From NCBI GenBank assembly GCA_002722175.1, contig PBKU01000018.1, positions 1 through 64,000 on the forward strand: 64,000 nucleotides of DNA, read 5' to 3'. The position numbers were made by a program, and so were the translations under genes. The DNA is from Magnetovibrio sp. (lineage in GTDB: Bacteria > Pseudomonadota > Alphaproteobacteria > Rhodospirillales > Casp-alpha2). The notes under the pieces were generated by a model that worked only from the letters and a program-made list of their open reading frames with translations, had not been told where the DNA came from and ran no database searches. Shown here in pieces: positions 1-64,000 of the stretch (positions are counted from its first letter, which is position 1; each line of letters starts with the position of its first letter).

Positions 1-176
1 AATGACCAGACTTTTGGCGGAAACTCCAAAAACTGTGAATTGGAAAATGACATGGGGATAACAATGAAAGTTGGCATTATTAGTAGTAAGATAATGATAC
101 CAGATATTACATATAACCATAACCGATCACCGTGAGTGATCTGGGTATCGGTAGTTGGCTTTTTTAACCAACTCAT
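1..176 (-). CDS. ABC transporter permease, PotC-like, 3' part beyond the window edge
   Basis: This is the N-terminal 58 codons of a second inner-membrane permease for the importer encoded up to 3318. It starts with ATG at 176-174, directly after the TAA of the upstream permease (177-179), so the two genes abut as TAAATG. The residues visible are a short basic cytoplasmic head, one hydrophobic segment (about residues 20-42, LWLYVISGIIILLLIMPTF) and then a PMSFSNSQFLEFPP-like stretch. That pattern (hydrophobic segment, P-x-SFS, F-PP) is typical of the start of PotC/PotI-type permeases. Context supports it: binding protein, ATPase, permease 1 and then this gene form the usual four-gene cassette. 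The rest of the gene lies outside the window, so its binding-protein-dependent transport motif cannot be checked. Confidence 0.85.
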   Translation of the reverse strand, partial: MSWLKKPTTDTQITHGDRLWLYVISGIIILLLIMPTFIVIPMSFSNSQFLEFPPKVWS

Positions 177-1076
177 TTAGGCTTTCCCGAAAAGAATATT
201 GTTTAGTTTAAGGAGTTTTGTCAGGACTATTAGAATAATGAATGTGGTTACGAGCAATACTACACCAAGGGCACTGGCAGCTCCCCAATTAAATTGATTT
301 TCAAGAATTGCTGTTATGTGTGTTGAAACCATGATTACATGCCCGCCACCGAGGACAGCAGGAGTGACATAAAACCCGAGACATAGGATAAAGACAATTA
401 AAGTTCCGGCAACTACCCCTGGAAGGGACAAAGGGAAGAATATTAGCCAAAATGACTGGGCCGGGGTTGCTCCTAGGTTTGCAGCTGCATAGATTCCATT
501 TTTGTCAATTCGTCTCATAGCCCCATAGAGGGGCAATATAAGATACGGAAGCATTATATGTACCATTCCAATAAGTGTGCCATTAAGGTTATGGACCAAC
601 TTGATTGGCGTGTCCCAGATGCCAAGGTCAATTGCAAAGTTATTAATTAACCCCTTCCGTTGAAGGAGTACAAGCCAGGCATACGTTCTAACAAGTAATG
701 ATGTCCAAAACGGAAGAAGAACAGCCAGTAAAAAAAAACCGGCATACTTTTCTGGTGTTTGAGATAAAAAATAGGCCAAAGGGTAGCCGATAAAAACACA
801 AAGGGCGGTTGTTAAAACGCTAACCTCGAAAGTGGTATAAAATACTCTTGCATAGGACTTGTATTCTATCATTTTCTGGTAGTTCTCAAGTGAGAAATCA
901 CCATTACTATTCACAAAAGATAAGGAAAAAAGCCAACCAATTGGGATTACGATTATAAGTACAATGCTAATAAGGGCAGGAATACTCAAGCCAAGTGAAA
1001 ATAGCTGTTCCTTTCTCTTTTCTTGTTGAAGAGAATCATGGTTGAGGGTAGGAATGCTGTTTTGTTTTTTGCGCAC
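177..1076 (-). CDS. ABC transporter permease, PotB-like
   Basis: Inner-membrane permease of a spermidine/putrescine-family ABC importer, 299 residues. It shows about six hydrophobic segments, the first at roughly residues 32-54. The conserved cytoplasmic loop that contacts the ATPase is visible as AAANLGATPAQSFWLIFFPLSLPGV around residues 197-221 (EAA motif). The only start fitting the N-terminus is GTG at 1076-1074, five bases after the ATPase stop, so the gene is translated as part of one operon. At 299 residues it has the ordinary size of the family, unlike the 416-residue permease of the second importer at 62267. The substrate cannot be read from sequence; polyamine or a related amine is the family default. 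Confidence 0.9.
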   Translation of the reverse strand: MRKKQNSIPTLNHDSLQQEKRKEQLFSLGLSIPALISIVLIIVIPIGWLFSLSFVNSNGDFSLENYQKMIEYKSYARVFYTTFEVSVLTTALCVFIGYPLAYFLSQTPEKYAGFFLLAVLLPFWTSLLVRTYAWLVLLQRKGLINNFAIDLGIWDTPIKLVHNLNGTLIGMVHIMLPYLILPLYGAMRRIDKNGIYAAANLGATPAQSFWLIFFPLSLPGVVAGTLIVFILCLGFYVTPAVLGGGHVIMVSTHITAILENQFNWGAASALGVVLLVTTFIILIVLTKLLKLNNILFGKA

Positions 1077-1081
1077 AGTCT

Positions 1082-2155
1082 TTAATTTGCTGGTATAAGT
1101 ATTTTGTCGTTATGGTTTAGACCGACCATTATAGTCTGGCCAGTTTTGAAATCCGTGAAAGAAGCAGCTATGGTGGGAGAAATTCTTATTGTTAGTTGAT
1201 CACTGTTAGGTAACTGAATAATCCCAAGAGTTGATTCTCCTTGAAAGACAAATTCCATGATTTTTCCTTCAAAAGTGATAGACGTTTTTGGATTTTCACT
1301 GTTGGATATTGGGAAAAGACGTTCAGGCCTTATTACAAGTGCCCAATTTTTATTGTTGAACTCAGGCTTAGCAGAATACAAGATGCTATCTGAATAACAA
1401 AGATCTCCGCGGTTATTGGGAGTTAAGGGAAGTATGGTTGATTCACCGATAAAATCGGCTACAAAGCTGTTTTTAGGATTACTATATATTTGTTCGGGCG
1501 TTCCTATCTGGATAATCTCCCCTTCGTTGATAACAGCGACCCTGTCGGACATGGTTAATGCTTCACGTTGATCATGAGTAACATAGACTGTCGTAACCCC
1601 AAGTTGTCGATGCAATTGTTTTAGTTCTATTTGCATTTGTTCCCGAAGCTTTTTATCTAGGGCTGCGAGGGGTTCATCCATTAGAAGAATACGTGGTTTA
1701 AAAACGAAAGCGCGTGCCAAGGCAACCCTTTGCCTTTGTCCCCCTGACAATTGATCTATTTTTCGCTTGCTATAATCAGTTAGTTGAACTGTAGCTAACG
1801 CTGCATTAACTTGGTCTGCTTGCTCTTTAGGTTTTATTTTTCGTAATTTGAGTGGGAATGCGATATTTTCGGCAACAGTCATGTGCGGAAAGAGCGCATA
1901 GTTCTGAAATACCATTCCAACGTCTCGCTTATGCGGTGGTGATAAGACCATTTCTTTCTCTCCGAACAACACGCTTCCAGCGTCTGGGCGGCTAAAACCA
2001 GCAACAGCCATTAACAAAGTTGTTTTTCCAGATCCGGAGGGTCCAAGAAGTGTCAGAAACTCGCCACTATTAATATTCAGGTCGACTGACTTTAGGGCAT
2101 ATATAGAACCATACGTTTTCGTAAGGCTTCGAATTTTGATTGGTAATGCATCCAA
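1082..2155 (-). CDS. ABC transporter ATP-binding protein, PotA-like
   Basis: Cytoplasmic ATPase of the left-hand Pot-type importer, 357 residues. Walker A is GPSGSGKTT (residues 38-46), the Q-loop lies in MVFQNYALFPHMT, the ABC signature is LSGGQ (136-140), Walker B is LLMDEP (157-162) and the switch His lies in VTHDQREAL. The C-terminal third is the TOBE-type regulatory region of the PotA/CysA subfamily. No ATG fits the N-terminus; the start is TTG at 2155-2153, preceded by GGAA. It sits between the binding-protein gene (a 71-base gap holding a strong stem-loop) and permease 1 (five-base gap), so probably all are one transcript. Family assignment is secure; the substrate is inferred only. 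Confidence 0.93.
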   Translation of the reverse strand: MDALPIKIRSLTKTYGSIYALKSVDLNINSGEFLTLLGPSGSGKTTLLMAVAGFSRPDAGSVLFGEKEMVLSPPHKRDVGMVFQNYALFPHMTVAENIAFPLKLRKIKPKEQADQVNAALATVQLTDYSKRKIDQLSGGQRQRVALARAFVFKPRILLMDEPLAALDKKLREQMQIELKQLHRQLGVTTVYVTHDQREALTMSDRVAVINEGEIIQIGTPEQIYSNPKNSFVADFIGESTILPLTPNNRGDLCYSDSILYSAKPEFNNKNWALVIRPERLFPISNSENPKTSITFEGKIMEFVFQGESTLGIIQLPNSDQLTIRISPTIAASFTDFKTGQTIMVGLNHNDKILIPAN

Positions 2156-2180
2156 GATATTAAATTCCGCTAGCGCAGAC

Positions 2181-2224
2181 CGAGACTGGCGACTGAGTAG
2201 ATTTTTCAGCCGCCAGAGATCTCG
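2181..2224 (-). promoter_or_regulatory. Intercistronic stem-loop after the binding-protein gene
   Basis: On the minus strand the segment CGAGA-TCT-CTGGCGGCTGA pairs with TCAGTCGCCAGTCTCG: about 16 pairs, with a three-base bulge, one G-U pair and a nine-base loop. It begins three bases past the binding-protein stop and ends 26 bases before the ATPase start. No U tract follows, so it reads better as an mRNA-stabilising or partial-termination element than as a full terminator. A comparable hairpin follows the binding-protein gene of the other importer (62197-62228). Confidence 0.6.
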
Positions 2225-2226
2225 AT

Positions 2227-3318
2227 TTATTCGCTTAGCATCTCCATGTATAATTCCAGAGCCTTAGTTCTGTGTTTTGCATAAAAATCTAGGCTTACCG
2301 GAAGCATCAATGGGACATTCTTGGGGTGAGAAGGCAATGCCTCTATCAGTTTCTTTGGTGCCGTGGTCAACTCATATGCTTTTTTGTTAGTTGGTCCATA
2401 AGTAATATGGAATGGCAAGTTGGCCTGATACTCTGGCTTTGATACCTCAGCAAGAAACTTCATTGCCATATCTTTATTGGGCGCTCCCTTTGGAATTGCA
2501 AAACAATCATAGTCTAACAGAGCTTGATTGAAGGTGTAACCGACCTTGGCGCCATCTTTTTTTGCATTGTCAAATCGTCCATTCCAACCAGTCGTCATGT
2601 CGACTTCAGCGTCTTTCATTAATTGCGCCTGCATTGCACCAGATTTCCAAAAAACAGAAATATGAGGTTTTAGTTCACGTATTTTATTAACAGCTCTCTT
2701 TATCCCCTCTTCAGTAGACAGAACTTCATAAACTTTTTCAGGGGGCACACCATCTGCCATAAGAGCAGGTTCAAGAGCTCCATCTACATTATTTGCTCTA
2801 TAAGCCCGAGTGCCTGGAAATTTTTTTACATCCCAGAAATCAGCCCATGATTTGGGAGCGCTTGGGCTTCCAGGTTCTCCATATTTTTCCGTATTCCAAG
2901 ACATTACAGTAGCGAAAACGTCGGAGCCTACACAATAATCGGTGTATAGATTAGGAAAGAAATCGCTAACGTCGACAACATTGTAGTCAATTTTCTCTAG
3001 ACATCCTTTTGCTGCAGCATTGGCAGCACCCCCAGACCCAGTAACAACCAGATCCCAGGTGACATTCTTTGATTCCACCTGCAAGCAAGTCTTGGTCATG
3101 CTTGCACCAGACTCACGGTTTATTTCGATCCCACTGTTTTTCGAGGCGTCTTTGAATAAAGCAGCATCCTGAGCTTTTCCGTAGGACCCTCCCCATGAAA
3201 CTACAGTCACAGGTGCCGCAACAGAAATCGATGACGTACAGAAAAGGACACCAAAAAGCACTCCAAACGTTTTTAGTAGAGAGCAGTTGTTGATTCGAGC
3301 AAATAAATTTTGCCTCAT
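2227..3318 (-). CDS. Periplasmic substrate-binding protein, PotD/PotF-like
   Basis: Extracellular solute-binding protein, 363 residues, that captures the substrate in the periplasm for the importer encoded downstream. The N-terminus is a signal peptide (basic head, hydrophobic stretch at about residues 15-34, cleavage likely near SVAAP). The mature protein opens with VTVVSWGGSYGKAQ, the usual start of the PotD-like family. A good Shine-Dalgarno AGGAG lies seven bases before ATG at 3318. It is first in its operon, and the 262-base space to the divergent methyltransferase at 3581 must hold promoters for both directions. It is related to the binding protein at 61097 but clearly distinct, so the ligands may differ. 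Confidence 0.92.
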   Translation of the reverse strand: MRQNLFARINNCSLLKTFGVLFGVLFCTSSISVAAPVTVVSWGGSYGKAQDAALFKDASKNSGIEINRESGASMTKTCLQVESKNVTWDLVVTGSGGAANAAAKGCLEKIDYNVVDVSDFFPNLYTDYCVGSDVFATVMSWNTEKYGEPGSPSAPKSWADFWDVKKFPGTRAYRANNVDGALEPALMADGVPPEKVYEVLSTEEGIKRAVNKIRELKPHISVFWKSGAMQAQLMKDAEVDMTTGWNGRFDNAKKDGAKVGYTFNQALLDYDCFAIPKGAPNKDMAMKFLAEVSKPEYQANLPFHITYGPTNKKAYELTTAPKKLIEALPSHPKNVPLMLPVSLDFYAKHRTKALELYMEMLSE

Positions 3319-3580
3319 TTTTAACTCCTATTTATTTAGTAACAAATAATTATTTTTGCAAAATTTTGACTGAACGATACCAATAAATTTAATGGAATGA
3401 CAATTAATTGTTTAAAAATTTCCCATCGCTACCGGATTGATGCAAACTTGATAAAATTAGAGCGGAGGATACAATGTTTTGAACATAGCTAAACCATCGC
3501 TTTAGTTAGTGTATTTTCCATATGTAAATAACTATTTTTTGCAGTTTGAAATATAAATAATTGCCCCTCGGATAACGACC

Positions 3581-4405
3581 ATGATTGATGAAGTTAGAGT
3601 TGCGGCACATTACGGCAAATCAAATTTGTACCAGCAAATTGAAATAGGTTTGTTGAGTCTCGGTTTAAATCTTGGTTCTGTAGGGACAGATGATTTGGTG
3701 TTTGTTGATAATTTTCATATTGGTGGTGACCGGGCCACACAATTTATTGCTGATAACCTAAAGTTAGATACTGGAAAAACGATCTTAGACATTGGTTGCG
3801 GGATTGGTGGCCCCGCTCGGTATATGGCAAAAAATAGGGGATGTAGAGTGCATGGAGTTGATCTGACAAAGAATTACATCGAGACAGGTCTCAAGTTAAA
3901 TGCTCTTGTCAACTTAAATGATATGGTCAATCTGCACCAAGGTACGGCGTTAAATTTGCCATTCGGGAATTCGTCTTTTGATGGGGTTTACATGATTCAC
4001 GTTGGGATGAATATAGAGAAAAAAGATCAGTTGATGAAGGAATCGTACAGGGTTGTTAAACAGGGAAACTTTTTTGTAATTTTTGATGTTATGAAATGTA
4101 AAGGTAGAGAAGTTGTATATCCTTTACCTTGGGCAGACAGGTGCGAAGAAAGCGCTGTTGACACGTTGAAATCTTATTCGGATTCACTTTTAGCTGCAGG
4201 ATTCAGTATTGTAAAAAAAGAAGAGAAAAATCAATTTGCACGTACTTTTTTTGAAGGTGTAATTTCTAACATGGATTCTAATAGGAAGCGGGCATTTGGG
4301 CTCCAGTTGCTCATGGGGGAAAATGCAAGAGCGAAAATAATGAACATCTATAAACAAATCCAGGACAAGATACTGTCTCCTGTCCTTCTTGTTGCAAAAA
4401 AATAG
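3581..4405 (+). CDS. SAM-dependent class I methyltransferase
   Basis: Cytosolic methyltransferase of 274 residues. Motif I is ILDIGCGIGGPAR (residues 68-80), the acidic residue after strand beta-2 is in VHGVDLT (90-95), and a family-specific MIHVGMNIEKKDQ stretch follows. The N-terminal hYGk...FVDNFHIGGDRAT pattern and the MNI-K motif match a broad group of small-molecule methyltransferases that includes sarcosine/dimethylglycine-type enzymes, but the substrate cannot be assigned. It is transcribed divergently from the importer at 3318. The next gene on the same strand starts 160 bases on. The start ATG at 3581 fits the family N-terminus. Confidence 0.85.
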   Translation: MIDEVRVAAHYGKSNLYQQIEIGLLSLGLNLGSVGTDDLVFVDNFHIGGDRATQFIADNLKLDTGKTILDIGCGIGGPARYMAKNRGCRVHGVDLTKNYIETGLKLNALVNLNDMVNLHQGTALNLPFGNSSFDGVYMIHVGMNIEKKDQLMKESYRVVKQGNFFVIFDVMKCKGREVVYPLPWADRCEESAVDTLKSYSDSLLAAGFSIVKKEEKNQFARTFFEGVISNMDSNRKRAFGLQLLMGENARAKIMNIYKQIQDKILSPVLLVAKK

Positions 4406-4565
4406 TTGGCAACTTCTTGGTTTGCAAACTAATCTGACAAAAATCATTTTAGACTTAATCTACTCCGCAATGTAGTTCTTGCTTCTTTTATTTTTATGGA
4501 CTTCTATCTGCTTAGAAATCGTTTTCGAGCACACACTGAATTATTTGTTAATGGTAGTTAGAAAA

Positions 4566-5624
4566 ATGTATCATAAAATTCTCATACTAGGGGCTTCTTA
4601 TGGCTCGCTTCTTGGTACCAAACTCTTGATGGCAGGGCATGATGTCACGCTAGTTTGTCGCTCCAAAACAGCAGACTTGATTAATGCAGAGGGCACTCAC
4701 GTCAGGATCAAATTCAAAGGTGCTGATGCTCACCGAACCATCAGCTCAACTAACCTGCCAGGAAGGCTGAATGCAAAGACACCAGAAGAAGTGGTGGCGG
4801 TTGATTATAATCTGGTTGGATTGGCAATGCAGGAACCGCAATATGCGAACCATGCGATTCGAACTGTTCTGGTCAGGATTGCGGAAGAACGTATTCCCTG
4901 TCTTTCAATTATGAATATGCCACCGTTAGCGTTTCTTAAACGAATTCCAAACCTCGATATAGACCAATTGCGTGCAAGTTACACAGACCCATCAGTCTGG
5001 GATCGATTTGATCCAAGGCTCATTTCTCTTTGCAGTCCCGACCCACAGGCTTTTCGTCCACCTGATGAGACACTAAACGTTCTGCATGTCGGTCTTCCAA
5101 CTAATTTTAAAGCGGCCCGTTTTGCAGATGAAAGTGCTAATGCAATACTGGAGGAAATTGAAACGGATATTACTAATATTCGGTTGGATGACACAGATGT
5201 ACCGGTCAAGCTCCGCCTCTTTGATTCGCTCTTTGTCCCGCTAGCTAAGTGGAGCATGCTTCTTACAGGTAACTACCGCTGTATAACAACTGGTGAACCG
5301 AGAAGCATCCGGGATGCAGTGCATAGTGACCTGGAAAAATCTGCAGCTATTTACGAATTTGTTAGTGACCTCACAAGGCGCTTAGGTGCAGATCCTTCAG
5401 ACGCAGTGCCATTTGATAAATATGCTAAGGCTGCCGAAAGCCTTCTGAAGCCTTCCTCAGTAGCGAGGGCCCTTGCGATAGGGGCGCCGTTTATTGAGCG
5501 TGTTGATCTCCTCGTAAAGTTGATCGCTCAGCAGCTCAGAAGACCAAACCCGGAAGTTGATTCGATAGTAAGCATTGTAGACGAAAAATTAGGTGCTAAT
5601 GATCCACTATCGAAGCGAGGGTAG
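4566..5624 (+). CDS. Ketopantoate reductase-like NAD(P)-binding protein
   Basis: About 352 residues with an N-terminal Rossmann fold, KILILGASYGSLLGTKLLMAGHDVTLVCR (GASYGS in place of the common GxGxxG). This resembles the ApbA/PanE (2-dehydropantoate 2-reductase) N-terminal domain. The C-terminal half is mainly helical, as in 6-phosphogluconate/ketopantoate reductase folds, but the PanE catalytic Lys and Glu could not be placed with confidence. An in-frame extension reaches back to 4479 and ATG codons occur at 4551 and 4566. I chose 4566 because the nucleotide-binding strand normally starts within a few residues of the N-terminus. Its role is probably NAD(P)-linked reduction of a keto or imino acid; the true substrate is unknown. 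Confidence 0.7.
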   Translation: MYHKILILGASYGSLLGTKLLMAGHDVTLVCRSKTADLINAEGTHVRIKFKGADAHRTISSTNLPGRLNAKTPEEVVAVDYNLVGLAMQEPQYANHAIRTVLVRIAEERIPCLSIMNMPPLAFLKRIPNLDIDQLRASYTDPSVWDRFDPRLISLCSPDPQAFRPPDETLNVLHVGLPTNFKAARFADESANAILEEIETDITNIRLDDTDVPVKLRLFDSLFVPLAKWSMLLTGNYRCITTGEPRSIRDAVHSDLEKSAAIYEFVSDLTRRLGADPSDAVPFDKYAKAAESLLKPSSVARALAIGAPFIERVDLLVKLIAQQLRRPNPEVDSIVSIVDEKLGANDPLSKRG

Positions 5625-5840
5625 GTGGGTATTAGTACGGTTCCAAGGAACCTTAATTGCGAAGACGTTAGCAAGACCTTAAACAATACTATTAAACAAT
5701 ACTAGATATGAAATTAGGGTATTTTTGTCAGCAAAATAGCGATTGTTGTTTATTTTAAGATGCCTTCAATTGAAGCATTAGATTGACTGATGTATTATAC
5801 AGTTTAACTAAACGCTTTTTTTTTTGCCTTGGAGAGCAAT

Positions 5841-6305
5841 ATGTCAATAAGCGTAGGCGCAAAAGCGCCAGACTTTATTTTACCGACCGATAGCAATAAA
5901 AAACTCAGCCTATCTGACCTTAAGGGACGCAAAGTTGTTCTATATTTCTATCCGAAAGACTTAACTCCTGGTTGCACAGTAGAGGCTCAGGATTTTCGCG
6001 ACCATGCGGATAAATTCAAAAAGGCAGGAGCGGTAATTATAGGAGTATCCAAGGACAGTATTGAACGCCATGAAAAATTCAAGTTGAAGCACCACCTAAA
6101 CTTTGTTTTGCTTTCAGATAAGGACGGGACTCTGTGTGAAGATTATGGTGTGTGGCAAAAGAAAAAGCTATATGGTCGCGAGTTTATGGGGATTGTACGA
6201 ACCACATTTGTCATAGATGGTGGCGGGGTTGTAAGAAATGTCTGGGAAAAAGTCAAAGTCAAGGGGCACGTGGTAGAAGTATTAGAAAGCCTAACCCGTA
6301 TATAG
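5841..6305 (+). CDS. bcp: Thioredoxin-dependent peroxiredoxin, Bcp/PrxQ type
   Basis: Cytosolic peroxidase of 154 residues that reduces hydrogen peroxide and organic peroxides. The peroxidatic site is YPKDLTPGCTVEA with Cys45, followed by the conserved Arg region. The second Cys five residues later, found in Escherichia coli Bcp, is replaced (Q50), so resolution must use another thiol, possibly Cys99 in TLCEDYGVW, or a 1-Cys mechanism. ATG at 5841 has GGAGAG six to ten bases upstream; a TTG at 5829 would overlap this site and is less likely. The gene stands alone on the plus strand. Confidence 0.92.
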   Translation: MSISVGAKAPDFILPTDSNKKLSLSDLKGRKVVLYFYPKDLTPGCTVEAQDFRDHADKFKKAGAVIIGVSKDSIERHEKFKLKHHLNFVLLSDKDGTLCEDYGVWQKKKLYGREFMGIVRTTFVIDGGGVVRNVWEKVKVKGHVVEVLESLTRI

Positions 6306-6424
6306 CTTTTGATAGTATTAAGGGTGTAGATCCTATGTGACCAATGCTACCGAGGTCTACCAAAGGACCAGCAAGGATCATTTCTTTGCCGGATAAAAAC
6401 TTATTAAAATTAGTTTTATCCTCG

Positions 6425-6685
6425 CTATCCGTTTTTGAATTTTTCCGTCTGAGTTTCGTCTCTTCCTTTTTTGTTTTTTCTAATATTTGAAATTTGAACG
6501 TGATTGTTCTCAAATTTTATAGAGGAACCTTCGGTCAGGTTTATTGGGGGTAGTGCCTGAAACAACCTTAATAATAGTTCGCTTATCACCTTTCTAGTAA
6601 AGCTCCAGTTTGTGCTTGGCTGCTTTCCTAATGTAATTTCGCCTTTCAGAGTAACGCAAAAGGTGAAAGAAATACTTTCTGTCAT
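6425..6685 (-). CDS. Small protein of unknown function (86 aa)
   Basis: I do not recognise this protein. Support for a real gene is the ATG at 6685-6683 with an AAGAGAG Shine-Dalgarno six bases upstream on the minus strand, and a balanced composition with a predicted alternating-strand start (SISFTFCVTLKGEITLG), a helical middle (VISELLLRLFQALPP) and a charged C-terminus rich in Lys, Arg, Glu and Asn. It has no signal peptide or membrane segment. It lies 87 bases past the end of the GSCFA gene on the same strand and could be read from the same transcript. Another minus-strand frame overlaps at 6259-6513 but lacks a comparable ribosome-binding site. Confidence 0.5.
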   Translation of the reverse strand: MTESISFTFCVTLKGEITLGKQPSTNWSFTRKVISELLLRLFQALPPINLTEGSSIKFENNHVQISNIRKNKKGRDETQTEKFKNG

Positions 6686-6772
6686 ATATTCTCTCTTGCA
6701 TTCATTAATTAATGAAATTTAGGTATTAGATTTATATTTTTAAACCTGGATTATAACTGTATTGGTGCACTA

Positions 6773-8029
6773 TCATGTTCTTGTTACGAACATAGTTTCA
6801 AATAATTCCATTACCCTTTCGATGGCATCGTCTGTAACATGACGTTGATCTTCGTCCCACGGGTTTTGCATGCATCGGGTAATCATCTCATAACCTGGAA
6901 AATAATATACCCCGGCATTATTAGCAGTAAACTCCTCCGCAACGATGCGTAATGTAGCCTTCGAATGTTCGTTCGCTGTTACAACATGGGTTTCTTTAGC
7001 ACGGCCAGTAGCTAGACAAGGTATGGGAGAAACACTAATAATTAATTGAATGTCAGGGTTTTTTTCTCGCAATATGTGCAGAAAATTTTCTAGGCACATC
7101 AAGTTTTCAGAAACTGTTAATGTCTTGTGTCTAAATAATGCAGCATGCTGCCTCGACTTTGGGAATCTCGAAGCGACGCATCCATCTGGGATATATTCCC
7201 AACATTCATTTAGTCCAAGGGTCAAGATAAATACTTTACATCTTTCAAAAACTCGGCGACACGCTTCAAGATGTTTTTTTCTGCCATTTTCAAGTTTTTC
7301 AATTGATGAGAAAATAACGTTTTCCCGAAAGGGATCTTGCCATCGACCGTTTGCGTCGTTGAACTCCACTAGATTTGGCATTTTTCGCAAACCAAAGGCT
7401 TTCTCAGCAAGTTGCAGGAAGCTAGGAGTATTAAAAAGGATTCCCCATCTTGCGGATGAACGTGGCATATCGCCGTCTTCATCGCTCGCCTCTTCTACAA
7501 TATAATTATAGTTATTTTTCTGAAAATACAGCGCAATTTCACTTGCGAAACAGCTTCCAGCTGAGCCAACAGGAGTTCTTTTGTCTAGGAGGTTGATCTT
7601 ATCAATAAACGGCAATGTTTCAAATAAAGAATCTGGGTGGACCGGATGGGTTGGGTTGGGCCAGAAAATTGCGTTGGGGTTTGATTTTTCGGCGGGGTCA
7701 TAGCGTCTTAAATCTTGACGATATTTTTTTTCAAAGACAGCCAATTTTTTTGCTTGTTGGAAAATGTCTGCATTTATTTCGCCAAATTTAATTTCGGATA
7801 ACATTCGAGGTATATTGGATGCAAAAAAATTCCGCATTGCGAGTATAAGGGCATCAAATGAGCGGATGTTATGGTCTTCCCCAGCCAGAGCTTCTTTGAG
7901 CGAGTCTTGCACTATACCAGGGTCAAAAATTGATTCTAAAACAAGATTGATAAATGCTTTATCTAGTAATTCGTTATTTTCTCGATCTTTATATTCTCGC
8001 CTCAGTACGATTGATTTTTGGGCAGTCAC
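6773..8029 (-). CDS. GSCFA domain protein
   Basis: A 418-residue protein containing the name-giving motif GSCFA (residues 158-162 in VGSAGSCFASEI), then LTLGLNECWEY (269-279) and IISVSPIP (330-337). These correspond to the GSCFA family, whose fold resembles SGNH/GDSL hydrolases, with the Ser of GSCFA at the nucleophile position and LGLNE as the oxyanion block. Family members are often found near surface-glycan or aminotransferase genes, but the reaction is not known. About 140 residues precede the domain and look helical and cytosolic; no signal peptide is seen. It is divergent from the PhyH-type dioxygenase at 8179 (149-base shared upstream region), suggesting joint control. Confidence 0.85.
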   Translation of the reverse strand: MTAQKSIVLRREYKDRENNELLDKAFINLVLESIFDPGIVQDSLKEALAGEDHNIRSFDALILAMRNFFASNIPRMLSEIKFGEINADIFQQAKKLAVFEKKYRQDLRRYDPAEKSNPNAIFWPNPTHPVHPDSLFETLPFIDKINLLDKRTPVGSAGSCFASEIALYFQKNNYNYIVEEASDEDGDMPRSSARWGILFNTPSFLQLAEKAFGLRKMPNLVEFNDANGRWQDPFRENVIFSSIEKLENGRKKHLEACRRVFERCKVFILTLGLNECWEYIPDGCVASRFPKSRQHAALFRHKTLTVSENLMCLENFLHILREKNPDIQLIISVSPIPCLATGRAKETHVVTANEHSKATLRIVAEEFTANNAGVYYFPGYEMITRCMQNPWDEDQRHVTDDAIERVMELFETMFVTRT

Positions 8030-8178
8030 TTTACTATTTCCAGTATGCTGAATACTCTAGATTTAATCCTTTTTATTTAATCTTTCCCTAATGATAAGTT
8101 TAATCAGTTAAGTGGTTATTAAAATATTGGCTTGATATTAAGTATTATAATAATAGTAAACCGCAGCAATGTATTTGA

Positions 8179-9315
8179 ATGGATCAACTAATGGAAATCT
8201 CAAGGGGTAACTCTGCTTATATTCACCCTCGGGATTGGCTGGTCGGGTTGCAGAATCATATTATGAATAGTCCAAGATATTCGGCTCTACATAAAACGTT
8301 CCCTTTTCAGCCCGAAGCATTTTCAAATGTAGAAAGTGCAATTGAATTTCATTTATCTGTTACGTGGCATTGTCGTTTCTCCTACGATAACCAGCTCAAA
8401 GATAAAATCATTGCTGCTATAAGAGACTTCCAGCGAGAGCACTTAAATATACCGACATTTTCACGTATGAGTGTAGCCCTAAAAGACGAAAGGGTAGCTG
8501 AACTCAATGAGCATGGTTACACGGAATTGCCGCTTATCTCGGAAAAAAAAATTTGCGAAATTAAGGAATATTTAAATGAGAAGGCTTTGGTTCCTAGCTA
8601 TATAACTGATGCAGATGAACGCATCCCATTAACTCAGGCGAGGAAAACTCTGAACGTGGGTTATTACCCTGTTGATTGTGTATTAGATTGTCCCCACGTC
8701 ATCAACATTGCAAGCGATCCAAACACCTTAGCTATTATAGAACAATATCTTGGGGCAATCCCTACACTTATCAATTCGACAATATGGTGGTCATTTGCTG
8801 ATCGAATAAAAGCAAAAGATGCACAATTATTTCATATTGATAATGAAGACTACCGGTTTTGTAAGCTGTTTATTTATCTGACAGATGTAGACCTGCAGTC
8901 AGGCCCCCATGTTTACATGGAGAAAACGCATCGTATCGATTTCTTAAAACAGCAAAGAGAGAACAGTCATCTTGATCCAGAAGAATTTGATAATTGGTAT
9001 CTGAAGACGCTAAGAAAATCAGACAAAGACACGTTTGACTTCTTGGAGGCATCGCCAAGATATTTTGTTGGGCAAAAAGGTAGTCAGTTTCTAGTTGATA
9101 CCTCTGGTATTCACAAAGGTGAATTGCCTGTTAAATCTGACCGTCTGGTTTGTCAGTTTACTTATGGATTATTACCAAAACCGCTTTCAAAGTATTCCCC
9201 TAAGGTAGTTGTTCTTGATAAGGATTGTCCGATTATGCCAAGGGCGTTTACTCAACTCCCATACTCTTATGTCAACAGGATTTTTCTGCAAAGAGGCCCT
9301 GTGAAAATCAACTAA
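8179..9315 (+). CDS. Phytanoyl-CoA dioxygenase (PhyH) family protein
   Basis: A 378-residue Fe(II)/2-oxoglutarate-dependent oxygenase candidate. The metal triad can be placed as H219-x-D221 in LFHIDNEDY and H312 in TSGIHKGELP, with R322 as the likely 2-oxoglutarate-binding Arg ten residues later. About 100 residues precede the domain. Such enzymes hydroxylate lipids or small molecules, and the substrate here is unknown. It is encoded divergently from the GSCFA gene; the TPP riboswitch begins about 60 bases after its stop. The start ATG at 8179 is the first of two close ATGs (the second at 8191). Confidence 0.8.
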   Translation: MDQLMEISRGNSAYIHPRDWLVGLQNHIMNSPRYSALHKTFPFQPEAFSNVESAIEFHLSVTWHCRFSYDNQLKDKIIAAIRDFQREHLNIPTFSRMSVALKDERVAELNEHGYTELPLISEKKICEIKEYLNEKALVPSYITDADERIPLTQARKTLNVGYYPVDCVLDCPHVINIASDPNTLAIIEQYLGAIPTLINSTIWWSFADRIKAKDAQLFHIDNEDYRFCKLFIYLTDVDLQSGPHVYMEKTHRIDFLKQQRENSHLDPEEFDNWYLKTLRKSDKDTFDFLEASPRYFVGQKGSQFLVDTSGIHKGELPVKSDRLVCQFTYGLLPKPLSKYSPKVVVLDKDCPIMPRAFTQLPYSYVNRIFLQRGPVKIN

Positions 9316-9373
9316 AAAAAAATGCCAACATCGCTTGACTAGGTTGTTAAAAAGCATCACAGTAAATTGATCC

Positions 9374-9472
9374 ACGGGGAGCCTCTAAATAACAATGGGG
9401 CTGAGATTTCGCCAGACACATTGGTAAAAACCCGTTGAACCTGAACCAGTTAATTCTGGCGTAGGGATGGAG
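9374..9472 (+). promoter_or_regulatory. TPP riboswitch (THI element)
   Basis: The conserved blocks of the thiamin pyrophosphate aptamer are present in order: GGGGAGCC (9377-9384), GGGGCTGAGA (9397-9406), ACCCGTTGAACCTGA (9430-9444) and CCAGTTAATTCTGGCGTAGGGA (9446-9467). The 3' edge carries GGAG (9469-9472), the apparent Shine-Dalgarno of the ATG at 9477, so TPP binding would hide the ribosome-binding site. No terminator hairpin lies between aptamer and start codon, which favours control of translation initiation. Confidence 0.96.
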
Positions 9473-9476
9473 CGTA

Positions 9477-10229
9477 ATGGTGATTCTGAACAGCAAATCT
9501 AAAGAAGAAGACCTTGTTTTAACAGTTAGAAATCTTTCTTACAAAGATAGAGTACTTTTTGACGAACTTGAGTTTGTCCTGGAAAAAGGTAAATGGACGA
9601 GCTTAATGGGCATTAGTGGAATTGGAAAGACTACGATTCTGCGACTTATTGCAGGCTTGGCCTCAGAATTTTCATCTGGAACATCTATAGTACACTCCCG
9701 AAAGATATCCGGGGAATTAGCATATATGTCCCAAGTTGACTTATTGTTTCCATGGTTAAACGTTTTAGATAATGTTACTTTAGGGGCTCGTTTGAGGGGG
9801 GAGGAGTGTTCCAAAGATAGAGCGTTGGAATTGTTACGTAGCGTTGGCCTTTACGCCAATGCTGCGGACATGCCTTCATCCCTCTCAGTGGGTATGCGTC
9901 AAAGAGTTGCTTTAGCACGGACACTAATGGAAGACCGGCCATTTATTTTGATGGATGAACCATTTTCTTCCCTCGATTCTCTAACTAAAGTTCGGTTGCA
10001 AGATCTAGCCGCTGAGATGCTCCAAGATAAAACGGTTTTATTAGTAACGCATGATCCACTTGAGGCATATCGTCTTAGTGACAGTATTTATGTTCTTTCT
10101 GGTCAACCAGCCTGCCTTGATAGCACCATCAAACCTGCGGGTGCTCCTCCTCGCATGATTGAGAATTCTGAAGTGCTACAGGGCCAGGCAGAATTACTTG
10201 CTCGTCTATCGAAAGCTGAAGCACCATGA
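9477..10229 (+). CDS. thiZ: ABC transporter ATP-binding protein, ThiZ-like (thiamin precursor uptake)
   Basis: A 250-residue ATPase with Walker A GISGIGKTT (residues 45-53), signature LSVGM (136-140, in place of LSGGQ), Walker B ILMDEP (157-162) and switch His in VTHDPLEA. The short length without a C-terminal regulatory domain and the relation to TauB/SsuB-type ATPases fit ThiZ. The TPP riboswitch immediately upstream ties the operon to thiamin. It overlaps the permease gene by four bases (ATGA). Together with the permease and binding protein it should import a hydroxymethylpyrimidine-type precursor such as formylaminopyrimidine; that substrate is known for the family and inferred here. Confidence 0.92.
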   Translation: MVILNSKSKEEDLVLTVRNLSYKDRVLFDELEFVLEKGKWTSLMGISGIGKTTILRLIAGLASEFSSGTSIVHSRKISGELAYMSQVDLLFPWLNVLDNVTLGARLRGEECSKDRALELLRSVGLYANAADMPSSLSVGMRQRVALARTLMEDRPFILMDEPFSSLDSLTKVRLQDLAAEMLQDKTVLLVTHDPLEAYRLSDSIYVLSGQPACLDSTIKPAGAPPRMIENSEVLQGQAELLARLSKAEAP

Positions 10230-10957
10230 AACTATTCCGGATATTTACAATAGCTATTGCTTTCCTCGTGGCGTGGCATTTATTTACCTTGTTGACGGGG
10301 ATTGAGTTTTTTATTTTACCACCCCCAGCTCATGTGGGCACTGCTTTAATCAATCATTCCTATGATCTGGCCGGGCATGCTCTAACAACCTTTATCGAAA
10401 TAATGCTAGGCCTCATTTTTGGAACAGGTCTAGGCGCGTTATGTGCGTTAGTCATGATGGTCTTTCAATCTGTTAGGCTTTGGCTCTTGCCGGTCTTAGT
10501 AATAAGTCAAGCGGTCCCAGTTTTTGCATTGGCGCCAATTTTAGTGATTTGGTTGGGTTATGGAATGGCTTCCAAAATAGCAATGGCCACCTTGATTATT
10601 TTTTTTCCGGTTACAGCGACAATGTTTGATGGTTTACGGCAGACAAAACAAGGCTTTCTTGACTTGGCGAATTCAATGAATGCATCCCGTTCGGCTATCT
10701 TAATTCACGTTCGTATACCGTCGGCACTGCCCTCCTTTGCATCGGGGTTGCGTGTAGCAACTGCAGTTGCACCGATTGGTGCAATTGTGGGGGAATGGGT
10801 AGGATCTAGCGAAGGATTGGGTTTTATCATGCTGCATGCGAATGCGCGGTTGCAAATCGACTTAATGTTCGCTGCATTATTAATATTAGCAATTATGGCT
10901 GTAACACTATATTTCACAATAGATCAACTTCTTCAAAAGGTTATCATTCAACATTAA
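10226..10957 (+). CDS. thiX: ABC transporter permease, ThiX-like
   Basis: A 243-residue inner-membrane permease of the TauC/SsuC/ThiX type with about six hydrophobic segments. The ATPase-contact loop reads DLANSMNASRSAILIHVRIPSALPSFASGLRVATAVAPIGAIVGEW around residues 150-196, the standard EAA loop followed by the AxAPIGAIVGEW signature of this subfamily. Its start ATG overlaps the stop of thiZ (ATGA), so the two are translationally coupled. It belongs to the riboswitch-controlled operon and should be repressed when TPP is plentiful. Confidence 0.92.
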   Translation: MKLFRIFTIAIAFLVAWHLFTLLTGIEFFILPPPAHVGTALINHSYDLAGHALTTFIEIMLGLIFGTGLGALCALVMMVFQSVRLWLLPVLVISQAVPVFALAPILVIWLGYGMASKIAMATLIIFFPVTATMFDGLRQTKQGFLDLANSMNASRSAILIHVRIPSALPSFASGLRVATAVAPIGAIVGEWVGSSEGLGFIMLHANARLQIDLMFAALLILAIMAVTLYFTIDQLLQKVIIQH

Positions 10958-10992
10958 TAATTACTAAAGATTTGATGGAGATAAGAAGTATC

Positions 10993-11937
10993 ATGAAAAA
11001 ATTAATGTTCTTTTTAGGCGCCTTCCTTTTTCAACTTTCACCCACACATCTTGCTGCTGAGAGTAGAATAACGGTTCTCCTCGATTGGTTTGTTAACCCT
11101 GACCACGCTCCGCTGATCGTAGCCAAAGAGAAAGGATATTTCAAAGAAAAGGGGCTAGTTGTTTCGTTCGTAGCTCCTGCAGACCCGAACGATCCGCCAA
11201 AGTTAGTTGCAGCCAACAAAGCTGAGATAGCAGTTTCCTACCAACCCCAACTATATATTCAAGTGAATGCAGGTCTCCCCTTAATTCGTATCGGCACTTT
11301 GATCAGCACTCCCCTCAATTCGTTGGTGGTTTTAGCTGATGGACCTATAAAGAGTATCTCGGACTTTAAGGGAAAGAAGATTGGATATTCAGTTGGAGGT
11401 TTTGAAGACGCGCTATTAAAAGCAATGTTGAACAAATCTGGTCTATACCTATCTGATGTTGAGTTGATTAATGTGAATTTTTCATTATCTCCGGCTCTTA
11501 TTAGCGGCAAGGTGGATGGTGTGATCGGAGCGTTCAGAAATTTTGAACTTAATCAGATGGATATAGTAAAACATCCAGGAAGGGCATTTTTCCCTGAAGA
11601 AGAGGGTGTTCCAGCCTACGATGAGCTTATCCTAGTAGCCAGCAAGCAAAAAATTCATAATGCGCAATACCGATCTTTTCTTGAGGGGGTAGAAAAAGGT
11701 GTTCAATTTCTAGTTAACTATCCGAAAGAAAGTTGGAATTTGTTCATTGGGAAATACAAAGCACTAAATGATGAACTTAATCGACGGGCGTGGGGAGACA
11801 CCTTGCCGCGATTTGCGCTTCGTCCCGCTGCCCTTGATAAAGCGCGTTATGTTCGTTTTGGAAAATTTCTCAAGAAACAGGGCCTGATAGAAATGGTTCT
11901 TCCAGTCGAGGATTATGCAATTGAGTTACCGCACTAA
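10993..11937 (+). CDS. thiY: Periplasmic binding protein, ThiY/NMT1-like
   Basis: A 314-residue binding protein of the THI5/NMT1 group. The signal peptide starts MKKLMFFLGAFLFQLSP with likely cleavage near AAES, and the mature protein begins ITVLLDWFVNPDHAPLIVAKEKGYF, a hallmark of HMP/formylaminopyrimidine-binding ThiY proteins. TTG and ATG codons lie in frame at 10972 and 10975, but the ATG at 10993 gives a proper signal peptide and has GGAG and AAG-rich bases upstream. It is last in the thiZXY operon and ends three bases from the convergent rhodanese gene. No thiC, tenA or thiD lies nearby, so the imported compound must be processed by enzymes encoded elsewhere. Confidence 0.92.
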   Translation: MKKLMFFLGAFLFQLSPTHLAAESRITVLLDWFVNPDHAPLIVAKEKGYFKEKGLVVSFVAPADPNDPPKLVAANKAEIAVSYQPQLYIQVNAGLPLIRIGTLISTPLNSLVVLADGPIKSISDFKGKKIGYSVGGFEDALLKAMLNKSGLYLSDVELINVNFSLSPALISGKVDGVIGAFRNFELNQMDIVKHPGRAFFPEEEGVPAYDELILVASKQKIHNAQYRSFLEGVEKGVQFLVNYPKESWNLFIGKYKALNDELNRRAWGDTLPRFALRPAALDKARYVRFGKFLKKQGLIEMVLPVEDYAIELPH

Positions 11938-11940
11938 TTT

Positions 11941-12264
11941 TCAGGCTGTATCAGTTTGTAACCCAGCATTTTGCCAACCTGCAATTCCGGTTGAAACATG
12001 GTACGCTTTTTCTAAAAACCCACGTTCCAAAAGAAAATTACCAACTTGGCGAGATCGGACGCCATGACCGCAAATTAATACGGTCTTTTTTCCAGGTTCG
12101 TTTGGTATTTCTGAAGGATTAAATTCAGATAATGGGAGGTGAATCGCCCCGGCGACCTTGGCTTCAGTTAATTCTTGAGATTCACGAATGTCGACTAATA
12201 TCGCTTCGTTTTCGTCTAACCATCTCTTAACCTCTTGCGGGGATGAATCTATTAACTTAAACAT
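11941..12264 (-). CDS. Single-domain rhodanese-like protein
   Basis: A 107-residue cytosolic sulfurtransferase candidate. The active-site loop is CGHGVR with catalytic Cys65, preceded by VDIRES and GAIHLPLSEF, the conserved rhodanese substructures; it ends IAGWQNAG as the family usually does. AAGGA lies nine bases upstream of ATG 12264. It converges on thiY with a three-base gap, leaving no room for a separate terminator, so the two 3' ends must overlap as RNA. A sulfur-transfer role in thiamin thiazole formation would fit the neighbourhood, but that is inference; most such proteins are of unknown donor and acceptor. Confidence 0.9.
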   Translation of the reverse strand: MFKLIDSSPQEVKRWLDENEAILVDIRESQELTEAKVAGAIHLPLSEFNPSEIPNEPGKKTVLICGHGVRSRQVGNFLLERGFLEKAYHVSTGIAGWQNAGLQTDTA

Positions 12265-12438
12265 TAAATAGTGTCCTTTTGATAAAACACAGTTTTAGTA
12301 TTCAGAAAGTTACTGTCTAAAAAAACACGCTTCTTTCGAGTCAATATAAAATCCTATTATTTTTTCCTCTAATACATGTAACTCTGAGCTTTGCACTGTG
12401 CCTATTATTGTTATTTCTAAGCTATTAGAAAGAGAAAA

Positions 12439-12675
12439 TTATTGGCACTTAAAGATATTTAAATTCGATGGTGTTTTTGTTTTCCATTTCCTAATACAGG
12501 CGCTATCAACAAACCGGTTCACCCGGACTGTATACTTTATATTACTTGCTCTCTCATCATGGTATGTATAGGGAAGGTGAATGGCAAACCATATGATTGC
12601 TGGAATAATTGAGATAACTATATTTCGCCAGATTGCCGGCCAGAGACTGTTGGTTTTATTGTTTTTTTCGGGCAT
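12439..12675 (-). CDS. Possible small membrane protein (78 aa)
   Basis: Not recognised. The reading frame has a polar N-terminus, one hydrophobic helix (about residues 13-35, PAIWRNIVISIIPAIIWFA) and a basic C-terminal tail. No convincing ribosome-binding site precedes the ATG at 12675, so coding status is uncertain. It lies between the rhodanese gene and the divergent Atm1-type exporter in a 628-base stretch that otherwise holds no gene. Confidence 0.3.
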   Translation of the reverse strand: MPEKNNKTNSLWPAIWRNIVISIIPAIIWFAIHLPYTYHDERASNIKYTVRVNRFVDSACIRKWKTKTPSNLNIFKCQ

Positions 12676-12892
12676 TTCGATGTGACCAATGTTATGCGCA
12701 CAGTTTGCCTAAAAGAAGTTAAGAAACGGTGTGTGTAACAGAGTATATTTTTTTTTATTTTCTGCGGCTTACATAACGTCTAAAAATTCCTTGGAAGTTT
12801 GGTAACCGCATTATTGTAAATGGAGCAGCAACCCGCTTTCAGACTATTAATTCCAGCTACGCTGTTAAATAGTTTTAAAAGGTGTTTGTCTG

Positions 12893-14722
12893 ATGAAAAA
12901 TAAATCCTATCCAGCCAAGGCGAGAATCGCTCGGCAAGACTTAGGTGTAATTAGTTCAATTTTACCTTACCTTTGGCCTGAGGATAAGGGGTTGCGTATC
13001 CGCGTGGTTGCTGCCGTAGGTTTTCTTGTTGTTGCAAAAATTGCTAACGTAATTGTCCCCATTTTCTATAAGGAGGCTGTAGATTTATTGTCTCCTGCTT
13101 CTTCTGCTGAAGTTGTTTTACCATTGGGCTTGATCCTAGGCTATGGCCTGATCCGATTGCTAGCACATGTATTTGGTGAATTGCGGGATGCCATATTTAC
13201 GCGTGTTGCACAGGGCGCAGTTAGGGCTGCCGGTGTAAAAACATTTGACCGTCTTCACAATCTATCTGTTCGATTCCATCTTGATCGTAAGACAGGAGGG
13301 ATAAGTCGGTCTATAGAACGCGGTACAAAGGGCATAGAGTTTCTCTTGCGTTTTATGCTTTTTAATATTGTTCCAACTTTTTTTGAAATTGTTCTGATTT
13401 GTGGAATTTTATGGAAACTATATGGGCCTTCGTTTTCTTTAATTACCTTTTCAACTTTATTTGGATATATAACGTGGACTTTAATTGTCACGGAATGGCG
13501 TCTTAAGTTTCGCCGCCAAATGAACGAGACGGAAAACAATGCTAATAGTAAAGCTATTGATAGTCTGCTTAACTTCGAAACTGTCAAATATTTTGGTAAT
13601 GAGAGTTTTGAAGTTAAGCGGTTCGACAGTGCACTAAAAGATTACGAAAATGCAGCGGTAAAGAGTTCCTCTTCTCTAGCTTTCCTTAACATAGGCCAGG
13701 GAATTATTGTTGCAGTAGGATTAACTCTCATCATGGTGTTAGCAGGCAAGGGTGTTGTTTCCAATGACATGACTTTGGGTGACTTTGTCTTAGTCAATAC
13801 ATATTTGATTCAATTGTATCTACCCCTTAATTTCCTTGGTTTTGTTTATCGTGAAATAAAACGATCGTTGATTGACATAGAGAATATGTTCGCTCTTCTT
13901 AATGAGTCAGGTGACATTGTAGAGAAGAAAAATGCCTTAACATCTCTTGTGACTGACGGGAGCATTAAATTTGAGGGTGTTTCATTCTCTTATAGTGATA
14001 GCCCCGCGGTTCTGGAGGATATAACTTTTACTGTAAATTCAGGAAAACGAACTGCTATTGTTGGTCCAAGTGGAGTTGGGAAATCAACTATTGGTCGCCT
14101 GCTTTTGCGCTTTTACGATGTAAGTAATGGTAAAATTCTGATCGATGGTACAGATATCCGCGATGTTACGCTAAGGAGTGTTAGGTCTTCTATTGGGATT
14201 ATCCCCCAGGACACCATACTTTTTAACGAGACGATCTATTATAATATTTCTTACGGGTGTCCAGAGGCGTCTAATAGCGAAATAGAAAGAGCTGCTAAAG
14301 CAGCTGAAGTCCACGACTTCATAAGCGGTCTGCCGAGAGGATATCAGACAATTGTGGGTGAGCGAGGGCTAAAGCTTTCTGGCGGGGAGAAGCAGCGAGT
14401 TTTAATTGCCAGGACTATTCTTAAGAACCCCAAAATATTAATTTTAGATGAGGCAACGTCAGCTCTTGATACTCGGACAGAGCAAGAAATAATGGGATCA
14501 ATAGTTGAACTTTCCAGGGATCGTACTACGATTATAATCGCTCATCGTTTATCAACAGTTGTAGCTGCAGATGAAATATTAGTTCTTGAAAAAGGTCGAA
14601 TTTGTGAGAGTGGAACGCATGAAATGCTCTTGGCTAATAATGGGCTTTACGCCTCTATGTGGCAGCTTCAACAAGAAACGGCAAGAGCGCTTGAGATTCA
14701 TGAAAGAGCTGCCAAGATGTAA
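12893..14722 (+). CDS. ABC exporter of the Atm1/HMT1 family (permease fused to ATPase)
   Basis: A 609-residue half-transporter that dimerises in the inner membrane. Six transmembrane helices occupy about residues 35-330, with the family motif NFETVKYFGNE; the ATPase domain has Walker A GPSGVGKST (391-399), signature LSGGEKQR (from 495) and Walker B ILILDEATSALD (around 515-526). The NFETVKYF stretch is characteristic of Atm1/ABCB7-type exporters linked to glutathione-bound sulfur or metal species and cytosolic iron-sulfur assembly. AAGGTG lies upstream of ATG 12893. It is transcribed alone and converges on the pseudokinase pair. Confidence 0.92.
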   Translation: MKNKSYPAKARIARQDLGVISSILPYLWPEDKGLRIRVVAAVGFLVVAKIANVIVPIFYKEAVDLLSPASSAEVVLPLGLILGYGLIRLLAHVFGELRDAIFTRVAQGAVRAAGVKTFDRLHNLSVRFHLDRKTGGISRSIERGTKGIEFLLRFMLFNIVPTFFEIVLICGILWKLYGPSFSLITFSTLFGYITWTLIVTEWRLKFRRQMNETENNANSKAIDSLLNFETVKYFGNESFEVKRFDSALKDYENAAVKSSSSLAFLNIGQGIIVAVGLTLIMVLAGKGVVSNDMTLGDFVLVNTYLIQLYLPLNFLGFVYREIKRSLIDIENMFALLNESGDIVEKKNALTSLVTDGSIKFEGVSFSYSDSPAVLEDITFTVNSGKRTAIVGPSGVGKSTIGRLLLRFYDVSNGKILIDGTDIRDVTLRSVRSSIGIIPQDTILFNETIYYNISYGCPEASNSEIERAAKAAEVHDFISGLPRGYQTIVGERGLKLSGGEKQRVLIARTILKNPKILILDEATSALDTRTEQEIMGSIVELSRDRTTIIIAHRLSTVVAADEILVLEKGRICESGTHEMLLANNGLYASMWQLQQETARALEIHERAAKM

Positions 14723-14764
14723 ATGGAATTTGCTGAAGCTAAATCTAGTACAAGTAAGTGAGGT

Positions 14765-15259
14765 TTATTCTGGTTTAGTGTCTACCGCTAATTTCTCAGT
14801 AGACGGGTCTGCAGGTATTAAGGTTTCGCCCCACTCCTCAACTAGTTTAGTTTGCACAACCCGGAGAAGGTTGAGGCGGCGTTGGGCTATTGCTTGAAGT
14901 ACAGAGGATATAATTGGTGGTAAAACCATAAATATTATCAAGCCAAAACCTGCAGAAGCATACATAATAAGCAAAGGGAAAATTTCAGAAAATATGGTGT
15001 TTGCTGCGCTAATGTTGTTATGGCTACCCCAAAGCTCTAACAGATAAACAAAAACTCCACAGAAATTACCTCCAGCTATACAATAGACCGAATATTTATC
15101 TTCAGTTCGATCAATAAAGGTTGCGATGGCTGTTGGCACCATGCCTACACATACAAGCATAATGGTTGGAAACGCAACAATTGTTAAGCAAACGAGGATT
15201 ACGGCATACCAAATATATGTGGTAATTTTCTGCTGCTGAATTGGGTCGGTTTCAGACAT
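14765..15259 (-). CDS. Small multi-pass membrane protein, partner of the pseudokinase gene
   Basis: About 164 residues, not recognised. Hydrophobic segments lie near residues 15-45 (two closely spaced), 58-75 and 95-125, giving three to four membrane passes, followed by a polar C-terminal tail of about 45 residues including QAIAQRRLNLLRVVQTKLVEEWG. I chose ATG 15259, with GGAGG and GAG bases upstream; an in-frame TTG at 15283 would start only two bases after the upstream stop. The same strand and short gap to the pseudokinase imply one operon and a shared membrane complex. It ends 42 bases from the convergent exporter gene. Confidence 0.7.
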   Translation of the reverse strand: MSETDPIQQQKITTYIWYAVILVCLTIVAFPTIMLVCVGMVPTAIATFIDRTEDKYSVYCIAGGNFCGVFVYLLELWGSHNNISAANTIFSEIFPLLIMYASAGFGLIIFMVLPPIISSVLQAIAQRRLNLLRVVQTKLVEEWGETLIPADPSTEKLAVDTKPE

Positions 15260-15285
15260 TAATTGTACTCTAACCTCCAACAAAA

Positions 15286-17331
15286 TTATAAGTAGTGGCC
15301 AATAAATATCATTGTAACAATTACCATTGTTCCTAGAACCGATATTATGGCAGTGACTCTTTCGCCTGCTGTTTCGGCTTCGGCTAATTGTTCCTTCAAC
15401 CTGTCTTCTATTTTCACAGCCTCACTATGAGCTTCCGCGTAACGTTCTTTGGCCTCATTATAATCATCCCAGTCTTGTCGCCGTAAATCAGCATCATCAA
15501 CAAACTCAAATAAATCCGGAAGACTTCCTTTGCGAACTAGCTTTGGAATATCACGCTCAAGCTTTCTCCTTGTAGTTACACTATAGTAGCTATCGATTAC
15601 TGGTCCCAATAGACCTCCGACCCAGCCTGCTAGACCTAACAATGGCTCTGGATGGAGCTTGTACTGCATAAAAGCAAGTAGGGACATCATGCCAACAATT
15701 GAAGTTTGTTGCTTAGTTGATGCTAATGCTCTTAGGTGGGGCTGTATATCTTCATCGAACCGAGTTGCAATGAAAGCAGCGATGTGTCGGTCAATGGGTA
15801 TAAGTTTTGAATCAATGTTAGCGGATACGTTATCAAGCGCTGGTAACAAATCTTCAATGGAGATCACACATTCACTTGAAATAAGTGAACTTTGACATGG
15901 AAGCCCAGGATTAAGTTTGTATAAGCATCGATCAATCCCGTACCCAAGCTGCTTTGATTTCAAGAAATTTCTAGATTGGTTAAATACTATCTTTAGCTCT
16001 GGTGATATGTGGCGAGCCGAGGGCTGTGCTTTTATCCAATAAGTAAAGAGTTCCAAAAGAATTACCTCTATACCCGCCTTTGCGTTTCCTTTTCGTAAAA
16101 GATCAACGGCGATCGCCGTGCCGAAACCGTTTGGGTAACAGGAAAAATCTTTAAAACGGAGAGGTCCAGTGGAATCAAGAACCAGTACAGTTCGAAACAC
16201 TAAATAATCATCACGGCCCTGTGTGGTGCCCTTATTATAAGAGGCAACCTCAAGCAAATTATTAATCGCATCAGCCATTTCTGTTTCTCCTACAGAGTGC
16301 CTGAGCCATCTTTGGAATTCATCATCCTTAATTGAGCGGATAGCATCGCGCACGTTTCTGCTAAAGGCATATGCGAGTGCTTTTGGATTAGTATGTTCAT
16401 AACCGTTAAACAAGAACGGTTCTTTCGCCCGGTGTGGAGAAATATTTTTTATCGGGGGCTGTTGGCGTCCGTTAATCCAGATATCTAGTTTTTCCAGATC
16501 CCATTGTTCATCAGGATCATCACATAACAGCCCGCGAAAAACTTCTGTAAGTGAAGAGTGTGTTTCCATGTTCCCACAAATGCTAGCGTAACTACCTTGT
16601 TCAAATTTTTGATAGATTATATCGGTATCACTATGTGTCTCTAGTGAACTATGCCCTGTGACGACGATAAAGATTGTAACTCCTAAAGCATAAAGGTCAT
16701 CAGATGTGGTTCCAGGCCCGCGGCCACCTGGGGAGGAGGTAGCCCGATGCATCGGTTCAACTAATGCAGTCTGATCAAATCCAGGAGGACCTGTAACGCA
16801 CTCTCCAAGAACAAGTTTTTGACATTCCTCATCTAGGAAATAGACATTGTCAGGACGGATGGAATGATGGGTTATCCCCCTTGCTGAAAGTTCTGCAATC
16901 GCTGTTGCTAATGGTTCAACAATACGCCGAGGTATATCATATTCAGCAAGACGGGTAGTATCTTCTGTGTCGGGGTCAACAACGTTTCCCCCCATAGGGT
17001 ATTCATAGACAACCACCATAATCTTTATACCTAAAGGTGGCCAAAAAACAGTTCCCCACTCAACTAGTGGTAGAAGACCAGTAATATGCTCTCCTTTAAG
17101 GGTATCCATAACATCCAGTCGGGGTGGTAATTCAGGAGTGCAGATTAAAGCAAACAAATTACGTCCAATATCTCGGCGGTCTTCAACAGAAAAAGCTCGA
17201 GCTGACGGTGAATCTAATTGGGGAATCGGTGCATTCGCATCAATATAATACCTGCCTAGAAGAAGAGCTGGTTGATTCTCTGTACTTCCATTCTCAGAAG
17301 ATATTCGAGACGATTTAGATGCTTCTGCCAT
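15286..17331 (-). CDS. Membrane-anchored protein kinase-like protein, predicted pseudokinase
   Basis: A protein of about 681 residues whose N-terminal third follows a eukaryotic-like kinase layout: hinge VVVYEYPMGG (107-116), catalytic loop THHSIRPDN (154-162) and helix F region SDDLYALGVTIFIVVTG (210-226). The catalytic Asp of HRD is Ser157, the following Lys is Arg, and DFG reads GEC (176-178); Asn162 is kept. No clear VAIK Lys is seen. It is therefore probably inactive as a kinase. The middle part is helical and unrecognised, and the C-terminus has a charged, coiled-coil-like stretch and a final membrane helix (VTAIISVLGTMVIVTMIF). I took ATG 17331; TTG 17364 would add 11 residues. It is followed 26 bases on by a small membrane protein and preceded by purA. 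Confidence 0.75.
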   Translation of the reverse strand: MAEASKSSRISSENGSTENQPALLLGRYYIDANAPIPQLDSPSARAFSVEDRRDIGRNLFALICTPELPPRLDVMDTLKGEHITGLLPLVEWGTVFWPPLGIKIMVVVYEYPMGGNVVDPDTEDTTRLAEYDIPRRIVEPLATAIAELSARGITHHSIRPDNVYFLDEECQKLVLGECVTGPPGFDQTALVEPMHRATSSPGGRGPGTTSDDLYALGVTIFIVVTGHSSLETHSDTDIIYQKFEQGSYASICGNMETHSSLTEVFRGLLCDDPDEQWDLEKLDIWINGRQQPPIKNISPHRAKEPFLFNGYEHTNPKALAYAFSRNVRDAIRSIKDDEFQRWLRHSVGETEMADAINNLLEVASYNKGTTQGRDDYLVFRTVLVLDSTGPLRFKDFSCYPNGFGTAIAVDLLRKGNAKAGIEVILLELFTYWIKAQPSARHISPELKIVFNQSRNFLKSKQLGYGIDRCLYKLNPGLPCQSSLISSECVISIEDLLPALDNVSANIDSKLIPIDRHIAAFIATRFDEDIQPHLRALASTKQQTSIVGMMSLLAFMQYKLHPEPLLGLAGWVGGLLGPVIDSYYSVTTRRKLERDIPKLVRKGSLPDLFEFVDDADLRRQDWDDYNEAKERYAEAHSEAVKIEDRLKEQLAEAETAGERVTAIISVLGTMVIVTMIFIGHYL

Positions 17332-17450
17332 TTCCGAATTGTTGATCCTTAAAGGACGAATCAAATAATTTTGTACCGTTTATTCTTGATGCACGTAAAA
17401 GAGTATCGAATTTCGTTATTAATTAATAATTAAAAGAGTACAGAAGATAA

Positions 17451-18743
17451 TTAATCTTTGAACGGGTCGTGGATTAAGATAGTGTCCTCTCTTTTTGGGG
17501 ATGTTGAAAGAATTGTTATTGGAGTATCTAGGAGCTCTTCCAATAATCGAATATAATTTATAGCAGCAGCAGGCAGATCGTTTAATGAACGAGCGCCACG
17601 TGTGTTTTTTTTCCATCCGTTAATAGTTTCTAAAATTGGTTCTATTTCTTCCTGAGCTTTTAGAGATGACGGAAAATAGTCCAGTGCACTTCCATTATAA
17701 CGGTAACCCGTACAGATTTTTAAATAACTAAATTCATCAAGGACGTCGAGTTTGGTTAAGGCAATTCCATTTATACCATTTATTTGTATAGCTTTACGAA
17801 CCAAGGGTGCATCAAACCAACCGCAGCGTCTAGGGCGACCTGTCGTGGTTCCAAATTCATTCCCAATTTCAGCAATTTTACTTCCATCATTGTCCAGTAG
17901 CTCAGTCGGAAAAGGGCCAGAGCCAACGCGTGTAGTATAGGCTTTTGTAATTCCTAAAACATAATCAATAGCTTTTGGCCCTTGGCCAGAGCCAATGAGT
18001 GCTTGCGCTGAGACAACATTTGATGAGGTAACAAAGGGATAGGTGCCATGGTCGATGTCTAGCATAGTTCCTTGAGCACCTTCAAAAAGAATTTTCTTTC
18101 CAGATTTACGCAGGTCATATAGAGCCTTCCAGGCGGATGTAACAAAAGGAGAAATTTTTGGTGCAACTTCCAGAAGTTGGTTAACAAGAGGTTTTGGCTT
18201 TATTTCTTCAAGTTTCATTCCACGCAATAGCGAATTATGGTGCATCAGAAGTTTATCTACGCGATCTGGTATGATGTCTGGTTCTAATAGGTCGCCTACC
18301 CGTATAGCACGACGTGCTACTTTGTCTTCATAGGCAGGTCCAATGCCACGACCTGTGGTTCCAATTCTAGCTTTACCGGCATTATTCTCGCGTGCCAGAT
18401 CTAAGTTTTTGTGCAAGCCTAGAATCAGTGGAGCATTTTCAGCGATTAGTAGGTTGGTAGGGCTTACATGTATACCAAGTTTGCGGATACCTTCAATTTC
18501 TTTTAGCAAGTGCCATGGGTCTAAGACAACGCCATTCCCAATTACTGATGTTTTACCGCTGCGAACAATACCTGATGGTAAAGCATGTAGCTTAAATGTG
18601 GTCCCATCAATAACTAGAGTGTGACCGGCATTATGTCCTCCTTGAAATCGGACAATAACATCAGCTTTTTCTGATAACCAATCAACAATTTTTCCCTTTC
18701 CCTCATCACCCCATTGGGAGCCAACTACAACAACATTAGACAT
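17451..18743 (-). CDS. purA: Adenylosuccinate synthetase
   Basis: A 430-residue cytosolic enzyme that joins IMP and aspartate with GTP to form adenylosuccinate, the first step from IMP to AMP. The GTP-binding loop [11 protein letters not shown] (residues 8-18) with catalytic Asp, the [12 protein letters not shown] stretch, [15 protein letters not shown] (130s) and [11 protein letters not shown] are all intact. The length matches the family. It lies 36 bases after hisZ on the same strand, an arrangement found in other alphaproteobacteria, and precedes the pseudokinase gene by 86 or 119 bases depending on the latter's start. Confidence 0.97.
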
Positions 18744-18779
18744 TTTTATACCTTCAGATATTTGCCTGTTAGTGACGAT

Positions 18780-19937
18780 TTATATTTTTTCAATTCCTTT
18801 TGAACCGAGATAGGTGTCACATCGTAACCTTGTTGCTTCAGCTATTGGATCTTGTTCTTTTTCTATGCTATTAATCGTAATCCAACCTTCGGCTCTTAAT
18901 TCGGTTCCTTTATCTAGCGGGGTCCCGTATGGTAGGAAAATACGCATTTTCGAGGCCCTGTTTGGTATTACCTTAATCAGGGTATCCAAAAAGAGAGTTA
19001 AACCGGTAGCATTTTCAACATCTTTTCCGTTGCCTGCCATGTACCGTCCGCCGCTTCCTAGTTCACCTTGTATTCCTTTGCAATATAAAGAAAACGTTAC
19101 TCCTGCATGGTACTTAAAACTGCGGTCTTCAACAGGGTCAATAGTGAGTCCAACATCCGGCGCGCTTGAGCATATTAATTCTGCAACCTCTCCTAAGTGA
19201 GACCGTTCAAGATTGGCATTATCTCCAAGTTTTAATGCATTTAGTTTCTTAATTGCTGATTCGACGGGACCTGCAGCGGACATTAACGCTGGAAAGATCG
19301 TCGCTGCCCTTTGCCCAGAAGAACTAGCGATCGCACAGACTTCGGAAAAATCTTTGCGGTTCAGGGCAGAGCGCATTGCAGCCGCCGTTTCTCCTTTAAT
19401 TCCACATTCGTTCATTAGATTTGGTGCTAGACGAGGAAGCCCAAGATCTACAGAGATATTTTTTACCCCTATATCTCTAAGAGCTGATACAGCTATCAAG
19501 ACAACTTCAGCATCAGCAATAGGGGATTTTGTTCCTATAAGTTCCGCTCCAACCTGAGTAAATTGCCGTTTGGACCTTAACTGACTCCCCTTTATCCTAA
19601 GAACTTGTCCGCCATAGCAAAGCCTCAAAGGTCTAGGCTCCCCCCTAAGTCGAGTTGTCGCGACTCGTGCTATTTGCGGGGTCATATCAGCTCTAATGCC
19701 CATCATCTTTTGGGATATTGGATCCATAAGACGGAATGTTTGTTCTGTCATCGAAACACCAGTTCCGTCAAAGAGGCTCTCTTCGAATTCAAGTAGTGGG
19801 AGATTTACCTGTTGGTACCCATTTGAGGAAAAGAAGGTAATGATTCTTTCTAGCGCATGTGCCTCGTTTGAAGCTTCAGGATAAAGTGTATCTGTAAATC
19901 CGATAGGGAGAAGAGAGTTTTTTGAGGAATTAATCAT
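18780..19937 (-). CDS. hisZ: ATP phosphoribosyltransferase regulatory subunit
   Basis: A 385-residue HisRS-like protein without tRNA-charging function. HisZ complexes with short-form HisG to catalyse and regulate the first step of histidine synthesis. It shows the class II synthetase-like features: a GFTDTLYPEA start, motif 2-like MGIRADMTPQIARVATTRL and RLCYGGQVLR, and a QVGAELIG stretch. It lacks the C-terminal anticodon-binding domain of true HisS, and its length fits HisZ. It is immediately upstream of purA; hisG is not in the window. Start ATG 19937 is consistent with homologues. Confidence 0.92.
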   Translation of the reverse strand: MINSSKNSLLPIGFTDTLYPEASNEAHALERIITFFSSNGYQQVNLPLLEFEESLFDGTGVSMTEQTFRLMDPISQKMMGIRADMTPQIARVATTRLRGEPRPLRLCYGGQVLRIKGSQLRSKRQFTQVGAELIGTKSPIADAEVVLIAVSALRDIGVKNISVDLGLPRLAPNLMNECGIKGETAAAMRSALNRKDFSEVCAIASSSGQRAATIFPALMSAAGPVESAIKKLNALKLGDNANLERSHLGEVAELICSSAPDVGLTIDPVEDRSFKYHAGVTFSLYCKGIQGELGSGGRYMAGNGKDVENATGLTLFLDTLIKVIPNRASKMRIFLPYGTPLDKGTELRAEGWITINSIEKEQDPIAEATRLRCDTYLGSKGIEKI

Positions 19938-20060
19938 TAAATTGACTAGCTTGGCTCATATCTTTGACCGAAACAAATCTTAACAAAGGAAACGCTCTAA
20001 AGGATACTCATTTGCAGAGTAATTACGTTCTAGAGAATCCTAACTAATTATTTGAAACAG

Positions 20061-20657
20061 TCAATTCACTTTGAAAGTTTGGCTACGGACGGTTTTTCCA
20101 ATATTTTCAATCAACCGAGGTATCATGGAATAAAGAAGTTTTCTGTCATCACTCTTGCCAACCTCAATTGTTGCCCACCCTTGCCAAAGGCGTCGTCCAT
20201 TTGCACGGTCATCAAGAGAAATATTAATTTGGTATTGACTAGCTGCTACCTGTGTTACCCGTGAGGAAATATTCTTGTTAAAAAAGCCTCCGAGGCTTGA
20301 ATCAAAAAGACTAAAGCGTATATCGGGTGTATCAACCCCTGTATGGTCCTCCGCGTTTCGAAGTTGTATCAAGCGATTAGGGGTAACACCACGCCATGTT
20401 CCCAAAGTTCCACGTCGTTCAATCGTGATTAATAACCGTCCGTCTTTTCCTACTTTCTTTCCTTGTTCCCGAAAGCCTTGCTCGAATTTTCTTTTGATAT
20501 ACATGTTTTCATCGGAATTATCGAGAATTTGAATTGAGATTAGTTCCCCATCAGGTATTGGCGAATACAGCATGGCGTTAATAGTGCCTTCAGCCGCTGT
20601 CACCGGTTTGACCATGATGATTAAAAGTGCAATTAGTGAGGAAGTGAAAAAAGACAT
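20061..20657 (-). CDS. Exported protein of unknown function (about 198 aa)
   Basis: Not recognised. The N-terminus is a signal peptide (SFFTSSLIALLIIMVKPVTAAEG) with likely cleavage after TAA. The mature part has two conserved-looking blocks, MYIKRKFEQGFREQGKK with LLITIERRG, and NISLDDRANGRRLWQGWATIEV, a beta-rich pattern reminiscent of small periplasmic or outer-membrane-associated proteins. I prefer ATG 20657 over the TTG at 20663. It lies just upstream of hisZ on the same strand (123-base gap), but a functional link is not evident. Confidence 0.7.
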   Translation of the reverse strand: MSFFTSSLIALLIIMVKPVTAAEGTINAMLYSPIPDGELISIQILDNSDENMYIKRKFEQGFREQGKKVGKDGRLLITIERRGTLGTWRGVTPNRLIQLRNAEDHTGVDTPDIRFSLFDSSLGGFFNKNISSRVTQVAASQYQINISLDDRANGRRLWQGWATIEVGKSDDRKLLYSMIPRLIENIGKTVRSQTFKVN

Positions 20658-20663
20658 AATCAA

Positions 20664-21013
20664 TATTTTCGGTTAAAAGCTAGTTAATATAAGTAATTCT
20701 TGTTCTCTACCGTTCGATTTTTTTGTATGTAATGAGAGGCAACAGGTAGTATTTTTTTACCTCTCCCCCCCCTAAATATTGTAGTAAGTTTGATACTTTA
20801 AGGCGCTAACGTCAACATGTTAATCAACATAGAGAATTTTTCTTTACAAGTGTTAGCAAGCGGTTATTGGAGTATATATCACTTAATGTTTATAAACGTT
20901 ATAAAAGAGAATGCAAATCCCAAAAAAGAACATGAACGATGAGTTGTGACAAGTTCCGCGTTGTATTTTTAAAGAGAAGATAACTAGGTGGAAAAATTCG
21001 ATTACCTTTACCG
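20664..21013. other. Intergenic region without a gene
   Basis: No coding frame with a usable start is seen in these 350 bases. It contains a hairpin candidate (AGGTA at 20744-20748 with TACCT at 20758-20762, T-rich loop; alternatively AGAGG at 20735-20739 with CCTCT at 20760-20764) and a run of eight C at 20765-20772. It could hold the 3' end of the glycosyltransferase transcript and the promoter of the exported-protein gene. Confidence 0.5.
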
Positions 21014-22000
21014 CTAGTGGAGCGACGGATGGATTGGGTTTTTGGGGGTCTTTCGAAAGTCATAATTTAGAAATGCAATGAGTAGCTGTGTCCCAAGAAT
21101 AATTGGTAACGCAGCCAGTATCACCTCCCCTGCTGTTGCAGGAATTCCGGTATCAATGCTCTCAAACCAACGGGGAATTCCAAAAAAAAGCCCAAAGCTG
21201 TAGAGTAATATACTTAAAACTAACTCTACTGAGGCTAAAGTGAAATCAGTGAGGAAATAACTTATAAAAATACGCTTAACACTATTTTTTAGGTGGCCAA
21301 TTAAAAATTCGCTGAGAATTCGAGAGATTCTCAAGTGGCTAGTTTCATTGCTGTATATTGCTTGCATAGGCATATCTTTAACTACAGCTTTTAAGGTTCC
21401 TAGCCTGAATAACATATCTGTTTCAAAAAAATAACCTTTCGCAATATGGTGAAAGGGCAAAATTTTAGCAATTTTTCCGTGGATGGCGGTAAACCCATTG
21501 GTGGGGTCAAATATAGACCAATAACCAGAAGAGACCTTTGTAAGAAAAGATAAAAAGGTGTTGCCAATAATACGCAGAAGTGGCATGCAATAAATTGCAT
21601 CCAACCGATGGAATCGATTTCCCTTTACATAATCTGCATTCCCCTCAATGATTGGCCTAATCAGATTCGGTATAAGTTTTGGATCCATTTGGCCGTCCCC
21701 GTCGATTTTAACAATTATATCGGCACCCAAGGCCAGTGCTTTCTGGTATCCGGTAATTGTAGCAGCCCCAACCCCTAGATTATTACTATGCCTTAATATA
21801 TGTGTGCGTTTGTCAGGGCATTTTTTTTCAACTAGATCTCCTGTGTTTTCGGGGCATCCATCGTCAACCACGACAATTTTCGAAACTTCAGGACCAATAT
21901 GCTTTATGACTTTTAAAACATGGCCGGTTTCGCGATAGCAGGGAATTACTGCGACGATATTAGGAGACGCTTTTGTTTGGTTTGTATTTTCTCGATTCAT
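21014..22000 (-). CDS. Glycosyltransferase family 2 with C-terminal membrane helices
   Basis: A 328-residue enzyme with an N-terminal GT-A domain: VAVIPCYRE (residues 17-25), IVVVDDGCPENT (42-53) and the metal-binding IVKIDGDGQMDP (around 95-106). The C-terminus has two hydrophobic segments (about 252-273 and 290-313), as in polyprenyl-phosphate sugar transferases such as DPM1- or GtrB-like proteins. It probably moves a hexose from a nucleotide sugar to undecaprenyl phosphate at the inner membrane for glycan modification; donor and acceptor are not readable. It stands alone on the minus strand. Confidence 0.87.
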   Translation of the reverse strand: MNRENTNQTKASPNIVAVIPCYRETGHVLKVIKHIGPEVSKIVVVDDGCPENTGDLVEKKCPDKRTHILRHSNNLGVGAATITGYQKALALGADIIVKIDGDGQMDPKLIPNLIRPIIEGNADYVKGNRFHRLDAIYCMPLLRIIGNTFLSFLTKVSSGYWSIFDPTNGFTAIHGKIAKILPFHHIAKGYFFETDMLFRLGTLKAVVKDMPMQAIYSNETSHLRISRILSEFLIGHLKNSVKRIFISYFLTDFTLASVELVLSILLYSFGLFFGIPRWFESIDTGIPATAGEVILAALPIILGTQLLIAFLNYDFRKTPKNPIHPSLH

Positions 22001-22212
22001 AATATATCAACCAGAGATGATCAGAAATAAGTTTAATAGTAGATTTTTTGGAATACGCATGTAAGAGAACAGTTAAAGGGCTGTTAAATTTTTAATGGAC
22101 GTGTATTTTTAGAAGATTGTATTAGCTTTTTGCAAATTCATCAAAAATATAAGCTAAGTTTTTTGTTGGAGAAAGTCGATTAATCTTTAGCCTGAAAAAA
22201 AGGTGCTGTAAG

Positions 22213-22911
22213 TTGACCAAGAAAGCTTCCTGTAGATTAACTGGCATTGATCTTTTCAGTAGTGTGCCGGTTGATGTTCTTTCACAATTGGAGCGATCAT
22301 GCAAATGGAAATGGTATGGGGTTAGCGAACAAGTTATTGATCAACATAGCGATAGCCAGGATGTATTTTTTGTTATTGAAGGTAGGGTGCGGATAGTAAA
22401 TTATTCAATTTTTGGTCGTGAAATAACACTTGATGATATAAAGGCAGGGCACCATTTTGGAGAGTTGGCAGCTATTGATAAAAAGCCCCGCTCAGCTTCT
22501 GTCATTTCACTGGTTCCATCTCTTTTAGCAATCATGCCTGCAAGATCATTTTTTTGGGTGCTTTACAGCTACCCAGAAGTTTCTATGAAACAGATGAAAA
22601 ATTTAACCAGAATAATACGAGAATCGACAGATCGTATTATGGAGCTTAGTACCTTAGCAGCAAAAAATCGCGTGCAAGCAGAACTATTACGCCAGGCAAA
22701 AGATGGAGCTTCCAAAGGAAATAAAGCTGAAATTAGCCCAGTTCCAATTCATGGTGATATTGCAAGTAGGGTTTCTACAACAAGGGAAACAGTCGCTCGT
22801 GTGCTTGGCCAACTAGCCCATCGTGGGATAATCGAAAGAAGGAAGGAGGTGCTTATAATTCATGATGTTTTGAAATTAGAAGAATTGGTTACAAAAGTAA
22901 AAGGCGGGTAA
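22213..22911 (+). CDS. Crp/Fnr family transcriptional regulator
   Basis: A 232-residue DNA-binding regulator. The N-terminal cyclic-nucleotide-binding-like beta-barrel spans about residues 10-120, with a phosphate-binding cassette-like GELAAIDKKPRSASV that keeps the Arg. A dimerisation helix follows, then a winged helix-turn-helix, DIASRVSTTRETVARVLGQLAHRGIIERR (about 176-204). There are no clustered N-terminal cysteines of the Fnr iron-sulfur type. The start is TTG 22213 with AAGGTG eight bases upstream. It precedes divK by 127 bases on the same strand. The ligand (cAMP or other) is undetermined. Confidence 0.9.
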   Translation: MTKKASCRLTGIDLFSSVPVDVLSQLERSCKWKWYGVSEQVIDQHSDSQDVFFVIEGRVRIVNYSIFGREITLDDIKAGHHFGELAAIDKKPRSASVISLVPSLLAIMPARSFFWVLYSYPEVSMKQMKNLTRIIRESTDRIMELSTLAAKNRVQAELLRQAKDGASKGNKAEISPVPIHGDIASRVSTTRETVARVLGQLAHRGIIERRKEVLIIHDVLKLEELVTKVKGG

Positions 22912-23038
22912 TCGATAGATCTGACAGTTCAGTAATTTATTTGGGTTAATATTATAATATTGATTTCCGAGCATTCTAAAATTGTCTTAGTATCGGAGCT
23001 ATCAATTATCTTTGTTTTGAAAAGGCATTTTAAATTAA

Positions 23039-23404
23039 TTGGCTAAAACAATTTTAATTATTGAAGATAATGAACTAACGATGAAGTTAGTTACGGACCT
23101 GCTCCAAGTACATGGGTATATTGTCTTGCAAAGCGTTGATGGAAGTGACCTGGATGAGTTGGTGTTGGGAAAAGACCTAGATTTAATCTTAATGGATATT
23201 CGATTAAAGGGTTTATCAGGTGTCGATATACTCAGGGAATTAAAAGCCAATCAAAAATTTAATGAGGTTCCAGTGATTGCTGTTACGGCATATGCTATGA
23301 GTGGTGATGAGGAAAAGATACTTAACCATGGGTTTGATTCGTACATTGCTAAGCCAACGTCAATTGAGACATTATTAACAACGATTCGTAGATATATCGG
23401 TTGA
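23039..23404 (+). CDS. divK: Single-domain response regulator, DivK-like
   Basis: A 121-residue CheY-like receiver without an output domain. The phosphoacceptor is Asp53 in LMDIRL, with the acidic pair Glu9/Asp10 (IIEDNE), Thr in AVTAYAMSG and Lys in YIAKPTS. The sequence and the Asp53 position match alphaproteobacterial DivK, which is phosphorylated by DivJ and PleC to control cell polarity and division. The start is TTG 23039 (TTG-GCT-AAA, giving MAKTILIIEDN). pleD, which often follows divK, is absent; the next gene is the convergent rpmG. Confidence 0.85.
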   Translation: MAKTILIIEDNELTMKLVTDLLQVHGYIVLQSVDGSDLDELVLGKDLDLILMDIRLKGLSGVDILRELKANQKFNEVPVIAVTAYAMSGDEEKILNHGFDSYIAKPTSIETLLTTIRRYIG

Positions 23405-23425
23405 TATTTAGCTCATTAGCGTGGT

Positions 23426-23593
23426 TTACTTAATTTTTGCTTCCTTGAAAGGTACATGCTTTCGAATAACTGGATCATATTTACGGAACTCCAATTTTTC
23501 AGTGGAGGTTCGTGGATTTTTTTTTGTAACATAATAAACCCCCGTTCCGGCACTGCTAACCAGTTTGATTTGGATAGTAGGACTTTTAGCCAT
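23426..23593 (-). CDS. rpmG: 50S ribosomal protein L33
   Basis: A 55-residue ribosomal protein starting [18 protein letters not shown] and containing [36 protein letters not shown]-type residues of the zinc-free L33 form (no CxxC pairs). A longer in-frame reading back to 23635 is possible, but homologues begin at the ATG at 23593. It lies in the divK / rpmG / rnr / topA neighbourhood typical of alphaproteobacteria. Confidence 0.97.
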
Positions 23594-23662
23594 TTTCAAA
23601 ACTCCGTAAATTAATTCACGAGACTCGGCGCGCAAAGTACATTTTTTTTATTGTTTAGGCAA

Positions 23663-25216
23663 CTAGTCCCCAACATTGTTATGAATATTTATTGCATCAG
23701 AATATAGTTGTCTTTTCGATAAAATGTGACGAGCGATTTGTAAATCAAGATTTTTATTATCTTTTTTCGAAGGACAGTTAGCCCTTAGCTTTGATTTTGC
23801 ATCTTGTGATAATATTCCCGTTTTTTTCCACCTCTTAAATAATTGAGAGATATGGGACGGTTTTGCTAGCAATTCCCGAAGAGTTTTTTCTTTGTCCGTG
23901 TAAAAGCTCGTGCAAATAGTAGGATGGACGCCTAAGCCGTGGATTGTATATCCGGAAGGCGCTATTAGCCGTGACCAAGTCAGAGTAATTTCGCCATCGT
24001 TTGGTAATTTGATTACAGTTTGGACAGTTCCTTTTCCGAAAGAAGTTGTACCAACGACGACCGCTCGTTTACGGTCTTGAAGGGCTGCGGCAACTATTTC
24101 AGCGGCTGATGCAGACCGTCCGTCAACTAGCACTACTATTGGCATTTTAAGGACTAAGTCCTTGCCACCTGCTTGATATGTGTGAAGGCTATCTGGGTGG
24201 CGTCCTTCAGTGCTAATTATTGGCCCACGGGTTAATAATAGGTCGGCAACTTTAACTGCCTGTCGAAGTAGACCGCCAGGGTTGCCCCTTAGATCTAATA
24301 CAAGGCCATTTATTTTTTTATTCTTGCGAACGTCTTCAAGGGTTTTGGCCATTGAAAATGCTGTCTCATGATTGAAGCTAGAAATTGTTATAATACCTAT
24401 GCTTTCAACAAACTTGATGTTTACGGTATTGGGAACGATCCTGGAACGAACAAAAGAGATTTTGTTACTAGTAGTGGACGAAACCCGTTTTATGGTTAGG
24501 GTTGTTTCTGACCCAATTGGTCCCCTTAACTGTTTTCGAACTTGTTTGTGGCCAAGCCCTGTTACTGGGACTTGGCCGACGTAGGTAATCTGATCCCCTG
24601 CAGAAAGGTTCGCCCGGAAAGCTGGTGAGTTAGGGAATGTGCTTGTAATTATTATAGCGCCATTGACAATTTTAAATTGCACACCGATGCCTCCAAAGCC
24701 ATCTCGTTTTGCCCTGTTCAGTCTGGCTTCGCGAGCGCCGGCGTACCGTGAAAAGTTGTCGAGATGAGATAGTACGCTATCAAAAACAGCTTCATAAAGA
24801 TGTTCTTGATCAGCGTTACGAAGTTCAAAAGAATCATTCCATGCCGCTCCTGCCAAATTAGCTGCAATTTTACCCCAATTCTTTGCGTCTGAAATGTTGG
24901 GCAGGTTTTGCCGAATTTTAGAAAAACCTGTTGATAGAACAATTGAGTTTTTTTCTTTCTCGATGGTTATTGAGGGGTCAATCGCCCCCAAGCCCCGCAA
25001 CCCTTCAATTGTGACATGATCTATATCAATAGCTTCAATATATTTTTCAGTTATACTCTGCAACCCGGTCGAGAAAACTTCTTCTGCTGCTTCAAGCTTA
25101 AATTCAGGCGCCGACTCTTTTACGTGTACTGTGGGAGGAGCAGCACAGCTTGTTATGCAAAAAACAAGGAGTGTTGCCCAATATTTTATACACCGGTTTT
25201 TTGAGAAAATCATCAT
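23663..25216 (-). CDS. S41 family carboxy-terminal processing peptidase, predicted lipoprotein
   Basis: A 517-residue protease of the CtpA/Prc type. The N-terminus is a signal peptide ending in a lipobox (CITSC, Cys24), so it is likely anchored by lipid in the periplasm. A PDZ domain spans about residues 170-245 (GFGGIGVQFK...RANLSAGDQITYVG). The catalytic Ser-Lys pair can be placed as Ser370 in DGRSASAAEI and Lys395 in SFGKGTVQ, with the LDLRGNPGG strand at 308-315 intact. It lies between rpmG and rnr. Targets may include peptidoglycan enzymes or C-terminally tagged envelope proteins, as is known for the family. Confidence 0.9.
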   Translation of the reverse strand: MMIFSKNRCIKYWATLLVFCITSCAAPPTVHVKESAPEFKLEAAEEVFSTGLQSITEKYIEAIDIDHVTIEGLRGLGAIDPSITIEKEKNSIVLSTGFSKIRQNLPNISDAKNWGKIAANLAGAAWNDSFELRNADQEHLYEAVFDSVLSHLDNFSRYAGAREARLNRAKRDGFGGIGVQFKIVNGAIIITSTFPNSPAFRANLSAGDQITYVGQVPVTGLGHKQVRKQLRGPIGSETTLTIKRVSSTTSNKISFVRSRIVPNTVNIKFVESIGIITISSFNHETAFSMAKTLEDVRKNKKINGLVLDLRGNPGGLLRQAVKVADLLLTRGPIISTEGRHPDSLHTYQAGGKDLVLKMPIVVLVDGRSASAAEIVAAALQDRKRAVVVGTTSFGKGTVQTVIKLPNDGEITLTWSRLIAPSGYTIHGLGVHPTICTSFYTDKEKTLRELLAKPSHISQLFKRWKKTGILSQDAKSKLRANCPSKKDNKNLDLQIARHILSKRQLYSDAINIHNNVGD

Positions 25217-25385
25217 TATTGGTCTCTAACTTTGTTGTTTCGTGAAACGGAAATATAGTATCCGGTGATTCACGAGTTTTCAAAATCAACTTGGCGCAAA
25301 GGATGTTTGATTTTTATCAATTTACCAAGTTTGTATTATATAAAAATAAAAAAAACACTTGAAATTTAGAATTGAAATTTTCGTA

Positions 25386-27458
25386 CTATATTTTTCTTTT
25401 TCTGATTTTTTTGCGTGATGATTTTCTGCTTTTACTTTTTGTTTTATTTAAATAAATAGTTTTGTAGATGGGTTCTAAGAGGATCCCTCCAGTAATCGGG
25501 TTTGCTTCAATAAGGCGGACATCTATATCATCTCCAATTTGGAACTTTTGATTTGTTGAGCGCCCTACAAGTTGATGTAGATTTTCATCAAAATGAAAAT
25601 AATCTATCGTCATCGTGGAGACTGGGATAAAGCCGTCGATATTTATATCGTCAATTGCAACAAAGAGCCCAAATTTACCTACCCCGCTTATATGACCTTT
25701 AACTGTCTTCCCGATTTGGCTTTCCAAATAATGTGCTGAATATCGATCAATTGTATCTCGCTCAGCCGCAATTGCTCGGCGTTCCAGGGATGACAGATGT
25801 TCCCCAATGTTTGTGGCAAGCAATTTTTCTAATCGACTTGAACTAGTCGATTTATCTAAATATGAAATAAGGGCGTGGTGAATTAGTAAATCTGAATAAC
25901 GCCTAATCGGCGAGGTAAAGTGGCAATAACGTTCTAGTGACAAACCAAAGTGGCCAATATTATTTTTTGAATATTCAGCTTTTGATTGAGAACGGAGTAT
26001 CCAAGTCGATACTAGCTTTTTAAGTGGGGGCTTTTCTATACGGCTTAATATTTCGTTAAATATTGTGGGTGTTACACATTTGTTTTGGGAAAGTTTAATG
26101 CCTAACGTATCTAATACTTGGCTTAAGGTATGGAGCTTTTCTTTTGAAGGCTTTTCATGAATTCGATAAATACATGAAATTCCCTTTTTTTCCAATGCAT
26201 TCGCAGCTGCAATATTTGCTGTGATCATAAATTCTTCAATTAGTTTGTGAGATTCTAGGGTGGATCGAGTTTTTATTGATTGAATTCTACCATTTTCATC
26301 AAAAATTATTTTGGGTTCTGGGTGTGTTACTTCTAGAACACCCCGTTTTTTGCGATTAGACTTTAGAAGTTTGTATGCAGCGTAAATAGGGTCTATCACG
26401 CTTTTCAGTAGCTTTTTTGTAACCTTGTCAGGATTTCCATCATGGGCAGACTGTACTTGTTGGTATGTTAACCTTGCAGCTGAACGTATTAGGGTTCGTG
26501 CAAATTGATGATTTATTAGGTTTCCTTTTCTATCTATCCAAAGCTTTACGGTTAAACAAGGCCGGTCTTTTTTCGGTAACAACGAGCAGACCCCATTTGA
26601 CAGCGTTTCTGGTAACATGGGTATCACCATATCCGGCAAATACACTGAATTTCCGCGTTCATAAGCACTAATATCAAGGGCAGATCCAGGACGGACATAC
26701 CAAGAAACATCAGCTATAGCTACGAAGATTTGATACCCTCCTATATTGTCAGGATTTTTATCAACTTCTGCAAATATTGCGTCGTCAAAATCTTTAGCGT
26801 CATGGCCGTCAATGGTAATAAATGGTTTTAAACGAAGGTCTATACGTCCCTCAGGAGTTGCCGGTTTTACGTTTTTTGCTTCATTTATAGTTTCTGGTGA
26901 AAATGATGAAGGTATTGCGTATTGATGGATTGATATAAGGCCGATTTGGTTTTCAATGTTTTCAACTGGAAATTTTTCGATAACTTTAGCTGCCTTGACC
27001 CCAGACTTATGGTTGGCCAGTATTTTTACACGAACTAACTGTCCAGTTTTTGCGTCCATCGTATTAGATGGGGCAATTTCGATACAAGATTTTGATTTTT
27101 TCTCAATAGGCTGAAGAAGCCATTTATCAGGTTTTATATTTTTTATTATTCCTAATATTTCTTCCGATGAAATGTTTATGGGTCTGATGACTTTTGCTTC
27201 ATATGTATTTTTGCTAATTCTCCTTAACCGTACAAGAAATCGATCGCCAATGCGAGGCGCGTAGGTTTTTGCTGCTGGAGTAGCGAGAAATATCTCGGGC
27301 AAAGGTCCATTGTTTTTCTTACTCCAACCGGTTGGGATAGCAAGAATATCACCGTCAAGATTTTTGTGCCCAGTTTCTACAATAGTAACCTTTGGAAGGC
27401 CTCTAGGAACCTTATGCCGTTTTTTGAACTGGTTCTCAACTGATCCCATCTTTTTCAT
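25386..27458 (-). CDS. rnr: Ribonuclease R, lacking the usual N-terminal region
   Basis: A 690-residue 3'-5' exoribonuclease that degrades structured RNA. The RNB domain runs from about residue 215, with the metal-binding ITIDGHDAKDFDDAIF block, then the HYCHFTSPIRRYSDLLIH segment. A C-terminal S1 domain (IGKTVKGHISGVGKFGLFVAI) and a strongly basic tail follow. Typical RNase R begins with about 60 residues of winged-helix (HTH_12) before the cold-shock domain; here the protein starts directly at LPKVTIVETGHKNLDGDILAIP. The DNA upstream of 27458 has stops in all three minus-strand frames within about 50 bases, so the missing part is not nearby. Confidence 0.93.
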   Translation of the reverse strand: MKKMGSVENQFKKRHKVPRGLPKVTIVETGHKNLDGDILAIPTGWSKKNNGPLPEIFLATPAAKTYAPRIGDRFLVRLRRISKNTYEAKVIRPINISSEEILGIIKNIKPDKWLLQPIEKKSKSCIEIAPSNTMDAKTGQLVRVKILANHKSGVKAAKVIEKFPVENIENQIGLISIHQYAIPSSFSPETINEAKNVKPATPEGRIDLRLKPFITIDGHDAKDFDDAIFAEVDKNPDNIGGYQIFVAIADVSWYVRPGSALDISAYERGNSVYLPDMVIPMLPETLSNGVCSLLPKKDRPCLTVKLWIDRKGNLINHQFARTLIRSAARLTYQQVQSAHDGNPDKVTKKLLKSVIDPIYAAYKLLKSNRKKRGVLEVTHPEPKIIFDENGRIQSIKTRSTLESHKLIEEFMITANIAAANALEKKGISCIYRIHEKPSKEKLHTLSQVLDTLGIKLSQNKCVTPTIFNEILSRIEKPPLKKLVSTWILRSQSKAEYSKNNIGHFGLSLERYCHFTSPIRRYSDLLIHHALISYLDKSTSSSRLEKLLATNIGEHLSSLERRAIAAERDTIDRYSAHYLESQIGKTVKGHISGVGKFGLFVAIDDINIDGFIPVSTMTIDYFHFDENLHQLVGRSTNQKFQIGDDIDVRLIEANPITGGILLEPIYKTIYLNKTKSKSRKSSRKKIRKRKI

Positions 27459-27733
27459 CTTACATAGAAGCCGTTTAGGTATTCGGCTGTCTTATATCCA
27501 AACTTTAATATATGGGTAATTTTATATAGTCGCAGCTCTGTTTCGCTACCCTCGAAAATGTCAATATTTTATCTTCACTTGGAATAGTACTGTGTTTGTA
27601 TTGGTTTGCTTAAAGCATTTAAAGGTAGTGTTTTATGTAGTAACAGAAAAGCGTTGTAAGAACCAGTTCCAGAAGGGCAAAATCACGATTAGATACACAT
27701 GGTAGCACGGGTGTAAAAATGCAGTGACCATAG

Positions 27734-28699
27734 TCATTCAAAGTAGTTGGCCCGAACTGTTGCTCCGATAAAATTACAAATTATACGTTCCGCATGAACC
27801 AATGTCATATTCCCGTTATCAAGTGAAGGAGAAATTTCCACAAGGTCCATACCTAATACGCGCCCTTTATTTACTAGACCATGAATCAAAGTATAAATTT
27901 GCACCCAATTGAGCCCGCCTGGGGTTGGTGCAGTGACAGCGGGCATAATAGTTGGATCAAGGCCATCTGCATCTATTGAGAGATAATAGTTCGCATTGTT
28001 TGGGATCCGGTCAAGCGCGGCCTGCATCCCAATTTCATGTAGCTCATACGCGGTAATTATTTCAGCTCCATACTTTCTAGCGTCTTCGACTTCTTTTGAG
28101 CGGGCACTTCCAACGCCCCTCATTCCTATCTGTACGATTCTGTCAAACCAACGCATTTCTGATGCTCGCCGCATTGGACTTGAATATCCCTCTTTCACCC
28201 CGTTAATCTCGTCCCTCCAATCTAAATGGGCATCAACGTGAACCAAGGTAATTTTTTCATCGCGTTCCATTGCGCGCATAACAGGAATGGAAACACCGTG
28301 GTCTCCACCAAGTGTAATTAAAGTAGAACCAGACGCTAATATCTTTTTTGCCACTATCTCTGCTTTACGATAGTGCTCCTCATGGCTGTCCGTTTGGGCT
28401 GTAACATTCCCGTAATCCACAACCTTCACATTTCGACCATCTAATAATTCCCCTCCCAAATCCCAATCATAGTGAAACCTTGTGCGTGGTTCTTCCCACG
28501 CTGCATCTTGGGCATTTTGCCTGATAGCGTCTGGGGCGTGGCTTTGATCATTAGACATTTCATGGGGTATGTACGGTAATCCAAAAGGGATACCAAGTAT
28601 AGCGATGTCCGCATTCAAATTGTCAAGTTCGAGTTCAAGTGGAAAGCCAAGGAATGTTGAACTTGAACTCTTGGGGGTTTCAAGTAATTTGCTAGCCAA
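27734..28699 (-). CDS. speB: Agmatinase/arginase family ureohydrolase
   Basis: A 321-residue manganese hydrolase that releases urea from a guanidino compound. All six metal ligands are visible: His134 (GGDHG), Asp156, His158 and Asp160 (DAHLD), and Asp243 and Asp245 (SIDADGLDP). The start is TTG 28699 with a strong AAGGAG six bases upstream. The family includes agmatinase, guanidinobutyrase, proclavaminate amidinohydrolase and others, so the symbol is tentative. Agmatinase would make putrescine, which would fit with the two polyamine-type importers in the window. It interrupts the conserved topA-rnr spacing. Confidence 0.82.
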   Translation of the reverse strand: MASKLLETPKSSSSTFLGFPLELELDNLNADIAILGIPFGLPYIPHEMSNDQSHAPDAIRQNAQDAAWEEPRTRFHYDWDLGGELLDGRNVKVVDYGNVTAQTDSHEEHYRKAEIVAKKILASGSTLITLGGDHGVSIPVMRAMERDEKITLVHVDAHLDWRDEINGVKEGYSSPMRRASEMRWFDRIVQIGMRGVGSARSKEVEDARKYGAEIITAYELHEIGMQAALDRIPNNANYYLSIDADGLDPTIMPAVTAPTPGGLNWVQIYTLIHGLVNKGRVLGMDLVEISPSLDNGNMTLVHAERIICNFIGATVRANYFE

Positions 28700-28818
28700 T
28701 CATTACTCCTTAATTCTCAGGTTTTTGTTTTGCACGATTGTGCAAAATGCTTAATTTAGACAGCATGCAAAGCCGTTGGCAAATGTTGCCCATGATAAAT
28801 TTTCCTATAAGAACAAAT

Positions 28819-31362
28819 TTACTTTTTTGATTTTTTGGTTGCACTGTTTGTTTTTTTGTTTTTATTTTTTTTGGTTTTCAAGATTTCTAATGCAAGGTCT
28901 AAATTTACTTCCTCTCTCAGAGTTGATTTGGGGAGGGAAGCTTTTAACTGGCCGTGTTGAACATAGAGACCGTAACGACCTTCTCGGATAGTGATTGGTT
29001 TTTTATCCTTAGGGTGTATACCAATTTCTTCAGGAGGAGCCTTACGAGGCTTCTCTGCAAGAAGCGCAATCGCTCTATTTTCACCAATTGTTAACACATC
29101 GTCTTCGCCTTTAAGCGAAACGTACGTCCCGCCGGTTCTTATGAAAGGACCAAATCTTCCAATGCCGGCTGTAATTTCACCACCAGTTTCCGGATCAAAT
29201 CCAATATGGCGTGGTAAAGACAAAAAAGAGAGTGCAGTTTTGAGATCCACGTCAGACGGGTTTAATGTTTTTAATAATGAGGCCCGTTTTGGCTTTTTTT
29301 TGCCCTCTGCCTCGCCCAATTGAATATATGCGCCATAAGGCCCTTTTCGTAAAGTAACATCAAGGTTTGTCTGGGGGTCGCTACCAAGTAATTTTGGCCC
29401 GGTATCAATTGGCTCAATTCCGTTGCTACTAGAATCAAAAATAGTGAGAGGACTGGTAAAGGTGCAATTTGGATAGTTTGAGCACCCTATAAATGCGCCA
29501 CTTGCTGATCTGGCGCTGCTTATTATTTTAAGGATGCCATCACCACAGGCCAAACAACTGCGAGGATTTGAGCCGTCTGATCGCTCTGGAAAAAAATGCG
29601 GTCCAAGGGTTTCATTGATAACATCAAGTACCTCTGTAATACGTAGTTCTTTGGTTTGTTCCAACGCTTTTGAGAGTTCGGCCCAAAAATCTCTAAGGAC
29701 AGCTTTCCAATTAAGTTTTCCGCCAGAGATTTCATCGAGTTCTTTTTCAAGATCAGCTGTATATCCGTATTCAACATAGCGGGAGAAAAAATTCTCCAGG
29801 AAAGTAGTTACAAGGCGCCCCCGGTCTTCAGGTTCGACCTTGCGTTTTTCCAGTCTTACATATTTGTGGTCTTGTAGTCTAGATAGTGTCGTGTGGTAGG
29901 TTGAAGGGCGTCCAATTCCTAATTCTTCAAGTTTTTTAACTAAACTTCCTTCGGTATAACGAGGAGGGGGTTGCGTGAAGTGCTGATTTGGAATGGCCTC
30001 TAATAAACTGACGGCCTCATCTTCCTTAATTACCGGTAACATTTTCCTTTTTTCGTCTTTTGTCCTTTCATCTGCTTCGCGATCGATTTTTTGATAGCCA
30101 TCAAAAATTATTCTAGATCCAGAAGCAGCTAGGACGATTTGTTTGCCTTCAGTCGATAAGGTAACTGTCATTTGGTCAACGATAGTTGATTCCATTTGAC
30201 TGGCAATTGTTTGTTCCCAAATGAGGCTATATAATCTGTACTGGTCCTCATTAAGATTAAGCTTAACGTCCTTAGGCCGCAGAGAAAGATCAGTTGGCCG
30301 GATTGCCTCGTGAGCTTCCTGTGCGTTTTTTGCCTTTGTTTTGTATAGTCTTGGACTAGAAGGTAGGTATCGTTTTCCAAAGTCTGTCAAAATTATATGG
30401 CGGCACGATGACAAGGCTTCTTTGGCGATCTGAACACCGTCTGTCCGCATGTATGTAATCAGACCAGTAAGTTCGCCATTAATCGAGACACCTTGATAAA
30501 GACTTTGCGCCACTTGCATTGTCCTCCGTGCTCGAAAGAACAGTTTGCTAGCAGCCTTCTGTTGCAATGTCGATGTTGTGAAAGGCGGTTTGGGGTTCTG
30601 TTTAGTAGTTTTTCTTATGATAGACGTTACAGAAAAAGAATTAACCTTTACAGAATCAACTGCTGCTGACGCTAATTTCTCCGAACTGAGATCTTTTTTC
30701 CCAAGTTTCTTGCCATCTAGAACCTTTAATTCAGCTTCAAATTGCTCTTTGCGTTGTGTCTCGAACAGTCCTGCAATTGACCAGTACTCTTCCTGAAAAA
30801 AGGATTCGATTTCTGCTTCGCGTTCACAGATTAATTTTAGAGCGACAGATTGAACACGTCCGGCAGATTTGGTGCCAGGCAATTTTCGCCAAAGTAACGG
30901 TGACAAGCAAAACCCAATAAGATAGTCCAAAGCATTACGGGCCAGGTAAGCATCAACTAGTTCTGAATTTATTTCACGGGGGTTTTTGAATGCAGCTAAA
31001 ACTGAGTTCTTGGTAATCTCGTTAAAGACAACGCGCTGTACACTAATTCCCTTCAAAGCATCCTTTTCTTCCAGAGCATCACGGACGTGCCATGAAATCG
31101 CCTCACCCTCCCTATCGGGGTCAGTCGCTAAAAAGAGGCATTTTGCATTTTTTACAGCTTTTGCAATTTCATCAATTTGTTTTTGAGACTTAAGATCAAT
31201 TTCCCAGTCCATTGCAAAGTCATCATCTGGGCGGACAGATCCATCTTTTTTCGGCAGATTACGGATATGACCGATTGTCGCTAGCACAGTGTATCCTGGC
31301 CCTAGATATTTATTTATTGTCTTGGCTTTTGCCGGTGATTCGACGACGACTACGTCGGTCAT
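28819..31362 (-). CDS. topA: DNA topoisomerase I
   Basis: An 847-residue type IA topoisomerase that relaxes negative supercoils. The Toprim domain opens VVVESPAKAKTINKYLG and has the DPDREGE acidic cluster; the active-site Tyr304 lies in GLITYMRTDG. The C-terminal region contains one four-Cys zinc ribbon (CLACG...CSNYPNCTF) followed by repeated GPYGAYIQLG/GRFGPFIRTG/GRYGLYVQHG modules and a Lys-rich tail. The length is typical for alphaproteobacteria. It lies downstream of emrB-emrA; in related genomes dprA usually occupies the upstream position. Confidence 0.97.
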   Translation of the reverse strand: MTDVVVVESPAKAKTINKYLGPGYTVLATIGHIRNLPKKDGSVRPDDDFAMDWEIDLKSQKQIDEIAKAVKNAKCLFLATDPDREGEAISWHVRDALEEKDALKGISVQRVVFNEITKNSVLAAFKNPREINSELVDAYLARNALDYLIGFCLSPLLWRKLPGTKSAGRVQSVALKLICEREAEIESFFQEEYWSIAGLFETQRKEQFEAELKVLDGKKLGKKDLSSEKLASAAVDSVKVNSFSVTSIIRKTTKQNPKPPFTTSTLQQKAASKLFFRARRTMQVAQSLYQGVSINGELTGLITYMRTDGVQIAKEALSSCRHIILTDFGKRYLPSSPRLYKTKAKNAQEAHEAIRPTDLSLRPKDVKLNLNEDQYRLYSLIWEQTIASQMESTIVDQMTVTLSTEGKQIVLAASGSRIIFDGYQKIDREADERTKDEKRKMLPVIKEDEAVSLLEAIPNQHFTQPPPRYTEGSLVKKLEELGIGRPSTYHTTLSRLQDHKYVRLEKRKVEPEDRGRLVTTFLENFFSRYVEYGYTADLEKELDEISGGKLNWKAVLRDFWAELSKALEQTKELRITEVLDVINETLGPHFFPERSDGSNPRSCLACGDGILKIISSARSASGAFIGCSNYPNCTFTSPLTIFDSSSNGIEPIDTGPKLLGSDPQTNLDVTLRKGPYGAYIQLGEAEGKKKPKRASLLKTLNPSDVDLKTALSFLSLPRHIGFDPETGGEITAGIGRFGPFIRTGGTYVSLKGEDDVLTIGENRAIALLAEKPRKAPPEEIGIHPKDKKPITIREGRYGLYVQHGQLKASLPKSTLREEVNLDLALEILKTKKNKNKKTNSATKKSKK

Positions 31363-31627
31363 GAAATCTCCAAAATCTTATTATGTACGACTCTACTTCA
31401 AAAGATATATTGTTTAAAGGTTGGAGAATTGGCGAAAAAATAGGTCCCCGTCAATACTTTACAACAATTTTCTTCAGGAAAATAAAAAAGGATATCTCAT
31501 TTTTTCTCTTTCCCGACAACTTTCCATCTTATTTTGATAACTGTTATTCAAGAGAAAAAGCAACAACTTTAATAAATTAATAGTGTAGGTTTTTGTAGGG
31601 ATTAAATTTCTTTTCTTAACTACACAT

Positions 31628-33187
31628 TTACTTCCGTGCTGCCTTTCCAAGCAGAAGCGCTGGTATTATTGCTATACAGAATACGAAGGAAATTAAAAGA
31701 AAAGAGTCTTGGAAGCCAAAGGCTCTACCTTGGTAGTAGACAATCTCGCCAAGATATTGCAGGGCGCCGGACATTTGGCTATCGGCAGCGATACCTTCAA
31801 TCTTCAGAAGCTCCATGATGCTCTGAAGGACTGAGCGACTTGAGCTGTTCGAAGAGGTTTGGGAAGAAATTATCTGGTCGACATGATATGCAGTTTGCAT
31901 CTCTATAACAACGGACGTAACTGCTACGCCAGTTGCTCCTCCCAGTTGTCGGATAAAAATGTATGTTCCCGCAGCTTTATTTAATTTATCTGTTGTCGTA
32001 GAGCTCATTGCTACCTTGCCCATATTAGGCATTACTAGGCCGATGGCCCCCCTACTCATTAGGGCATAAGCTGCCATTGACCAATAAGGAGTATTCACAT
32101 CTGCACTAGACATCAAAAAGGCAGCAGTCGCGAAGATCATGCAACCCAGTATTATGGGTTGATAGGAGGGAATATAATCACTTAGGCGTCCTGATAACGG
32201 TATTAAGCTCACGAGAAGTATACCGGCAGGTACAAGAACAAGACCAGCACGTGTTGGCGTGTACCCTTGAATGGTTTGCACGAATAAAGGGATAGCATAG
32301 TTAGTAGCAAAATTGCCTGCTCCAAATGCAAAAGCAATAAGCATTGCTGAAGTAAATTGAGAATTTAGAAAAAGTGTTGGATCTAGGATTGGGTTTCTCG
32401 ATTTGAGCTGCGAGTAGATGAAGGCAGATGATGAAGCAAGGGCTGCAAGCAAAAAAAGTAAGGTCCAATCAGAATTCCATCCCCACCGTTGGCCATTTCC
32501 AATGACGCTAATAAAAAATAGAATCGCCAAGGCAACTAGTGTATAACCGACCCAATCGAAATCAGGTGTAGTTTTATTTAGCTTTTTTGATGGCATAAAA
32601 GCTAATCCGAAGCAAAGTGCAATGAAAACAAGTGGTAAAACTACTAAGAATATGTGTCTCCAGGTTAACGCATCTATGGCGAGGCCCCCGATCCACGGCC
32701 CAAAGCTTGGGGCCAGTGTAACCCCCATCCCGTACATTCCTACGGCGAAGCCGCGTCGGTTGGCAGGAAACACTGTTATGATAGTAGCTAAGACTAGTGG
32801 TTGAATAATGCCGGCAGAAAAGCCTTGCAAAATCCTACCTGCAACTAGCATCTCTATATTAAGGCTCGAGGCACATACGAAAGCTCCTAAAGAAAAAATG
32901 CTTAAAGCAGTGCAAAAAACTAGTTTCTGCCCAAATGCTTCTATCATCCAGTTATTTAGGAGTTGGCTGGCAACCATCGTTGCTAAGAACGAAGTTGCTG
33001 CCCATTGTGCTATATGTTGGCCTATGCCGAAAGCACCCATAATACTTGGGATAGCTACATTTACCATTGTTGCAGATAGAACCATAGTCATAGACCCGAT
33101 CAAGCCCCCAATGGTCACGAGCCATTTGTATTTTCTACCGTAACGAGAAAATAATATTTCAATTTCTGGGTTGTTATTTGGTGGCAA
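31628..33187 (-). CDS. emrB: MFS drug efflux transporter, DHA2/EmrB family
   Basis: A 519-residue inner-membrane drug/proton antiporter with about 14 transmembrane helices. The family motif C-like segment GVTLAPSFGPWIGG and motif A-like GRLSDYIPSY are visible, along with the first-helix TMVNVAIPSIMGAFG typical of DHA2 proteins. The start is TTG 33187, which overlaps the end of the membrane-fusion gene by 14 bases; no ATG fits. With EmrA and an outer-membrane channel such as TolC it would expel hydrophobic drugs or other toxic compounds. The substrate is unknown. Confidence 0.92.
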   Translation of the reverse strand: MPPNNNPEIEILFSRYGRKYKWLVTIGGLIGSMTMVLSATMVNVAIPSIMGAFGIGQHIAQWAATSFLATMVASQLLNNWMIEAFGQKLVFCTALSIFSLGAFVCASSLNIEMLVAGRILQGFSAGIIQPLVLATIITVFPANRRGFAVGMYGMGVTLAPSFGPWIGGLAIDALTWRHIFLVVLPLVFIALCFGLAFMPSKKLNKTTPDFDWVGYTLVALAILFFISVIGNGQRWGWNSDWTLLFLLAALASSSAFIYSQLKSRNPILDPTLFLNSQFTSAMLIAFAFGAGNFATNYAIPLFVQTIQGYTPTRAGLVLVPAGILLVSLIPLSGRLSDYIPSYQPIILGCMIFATAAFLMSSADVNTPYWSMAAYALMSRGAIGLVMPNMGKVAMSSTTTDKLNKAAGTYIFIRQLGGATGVAVTSVVIEMQTAYHVDQIISSQTSSNSSSRSVLQSIMELLKIEGIAADSQMSGALQYLGEIVYYQGRAFGFQDSFLLISFVFCIAIIPALLLGKAARK

Positions 33188-34313
33188 TCTTGATCTCAGT
33201 CATCATTCCTGGTCGCAGGCGACCTTCACGTTGAGCTATAGTGATACGAATAGGAATACGTTGGGTAATTTTTGTAAAGTTTCCGCTTGGGTTAGGGCTT
33301 GGTATTAATGCAAAAGCACTAGTAGCTGTATTTCCTATAGTTTCAAGTATTCCGACGAACACTTCATCCGGATAGGCGTCAACCGTGACCTCTACCTGTT
33401 GGCCAATTTTTAAGCGTCGCACAGAGGTTTCTTTAATGTTAGCTTCAATCCAGATTTCTTCTGGATTGTGGAGTAGCAAAAGGCGTTGGCCGGGGTTAAT
33501 GAATTCACCAACCTCAATAAAGGTTTTATCAATTACTCCATTTATTAAGCTTTTAATTTTACGATCTTCAAAGTCTAACAAATTTCTGGCGATTTTTGCC
33601 TTTATTTCTGTTTCTTTATTAAACAAGACAAGTATGTCCGCAGCAAGAATATCCAGTTTTGATTGCTCAGCTGCAACTTCCTTCACTTTTGTTCTGCTAG
33701 CTTTAAGATTAGCCAGGGCAATTTGATGTTCCCGTTTAATACGTTGCAATTTTGTTTCAGTTTGGTCGAGTTGGCGGCGGGATATGACTTTTTGTTGGTA
33801 GAGAGTTTTGGTTCTTTCTAAATCGCGGCGTATTAGTTCTAATTGGGGCTTTAGACTGGAAACTATTACTTGGGCTGCATTTAATTTTGATTTTTCTGAG
33901 GCAAGACGACTCTCATTCTGGTTTTTTACTAAATTACTTTCAGCTTCGATCCGTTTTTTCTGTGCGTGGATTGCACCTAACTGAGCTTCAAGTTCCGCGT
34001 TAAAGAGATTTGTGTTCCGAGAATCGATGTTTACCAGTGTATCCCCGATCTTAACTTTCTGGCCTTGATTAACCAGTACGTTTGTTACCCGTCCTGCCAC
34101 CCGGCTCGAGACAGTTATTAACTTTGCGTTGATTCGGGCATCAGTCTCAAAAACGTGGGTTGTTCGATCCTTAAATTCGTAATACCCAAAAAAACCAAAG
34201 GCCACAACAAGCACGATTAACATGAGTATTGTTAAAAAACGGTGCCGATCATTGCCGTTTTCTTTCTGAACCTCTTTTTCTTTTGACTCGCTTGACTTTT
34301 CGCTTGTTGGCAT
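33174..34313 (-). CDS. emrA: HlyD/EmrA family membrane fusion protein
   Basis: A 379-residue periplasmic adaptor. A cytoplasmic charged N-terminus is followed by one membrane helix (about residues 25-45), a lipoyl half-domain (ARINAKLITVSSRVAGRVTNVLVNQGQKVKIGDTL), a long alpha-helical hairpin (about 105-235) and the second half-domain with beta-barrel (FIEVGEFINPGQRLLLLHNPEEIWIEANIKET). This is the EmrA arrangement that bridges an MFS pump to an outer-membrane channel. It overlaps emrB by 14 bases, showing coupled expression. It lies 23 bases after plsY on the same strand. Confidence 0.93.
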   Translation of the reverse strand: MPTSEKSSESKEKEVQKENGNDRHRFLTILMLIVLVVAFGFFGYYEFKDRTTHVFETDARINAKLITVSSRVAGRVTNVLVNQGQKVKIGDTLVNIDSRNTNLFNAELEAQLGAIHAQKKRIEAESNLVKNQNESRLASEKSKLNAAQVIVSSLKPQLELIRRDLERTKTLYQQKVISRRQLDQTETKLQRIKREHQIALANLKASRTKVKEVAAEQSKLDILAADILVLFNKETEIKAKIARNLLDFEDRKIKSLINGVIDKTFIEVGEFINPGQRLLLLHNPEEIWIEANIKETSVRRLKIGQQVEVTVDAYPDEVFVGILETIGNTATSAFALIPSPNPSGNFTKITQRIPIRITIAQREGRLRPGMMTEIKIATK

Positions 34314-34336
34314 GCGTTTCCCCTATCGATTAGCAA

Positions 34337-34942
34337 TTATTCATAATCTTTTTTTGGGAAAAGTTTAGGTTCTTTACCGGTGGCAAGACGTTTAATATTT
34401 CCAGAGTGACGAAAGAAGGATAAGGCTACAAGTATAAGCGGAATCCAAAGAGCACCATATTTTTCAAGCCAGCAAAAATAAAGAGGAGGAAGTGACAATG
34501 AAACTAACGCGGCTAACGAAGAGTACCGGAATGTAACAGCAACAAGCATCCATGCGACACACGTGGCGATACCGACAGGCCAGAATGCAGCAAGGTAGAT
34601 CCCAATCGTTGTTGCGACCCCTTTTCCCCCTTTAAATTTCAACCAGATTGGGAAATTGTGCCCAAAAACCGCACTAGCTCCAGCTACAAGTCCGAATTCA
34701 AGGTTTGAATTAGCTGAAAAAAGCAGGACGGGCGCACTTCCCTTGAGAATATCAAAAAATAGTGTAAAGACGGCAAGAAATTTTTGACCAGTGCGAAGTA
34801 CATTCGTTGCTCCAATATTACCGGATCCGATTTTTCTTATATCCCCGAGGCCAGCAGCTCTTGTGATAATCAGCCCAAATGGCACTGAACCAATTAAGTA
34901 ACCAATTACTAGAGGGAAAAGATATTCATAGCTTTGAAACAT
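34337..34942 (-). CDS. plsY: Glycerol-3-phosphate acyltransferase PlsY
   Basis: A multi-pass inner-membrane enzyme of about 201 residues that transfers the acyl group from acyl-phosphate to glycerol-3-phosphate, the first step of phospholipid synthesis. The three conserved cytoplasmic motifs are visible: IGYLIGSVPFGLIITR with IRKIGSGNIGATNVLR, KGGKGVATTIG, and the RHSGNIKRL block near the C-terminus. I chose ATG 34942 because it places the first helix just after the start; an in-frame extension reaches 34993. It lies between pyrC and emrA on the minus strand. Confidence 0.96.
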   Translation of the reverse strand: MFQSYEYLFPLVIGYLIGSVPFGLIITRAAGLGDIRKIGSGNIGATNVLRTGQKFLAVFTLFFDILKGSAPVLLFSANSNLEFGLVAGASAVFGHNFPIWLKFKGGKGVATTIGIYLAAFWPVGIATCVAWMLVAVTFRYSSLAALVSLSLPPLYFCWLEKYGALWIPLILVALSFFRHSGNIKRLATGKEPKLFPKKDYE

Positions 34943-35070
34943 TTTTAAGCCAGATGTTAGTTTCACTACTCTTGATTTATTAACTATGAGCAATCGATAA
35001 AATATGTTGGGTAAAGATTAGGGTTATTGATTTTTTTACTCTTTTAAACATTAGAGCAGAATGTTGTGGT

Positions 35071-36396
35071 TTAATTGTTATTAGTTTCTATATTAAAGAC
35101 AGCTCGTCCGTCTACTACAGTTCTTAACACTACACCTTGTACAGGCCGTCCATCAAATGGCGTGTTTTTTGACTTTGAACAAAGGTTTTGGTCATTAATT
35201 TTCCAACCTTGAAGTGGGTCAAATAAAACAAAATCTGCAGGCATGCCTTTTTCGAGGCGACCTGCAGGTAAATTCATTATACTAGCAGGAGAATAGGTTA
35301 ACAAATTTATTACGTCAATTAGTTCCAGATGCGCATTATGGAATAACTCTAATGATATTGGTAGAAGAGTTTCTAGCCCAACCCCGCCAACTGCTGCCTG
35401 AGAAAATGGCAATCGCTTTGATTCCTCGTCTTGAGGACGATGGTCGGAGGCAATGCAATCGATGGTCCCATCTATTAACCCTTCTACAATTGCTTGACGA
35501 TCAGTTTCATCTCTAAGAGGAGGGGATAACTTAGCATAAGTCCTATAATCACCAATGGCGAGCTGATTTAGTGCAAAATAAGGAGGTGCTGTATCACAAG
35601 TGACTTGAAGGCCCCTGTTTTTTGCTTGCCGCACGGCGTCAACAGATTCTAAGGTTGAAAGGTTCGAAAAATGAATACGCCCTCCAGTGCTTTCGAGTAA
35701 GCGGATATCACGTTCAACTATAATGACTTCCGCCTGTTTTGGAATACCAGCAAGCCCCAAGCGTGAAGCAGTATCTCCAGCATTCATATCGCCACCTGAA
35801 ACAAGAGCCGGTTCTTGAGGGTGTTGGCAGATTAATAGATCAAAAGTATCGGCGTACAGCAATGCTTGCATCATTAAATGGGCATTTGAAATGCTTTCGA
35901 ACCCATCCGTGAAAGCAACTGCTCCGGCTTTGGCAAGTAGTCCTAGTTCTGCAATTTCTTTTCCTGATAGACTTTTTGTAACGGCCCCATAAGGATAAAC
36001 TTTTGCTAGACCAAGTTTTCGTGCCCGTCTTGCTACAAAGTCTACGACAGACATATCATCTATAACAGGATTAGTATTTGGCAGACAAACCAGGGAAGTA
36101 ATACCCCCAGCAACTGCGGCTTGGCTGGCACTATCTAAAGTTTCCTTATGTTCTTCACCAGGTTCGCCTAGGTGAGCCCTAATATCAACAAGCCCAGGGG
36201 CTAGATAGGCGCCAAAACAATCTACAATGTCAGCATGTGAAGGTATATTTGTGCCAGATAAGTGCGAACCTACGTCTACGATTTTTGTGTTTTCCACAAG
36301 AATTCCCCCCGCAATATTAAGTTTTGTTGCAGGGTCAATTAGCAGCGCATTTTTATACGCTACGAGATCATTGATTTGGTTTTGGTGTTTTTTCAT
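35071..36396 (-). CDS. pyrC: Dihydroorotase-like protein with degenerate metal site (PyrC'-type)
   Basis: An amidohydrolase of about 441 residues from the dihydroorotase group, overlapping pyrB by 29 bases. The usual DxHxHxRxPG motif reads [10 protein letters not shown] (71-80): the first metal His is Arg73 and the substrate Arg is Gly77. The position of another His ligand in HxSTxx reads NLST (Asn245), and the PHHL-like block is PPYF; Asp318 in SDHRP is kept. Loss of several ligands suggests a non-catalytic partner that supports the ATCase dodecamer, as known for Pseudomonas PyrC'. If so, a separate active dihydroorotase must be encoded elsewhere. I chose ATG 36396 over the adjoining TTG. 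Confidence 0.88.
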
Positions 36397-37384
36397 CAAA
36401 GAATTCCGGTTGGGAAGTATCTAGATTTATAGCTAAAGTTTCTAGAACGGCCATTCGGACAGCAACCCCCATCTCGACTTGCTCGCGAATGACGCTTCGA
36501 GAAACATCATCTGCTACTTCTGGTGCAATCTCAACCCCCCGATTCATTGGCCCAGGGTGCATGATAAAAGCGTTTTTTTTGGCCAGTTCCAGTTTTTTGT
36601 AATTTAATCCAAAAAAATGAAAATATTCGCGTGACGAGGGAAAGTAGCTGGCGTGCATGCGTTCTCGCTGGAGGCGGAGCATCATGATGACATCACAATC
36701 TTTAAGCCCGGATTTCATATTGTTAAATGATTCTACCCCGAGAGTTTCGACATTTGTGGGTAATAATGTTTTTGGTGCAATTAAGCGAATGCGCGCTCCC
36801 ATAGTGCTAAGAAGATAAATATTTGAGCGGGCAACTCGAGAGTGCAAAATATCGCCGCATATAGCGATATTCAGTCCCATAATGTGCCCAACGCGTCGAC
36901 GTATGGTGAGTGCATCAAGTAAAGCTTGGGTAGGATGTTCATGGCTTCCGTCACCGGCGTTAATCACCGCACAATTGACTTTTTCAGATAAGAGCTTTAC
37001 CCCCCCTGAAGCAGGGTGCCTTACTATCAATATGTCCGGGTGCATCGCATTAAGTGTCATGGCTGTGTCAATTAATGTCTCCCCTTTTTTTATTGAACTT
37101 TGCAGTAAAGACATATTAATAACATCCCCGCCAAGGCGCTTGCCGGCTAACTCAAACGAGGTTCGTGTTCGTGTTGAGTTTTCGAAGAACAAATTGAAAA
37201 TAGTCCGTCCTCTGAGGGTCGATTTTTTCTTATTAATTTGGCGATTCTGATTGATATAAGTTTCTGCCCTATTAAGCAAAAAGGCAATTTCGTTTGGGGA
37301 AAGCCCCTCGATCCCCAACAAATGTTGTCTGGAAAAGCTAGTTAACATATCAGATCGCGTATTTATGCCGGCTGGATTTTTCAT
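36368..37384 (-). CDS. pyrB: Aspartate carbamoyltransferase catalytic subunit
   Basis: A cytosolic enzyme of about 338 residues that joins carbamoyl phosphate and aspartate in the second step of pyrimidine synthesis. The carbamoyl-phosphate loop is [12 protein letters not shown], with further signature segments [32 protein letters not shown] and [12 protein letters not shown]. The start is ATG 37384; a GTG at 37408 lies in frame. The pyrC-like gene overlaps its 3' end, so both products are made together. No pyrI regulatory subunit is seen, in line with the PyrB-PyrC' type of complex. Confidence 0.96.
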
Positions 37385-37636
37385 CGGTTTAAGGATAGAG
37401 TATAGCACTTAAACATAAATTGAGGAAGACAGCATATTATATTCGGAAATTGTAAAACGGATCAAATATCGAACGTTTTATTCAAGATTTCGAAAGAATT
37501 ATTTTTCTAATTTTGTTAGTAATTTTTAGGTATATATCTTGCTAAGATTGGCCTTAAAATAATTACTTTGCTTGTTTGTATTAGCCTCCATTGCAACGTA
37601 CTGAGCAATAATTTCTATACTAAACATTATTTTAAA

Positions 37637-38098
37637 TCAGTTGATTGAATCTAGAGCACCTTGCAATATAAAAGCCGCAGCCATTTTGTCTATAACTTGT
37701 GCGCGACGCGCACGCGACATATCTACTTCAGAAACAAGAATCCGTTCTACGGCGGCAGTTGAAAAGCGTTCATCCCAAAACGAAATGGGTAAGTTCGTAA
37801 TTTGAAGAAAATTAAACGCGAATTGCCTAGTAGATTGACATCGAGCACCTTCGTTACCATTTAAATCGATTGGGAGGCCTATAATTAATCCTCCGACAAA
37901 TTCATTTTTGATTATTTTCGTGAGTTCCTTCATATCTTTCACAAACCTGCTACGTCTGATTACTGTCAAAGGGCTAGCTACAACTAGTTTTGTATCCGAC
38001 ACTGCTAAGCCTATAGTCTTTCGGCCTAGATCAACTCCTAGTACACGTTGACCTGGTTCGATTCGCGATTTTAGATCTTTAATTTTTTCGATGGCCAT
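37637..38098 (-). CDS. ruvX: Holliday junction resolvase-like protein RuvX (YqgF)
   Basis: A cytosolic nuclease of about 153 residues with an RNase H-like fold. The first acidic residue lies in GVDLGRKTIGLAVSD, the second in the LIIGLPIDLNGNEG region and the third in FWDERFSTAAVE. The family has been implicated in pre-16S rRNA 5' processing and in Holliday junction resolution. The start is ATG 38098; a TTG at 38128 is in frame. It is separated from pyrB by about 250 bases and is divergent from the SH3 gene at 38192. Confidence 0.93.
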   Translation of the reverse strand: MAIEKIKDLKSRIEPGQRVLGVDLGRKTIGLAVSDTKLVVASPLTVIRRSRFVKDMKELTKIIKNEFVGGLIIGLPIDLNGNEGARCQSTRQFAFNFLQITNLPISFWDERFSTAAVERILVSEVDMSRARRAQVIDKMAAAFILQGALDSIN

Positions 38099-38191
38099 TT
38101 CTTCTGCGGTAATACTTGCTCTTTGCAATATACCTTACATATCATAAGATTATAGTTCTACAGTGTTCCAAAAGCCTAGGAAACATAAATA

Positions 38192-39025
38192 ATGGGAACC
38201 AAAAATCAATTTTGCAAAAATTTTACTGTGCAAGTGGTTAGTTGCTTTCTAGCTTTTTTCTTTTTGCAGCAAAAATATCTGTATGCCGATAGTACTGTTA
38301 TGATTTTAGGAAGTGAAGTTACACCTTCACTTCAAACTTATATTACTACGAGCAGCGTAAATATTCGACAGTCAGCGTCTGTTAAAAGTAAAAAGATTGG
38401 CCATTTTAAGGCGGGAAAGCGAATAAAATCATTAGGGGTAACAAAGGATGGTTTTTGGGTTGTGGCAGAATCAAAGGGAAAACCAATAGGCTTTGTTTAT
38501 CAAAAGGTGCTTCAAATTGTTCTCGATGGAGCTTTAGATGAAGACTTGGTAGGCAATATAAAGCTTAGTGGGAATCTAGCCTGTGGCTATAAAATTCACT
38601 TTGTTGGGAAAAGTCAAGTGGAAGGCCAGAATTTCTCTATGGCTGACTATGATGTCAATCTTTTCTGTGCCAAGGGAAAAACTGAAATTATTTTTCCGGC
38701 TCAAATGTTCTTAGCGGAGACACCTAATTATCTAGAAAAATCAAGTCCTGTATTTCAAATAAATCTGGATGTTTTAGACAACTACCATGCAGCTAATGAT
38801 GTTTTTTCTACAATAATGTATTTTCATCCAAAAAAAAACGAAGTCATTCTTGGGGGCACAAGTTTCCTTGATTATGGAAAACGAGAGAATGTAAATAAGA
38901 CCCAATCAGCTAACAACCTCGAAAAAGCACTTCGCGGATCCTTGAAGTTAGCATTGCATGTTTGGAATGGTCGAGCGTGGTCAGATATTATAAAACATTC
39001 AAAGAATAGAAAGGAAGACCTTTAA
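38192..39025 (+). CDS. Exported bacterial SH3-domain protein
   Basis: A 277-residue protein with an N-terminal hydrophobic signal segment (about residues 10-28). A bacterial SH3 domain spans residues 48-105: YITTSSVNIRQSASVKSKKIGHFKAGKRI...FWVVAESKGKPIGFVYQKVL. Such domains often bind peptidoglycan or peptides. The C-terminal 170 residues are beta-rich and not recognised, with a Cys pair (CGYKIHF...LFC) that could form a disulfide. AGGAAA lies upstream of ATG 38192. The gene is convergent with the cNMP/MORN gene. Confidence 0.8.
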   Translation: MGTKNQFCKNFTVQVVSCFLAFFFLQQKYLYADSTVMILGSEVTPSLQTYITTSSVNIRQSASVKSKKIGHFKAGKRIKSLGVTKDGFWVVAESKGKPIGFVYQKVLQIVLDGALDEDLVGNIKLSGNLACGYKIHFVGKSQVEGQNFSMADYDVNLFCAKGKTEIIFPAQMFLAETPNYLEKSSPVFQINLDVLDNYHAANDVFSTIMYFHPKKNEVILGGTSFLDYGKRENVNKTQSANNLEKALRGSLKLALHVWNGRAWSDIIKHSKNRKEDL

Positions 39026-39113
39026 GTAAATTCGCCTAAGGACATAACGACTCCGTAGCTAAAATATTCATTCAAACACTTCTAGCGCCCTCATTTTAGA
39101 GGTTCAGTTCAAG

Positions 39114-39398
39114 CTACTTGTAGCTTTTTTTAAAAGTATCGTTTTCAAAAAATCCTTCTAGGATCTTTCCATCTGTATATTCATATACGCCCTTCCCATG
39201 GCGTTTCCCGTTTAGCCATTCACCGGTATATGTGGCTCCATTAGGATAGATATACGTCCCAAAACATTTTGTCCAGGTGGCCTCATCATATATACCCTGG
39301 CATTGTGGGAGGGGTTTTTCTTTTTGGTCATCAAGTTGCTTGAATCCTGAAGTTTGACGATGATCAGAAGATCGCGCGTTTTCAACTAGAATATCCAT
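39114..39398 (-). CDS. MORN-repeat segment, second reading frame of a split gene
   Basis: A 94-residue reading frame with MORN-type repeats: CFGTYIYPNGATYTGEWLNG, then KRHGKGVYEYTDGKILEGFF. Its first codon ATG (39398-39396) overlaps the stop of the upstream frame as TAATG. However, the residues encoded in this frame before the ATG (KLEKADSFLRG, 39434-39402) continue the cyclic-nucleotide-binding domain exactly as homologues do. The two frames therefore probably belong to one gene joined by a -1 shift at 39431-39437, or one broken by a single-base loss. Re-initiation at the ATG, giving a separate MORN protein, is the alternative. Confidence 0.75.
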   Translation of the reverse strand: MDILVENARSSDHRQTSGFKQLDDQKEKPLPQCQGIYDEATWTKCFGTYIYPNGATYTGEWLNGKRHGKGVYEYTDGKILEGFFENDTFKKSYK

Positions 39399-39703
39399 TA
39401 AGCCGCGTAAAAAACTGTCAGCCTTTTCAAGTTTTTTTGAAAGGTTAATTTATTGACACGGATTATTGAGACTGTTGTCTTAGCTTTAGCGCTTGCCATT
39501 CTGGGTTTCGAATCGATTAGTGCCAATTCTCCAAATAAACAATTTTCATTGAGTATAGAAAGGATTTCTCTTTTACCATTAATGGTTTTTGAAATTTCAA
39601 CTTCGCCAGACTCTACGATGTAGGCACAGTTTTCTTCATCACCTTCTTCAAAGATTGTTCTTCCAGATTCAAATATTCTTCGATCAAGAACGGGTTTTCC
39701 CAT
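39398..39703 (-). CDS. Cyclic-nucleotide-binding domain protein, first reading frame of a split gene
   Basis: A 101-residue cNMP-binding domain: IFESGRTIFEEGDEENCAYIVESGEVEI followed by the cassette FGELALIDSKPRMASA with the phosphate-binding Arg. The domain breaks off after NKLTFQKN: the 0 frame ends LKRLTVFYAA, while the -1 frame reads LEKADSFLRGLMDILVENAR, the expected C-terminal helix. The zero-frame codons at the break are CAA-AAA-AAC. So the full product is likely about 200 residues: a cNMP domain plus the MORN repeats encoded at 39114. There is no DNA-binding domain. ATG 39703 is the only good start. Confidence 0.8.
   Translation of the reverse strand: MGKPVLDRRIFESGRTIFEEGDEENCAYIVESGEVEISKTINGKREILSILNENCLFGELALIDSKPRMASAKAKTTVSIIRVNKLTFQKNLKRLTVFYAA
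39431..39437 (-). other. Candidate -1 frameshift site A AAA AAC
   Basis: On the minus strand the heptamer A-AAA-AAC lies in the exact X-XXY-YYZ phase of the upstream frame (codons CAA AAA AAC). Slipping back one base yields Lys-Lys-Leu-Glu-Lys-Ala-Asp, restoring the cNMP C-terminal helix and joining the MORN frame. No strong downstream stem is evident. A one-base deletion in the A run, biological or from sequencing, would look the same. Confidence 0.5.
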
Positions 39704-40012
39704 TTAACTACCTATTTAATGGCTTACATGTAATTCTTAATGTCAGCATTACACTATTCAACAAATTTGTCTCGTAAAAATGATTTGTATGGAGACTAAT
39801 GAAGTGAGCATCGGTCATGGCACTCAATTAAATCAGAATTTTGCCGCAAGCGCATGTCTGGTATTAGTTTATGACAAATTTCTTGTGGTCTATTTTCACA
39901 TATCAAATAATGCTTTAGCAGATTTTAAGCCGCTTTGGCTTGCAGGAAAAACTAGCGAGTGATAGTTTCCACCTGCAAAATTTTTTCATTTTTAAAAAGA
40001 GACCTTAAATTA
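39704..40012. other. Intergenic region without a supported gene
   Basis: These 309 bases separate the divergent cNMP/MORN gene and gatC. A 60-codon frame on the plus strand (39780-39962) has no ribosome-binding site and no recognisable content. The region should contain promoters for both directions; I see no clear consensus. Confidence 0.5.
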
Positions 40013-40300
40013 ATGTCTTTTGACCGTAAAGTTGTTTATAACGTAGCAAATCTTGCACGAATTCGTGTTGCTGAAGAAAACATCGATAATTTAGCTACGG
40101 AATTGAGCGCCATTATCAAATGGGTCGAGCAGTTAAATGAGGTAGATACTTATACTGTTCAGGCAATGAATAATGTGACGAATTCGACCCTTCCCCAAAG
40201 AAATGACAGCGTTCTTGATGGTGGCTACCCCAAGGATGTTTTGGCAAATGCCCCAGAGAGCGTTGATGATTATTTTACGGTACCTAAAGTAGTGGAATGA
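40013..40300 (+). CDS. gatC: Asp-tRNA(Asn)/Glu-tRNA(Gln) amidotransferase subunit C
   Basis: A 95-residue subunit that holds GatA and GatB together in the amidotransferase that converts Glu-tRNA(Gln), and often Asp-tRNA(Asn), to the amidated forms. The family pattern [36 protein letters not shown] is clear. An in-frame extension to 39959 exists, but homologues start at ATG 40013. The stop overlaps gatA by four bases (ATGA). Confidence 0.96.
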
Positions 40301-41775
40301 CGGACCTTATAGACCTAACCATTCATGAAGCATCTGCGTCGTTAACCCAAGGTGAGTTTTCGGCCGAGGAATTAGTGTTAGCACATATAAAATCTATTGA
40401 AACTCAAAGAGATTTGAATATGTTCATCACCGAGACACCAGAGGTTGCCATCCAAGGAGCGCGTGAATCAGACTTACGTAGAAGTAAAGGTATGGCTCTG
40501 GGGTGTATGGATGGCATTCCAGTAGCGGTAAAAGACTTGTTTTGCACTAAAGGAATATTAACGACTGCTGGCTCTAGAATTCTTAGCAATTTTGTTCCTA
40601 CATATGAATCAACAATCACTGAGAAAATGAACAATGCAGGCGCGGTCCTGCTTGGCAAGAGTAATCTCGATGAATTTGCTATGGGATCTTCAACTACTAC
40701 TTCTTTTTACGGATCTACAATAAATCCATGGAGGTCAAAAAAAAGGGTTGATCTAGTGCCAGGAGGATCTTCAGGAGGTTCAGCCGCAGCTGTCGCAGCT
40801 CAAGCGGCTATGGGCGCCTTAGGAACGGATACAGGGGGCTCGATTCGGCAACCTGCATCATTCTGCGGGGTTGTTGGATTAAAGCCTACTTATGGTAGAT
40901 GTTCGAGGTGGGGGATCGTTGCTTTTGCATCCAGCTTAGATCAAGCAGGCCCTATAACCCGCAGTGTCCACGATGCTGCCATCTTTTTGTCTGCAATTGC
41001 GGGGTATGATGCAAAAGATTCTACGTCAGTGCCTGTCGATCCTTTGGATTTTGAACAATCTCTTTATTCAGGTATCAAAGGAATGAAATTTGGGATTCCT
41101 AAGGAATATATTGTTGAAAACATGCCGGCGGAAATCACTAAACTTTGGGAAAAAGGGATAACCTGGTTAGAGGATCGTGGGGCCGAATGTATGGAAGTTT
41201 CTTTGCCACACACTAAATATGCATTGCCTGCCTACTATATCATTGCTCCAGCTGAAGCGTCGTCAAATTTAGCTCGTTATGATGGTGTGCGTTATGGAAT
41301 TAGAGAGAAGGGAGATACTCTCGATGAGATGTATCAGTTGACCCGGGCAAAAGGGTTTGGGGATGAAGTGCAGCGCCGAATTCTTGTTGGTACTTATGTG
41401 TTGTCAGCAGGGTACTATGACGCGTACTATGTTAAAGCACAAAAAGTCAGGACACTCATAGCAGAAGATTTTGTTAAGGCTTTCAAGAAGGTTGAGGCTA
41501 TTCTTACACCGACAACGCCATCTGCTGCTTTTTGCGCAAAAGAAAAGTGCAACGATCCTATTTCAATGTACTTGAATGACGTTTTTACGGTTCCCGCTTC
41601 CCTGGCCGGATTGCCAGGTATTTCAGTGCCTGGCGCGTTAGATTATAATGGTCTCCCGCTTGGGCTACAGCTAATTGGGAAACCTTTTGAAGAAGAGACA
41701 CTTTTAAAAGCAGCACAAGCACTAGAGGAAGGAGCTAATTTTGGGCGTAGCACTCCTAAAGGGCTAGAAGTTTAA
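40297..41775 (+). CDS. gatA: Asp-tRNA(Asn)/Glu-tRNA(Gln) amidotransferase subunit A
   Basis: A 492-residue glutaminase of the amidase-signature family that frees ammonia for GatB. The Ser-cisSer-Lys triad is Lys79 (AVKDLF), Ser158 (GGSSGGSA) and Ser182 ([11 protein letters not shown]). Its length and ends match the family. It overlaps gatC by four bases and ends three bases before gatB, so the three subunits come from one transcript. The presence of tRNA-Gln(CTG) at 48332 agrees with Gln-tRNA being made by this transamidation route. Confidence 0.97.
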
Positions 41776-41778
41776 AAT

Positions 41779-43233
41779 ATGGCTTATACGATCCAGGGAA
41801 AAACACAAGAGTGGGAAGTGGTAGTAGGACTTGAAGTTCATGCACAGGTGACCTCGAAGGCAAAATTATTTTCGGGTGCATCAGCGGCATATGGGGGTGC
41901 TCCGAACAGTCAGGTCTCCTTGGTAGATGCAGCTATGCCGGGCGTTCTTCCTGTTATCAATAGTTATTGTATCGAACAAGCTGTTAGAACTGGTTTAGGT
42001 CTAAGGGCAAAAATTAATGAGGACTCTGTTTTTGAACGCAAAAATTATTTTTACCCTGACTTGCCACAGGGTTATCAAATTTCACAGTACCAGAAACCTA
42101 TTGTTGGCGAAGGGGTAGTAATGCTTGATATGGAAGATGGAACTAGACGGGAGATAGGAATAGAGCGACTTCATATGGAGCAGGATGCTGGAAAATCTAT
42201 GCATGACCAGGCCCCTTCAAGCTCTTATATCGACTTAAATCGTTCAGGAATTTGTTTAATGGAGATTGTATCAAAACCTGATATGAGATCATCCGGAGAA
42301 GCAGGCGCTTTTTTGCGAAAATTGAGATCAATTATGCGTTATCTAGGAACGTGTGACGGAAATATGGAAGAAGGGTCAATGCGCGCAGATGTTAATGTTT
42401 CTGTGCGACCACTTGGATCGTCGAGATACTTAACCCGCACTGAAACAAAGAATGTGAACTCTGTACGTTTTGTTATGCAAGCTATAGAGTTTGAATCTAA
42501 CCGGCAAACTGTTGCCTACGAAAATGGCGATAGTGTGATTCAGGAAACCCGTTTATTTGATTCACAGTGCTCTGAAACAAGGGCGATGAGGGCAAAAGAA
42601 TTTGCACATGATTACCGGTATTTCCCAGATCCAGATTTATTACCATTAAAATTAAGCTCGAGCTTCATACAAAAAATCCAGGATGGTCTACCGGAGCTAC
42701 CAGATGAGAAAAGGGATCGATTTATGGAAGATTATGAGCTTAAGGCTTATGATGCGGGGATTTTAGTGGCTGATCAAGAGGTGGCAAATTACTTTGAAGA
42801 TATAGCGATTGACCATGATCCTAAACTTTCAGCTAATTGGATTATTACAAATTTATTTAGTGTTCTAAAAAAACTTGGTTGCAACATTGTGGAAAGCCCA
42901 ATTTCAGCTAGCGATTTAGGAGAACTCATAGGCTTGGTTGAAGATAACACTATTTCTGGGAGGACAGCAAAAGAAGTTTTTGATACGATGATTGACACAG
43001 GTAAGAGCGCAAGCGATATAGTGGATGAAAAGGGTCTTAAGCAAATTTCAGATATAAGTCAGATTGACACAATCATCAAACAAGTTTTAACAGATAATCC
43101 CAAGCAACTAGCTCAAGTAAAAGCGGGAAATGCCAAAGTAATTGGCTGGTTTGTCGGTCAGGTAATGAAAGCAACTAAGGGTAAGGCAAATCCTGAGATT
43201 GTAAACAAGCTATTACGCGAAAAAATAAAATGA
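41779..43233 (+). CDS. gatB: Asp-tRNA(Asn)/Glu-tRNA(Gln) amidotransferase subunit B
   Basis: A 484-residue subunit that activates the mischarged aminoacyl-tRNA with ATP and transfers ammonia to it. The signature [21 protein letters not shown], the [24 protein letters not shown] block and DVNVSVRP are intact. The C-terminal helical tRNA-binding tail (YqeY-like) ends [30 protein letters not shown]. It follows gatA by three bases. It is the end of the operon. Confidence 0.97.
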
Positions 43234-43314
43234 AGTTAAAAGTTTTTGTTTTAGGCATTTGATTGATTTCGAATTCAATTTATATATTTTTAGAATGCAA
43301 TATGAAATCTTAAT

Positions 43315-44109
43315 CTAAAGCGATGATTCGTAATGTAGTATCATAGAATTAAGAGTTTTATTGAAGATCGATGGTGTTTCGTACATTACCCAGTGTCCTG
43401 CGCCGCTGATGATTTGAAAAAGTGAGCTGGGATCATGACGATGAATTATGTCCCGACGCAGGGAGATTAATTTTTCTCCACCAGCGGTACTATCAAACTC
43501 ACCCCATATGCCTCCAACTCTGCTTCTGATGTTAGGTAGATTTTGAAAAAAGCCATCACTGAGTGACATTTTGCGACTTTTCATTCTCGCGTGATGGATA
43601 TTACTGTCGTGACAGTAGACAGCTAATTCATCAATATTTTTAGTTTCTTTAATCATAAGGAGTTCTAAATTTCGCAAATGGGCCTTTCTTCTTTCTTCCT
43701 CTGTCCAGTTTGGCCCCGGCAGTATAAGTCCATCAATTACATTGTGAAGCTTTCCAAATCCACTGGCACCAACGGCAACGAAGCTTTTACAGCAGGCCCC
43801 TTGGGCAACAGCTACGGCAGAACCTAGCAGTCCTCCAAATGAAAACCCTACAAGGTGGAAATTATTTCTACCTGCGAGGACAAGCCCCAAGCCATCTGAG
43901 ATAATTTTTGAAAGCCCCTCAACTGTATGCGGTATTGGAGGGGTTGCAGAGCTTCCAAGTCCTGGTAAGTCAGGCACGATAACATCACGGTTACATGCAA
44001 AATATTCGATATTTGCAATCCAATGGGTCCATGAACCAAACCCGCCATGAAGCAGGACTAATGGGGGTAGGTTTTTTGAGTTTAAGGCAGGCCACTTTCT
44101 CCAAAACAT
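43315..44109 (-). CDS. Alpha/beta hydrolase
   Basis: A 264-residue alpha/beta-hydrolase. The oxyanion strand is LVLLHGGFGSW (residues 17-27), the nucleophile elbow is GFSFGG with Ser90, a C-terminal acidic residue lies in GEFDSTAG and the His in GAGHWVMYE. The start is ATG 44109 with GGAG eight bases upstream. The reading frame continues 5' for about 37 codons without another start codon, encoding SRIIALSQVLKTPCGDGE, so a longer form cannot be fully excluded. The substrate is unknown. Confidence 0.85.
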   Translation of the reverse strand: MFWRKWPALNSKNLPPLVLLHGGFGSWTHWIANIEYFACNRDVIVPDLPGLGSSATPPIPHTVEGLSKIISDGLGLVLAGRNNFHLVGFSFGGLLGSAVAVAQGACCKSFVAVGASGFGKLHNVIDGLILPGPNWTEEERRKAHLRNLELLMIKETKNIDELAVYCHDSNIHHARMKSRKMSLSDGFFQNLPNIRSRVGGIWGEFDSTAGGEKLISLRRDIIHRHDPSSLFQIISGAGHWVMYETPSIFNKTLNSMILHYESSL

Positions 44110-44635
44110 CTCCCCATCTCCACAAGGTGTCTTTAGAACTTGTGAAAGCGCAATTATTCGCGAAATTGTTTTTTGAGGGCTCTTTTCGTGCTTAAAAATT
44201 ATTTTACCCTCATTAAGTTAAAGCTATACCCACGGAATTTAAAAATTCCAGTATAGGGAAAGTGCCAATATTTCACTATAAAACATTAGAGAAAACACTT
44301 TTGAAAGGCTAAAGTCAGAAGAATTGCACGGGTTAGCCATACAGTTTTACTGAAATCAGACAATATCACTTAATGATCTAATTGAGGCGGGGCCGTAATC
44401 TTTTTTAGCATGCTAATTTAAAGGATTTTTGAAAAATATCTTCTTGATGGTGTATATGAAAACTATCTTTAGATTATCAGCCTGATACAAAGCTAGAGGT
44501 TTTAACGGTAGTAAAAGCCAAGAAGGCCAAAGTAAGATTCCAAAAATTCTATTGATATTGCTTTTGTAAATTCTATACCAATCGTGCAATGAGTTTTCTT
44601 ATCTTTTGAACAGCAAAGAATGAGAGGTAAAAAAA
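44110..44635. other. Long intergenic region without a gene
   Basis: These 526 bases hold no supported coding frame apart from the possible 5' extension of the hydrolase. Two inverted repeats are seen: GGAATTT/AAATTCC around 44235-44250, and GGCTAA (44307-44312) with TTAGCC (44333-44338). The region lies between two divergent genes and must contain their promoters; a small RNA is possible but nothing specific supports one. Confidence 0.45.
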
Positions 44636-45595
44636 TTGACCGAATCAATTGTATTTCTGGATCGCGATACTATTGCTCCACACACAAAAATCCGTCGACC
44701 ATCATTTGACCACACATGGAACGAATTTGGGAAGTCGTCTCCGCATCAGGTTCCCGCCCGCCTTAGAGGGGCAACCATTGCTATTACTAATAAAGCGCTA
44801 ATAGGGGAATCTACAATACAACAATGTCCTGACCTTAAGTTAATTGCGGTGGCGGCAACAGGCTATGATGTTGTTGATACGTCTGCTTGTGAAAAGTACG
44901 GAGTTTCGCTGACAAACGTTAGAAATTATTCTTTACACTCTGTTCCCGAGCATACCTTTGCTTTAATTTTAGCACTTACTCGCCAGATTTTTGGTTATTG
45001 TGAGGACATTAAAAAAGGAGAGTGGGGAAAGGCTGGACAGTTTTGTTTTTTTAACCATCGAATTAGTGACCTCTTTGGGAAACGGTTAATTATTGTAGGC
45101 AAAGGCTCAATAGGAACTGCAGTTGGTAGAATTGCAGAAGTATTTGGGATGGAGGTTCATTTTAGTGGGCGAAAAGGTATTGCTGACGCAGGTTTGCCTT
45201 ATACGCCTTGGAATAAATGTATTGAGATTGGTGACATCTTCACAATCCATTGCCCTCTTGACCCGTCTACTGCGGGCATGTTTGGTATACATGAATTTAG
45301 CTGTATGAAGGATAGTGCTATAATAATTAACACGTCTCGAGGGAATATAGTAGTTGAGGAAGATCTAATAAATGCCATAGAAAAAAAAATCATAGGGGGT
45401 GCAGCTCTCGATGTTATTAAAAAAGAACCTCCTGAAAACGATAGTCCTCTAATAAAGATTATGAAATATCCTAATTTTATACTTACCCCTCATATCGCTT
45501 GGTCTTCTACCGAAGCAATGCAGGCTCTTGCAGATCAAATGATTCAAAACATAGAAAATTTTCTGGCAGGCAAACCTTCAAGTATAGTTGTTTAA
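44636..45595 (+). CDS. D-isomer-specific 2-hydroxyacid dehydrogenase (glycerate dehydrogenase-like)
   Basis: A 319-residue NAD(P)-dependent oxidoreductase. The nucleotide-binding loop is VGKGSIG (154-160), with catalytic Arg235 (NTSRGNIV), Glu264 (KKEPP) and His286 (TPHIAWSS). The YDVVDTSACEKYGVSLTNVRNYS block points to the glycerate/hydroxypyruvate reductase branch, but substrate prediction in this family is unreliable. The start is TTG 44636, backed by GAGAGG nine bases upstream. It is convergent with guaB. Confidence 0.9.
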   Translation: MTESIVFLDRDTIAPHTKIRRPSFDHTWNEFGKSSPHQVPARLRGATIAITNKALIGESTIQQCPDLKLIAVAATGYDVVDTSACEKYGVSLTNVRNYSLHSVPEHTFALILALTRQIFGYCEDIKKGEWGKAGQFCFFNHRISDLFGKRLIIVGKGSIGTAVGRIAEVFGMEVHFSGRKGIADAGLPYTPWNKCIEIGDIFTIHCPLDPSTAGMFGIHEFSCMKDSAIIINTSRGNIVVEEDLINAIEKKIIGGAALDVIKKEPPENDSPLIKIMKYPNFILTPHIAWSSTEAMQALADQMIQNIENFLAGKPSSIVV

Positions 45596-45654
45596 ATTAA
45601 TCGGTGTTTCAAATATTTCTGATTTTATTAGTAATGCACCGGGTAAGTTTGCTA

Positions 45655-45672
45655 AGCCTAGGTTTGTAGGCT
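45655..45672. terminator. Possible bidirectional terminator hairpin
   Basis: AGCCTA (45655-45660) pairs with TAGGCT (45667-45672) around a six-base loop, midway between the convergent hydroxyacid dehydrogenase and guaB genes. There is no clean T tract on either side, so termination strength is doubtful. Confidence 0.3.
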
Positions 45673-45767
45673 CCAGCTATTTGTAAAGCTAGTTTATATA
45701 TATTAGTGTCAAAAAAAGCTGTTAAAGTTGTCACGATATAGATTGGGAAAATGGTAGAATATAAGTA

Positions 45768-47264
<1,497 letters not shown>

Positions 47265-47332
47265 TTATTCCGAATGGCGCGTAATCATACACAGAAAGTT
47301 AGCATTGCCAAGTGGCGGTATCTTTTGGTAAT

Positions 47333-48031
47333 TCAATTCTTATACCCTCTAGCAACGAGATAAATTTCTGGAGATTCTTTGTGGCTAGCGAGTGGCTTGA
47401 AGTGTTGGACTGTTGTAAAATGTAGTTTCAAAAGTTGTAATATATTTTTTTCAGCACCACCATGGAATACTTTACCAACAAAAGTTCCTCCATTTACAAG
47501 TATATCAGTTGCAAATTCGACAGCGGTTTCGAATAGAGCAGCTATGCGAAAATGATCAGTTTCACGATGACCTGTTGCAGGTTCAGCCATGTCAGTTAGA
47601 ACCACGTTGGCCTTAGAACCAAGAATCGTTTTTAATTGGTGTTGAATTTTAGATGAAAAAAAATCCCCACAGATTATCGTTGTTCCTGAGATGCTCTCTA
47701 TTTTTTCAATATCTAAGGCCACAATTCTTCCGTTTATGCAACGTTCCGCCAATACTTGTGTCCAACCGCCAGGGGCAGCTCCTAGGTCGACAACACGATG
47801 ACCTTTTCGCAAAAATTGAAATTTGTCATCTAATTGAATCAATTTAAACGCCGACCGAGAACGATACCCTCTAATTTTTGCTTCCGCTACAAATGGGTCA
47901 TTTAGTTGCCTTCTAAGCCAACGTGTTGAAGAAGCTTTTCGGCCTTTTGCCGAATTAAGTTTTACTGTTTTCCGTCTTTTATCGAATTTGTTATTATTTC
48001 TAGTATACCGCTGGCCAAATGAATCAAACAT
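47333..48031 (-). CDS. rlmE: 23S rRNA 2'-O-ribose methyltransferase RlmE (FtsJ/RrmJ)
   Basis: A SAM-dependent enzyme of about 232 residues that methylates U2552 in the ribosomal A-loop. Features are RSRSAFKLIQLDDKF with the catalytic Lys, the SAM-binding VVDLGAAPGGWTQVL and VLTDMAEPATGHRETD with the catalytic Asp. The second catalytic Lys is in FVGKVFHGG. I chose ATG 48031; GTG 48058 would add nine residues. A basic N-terminal extension (RRKTVKLNSAKGRKASSTRW) is common in alphaproteobacterial members. It is upstream of guaB, a frequent pairing in the group. Confidence 0.95.
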   Translation of the reverse strand: MFDSFGQRYTRNNNKFDKRRKTVKLNSAKGRKASSTRWLRRQLNDPFVAEAKIRGYRSRSAFKLIQLDDKFQFLRKGHRVVDLGAAPGGWTQVLAERCINGRIVALDIEKIESISGTTIICGDFFSSKIQHQLKTILGSKANVVLTDMAEPATGHRETDHFRIAALFETAVEFATDILVNGGTFVGKVFHGGAEKNILQLLKLHFTTVQHFKPLASHKESPEIYLVARGYKN

Positions 48032-48331
48032 AATAGTATTTCCAATGATAACACGCACTATTGAACGTTTTAAGTCTCAGTAGATTTTAATAAATTATAA
48101 TTATCACAGAAAATGATCCTTGTCTTCAGACAGGTTCTAATTATTAAAATATGGATAATTGTTTCAAGGGTTCTGACGTGGCACAAAATTTTTCTGTCAT
48201 CCATATTATGGGACTATTATTTAATTGTTTTTTTGGTTATAAAAAAAGGTTCTCCAATTATATAAGCAATTACAAAGTCTTTATATTTTTGTTATTTTCT
48301 GGAATGTTAAATTTCTTTTAGCATTTTATGG

Positions 48332-48405
48332 TGGGGGATAGTTTAGTGGTAGAACTCTCGGCTCTGACCCGAGCAGCCCTGGTTCGAATCCAGGTCCCCC
48401 AGCCA
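48332..48405 (+). tRNA. tRNA-Gln (anticodon CTG)
   Basis: A 74-base cloverleaf: acceptor TGGGGGA / TCCCCCA with discriminator G and encoded CCA; D arm TAGTTTAGTGGTAGA; anticodon stem CTCGG/CCGAG with loop CTCTGAC (anticodon CTG at loop positions 34-36); T arm CCTGG-TTCGAAT-CCAGG. It reads the Gln codon CAG. Charging probably uses GluRS plus GatCAB (40013-43233). Confidence 0.97.
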
Positions 48406-48513
48406 AGGTCACCGTTGGGCATCGGACCTAAGACTACGACAGCACATACTATTTCAGTTGTTATGCAGTCAGTATAACCTCTATATGAGAGGAAGTATTG
48501 TCTATTTATTACG

Positions 48514-50358
48514 CTAGCGAAAATGGCGTAAGCGAGCGGTTTCTGGGTATGCTCGAAACTCCGGGACCTTTCCTTCGAGAAGCGCTGCTTGCATCTCAAC
48601 CCAGTAATTTACCGTTAATAAATCGCTATGTATGTCCTTGAAAACCCGTTTCAGGCTGCGGTCCTTAATGCGGAGACCAACTTCTATCTCTTCTGGTAAG
48701 AAAATATGACCGTCTTCAAAGAACCATTCAGGGATATCTTCTTCACCCTCGTATCTTTCTCTATTTGTTCTTATCTTAATATCTGTTAGCGGTTCCACTG
48801 CATCGTAATCAAAAAGATAAACTTTAAGAAAATGGCTAACACCGTAGTTACGGCTATCAAGGTCTTTGTTGAATATGTTAGCAGCCGCGTTGTTTTTTAT
48901 GCAGTATCCAAGATTAATTACTGCTCTTCGAATTTGTCCTAGAGATGCGTTCTCAAAGAAGATGGGGAGAGGGGTTAGCTTTGGTTGGATAATTAAATGC
49001 TGGAAAATAACACTATCACCCTTGATTGAAATTGACTTTTGTGCGTAGGAGTTGATTTCTGAGAGGAGTGAGGGTGAAAACCAGTTCTTTGGAAGTTTTA
49101 AATTTTGGTAAATAATGTTATCCAACATTGACCCGGTTCGGTTTATTCTATGCACTTTTCTGTATTTTTCTAAAACGCTATCAATTCCTTCAAAGTTACC
49201 CCATTTGTAATTTTTTGTAGGTTTGTCTCGAATAACTTTTAAGACATACGCAGACGATGCAGCTGAAAATCCCATTGCAACTGTTCCTCTAAAGCCAATT
49301 GCTGTATCAAGGGTTTCACCGCTTGCGGCAATTTCCTCTGCAATTTCTTGCAGAACCGTAACCTTTCCTATGTGATTGAAGCCAATAGTTGTATAATGGA
49401 GCCCAAGAGGTCGTTTTGGCATGGTTGATTGTAAGAAGGCAGATAACTCATGGTAGTACGGATTCGTAACGTGGAAATTAGCTAATGTGGAAGAAAAAAT
49501 TGTTTGTGAGTGCGCCTCTTCGGTTAAAACGGCGTCAATGAATATCCCACTCGATGAATTAAGAAGTGCTAGAACAAATGGTTTAAGAACTGCGTGATCA
49601 CTTATTATTCGCCCAACAATGTAGCAACCCCTATTTCTAAAAAAACCAGCATTTATCACTTGAATTTTTCTATTTTCTTTTGGCTTGTTGTCGTTAAATC
49701 CAAGTGCCATATTAGCGTAATTTGCGGCGACTTGTGAATCGGCTTCCAAATTTCCAAATGGAATTGAAAAATTTGGTATCTCCAGTATTCTCCCAATAAT
49801 TTCTGGTTTAATAACTTGCTGAATACAATATTGATAAAAAATATTGTTTGTTCTGTTATTCCACATTTTATCCCTTTTGTTAATTGAAGGATATTTTCGC
49901 AAAGCGCGTGGCATCGGTTCCCAATACTCACCCATTAAAATTCTGCGAATAGAAAGGATAAAGGAATATGCAAAGTCTGCTTCATAACGTGAGCTAACTA
50001 GATGGGAAAATTCTTTTTCGATACGTGTCCAAAAGGGCTTTTTTTTCGCCAAGTCAGGTAGGATCGAGACAAGATTTGTTGAAACTTGCCGTACTGTTTC
50101 ACTGTACATTGATAAGCGTTTTTTGCTTAGATTGAAAGCTGCTTGCCAGTGGCATTTTTCGAAGGCAATCTGAGCCTTTTTGGGTATAAGAATTGAATTA
50201 TCGTAATATCTACTGAAAGTTTCGAGCAACCATCTGGCGGTAATATTTGCTTTTTCTTTTTCAGTTCCGGACGCTAGAATAGCAAATTGCAAGCTTTTTA
50301 AGTTTTTGTTTTTTTGTCTCTTGCCCATTGTAATTTTTGCAGTGAAGCCAGTCGACAT
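48514..50358 (-). CDS. aceK: Isocitrate dehydrogenase kinase/phosphatase
   Basis: A 614-residue bifunctional enzyme that phosphorylates and reactivates isocitrate dehydrogenase, steering carbon between the TCA cycle and the glyoxylate bypass. The ATP-binding region is GFRGTVAMGF (355-364) followed by YVLKVIRDKPT with Lys374; GSMLDNIIY carries Asp413 at the position of E. coli Asp371. The loop corresponding to NIFPGDMLFKNFGV reads NIFNKDLDSRNYGV, keeping Asp and Asn but with Lys changed to Arg. The C-terminus HSDLLTVNYWVEMQ is typical. aceA and glcB are not in the window. ATG 50328 is an alternative start. Confidence 0.9.
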   Translation of the reverse strand: MSTGFTAKITMGKRQKNKNLKSLQFAILASGTEKEKANITARWLLETFSRYYDNSILIPKKAQIAFEKCHWQAAFNLSKKRLSMYSETVRQVSTNLVSILPDLAKKKPFWTRIEKEFSHLVSSRYEADFAYSFILSIRRILMGEYWEPMPRALRKYPSINKRDKMWNNRTNNIFYQYCIQQVIKPEIIGRILEIPNFSIPFGNLEADSQVAANYANMALGFNDNKPKENRKIQVINAGFFRNRGCYIVGRIISDHAVLKPFVLALLNSSSGIFIDAVLTEEAHSQTIFSSTLANFHVTNPYYHELSAFLQSTMPKRPLGLHYTTIGFNHIGKVTVLQEIAEEIAASGETLDTAIGFRGTVAMGFSAASSAYVLKVIRDKPTKNYKWGNFEGIDSVLEKYRKVHRINRTGSMLDNIIYQNLKLPKNWFSPSLLSEINSYAQKSISIKGDSVIFQHLIIQPKLTPLPIFFENASLGQIRRAVINLGYCIKNNAAANIFNKDLDSRNYGVSHFLKVYLFDYDAVEPLTDIKIRTNRERYEGEEDIPEWFFEDGHIFLPEEIEVGLRIKDRSLKRVFKDIHSDLLTVNYWVEMQAALLEGKVPEFRAYPETARLRHFR

Positions 50359-50511
50359 CTATTGTATCAGTGCTTTTGAATAGAGAGGTCGTGATGTGAA
50401 AGTAAGAAAATATATCAATAAGCCACTATGCACAATAGAATGATGAATTGAAACTGAGCATAGAAGTTATCCAAAAAATCTGGTACAAGAGATGGTGTAT
50501 AACCAAGATGA

Positions 50512-51561
50512 ATGTCCATGAGTCCCCCTAACTATTTAATTATTTCCTTTGTATCGTGGCTACCCTTTCAAATTACAGGCCTACCGTTCATGGGGAGGTT
50601 TTTGAAGTTGGTATACAGGCGGCACTCAAAACGTTGGAAAAAAAGGTTGCTGAAAAAGCCCGTAAGATGGGCCTTTGATTTTTGTTACCATATGCTTAAG
50701 CTTGGGGGTATAGGGCGAACTGAATATTTTTCGCGTTTTGGAAGAAAGGAATTTATTTTTGATATCAGAAAGGTACATTTCTCCATCCTTTATCTAGAAG
50801 AATACGAAAAATACGGTTACGAACCTGATGTTTCTAGCATACTAACTTGGCTTTTTAGAGGGCACAAAGATGGAGTTTTTTTTGACATCGGCGCTAATTG
50901 GGGCTTTTTCTCTTTTTATGTTGCGTCGCTAGAGTTTTATAGCGGAATAGTGCATGCTTTCGAACCTATACCTGATACTATCCAAGATTTACGGCAATTT
51001 ATCACTCAAGGTCAGCTTGAAACGCGCCTTACAGCTCACCAGCTAGCTTTATCGGATGCACCGGGGAATGCAGGGATGGTGGTTATTGACCCACTGTCTT
51101 CCGGTGTAACTAGAATTTGTGAAGGTGAGGGAGATTATTTGGTTGAGAAAGCGACACTAGATAGCATGAAATTACCAGCTCCTGAGGTAATGAAGATTGA
51201 TGTTGAAGAGCACGAGTTTCAGGTGCTTAACGGTGCACGAGGAATTCTTAAAAAAGATAAGCCTTACGTAATATTTGAAAACTGGCTGCATGCTAGACCA
51301 GACCATTGTCTTCGTCCTCTCCGACTGATGGAAAGTATGGGGTATGTCTTATATTACCCGTGTTGGTATTATGGGGAGTGGAAGAATGGGTTTTTAAGTG
51401 CGGAGCTCATACCAGAACCAGATTCAGACAAACTAAGTTTGTGCTTGTGCCTTTTTCAGTCAGAAGACCGTTATCTGTTCAAAGACCAGATAAATGTTCT
51501 AGCTATACATCGTGATCGTTTGAGCTCATTGCCTGAGGGTGTTTGCAAAGTAAGGTCGTAA
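50512..51561 (+). CDS. FkbM family methyltransferase
   Basis: A 349-residue SAM-dependent O-methyltransferase of the FkbM group. Motif I is FFDIGANWGFFSFYVA (about residues 124-139), then VHAFEPIPDT (the acidic Glu binds SAM), and the family hallmark PEVMKIDVEEHEFQVLNGARGIL (about 222-244). Such enzymes often methylate sugars or lipids of surface polymers. The basic N-terminus (residues 30-60) could bind membranes. The start is ATG 50512 with another ATG two codons on. It lies alone between aceK and sufE. Confidence 0.88.
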   Translation: MSMSPPNYLIISFVSWLPFQITGLPFMGRFLKLVYRRHSKRWKKRLLKKPVRWAFDFCYHMLKLGGIGRTEYFSRFGRKEFIFDIRKVHFSILYLEEYEKYGYEPDVSSILTWLFRGHKDGVFFDIGANWGFFSFYVASLEFYSGIVHAFEPIPDTIQDLRQFITQGQLETRLTAHQLALSDAPGNAGMVVIDPLSSGVTRICEGEGDYLVEKATLDSMKLPAPEVMKIDVEEHEFQVLNGARGILKKDKPYVIFENWLHARPDHCLRPLRLMESMGYVLYYPCWYYGEWKNGFLSAELIPEPDSDKLSLCLCLFQSEDRYLFKDQINVLAIHRDRLSSLPEGVCKVRS

Positions 51562-51660
51562 GTTTTCAAGGTAAATCGTACTATATAAGAAAATAGGATA
51601 ATTTGGTTGCTATTATTTTTATATGCATTTCTTCAGTGGGGTATATTCTAAGTAATATGG

Positions 51661-52089
51661 CTAAGGGTTTGTGAATTTAGCATAGTGAAAAATATTAGAT
51701 ATGAAGGAGTGGAGACCATTCGTGCGACTCTGGCTTAAGTGCTCGCTTAGGCCTATATGTTTAATGAAGTCCGGAGGTGTTGCAATAATTTCCTGAGGTG
51801 TTCGGTAATTATAAATTTTTAATACAATCGATATTAGACCTGATACTATTGCCGCGTCACTAGTAGCATAAAAGACTAGTTTCCCGTTCATCGTATCAGG
51901 TTTGAGCCATACCTGTGATTGACACCCTCTAACTTTGTATTCGTCAATCATCCACTCTTTCGGGAAGGCTTCTAGCTTTCGACCGAGGTCTATGATAAAT
52001 CGGTAGCGATCAGACCAATCTTCAAAATATTCAAATTCTTCAATTAGTTTCTGCTGTGCATCGAGGATAGTTTGGACTTTTTCCGCCAT
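51661..52089 (-). CDS. sufE: SufE family sulfur acceptor
   Basis: A 142-residue cytosolic protein that takes persulfide sulfur from the cysteine desulfurase SufS for iron-sulfur cluster assembly. The active Cys56 lies in YKVRGCQSQVW, and the helical pattern DAAIVSGLISIVLKIYNYRTPQEI matches the family. No suf operon is adjacent, as is common for alphaproteobacterial SufE. It is divergent from hspQ (142-base gap). Confidence 0.95.
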   Translation of the reverse strand: MAEKVQTILDAQQKLIEEFEYFEDWSDRYRFIIDLGRKLEAFPKEWMIDEYKVRGCQSQVWLKPDTMNGKLVFYATSDAAIVSGLISIVLKIYNYRTPQEIIATPPDFIKHIGLSEHLSQSRTNGLHSFISNIFHYAKFTNP

Positions 52090-52231
52090 AATATTTTATC
52101 CACCGCCTTTCAGATAAACAAATAAGTATTTTCCAGAAAAATTCCAGGTTTAGTTGAGATTGAGGGCTTGGCGAACAAGTATTTCCAGACTATGCTGCTT
52201 CCAAGCATAAATCAATCTACGTGGGTTAGAA

Positions 52232-52567
52232 GTGTTGAGAAATATAGCGAAGTACACAATTGGAGCGTCTGTCAAGCATCGTATATATGGGTTTCGAGGT
52301 CTTGTGTTTGATGTTGACCCGGAGTTTAGTAATACCGACGAGTGGTATGAAAGTATTCCAGAAGAAGCTCGACCTAACAAAAACCAACCTTTTTATCATT
52401 TGTTTGCGGAGACCCCATCTCCAGACCAGTCTCCCTATATAGCATATGTATCTGAGCAGAACTTAGTTCCTGATGATGACGAATCGCCGATTGAACATCC
52501 CGATATAAAGGAGTTCTTTGAAAAAACTTCAGATGGACGCTTTATTCCGAGACAAAAATGTAATTGA
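52232..52567 (+). CDS. hspQ: Heat shock protein HspQ
   Basis: A small cytosolic protein of 111 residues with the family pattern IGASVKHRIYGFRGLVFDVDPEFSNTDEWYESIP and KNQPFYHLFAE...YIAYVSEQNLVPDD. HspQ binds hemimethylated DNA in E. coli and acts as an adaptor or enhancer for Lon protease. The start is GTG 52232 or the adjacent TTG 52235; no ATG fits. It is convergent with argE (24-base gap). Confidence 0.93.
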   Translation: MLRNIAKYTIGASVKHRIYGFRGLVFDVDPEFSNTDEWYESIPEEARPNKNQPFYHLFAETPSPDQSPYIAYVSEQNLVPDDDESPIEHPDIKEFFEKTSDGRFIPRQKCN

Positions 52568-52591
52568 GGTCACTTTTATTTTATTGATAGT

Positions 52592-53755
52592 TCAGTTTTC
52601 GCAAATATTATCCATAAGGCGCAGGAAAAAATTTTCTGCTAGGTGAATTTGATCTAGGGTTATAAATTCATTTGGTTTGTGGGCCTGTTCAATGCTACCA
52701 GGCCCACAAATAACAGCAGGGATCTCCCCTCGATGTTGATATAATCCAGCTTCAGTTCCGAAAGCTACCTTCTTATAATCATTTCTTTTGGCTAAGCGTT
52801 TTACAAAAGAGACAGCCTCATGGTCAGGTGAAATATCTAATCCAGGAACATCATTTACACGTTTGATATTAAATTTTGAGCTTTCACTTACCGCCTTCAT
52901 CTTGGGCTCTATCTTTTCACTTGCATATGCCATAAACTGGGTTTCGATTTGATCTGGATCCTCATCCCCAATATAACGGAATTCAAAATCAAACGTGCAA
53001 ACTTTTGGTACTATATTAAGGGCAGTACCGCCGCGTATAGTACCTACGTGTAGTGTTGAATGTTGGACATCATATAGTGGGTCAAAGGGCCCATCCTTTT
53101 CTATATTTCGCGCCATTGTTTTAAGAAATGCAATAAATTCTGCGGCGTACTCAACAGCATTTACTCCTAAAGGTGCGAGGCTAGAATGTGCTTCGTATCC
53201 CTCTACCTGTCCAACATAACTTCGCTTCCCTTTATGGCCAGTCACAACTTCCATGGATGTCGGTTCTCCAATTATAGCCATTATAGGTTTTACAGGAAGA
53301 TCGTTGACAAAATCAATTAAGCTCCTTACCCCAAGGCACCCAACCTCTTCGTCATAAGAGAATGCAAGATGCAAGGGTACCTTTAGGGTCTTGCCAATAA
53401 ATTTTGGAATGGTTGCCAGAGTAATACCAATGAAACTCTTCATGTCGCTGGTACCGCGCCCAAAAATTTTGTTTTCCTTTTTGACAATTTGAAAAGGATC
53501 TGTATGCCAGTCCTGTCCGTCTACAGGGACAACATCTGTGTGCCCTGAAAGCAGAACTCCAGAAACATTTTCAGGGCCAATCGTTGCATATAAATTAGCT
53601 TTGCTGCCTGTCTCGTTATGAATTCTGGAACTCGTGATGCCTAAATGTGCAAGATAACCTTGAACAAATGAAATCAAATCTAGGTTTGTATTCCGGCTAG
53701 TTGTATCAAAGGCGACTAATTTTTCAATCAATTCAAGGCTTGTGGCGCCTGGCAT
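52592..53755 (-). CDS. argE: Acetylornithine deacetylase
   Basis: A 387-residue M20-family metallohydrolase that removes acetate from N-acetylornithine in arginine synthesis. Metal ligands and catalytic residues can be placed as His72 and Asp74 (GHTDVVPVDG), Asp104 (GRGTSDMKSF) and Glu136/Glu137 (SYDEEVGC). The GTEAGLYQ segment near the C-terminus supports ArgE over succinyl-diaminopimelate desuccinylase. AGGAAG lies six bases before ATG 53755. Ornithine could feed polyamine synthesis. Confidence 0.93.
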   Translation of the reverse strand: MPGATSLELIEKLVAFDTTSRNTNLDLISFVQGYLAHLGITSSRIHNETGSKANLYATIGPENVSGVLLSGHTDVVPVDGQDWHTDPFQIVKKENKIFGRGTSDMKSFIGITLATIPKFIGKTLKVPLHLAFSYDEEVGCLGVRSLIDFVNDLPVKPIMAIIGEPTSMEVVTGHKGKRSYVGQVEGYEAHSSLAPLGVNAVEYAAEFIAFLKTMARNIEKDGPFDPLYDVQHSTLHVGTIRGGTALNIVPKVCTFDFEFRYIGDEDPDQIETQFMAYASEKIEPKMKAVSESSKFNIKRVNDVPGLDISPDHEAVSFVKRLAKRNDYKKVAFGTEAGLYQHRGEIPAVICGPGSIEQAHKPNEFITLDQIHLAENFFLRLMDNICEN

Positions 53756-53935
53756 AATTTCTTCCTAAAAAATATTTATTGACTGGAAACATTGTAAGTT
53801 GCTGGTAACAAGTATTTTTTTGATGTTGTCAAAAAAACTATCGGATGAATGCGATACGACCTTAAAAGGGCAATTGACTAATTTGAGTTATCTTTAACCT
53901 CATCAAGATATAGTCTTTATAAATCTTTGTGGGTA

Positions 53936-56020
53936 TTATTTTGGATAATTTAGTAAGGGTAAATATTTGTGCATAAATGCAGACAACCTTTTTTCTGGTT
54001 CAATCGAGGTTTCTTCCTTGGGAAAGATAGCAATTGTAAGCGGCTCAAGGAAGCCATTACGTTCAAAAATTAATATTTTTGCCTTTTGTTTGATACCGTA
54101 GGACGGTGAGATCCATCCGTCTCTAATTGATGATTCCCATTTTTCAGGGCTATTGCAAATAAACGTAAAAACAGTGCCACTAATAGTAACTAGTTCCCAA
54201 ATACCGTTTTCTTTTTTTTCAATTGACGTTCCCACAGAAAGATGGAAGGGAATTTGCACGAAATGTTCACGGTTGCCCTCGAAGTCGTCTGAAACTATAA
54301 GGCTATGCGTATGTTTATCCAATGCAAATAGGCGTGTAGGAGTAACAGGCGATAGAAGGCGATGATATCCTGAGTGCGCTGCGATCAATAAATCTTGGTC
54401 AGGAGCAGTGGTATAATAACGAATTTCAGGTTTAGCATCGTTTTCCATATACCAAAGCCAATCCCAACGGGGGATCCTATTAATTTCTTCCTGGTCAATT
54501 TTTGGTGTATTGTGTGAGCTCGTGCCTCGGAAATAGTTTCTTTCCTTCCAGCTTGAGGTATAAACATAACAGCCTGAATCGCTAATTATCGGTATTCCAC
54601 CTAATGAAGCTTCAAATGATAAGCAGTCGTTATGACCATGTCCGCCACGGCCACCCATACCGACAGGTCCGGCATCAATAAAGACATAATCAAGGTTTTT
54701 CCTAAATATATATACGCCAGAATCAACAAAAGCATATGAACTTGGTTCGCTATATGGAGGCGTTGTTGCATTTCCTGCTCCTAGCCACCAGAAAGTCTCA
54801 TCATGTATCGGGTTGGCAGGGCTTTCATTTAAAGATGATAGAATCTCTGTTAAGTACTGATGATCATTTAACGGCTGTGTCCCCAAAGGCAAAGCACGGC
54901 CATCATCTGTGTCTCCCCAATTAGGGGCATTCCCATTTGGCATAGTATAAGTGTGAGCAAACTTGCCCATTTTTCTAAGTTTTTTCCAGTAGCTGGCTGG
55001 AACTGGCAGCCCATGGGTTCGCCGGGCCAGTGCTGGAAGCAAGAATAGCTCAGTGATAAGGCGATGATAATGTACTGATGCCTCCCGACTTACTCCATCA
55101 TTAGGTACTTGTATAGGGAATTCTCGGACCAGAAGGCTCCAGGCACGTTTTCCCCAAACAGCAGCTTCACCCTGATACCCAAGAAACAAACTAATAATTA
55201 CTAGCCCTGTTAGGTTTGAAGTGAGGTGATTGCCAGTTATATCCGCCCATTCTAGATTTCTTTCAATAAATTTTGCATGAAGATAAAATTGTACTAGTAA
55301 TTTATTGCGGAACTCAGGGTTAGCCCATGCTTGGCTTTTACAGAAAGCCCCAAAGAGCCAAACAATAGATATAGCTCTTATTGCGACATCCATAGGGCAT
55401 GCCCAGTTTGGGCCTAAACAAACAGGGTTCAGTTCTATCCATTCCTCGATGATGCAACGGGCCTTTTCAGCGAAGGGCTCGTTTCTCTCAATCATGTATG
55501 CTTGACCAACAGGCAAAACCCATTGTAGGCGTGATAATTCCCAGGGTACCTTTATGTCTGAATTGCGGTGCAGCTCTAATAGATCAAGTTTTAGGCCTGG
55601 TCTCATAGGCCATATTGCCCCGCTTTTGAAATCTTCATTCCACTGGATTGGGTTGCTAAGTTTGACATTACCCGAGCCCAAAAAACAAACTTCTCTTTTA
55701 ATTGCTTTGCTTGCACGAGCAAAAAGTTCATTTTGCTGAATACTGGTTAGTGAATCTTTTATACTTAATTTGGCAATATGGAATATCGGGAATGGAACAC
55801 GGTTAGCTGCTGAATAAAAGAACAAATCCGGATTGTCGAAGCCTATTCGTGTGGCGATTTTTTGAGCTGTTAGATATTTGGCTGCGAATGGTAACCAAAT
55901 AACTGTCAAGTAATTGAATAGCTTCCGTCTAATATATAAAAGAAAGAAAGATGGTCGCTGCTTTAGACAGCGTGTGAATAATGTTCTCCCCGAATAGAGG
56001 TAGCGGTTAATGCGCAGCAT
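53936..56020 (-). CDS. Heparinase II/III-like polysaccharide lyase family protein
   Basis: A protein of about 694 residues with the alginate/heparinase layout: a helical (alpha/alpha) barrel in the first 420 residues, then the heparinase II/III domain GGRGGHGHNDCLSFEASLGGIPIISDSGCYVY and a C-terminal beta sandwich. It may cleave or remodel a uronic-acid-containing surface polysaccharide, as such genes are common in polysaccharide export clusters. No signal peptide is evident. ATG 56020 overlaps the end of the asparagine-synthase gene by 14 bases; ATG 56041 would add seven residues. Both genes are probably one operon. Confidence 0.88.
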   Translation of the reverse strand: MLRINRYLYSGRTLFTRCLKQRPSFFLLYIRRKLFNYLTVIWLPFAAKYLTAQKIATRIGFDNPDLFFYSAANRVPFPIFHIAKLSIKDSLTSIQQNELFARASKAIKREVCFLGSGNVKLSNPIQWNEDFKSGAIWPMRPGLKLDLLELHRNSDIKVPWELSRLQWVLPVGQAYMIERNEPFAEKARCIIEEWIELNPVCLGPNWACPMDVAIRAISIVWLFGAFCKSQAWANPEFRNKLLVQFYLHAKFIERNLEWADITGNHLTSNLTGLVIISLFLGYQGEAAVWGKRAWSLLVREFPIQVPNDGVSREASVHYHRLITELFLLPALARRTHGLPVPASYWKKLRKMGKFAHTYTMPNGNAPNWGDTDDGRALPLGTQPLNDHQYLTEILSSLNESPANPIHDETFWWLGAGNATTPPYSEPSSYAFVDSGVYIFRKNLDYVFIDAGPVGMGGRGGHGHNDCLSFEASLGGIPIISDSGCYVYTSSWKERNYFRGTSSHNTPKIDQEEINRIPRWDWLWYMENDAKPEIRYYTTAPDQDLLIAAHSGYHRLLSPVTPTRLFALDKHTHSLIVSDDFEGNREHFVQIPFHLSVGTSIEKKENGIWELVTISGTVFTFICNSPEKWESSIRDGWISPSYGIKQKAKILIFERNGFLEPLTIAIFPKEETSIEPEKRLSAFMHKYLPLLNYPK

Positions 56021-58025
56021 CACCTGTAATCCAATGGTCATGCCAAGCCGTCAAGTTTAGCAGAACCCATAAATGCAGGGCATTGTCTTGGAGACCCTTC
56101 CGGTGCAGATCAAAGGCTTTTTTTATTCTACCTAGACGAAGTGGACCATCCTTGCATAATGGCGAGTTTAACAACCGGGATTCTGCTTCATGGCCAAAAT
56201 CCCCTTTTAACCAATCTGCAACTGGAGCTGCAAACCCCATTTTTTTTCGGTCAAGAATTTCGTCTGGTATTATTCCTCGGAGTGCATATTTCAATAAATG
56301 TTTAGCCTTGTAACTGCTTATTTTCAATTCCCGGGGGATATCCATTGTTAGTTCTACAAGCTCGTGGTCCAAGAAAGGTACCCGTGCCTCTACTGAGGTC
56401 GACATTGTAATTTTATCGACACGCATTAAAAGTAGTTCTGGCAATCGAAGTTGGAACTCAGTAAAAATCATCTTGGAAAGCTGATCGTTAGAAAAACATA
56501 GGTCTGAGGCAGTTTTTGCGAATGAATCTATCACGTCTCCACTATCAGCTGAATTAACTCCATTAAGGTCCAGGCCATCAACACAAAAGTTAGTGTCTGA
56601 CGGTAGAGCACCTAAATGGGAGTCATTGATGAAATCTTTTAGATGAATGCTCCAAAAAGCATTAGAGCCTCCATAAAAAAGTTCATGGCTAAAGTTAATT
56701 CTTCGGTTTATCTCATATGCTTGCTCAAAAACTGAATGACGACCAGGGAAAGCATGTGCAAGTGCTCTAAAAACTTGTGAAGAATTACCAATTAACCACT
56801 TAAATGCCCATATGCCAAACCTATCATAAAGTTTAAGGAATTTCATATAGCTATCATAACCTGCAAATTGTTCGTCAGAGCCTTCTCCGACTTGAACAAC
56901 AGTAACGCCCGAATCCCTTGCCAACTTTGATACGAAATAAAGAGGAACACAAACCCAGTCAGCAAGAGGCTCATCCTGTGTGACTATTAGTTCATTTAGA
57001 TAGTCTCGCATATTTTTTTCATTAATTTCAATTACATGGTGATTTGTTTTAAACTGACTCGCTATCTTTTCTGCGTACTTAATTTCATTCAAGTGAGTAT
57101 GATCAGAGAATCCAACAGTGAAAGTGTTAACTGGGTTTTTGGAAATCCTGGACATTAGAGCTACATTTGCTGAGGAATCAATGCCTCCTGATAAAAATAC
57201 TCCATAAGGCACGTCAGACATCATCCGGCGACTAATAGCAGTTTCTAGTCGTTTCAAGATTTCATCAGCAATAAGTTGTTGTGCACTTTTTTCTGAAAGT
57301 CCTTTAATGGACTGCTGAAGGCCGGATTTTCCCGGGGTAGCATTCCAGTATCGGTAGGCACTTGCTTTTCCGTCTGAACTTATCTTTAAAATATGGCCCG
57401 CAGGGAGTTTAAATATGTTACGAAACATAGTGAGCGGTGCCGGCGTCACCATAAAGCTCAGATAATGGGTGATTGCGGTGCCATTTACTTCTCTTGGCAC
57501 CGAAGGGTTTGCTAATATCGCTTTTATTTCTGATGCGAACAGGAAGCGCCCATCAACGCGGGTAAAATAGATGGGTTTTATGCCGACACGGTCTCGAACG
57601 ATTGATAGAGCTCCGGTTCTGACATCCCAGATAGCAAACGCAAACATCCCGATTATTCGATTGACAAGGCCATTGATTCCCCATTCTTTGTAACCATGAA
57701 TAAGAACTTCGGTATCTGAATGATCGGTACGAAAGATATGACCCAATGACTCGAGTTCGGAACGCAATGATAAGTGATTATATATTTCTCCGTTGAAGCT
57801 AACATAAACAGTTTTCTCAAAATCTGCCATTGGTTGAGCAGCACTCATAGTTAGATCAATTATTGAAAGACGTGTATGTGCAAGACCAATATTTTTGTTT
57901 TTTGATAACCATATGCCGCTTCCATCTGGGCCACGGTGATGCATTGTCGAATTAAATCTAACAAGTTCCTTCTCAGTTACACGAGTGTTGTCTGAAAAAG
58001 CTAATATTCCCGAAATTCCACACAT
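56007..58025 (-). CDS. asnB: Asparagine synthase (glutamine-hydrolysing)-like amidotransferase
   Basis: A 672-residue class II amidotransferase. The glutaminase domain begins MCGISG with nucleophile Cys2 and has HHRGPDG (29-35) and FNGEIYNH (77-84). The synthase domain has the ATP pyrophosphatase loop SGGIDSS (279-285). Asparagine synthases of this exosortase/polysaccharide-associated type are often found with heparinase-like and glycosyltransferase genes, where they may amidate sugar acids instead of aspartate. It is coupled to the heparinase-like gene by a 14-base overlap. General asparagine synthesis remains possible. Confidence 0.9.
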   Translation of the reverse strand: MCGISGILAFSDNTRVTEKELVRFNSTMHHRGPDGSGIWLSKNKNIGLAHTRLSIIDLTMSAAQPMADFEKTVYVSFNGEIYNHLSLRSELESLGHIFRTDHSDTEVLIHGYKEWGINGLVNRIIGMFAFAIWDVRTGALSIVRDRVGIKPIYFTRVDGRFLFASEIKAILANPSVPREVNGTAITHYLSFMVTPAPLTMFRNIFKLPAGHILKISSDGKASAYRYWNATPGKSGLQQSIKGLSEKSAQQLIADEILKRLETAISRRMMSDVPYGVFLSGGIDSSANVALMSRISKNPVNTFTVGFSDHTHLNEIKYAEKIASQFKTNHHVIEINEKNMRDYLNELIVTQDEPLADWVCVPLYFVSKLARDSGVTVVQVGEGSDEQFAGYDSYMKFLKLYDRFGIWAFKWLIGNSSQVFRALAHAFPGRHSVFEQAYEINRRINFSHELFYGGSNAFWSIHLKDFINDSHLGALPSDTNFCVDGLDLNGVNSADSGDVIDSFAKTASDLCFSNDQLSKMIFTEFQLRLPELLLMRVDKITMSTSVEARVPFLDHELVELTMDIPRELKISSYKAKHLLKYALRGIIPDEILDRKKMGFAAPVADWLKGDFGHEAESRLLNSPLCKDGPLRLGRIKKAFDLHRKGLQDNALHLWVLLNLTAWHDHWITGDAAH

Positions 58026-58445
58026 AAAATTTGTATACCCATCAAGTAAATTGTGTTTAGCTTCCTAATGCTAGCAAGTAGAAAGTTGCGTGATTAGACA
58101 TTTTCTGGCGCTCTTATTTAAAAATATTTGGCGAGCAATAATTATAATAAAATTGATAATTTATCAGTGAATGGAAAAAATTAAAATCGGTGCAAAATAT
58201 TTATGCCAACGAGTCTATTAAAATATTCAATTGGAAAATTCTTCCTATAGATTAGTGTTTGATAAAATACAGTGCGTGAAATTTGTAGTAAGATCAAAGG
58301 TAATTAGTAGAGTAATCCTTGTCATGCTAATTACAGAAACAGAATATATTTTAATTTAAATTAATTTCAGTATGATTTAAAAAAATATAATATCTATTAA
58401 TTTTTATTAATGGCGTGCAGCCTTTTTTTTATTTAGACGAGTTGA
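58026..58445. promoter_or_regulatory. AT-rich divergent promoter region
   Basis: These 420 bases between the divergent asparagine-synthase and GT4 genes have no coding frame. A perfect TATAAT lies at 58386-58391, about 55 bases before the GT4 start, with only a poor -35 match. An ATTAAT pair (58396-58401 and 58406-58411) forms a small dyad that could bind a regulator. Confidence 0.35.
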
Positions 58446-59612
58446 ATGCAAACAGGTAAAGATATTCAACCCATAAAAGTATTTATCAATGCGCTTCACT
58501 CAAAAAGTGGGGGCGGAATTACCTATATTTCAAATATAATACCACTCCTTGCTAGGCGAACTGATTTGGATATTCATATTTGTTTCAACCGTACTCAGCT
58601 TCCATTGTTTCCTCAATTGTTTAAATATTTACCGCAAACGGAACAGTTTCAATGTATTTTGCCCGATGTTAAAGTACATATAGTAGATTTTCGCCATACT
58701 TTCTGGCAAACTCTTTTATTTGAGCAGTTTAAAATTCCTTTTCTGGTTCACAAAATTAAAGTGGATGTTACCTTTTCTCCAGCAAACTATGGGCCCATTT
58801 TTGTCCCTCGGGCAGTTCTGCTTTTACGAAATGCCCTTAGTGTTGCTTTTGTTGAGCGAAGAGTGCTTAAACGACTCTATTGGGTTTTTTTATACCTTGG
58901 TACGCTGCTATCTGTATTTACCGCTAATCGAGTAATTTCGGTTTCTCATTATGCTAAAAAGGCATCGATTGGTGGTTTTGCGAAATGCTTCCCAGCAAAA
59001 TTCTCGATTGTGTCGCATGGAGTAAGCAGAGTATTTCAGCCATCATCTTTCGAATTACGGAGCGAAACCGAGATTTTGGTTGTATCGGATATTTATGTTC
59101 AAAAAAACCTGCACACTTTGTTGAAAGCTCTTTCATTTGTGGTTAAAGAAAAGTCTTCTACTAAGTTGCAAATTGTTGGTCGGCCGATTGATATGAATTA
59201 TTTTGAGCAATTACATGATCTAACGTCTGCTTTAAAAATAGAAGATTGTGTGACCTTTGTTGGAGAAGTTGGAATTAAAAGGCTTTGTGAACTGTATCAG
59301 CGGTGCGCAGTTTTTGTGTTTCCGTCAACGGTAGAAACATTTGGAAACCCTCTCCTTGAAGCATTAGCTTCAGGGGCCCCAGTAGCGTGCTCTAGAATTC
59401 CAGCAACGCTCGAAGTAGCCGGAGATGCGGTAAAATATTTTGATCCGCTTTATATTGAGGAAATTGCAGATGTCCTTTTAGAGTTATTGTCTGATCCGGT
59501 TAAAAGAAAACAATTAAGCCATATTGCAAGTAATCGTGCAAAGAAATTTTCTTGGGACCAGGCAGCAAAAGATACAGCAGAGGTATTTAGGGTTGCTGCT
59601 CTTGGAGAATAA
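58446..59612 (+). CDS. Glycosyltransferase family 4
   Basis: A 388-residue GT-B enzyme. The N-terminal domain has the GGGITYISNI loop (about residues 22-31). The C-terminal GT1-type nucleotide-sugar domain has ILVVSDIYVQKNLHTLLKAL, KLQIVGRP, VTFVGEV and the donor-binding VFPSTVETFGNPLLEALASGAPVACS with the E-x7-E motif. It probably adds a sugar to a surface polymer and matches the glycan theme of the divergent heparinase and asparagine-synthase genes. Donor and acceptor are unknown. Confidence 0.9.
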   Translation: MQTGKDIQPIKVFINALHSKSGGGITYISNIIPLLARRTDLDIHICFNRTQLPLFPQLFKYLPQTEQFQCILPDVKVHIVDFRHTFWQTLLFEQFKIPFLVHKIKVDVTFSPANYGPIFVPRAVLLLRNALSVAFVERRVLKRLYWVFLYLGTLLSVFTANRVISVSHYAKKASIGGFAKCFPAKFSIVSHGVSRVFQPSSFELRSETEILVVSDIYVQKNLHTLLKALSFVVKEKSSTKLQIVGRPIDMNYFEQLHDLTSALKIEDCVTFVGEVGIKRLCELYQRCAVFVFPSTVETFGNPLLEALASGAPVACSRIPATLEVAGDAVKYFDPLYIEEIADVLLELLSDPVKRKQLSHIASNRAKKFSWDQAAKDTAEVFRVAALGE

Positions 59613-59897
59613 TTCCAGAAAAATAGTCAAAAATAATAATAATCGCTATGTGTATCAGTGCCATTTTGTGGTTGCTGAAAATGAGTGATGTAATAGGAAG
59701 TAACATAAAGGCGTTTGAATTTACCATGGAAAATGTGTTATCGTTCTTACATAAAGTGCAACAAATGTTAATTATTTTCATTCTTCTCTGAACATTCTAG
59801 AAGATATCGGACTTGTGCTTTGCGTCTAGTATAGTCCAAGTGATGTCTTGGAGAATGAATAGGGGTTTGAAGGTTGTAGGTTTAATCTGGGGAAAAA

Positions 59898-60995
59898 ATG
59901 GCAGATACGGTCGATACGCTTGTTAAGTTCTCAAAAGTGCAAAAAAGCTATGATGGAGAGACTCTGGTTATAAAGAATCTTGATCTAGATGTGATGCGTG
60001 GAGAATTTTTGACAATGCTAGGACCCTCAGGCTCTGGAAAAACGACCTGCTTGATGATGCTAGCTGGGTTCGAGCCAGCAACACACGGCGAAATTTATCT
60101 TGATGGAAAGCCAATCAATGATGTACCTCCCCATAAACGTGGAATAGGGATGGTTTTTCAGAACTATGCATTGTTTCCGCATATGACGGTGGCTGAAAAT
60201 TTATCGTTCCCCTTGCAGGTTCGTAATCTAGATAGTGGTGAGGTTGCTGACCGTGTTAAAAAAGTTCTTGGAATGGTGCAGCTTGAAGGCTTTGGAGGAC
60301 GGAGGCCCAACCAACTTTCTGGCGGCCAACAGCAGCGTGTAGCTGTCGCAAGAGCACTTGTTTTTGATCCACTGCTAGTTTTGATGGATGAACCACTTGG
60401 GGCTCTCGACCGACAACTAAGAGAACAAATGCAATATGAAATTAAGCATATTCATGAAAATCTAGGGGTAACAGTAGTTTATGTAACTCATGACCAGGGA
60501 GAGGCACTAACAATGTCTAACCGCATTGCGGTTTTTAATGAGGGTGTCGTTCAGCAGCTTGCAAGCCCCGATGATTTGTATGAACGCCCCGACAATTCAT
60601 TTGTGGCCCAGTTTGTGGGGGAAAATAATCGCTTTTCAGGAAAGGTTACAGGTCTTAATGGAAATTCCTGTACTGTCGAGCTGGATGTTGGTGGTGAAGT
60701 TCATGCATTAAAAGTAAATGTTGGCGAAGTCGGCGAGAAAACACAGATGTCCCTTCGTCCAGAGCGTGTTGAGGTCAATCCACCGCATGGAAAATACCAA
60801 AATGTATTTGAAGGAGTAGTTAAGGAATTAATTTATTTAGGGGATCATATCAGGACGCGCGCCAGCGTTTGTGGTCAAGATGACTTTGTAGTTAAAGTAC
60901 CAAATTCGTCAGGACATGTGCACCTAAAGGAGGGTGAAATAGTAAAGTTTGGATGGAAAATGGAAGACTGTAGAGCGTTGGATGCGAAAAAGTAG
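59898..60995 (+). CDS. ABC transporter ATP-binding protein, PotA-like (second system)
   Basis: A 365-residue ATPase with Walker A GPSGSGKTT (42-50), signature LSGGQ (140-144), Walker B VLMDEP (161-166), switch His in VTHDQGEAL and a C-terminal TOBE domain (SLRPERVEV). GGGGAA lies just upstream of ATG 59898. In this operon the ATPase comes first, then the binding protein, then the permeases; the left-hand system has the binding protein first. The 101-base gap to the next gene contains a weak hairpin (TTTGCAGG/CCTGCGAA). Paralogous to the protein at 1082. Confidence 0.94.
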   Translation: MADTVDTLVKFSKVQKSYDGETLVIKNLDLDVMRGEFLTMLGPSGSGKTTCLMMLAGFEPATHGEIYLDGKPINDVPPHKRGIGMVFQNYALFPHMTVAENLSFPLQVRNLDSGEVADRVKKVLGMVQLEGFGGRRPNQLSGGQQQRVAVARALVFDPLLVLMDEPLGALDRQLREQMQYEIKHIHENLGVTVVYVTHDQGEALTMSNRIAVFNEGVVQQLASPDDLYERPDNSFVAQFVGENNRFSGKVTGLNGNSCTVELDVGGEVHALKVNVGEVGEKTQMSLRPERVEVNPPHGKYQNVFEGVVKELIYLGDHIRTRASVCGQDDFVVKVPNSSGHVHLKEGEIVKFGWKMEDCRALDAKK

Positions 60996-61096
60996 AAGAA
61001 TTTTGCAGGGTTATGATGTTTCCCGAGGCCTGCGAAGAGTATTGACTTAAACTGGGAAACTTGAGTAGATGAGTATTAAACTAGGGAGATTTTTTA

Positions 61097-62185
61097 ATGA
61101 ACACACTAACAAAAGTCTCGTCATTGACGCTAGCCGGGTTTCTTGCCCTTGGTGTTGTAGCGGCTAAGGCAGACAGCATTACGGCAGTTTCATGGGGTGG
61201 AGCCTATACCAAGAGCCAATTGAAAGCTTATCATGAGCCGTTTGAAAAAAAGTTTGGAATCAAGGTAAACTCAATGGATTATAATGGCGGTCTCGCTGAA
61301 ATACAGACCCAGGTGCAATCAGGCAACGTTACCTGGGACGTAGTTGATGTGGAGCTTGCTGATGCAGTTAAGGGATGCGATGAAGGTCTTTTTGAGAAGA
61401 TCGACCATTCGATTCTTCCGGCAGCTCCGGACGGCACACCGGCGACAGAAGATTTTCTGCCAAACACGCTCACTGACTGCGGTGTTGGGCAAATTGTTTG
61501 GTCTCAAGTCATTGCATATGATCCTGGCCAGTTTTCAGGGAAAAAACCTTCTACTATGAAGCATTTTTTTGATACAAAAAATTATCCAGGTAAGCGTGGC
61601 ATGCGCAAGAACCCAAAGGTTAACCTGGAATGGGCTTTGATCGCGGATGGAGTAGCTCCTGGAAAGGTTTATGACACGTTATCTACAGCAGCTGGTATTG
61701 ACCGCGCCTTTAAGAAGCTTGATAGCATCAAAAAAGATTTGATCTTTTGGGAAGCTGGTGCGCAGCCGCCTCAGATGTTGGCTGACAGAGAGGTATCAAT
61801 GGTTTCTGCCTACAACGGTCGTATCTTTAATGCTCAGGTGACGGAAAATAAAGACTTTGTCATTATCTGGGACGGGCAGGTTTGGGATCTGGATCTTTGG
61901 GCTATTCCTAAAGGAACAAAAAACTTGAAAAATACGCTGAAGTTTGTTGCGTTTTCGACCGATACGCAGCGTAACGCCGACCAGGCAAAGTATATATCCT
62001 ATGGTCCGGTTCGGAAGTCAGCAGCACCATTAGTCTCGAAGCATGCGGAAACAGGAGTGGACATGAAGCCCCACATGCCGACAAATCCGAAAAACTTCAA
62101 AACAGCGCTTCAGAACAATTATGTTTTCTGGGCGGATAATTTTGACGAGATTAATGAGCGTTTTAACGCTTGGATGGCGAAGTAA
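61097..62185 (+). CDS. Periplasmic substrate-binding protein, PotD-like (second system)
   Basis: A 362-residue binding protein with a signal peptide (LTKVSSLTLAGFLALGVVAAKA) and mature start DSITAVSWGGAYTKSQ. AGGGAG lies upstream of ATG 61097. Shared blocks with the protein at 2227 include SWGG, a KSWADFWD/KHFFDTK-like region, APGKVYDTLSTAAGIDRAF, FWEAGAQPPQMLADREV and the YGPV/KKA segment, showing common descent with clear divergence. A strong stem-loop (62197-62228) follows, which could raise its level relative to the permeases. Confidence 0.93.
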   Translation: MNTLTKVSSLTLAGFLALGVVAAKADSITAVSWGGAYTKSQLKAYHEPFEKKFGIKVNSMDYNGGLAEIQTQVQSGNVTWDVVDVELADAVKGCDEGLFEKIDHSILPAAPDGTPATEDFLPNTLTDCGVGQIVWSQVIAYDPGQFSGKKPSTMKHFFDTKNYPGKRGMRKNPKVNLEWALIADGVAPGKVYDTLSTAAGIDRAFKKLDSIKKDLIFWEAGAQPPQMLADREVSMVSAYNGRIFNAQVTENKDFVIIWDGQVWDLDLWAIPKGTKNLKNTLKFVAFSTDTQRNADQAKYISYGPVRKSAAPLVSKHAETGVDMKPHMPTNPKNFKTALQNNYVFWADNFDEINERFNAWMAK

Positions 62186-62196
62186 CTCGTATCTGG

Positions 62197-62228
62197 CTAG
62201 AAGATGGGGGTGTAACCCCATCTTCTAG
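62197..62228 (+). promoter_or_regulatory. Intercistronic stem-loop after the binding-protein gene
   Basis: A perfect 13-base-pair stem, CTAGAAGATGGGG with CCCCATCTTCTAG, around a six-base loop, begins 11 bases after the binding-protein stop and ends 38 bases before the permease start. The bases that follow (TTTATTAAC) are only partly T-rich, so it may be a leaky terminator or a barrier to 3' decay that protects the upstream mRNA. Confidence 0.8.
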
Positions 62229-62266
62229 TTTATTAACATTAATCTTTTTGGACAGTAGGCTTGGCG

Positions 62267-63517
62267 ATGACTTTAAAAGGTCAAATACTAGCGGCTGACG
62301 GCACTCCCCTTAAGGTGAAATTAGCGCAGACAAACCGTCGCCGACGTCTCCGGGCAATTTGGTTAGTTACTCCATTATTGCTTTTTGTCGGTATTACATT
62401 TCTAATTCCGATAGCCGATATGCTGTTTCGTAGCATAGATGATCCCGTGGTTAACAGACTTCTGCCAGAAACCAGCAAGCAGCTCGAGAGTTGGGATGGC
62501 AGAGGGCTCCCGCCTGAACTTGCTTTTGATTCATTGGCGAGTGAACTGAGGGCCCGACGCGCTGATCAGTCTATTGGAAAATTAGCGAGCCGGCTGAATT
62601 TCGAAAAAAGCGGGATGCGTTCTTTAATTACGAAATCGGGTCGGAAGCTTAAAAAAATAAAGGAAGGACCTTTTAAAGAAAAACTAATCAAAATTGATAA
62701 AAAATGGAAAGACCGTGATACCTGGGTTGTTATTAAGCGATTATCAAGCCCGTATACAGGCGTTCATTATCTTGCGGCAATTGATAGAAAGCTTGATAGT
62801 GAGGGGGATATAGTTTTTCAACCTGAGCATCGGCAGATATATGTATTGCTCTGGGTCCGGACCCTATGGATCAGCGTTGCCGTAACTGTTTTTTGTTTAT
62901 TATTGGGGTATCCGGTTTCTTATTTATTGGCTACGTTACCATTAAGGATCTCGAATCTTCTGCTGATTCTGGTATTACTGCCATTTTGGACCTCCCTTTT
63001 GGTGCGTACCACTTCATGGATCGTTTTGCTGCAATCGCATGGCGTAATTAATGACCTAATGGTTGTTCTTGGAATTATTGGAGAGGAGCAACGAATACGA
63101 ATGATTTATAACCAGACAGGAACCTTAATTGCGATGACCCAGATTCTTCTGCCGTTTATGATATTGCCGCTTTACAGTGTTATGAAGACGATACCACCAA
63201 GCTATATGCGCGCAGCTCAATCGCTTGGGGCTTCCCCCGCGTGGTCATTTTTTAAGGTTTATCTGCCGCAAACAATTCCTGGGATAGGGGCTGGTTCGCT
63301 ATTGGTATTTATTTTGGCAATCGGCTATTATATTACCCCAGCGTTGGTTGGCGGACAAGATGGTCAGCTTATCTCAAACTTTATCGCACACCATATGAAA
63401 TTCTCACTTAATTGGGGATTGGCGGGGGCCTTAGGTTCAATATTGCTGGCGTCTGTGCTTTTGCTCTATTGGGTGTATAATAAGATTGTTGGCATTGAAA
63501 ACATGAAACTTGGATAG
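62267..63517 (+). CDS. ABC transporter permease, PotB-like, with large periplasmic insertion
   Basis: A permease of about 416 residues. After a basic cytoplasmic head and the first membrane helix (about residues 32-52), a polar segment of roughly 140 residues rich in Lys, Arg and Ser lies before helix 2; the remainder is a normal PotB-like core of about 225 residues with the EAA loop AAQSLGASPAWSFFKVYLPQTIPG. The inserted region is expected in the periplasm. I prefer ATG 62267 (AGG seven bases upstream) to TTG 62261. The left-hand system's permease (177-1076) lacks this insertion. Confidence 0.9.
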   Translation: MTLKGQILAADGTPLKVKLAQTNRRRRLRAIWLVTPLLLFVGITFLIPIADMLFRSIDDPVVNRLLPETSKQLESWDGRGLPPELAFDSLASELRARRADQSIGKLASRLNFEKSGMRSLITKSGRKLKKIKEGPFKEKLIKIDKKWKDRDTWVVIKRLSSPYTGVHYLAAIDRKLDSEGDIVFQPEHRQIYVLLWVRTLWISVAVTVFCLLLGYPVSYLLATLPLRISNLLLILVLLPFWTSLLVRTTSWIVLLQSHGVINDLMVVLGIIGEEQRIRMIYNQTGTLIAMTQILLPFMILPLYSVMKTIPPSYMRAAQSLGASPAWSFFKVYLPQTIPGIGAGSLLVFILAIGYYITPALVGGQDGQLISNFIAHHMKFSLNWGLAGALGSILLASVLLLYWVYNKIVGIENMKLG

Positions 63518-63528
63518 GCATTAGTAAT

Positions 63529-64000
63529 ATGGCGCTACCAGCATACATAGGACCTCTGGGTAGAGCGTGGCATTATGGTTTCCGTTTCTACTGTGGATTT
63601 GTCTTTACGTTCTTGATTGCTCCTCTGCTGGTCATTATACCGCTTAGCTTCAACGCTGAACCCTACTTTACTTTTAGCGAAGCAATGCTTCGGTTGGATC
63701 CTAGTGCCTTTTCGACCCGTTGGTATGAAGATATTATTAATAATAGACAGTGGGGTGAATCGGCTATTAACAGCATTATCGTTGCTTCATTCTCAACTCT
63801 TCTGGCAACAGTTTTAGGTACTCTTGCCGCACTTGGATTAAGTCAGGCGCAGATGCCCTTTCGTGGGCCAATTATGGGCTTGTTGATCTCGCCTATGATA
63901 GTCCCTTTGATTATTTCTGCTGCGGGAATGTTTTTTTTCTACTCAAAAATCGGATTAAGCCAGACCTATCTGGGGCTAATTCTTGCTCATACGGCGTTGG
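63529..64000 (+). CDS. ABC transporter permease, PotC-like, 3' part beyond the window edge
   Basis: The first 157 codons of the second permease. It starts at ATG 63529, 11 bases after the previous stop. A first hydrophobic segment (TFLIAPLLVIIPLSFN, about residues 28-43) is followed by a periplasmic part with FSTRWYEDIINNRQWGESAINSI, the standard start of a PotC core, then helices two and three (ASFSTLLATVLGTLAALGL; GLLISPMIVPLIISAAGMFF). The EAA loop lies outside the window. Confidence 0.92.
   Translation, partial: MALPAYIGPLGRAWHYGFRFYCGFVFTFLIAPLLVIIPLSFNAEPYFTFSEAMLRLDPSAFSTRWYEDIINNRQWGESAINSIIVASFSTLLATVLGTLAALGLSQAQMPFRGPIMGLLISPMIVPLIISAAGMFFFYSKIGLSQTYLGLILAHTAL

Follow-up and report, generated by a model that had tools for sequence, protein, structure and literature searches.

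A Probable One-Base Frame Break in a cNMP-Binding and MORN Repeat Gene of Magnetovibrio sp.

Introduction

The DNA analysed here is a stretch of 64,000 nucleotides from Magnetovibrio sp. (contig PBKU01000018.1, positions 1 to 64,000), referred to below as the window. On its minus strand, an open reading frame (ORF1) for a cNMP-binding domain stops before the domain is complete, and a second one (ORF2), carrying a MORN repeat, starts at that very stop codon. A first-pass annotation had offered three readings of this arrangement: a programmed -1 frameshift at a slippery heptamer, giving a fused product alongside a short form; two ORFs coupled in translation through the sequence TAATG; or a single gene that has lost one base. 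The question raised by the locus is which of these accounts for a conserved domain being written in two frames, and what kind of protein the gene may originally have encoded.

Layout of the Locus

The features of the locus are collected in Table 1; the coordinates and minus-strand frames are as first described. The two frames overlap at ACC TTT CAA AAA AAC TTG, and past this point ORF1 runs into a short 0-frame tail (LKRLTVFYAA), which forms its C-terminus and does not fit the family. No terminator-like site was found from 38950 to 40050, and promoter-like sites in the same interval occur at the level of shuffled sequence (3 against 3.2 expected).

Table 1. Features of the cNMP–MORN locus, in window coordinates.
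Feature	Coordinates	Strand	Evidence or remark
ORF1, cNMP-binding domain protein, 101 aa	39703..39398	minus	PF00027, E 7.9e-21; FGELALIDSKPRMAS read directly
-1 frame, open over 111 codons: C-helix, linker and MORN	39114..39449	minus	
ORF2 from its ATG, 94 aa: helix end, linker and MORN	39114..39398	minus	
Slippery-type heptamer A_AAA_AAC, in phase (0 frame CAA AAA AAC TTG)	39431..39437	minus	
Full A run, seven A's	39432-39438	minus	
-1 frame codons of the C-terminal helix of the cNMP domain (LEKADSFLRGLMDILVENAR)	39372..39431	minus	D96, F98 and R111 kept
TAATG overlap of the ORF1 stop and the ATG of the MORN ORF	39400-39396	minus	
Cap LPQCQGIYDEATWTKCFG, ahead of the MORN repeat	39258..39311	minus	
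MORN repeat (PF02493)	39168..39230	minus	E 6.7e-10

Between ruvX and the cNMP gene, the plus strand (38192-39025) encodes a protein of 277 aa with an SH3_3 domain, a probable signal peptide (by eye) and no NCBIfam match. Elsewhere on the plus strand of the window, a TPP riboswitch (9365-9484) stands ahead of the genes at 9465-11934, which encode an ABC ATPase, a permease and an NMT1/THI5-like binding protein; together, riboswitch and transporter set are probably an ordinary operon for the uptake of thiamine precursors.

The cNMP-Binding Domain and Its C-Terminal Helix

ORF1 matches PF00027 with 74.3 bits (cut-off 27.5), over positions 2-86 of the 89 of the profile, and its phosphate-binding cassette has a Glu and an Arg that can be recognised by eye, presumably with their usual role. 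When compared with the named NCBIfam subfamilies of cNMP-binding proteins (CRP, NtcA and others), eight families were reached at E ≤0.01 and none above its cut-off, the best score being that of CRP (30.7 bits against a cut-off of 266). After the beta barrel, the ORF1 frame lacks the C-terminal helix, which is encoded in the -1 frame only, in a stretch that we take to be this helix from solved cNMP domains. Some of the solved relatives found by sequence have matches that run through the helix, among them the cNMP domain of Bd1971 (6hq3), which covers residues 14-111 of the query.

When ORF1 is continued in the -1 frame, the resulting joined protein finds matches at E ≤0.001 in 61 of 61 genomes (60 relatives and its own), the closest ones with 55% identity (G036; G062). 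Forty-three homologue loci obtained from searches with this joined query were read at the DNA level, matches without fetched DNA being left out; a motif-based reading of the junction had been possible for 25 of the 30 loci given to it. Residues 86-111, which include the junction, align without gaps in all 43, and D96, F98 and R111, three residues that the -1 frame of the window gene has kept, are identical in every one of them. The claim that the truncated domain is completed in the -1 frame was thus borne out. By comparison, the 0-frame tail, placed without gaps, has six of its 11 residues unseen in homologues.

Residue 111 is reached without a stop in 42 of the 43 loci. The remaining one is L021 (G032:C155:7070-7399), in which an in-frame TAG lies three codons past the position aligned with the break; the conserved helix is intact beyond it, making this another gene interrupted where the C-helix begins, and the TAG may itself be an error. 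Three further loci from the phylum search (L105-L107) are uninterrupted at the junction; position 98 is Leu in L107, which is a second copy in G058. Most homologues are short, with at most six residues between the end of the match and the stop in 31 of the 43 loci, although a few of the matches pass an earlier stop. A paralogue of this single-domain kind is also found in the same genome, on C36, as an uninterrupted frame of 119 aa with 42% identity over residues 4-113, and its presence suggests that loss of the cNMP–MORN copy might be tolerated.

The single-domain PF00027 proteins of the same family and order (~120 aa) have the domain and the FGE(L/M)ALID-PRMA signature in common with the window gene. 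They carry the C-helix DPF.RGLL.IL....R in one frame, whereas the window gene loses the frame where the helix begins, and they mostly end soon after it, whereas the window gene goes on into a linker and the MORN part. As for gene order, nine other queries from the window had no match on nine stretches from relatives, on which the two cNMP pieces did match.

It is the matching of a single domain across two frames that exceeds chance. The conserved helix can still be read in the -1 frame, so the break must either be of recent date, stem from an assembly error or be bridged during expression. Residues of the window gene that are unseen in homologues amount to 6 of 86 before the break and 4 of 21 after it (S97, M103, D104 and A110; Fisher p 0.10), against homologue averages of 3.8% before and 3.3% after; one uninterrupted homologue (L079) has five unseen residues among the 21 that follow the site. 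If constraint has relaxed after the break, the sign of it is weak and not significant.

The MORN Part and Its Join to the cNMP Domain

The downstream ORF matches PF02493 with 38.7 bits (cut-off 22.5). The same genome encodes other MORN proteins, on C14, C39 and C47, whose matches to the joined protein include the cap LPQCQGIYDEATWTKCFGTY, at 34-40% identity. Those on C39 and C14 begin with what by eye appears to be a signal or lipoprotein leader, whereas the cap at this locus follows the cNMP domain with no leader. A 697-aa frame on C14 (L102, G000:C14:114500-118500) carries capped MORN repeats and, by eye, repeats of pentapeptide-type appearance.

The join itself was not found in the other loci and genomes searched. 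No MORN motif was detected by regular expression on either strand of the fetched flanks of the 43 homologue loci, and none of 29 other MORN loci of the family (24 from relatives and five from the same genome) has a cNMP relative within the fetched DNA. The joined query had no match past residue 129 in 317 genomes of the order, 385 of the class and 398 of the phylum, sets that overlap and include the genome itself, at E limits of 1e-27, 1e-26 and 1e-22, respectively; the MORN cap starts at query residue 132, and a weaker, separate MORN match would escape a search of this kind. At looser E limits some matches extend to residues 134-137. Three loci were considered as fusions and rejected: L023, L033 and L104 align as far as residues 156, 150 and 139 with 9, 13 and 18 gaps, and they were not counted because each alignment passes a stop at residue 111-114. 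A literature search for MORN together with a cyclic nucleotide-binding domain in bacteria turned up a single listed paper, on Tetrahymena.

The proposal of an original cNMP/MORN fusion is supported by the continuity of the helix with the linker; none of the relatives examined has such a fusion. Judged from these sequence comparisons, the architecture looks lineage-specific, and it is the sole unusual feature of the locus, mildly so.

The A Run, the Heptamer and the Assembly

The break does coincide with an in-phase A_AAA_AAC, as had been noted, but this coincidence is not beyond chance, and neither is the heptamer alone. The genome, of 2.79 Mb, contains CAAAAAAAC 207 times, and a sample of its long ORFs (open from stop to stop over no fewer than 150 aa, drawn from the window and nine other stretches) holds 40 other in-phase copies of A_AAA_AAC in 207,639 nt, the cNMP–MORN site lying below the length limit and being uncounted among them. 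Inside these ORFs there are 104 runs of seven A's and 35 of eight. When the loss of one base was simulated, an in-phase slippery heptamer was left in 24 of the 35 A8 runs and in 50 of the 104 A7 runs. The outcome for A8 means that an indel in a run of A's would be expected to leave a heptamer at the break, and, together with the many in-phase heptamers of this A-rich genome, it turns the combination of heptamer and frame break into weak evidence of recoding.

The homologues point in the same direction. The first-pass annotation had suggested looking among them for a shared heptamer, and there is none at the aligned codons in any of the 43, whose genes are uninterrupted but for the stop in L021. 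Some in-phase X_XXY_YYZ is present between residues 80 and 113 in nine of the 43, and in two loci a heptamer is in phase three codons downstream (A_AAA_AAC in L015, A_AAA_AAG in L072), with both genes uninterrupted. Members of the family are thus decoded in a single frame, and such heptamers can appear in their genes without breaking them.

The assembly was scanned for other frame breaks with a codon model over the window and ten stretches. The scan flagged the locus and, for the rest, mostly ordinary-looking gene junctions. Of the nine other sites that it flagged within the window, eight lie between genes that have domain matches of their own or form recognisable pairs, pyrB-pyrC and gatA being named by eye; the ninth is at 15298. 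Apart from this site, the window showed no other conserved gene that could be recognised as split. On the nine native stretches 25 sites were flagged, 24 of which were tabulated for start codons, the homology check having covered the window sites. The tenth stretch, L083 (G000:C5:1-14960), had ten flagged sites; its GC content is 0.594, against 0.405-0.428 in the nine others, and as a likely foreign contig binned into the genome it was excluded from the ORF counts. Taking into account the intact A runs and the lack of a second recognised split gene in the window, the assembly is not visibly indel-prone, which makes a real change more likely than an error, with the proviso that counting long ORFs only biases such an estimate toward intact ORFs.

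Comparison with very close sequences gave little. There is no other genome of the same genus among the 48 family genomes searched, and no strain-level relative was found. A DNA pattern spanning the junction had no match in collections of genome contigs and viral contigs, and a comparison of the locus with plasmid DNA had none either; the same genome, or very near ones, may be absent from all these collections. The same holds for a scan of the genome-contig collection with the joined protein, whose 57 pattern matches included no confirmed relative.

The Most Probable Explanation and Its Alternatives

Of the three options first offered, the loss of one base is the best supported, with the frame change present in none of the examined relatives, no stimulator found and a heptamer to be expected from such a loss. 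We consider it likely that the locus is a cNMP–MORN gene particular to this lineage, in whose A run an ordinary change of one base has broken the frame, be it an error or a recent indel. The original gene would have encoded one protein, in which a single-domain cNMP-binding protein, of a type common in the order, was followed by a C-terminal linker and a MORN repeat. A difference of one base in the length of the A run would then break the frame in the assembly, owing to a mistake in sequencing or assembly or to an indel of recent date. As the sequence is written, the gene would mainly yield a cNMP domain that lacks the C-helix, with the MORN part expressed at best weakly, by leaky re-initiation or slippage. 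Two things here are inferred: the recent or artefactual nature of the break, and a single original product.

This explanation agrees with what has been described for prokaryotic genomes. Frame transitions classed as non-orphan singletons are regarded as likely indel mutations or sequencing errors, and programmed sites are characterised by motifs conserved across a cluster (PMC3711429). The locus resembles such singletons in having one domain in two frames, a poly-A site and a transition absent in relatives; it differs from them in that its MORN part has no cNMP-joined counterpart in the examined relatives. Among the points on the other side, the Met codon that forms TAATG could be read as an adaptation to coupling, and a gene bridged by recoding would look the same, given that the -1 frame is undecayed, with its 111 codons open and the three invariant residues kept.

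The first of these points belongs to an alternative in which the frame change has left two genes, a truncated cNMP protein and a product made of the helix end and the MORN part, linked by termination-reinitiation at TAATG. The overlap is present, the ATG has arisen from a Met at a position where all 43 homologues have Leu or Ile, and the TAG of L021 could mean that loss of the C-helix is tolerated. Nevertheless, that stop may be an error with the helix intact beyond it, and the family pattern is still kept by the residues ahead of the ATG (KLEKADSFLRGL), although they would be untranslated in that frame, a conservation that coupling leaves unexplained. ORF2 would, moreover, start inside a helix, and no Shine-Dalgarno-like site precedes its ATG (best pairing -1.7 kcal/mol, scored, like the pairing values below, against an anti-Shine-Dalgarno sequence). 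We hold this two-gene reading to be unlikely.

Programmed -1 ribosomal frameshifting, which would give a fused cNMP–MORN protein beside the short form, is quite improbable. The locus does show two features of frameshift genes, an in-phase X_XXY_YYZ and an open -1 frame, here also conserved, and A_AAA_AAC is among the A-rich consensus heptamers named for clusters of frame transitions (PMC3711429). Beyond the motif and the intact frame, nothing supported this proposal. The heptamer is missing from the aligned site in every homologue and is common in the genome, and no stimulator of either kind sought (an SD-like site or a downstream stem-loop) was found at the locus, with folding done without pseudoknots. 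The best pairing upstream of the heptamer reaches -1.9 kcal/mol; ahead of the ORF1 start it is -3.8. The 102 nt from the last heptamer base fold at -21.8 kcal/mol, with a shuffle mean of -19.1 (z -0.82); windows of 60 bases placed 4-10 nt past the heptamer give raw folding energies of -7.6 to -11.2 kcal/mol, and a short hairpin rich in A-U and G-U pairs lies at spacer 4. It has been reported that the three best heptamers in E. coli, all ending in A_AA.G, yield ~0.3% frameshifting, strong stimulators aside, and no more than 3.7% when the 3' context is favourable (PMC4066793). The absence of a stimulator is no proof against frameshifting, since in an IS cluster with A_AAA_AAC frameshifting is proven with no established stimulator (PMC4066793). 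That IS-type cluster, A_AAA_AAC_1, shares with the locus the heptamer and the direction of the shift; the locus differs in having no match of transposase type and a motif that is not conserved.

Transcriptional slippage on the A run, restoring the frame in part of the mRNA, is very improbable, as the run has seven A's, An with n>7 being named for this mechanism (PMC3711429), and as runs of seven and eight A's occur in numbers inside the sampled long ORFs. There is a precedent in tssM1 of Citrobacter rodentium, where RNA polymerase slippage gives ~20-25% frameshifting; that gene is like the locus in having an A-run break shortly before a stop and two possible product lengths, but its run has 11 A's (PMC4256274).

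Conclusions

There is one more speculative possibility, which we rate as very improbable: an unstimulated A_AAA_AAC, newly evolved in this lineage, would yield a short sensor without C-helix and a rarer form completed by the helix and the MORN part. If this were true, frameshifting would set the ratio between a cNMP sensor with and one without a part that might bind membranes or partners. With the likelier one-base break, what the locus adds is a join of cNMP-binding domain and MORN repeat that is small and so far lineage-specific, and that merits annotation as a single gene with a disturbed reading frame.
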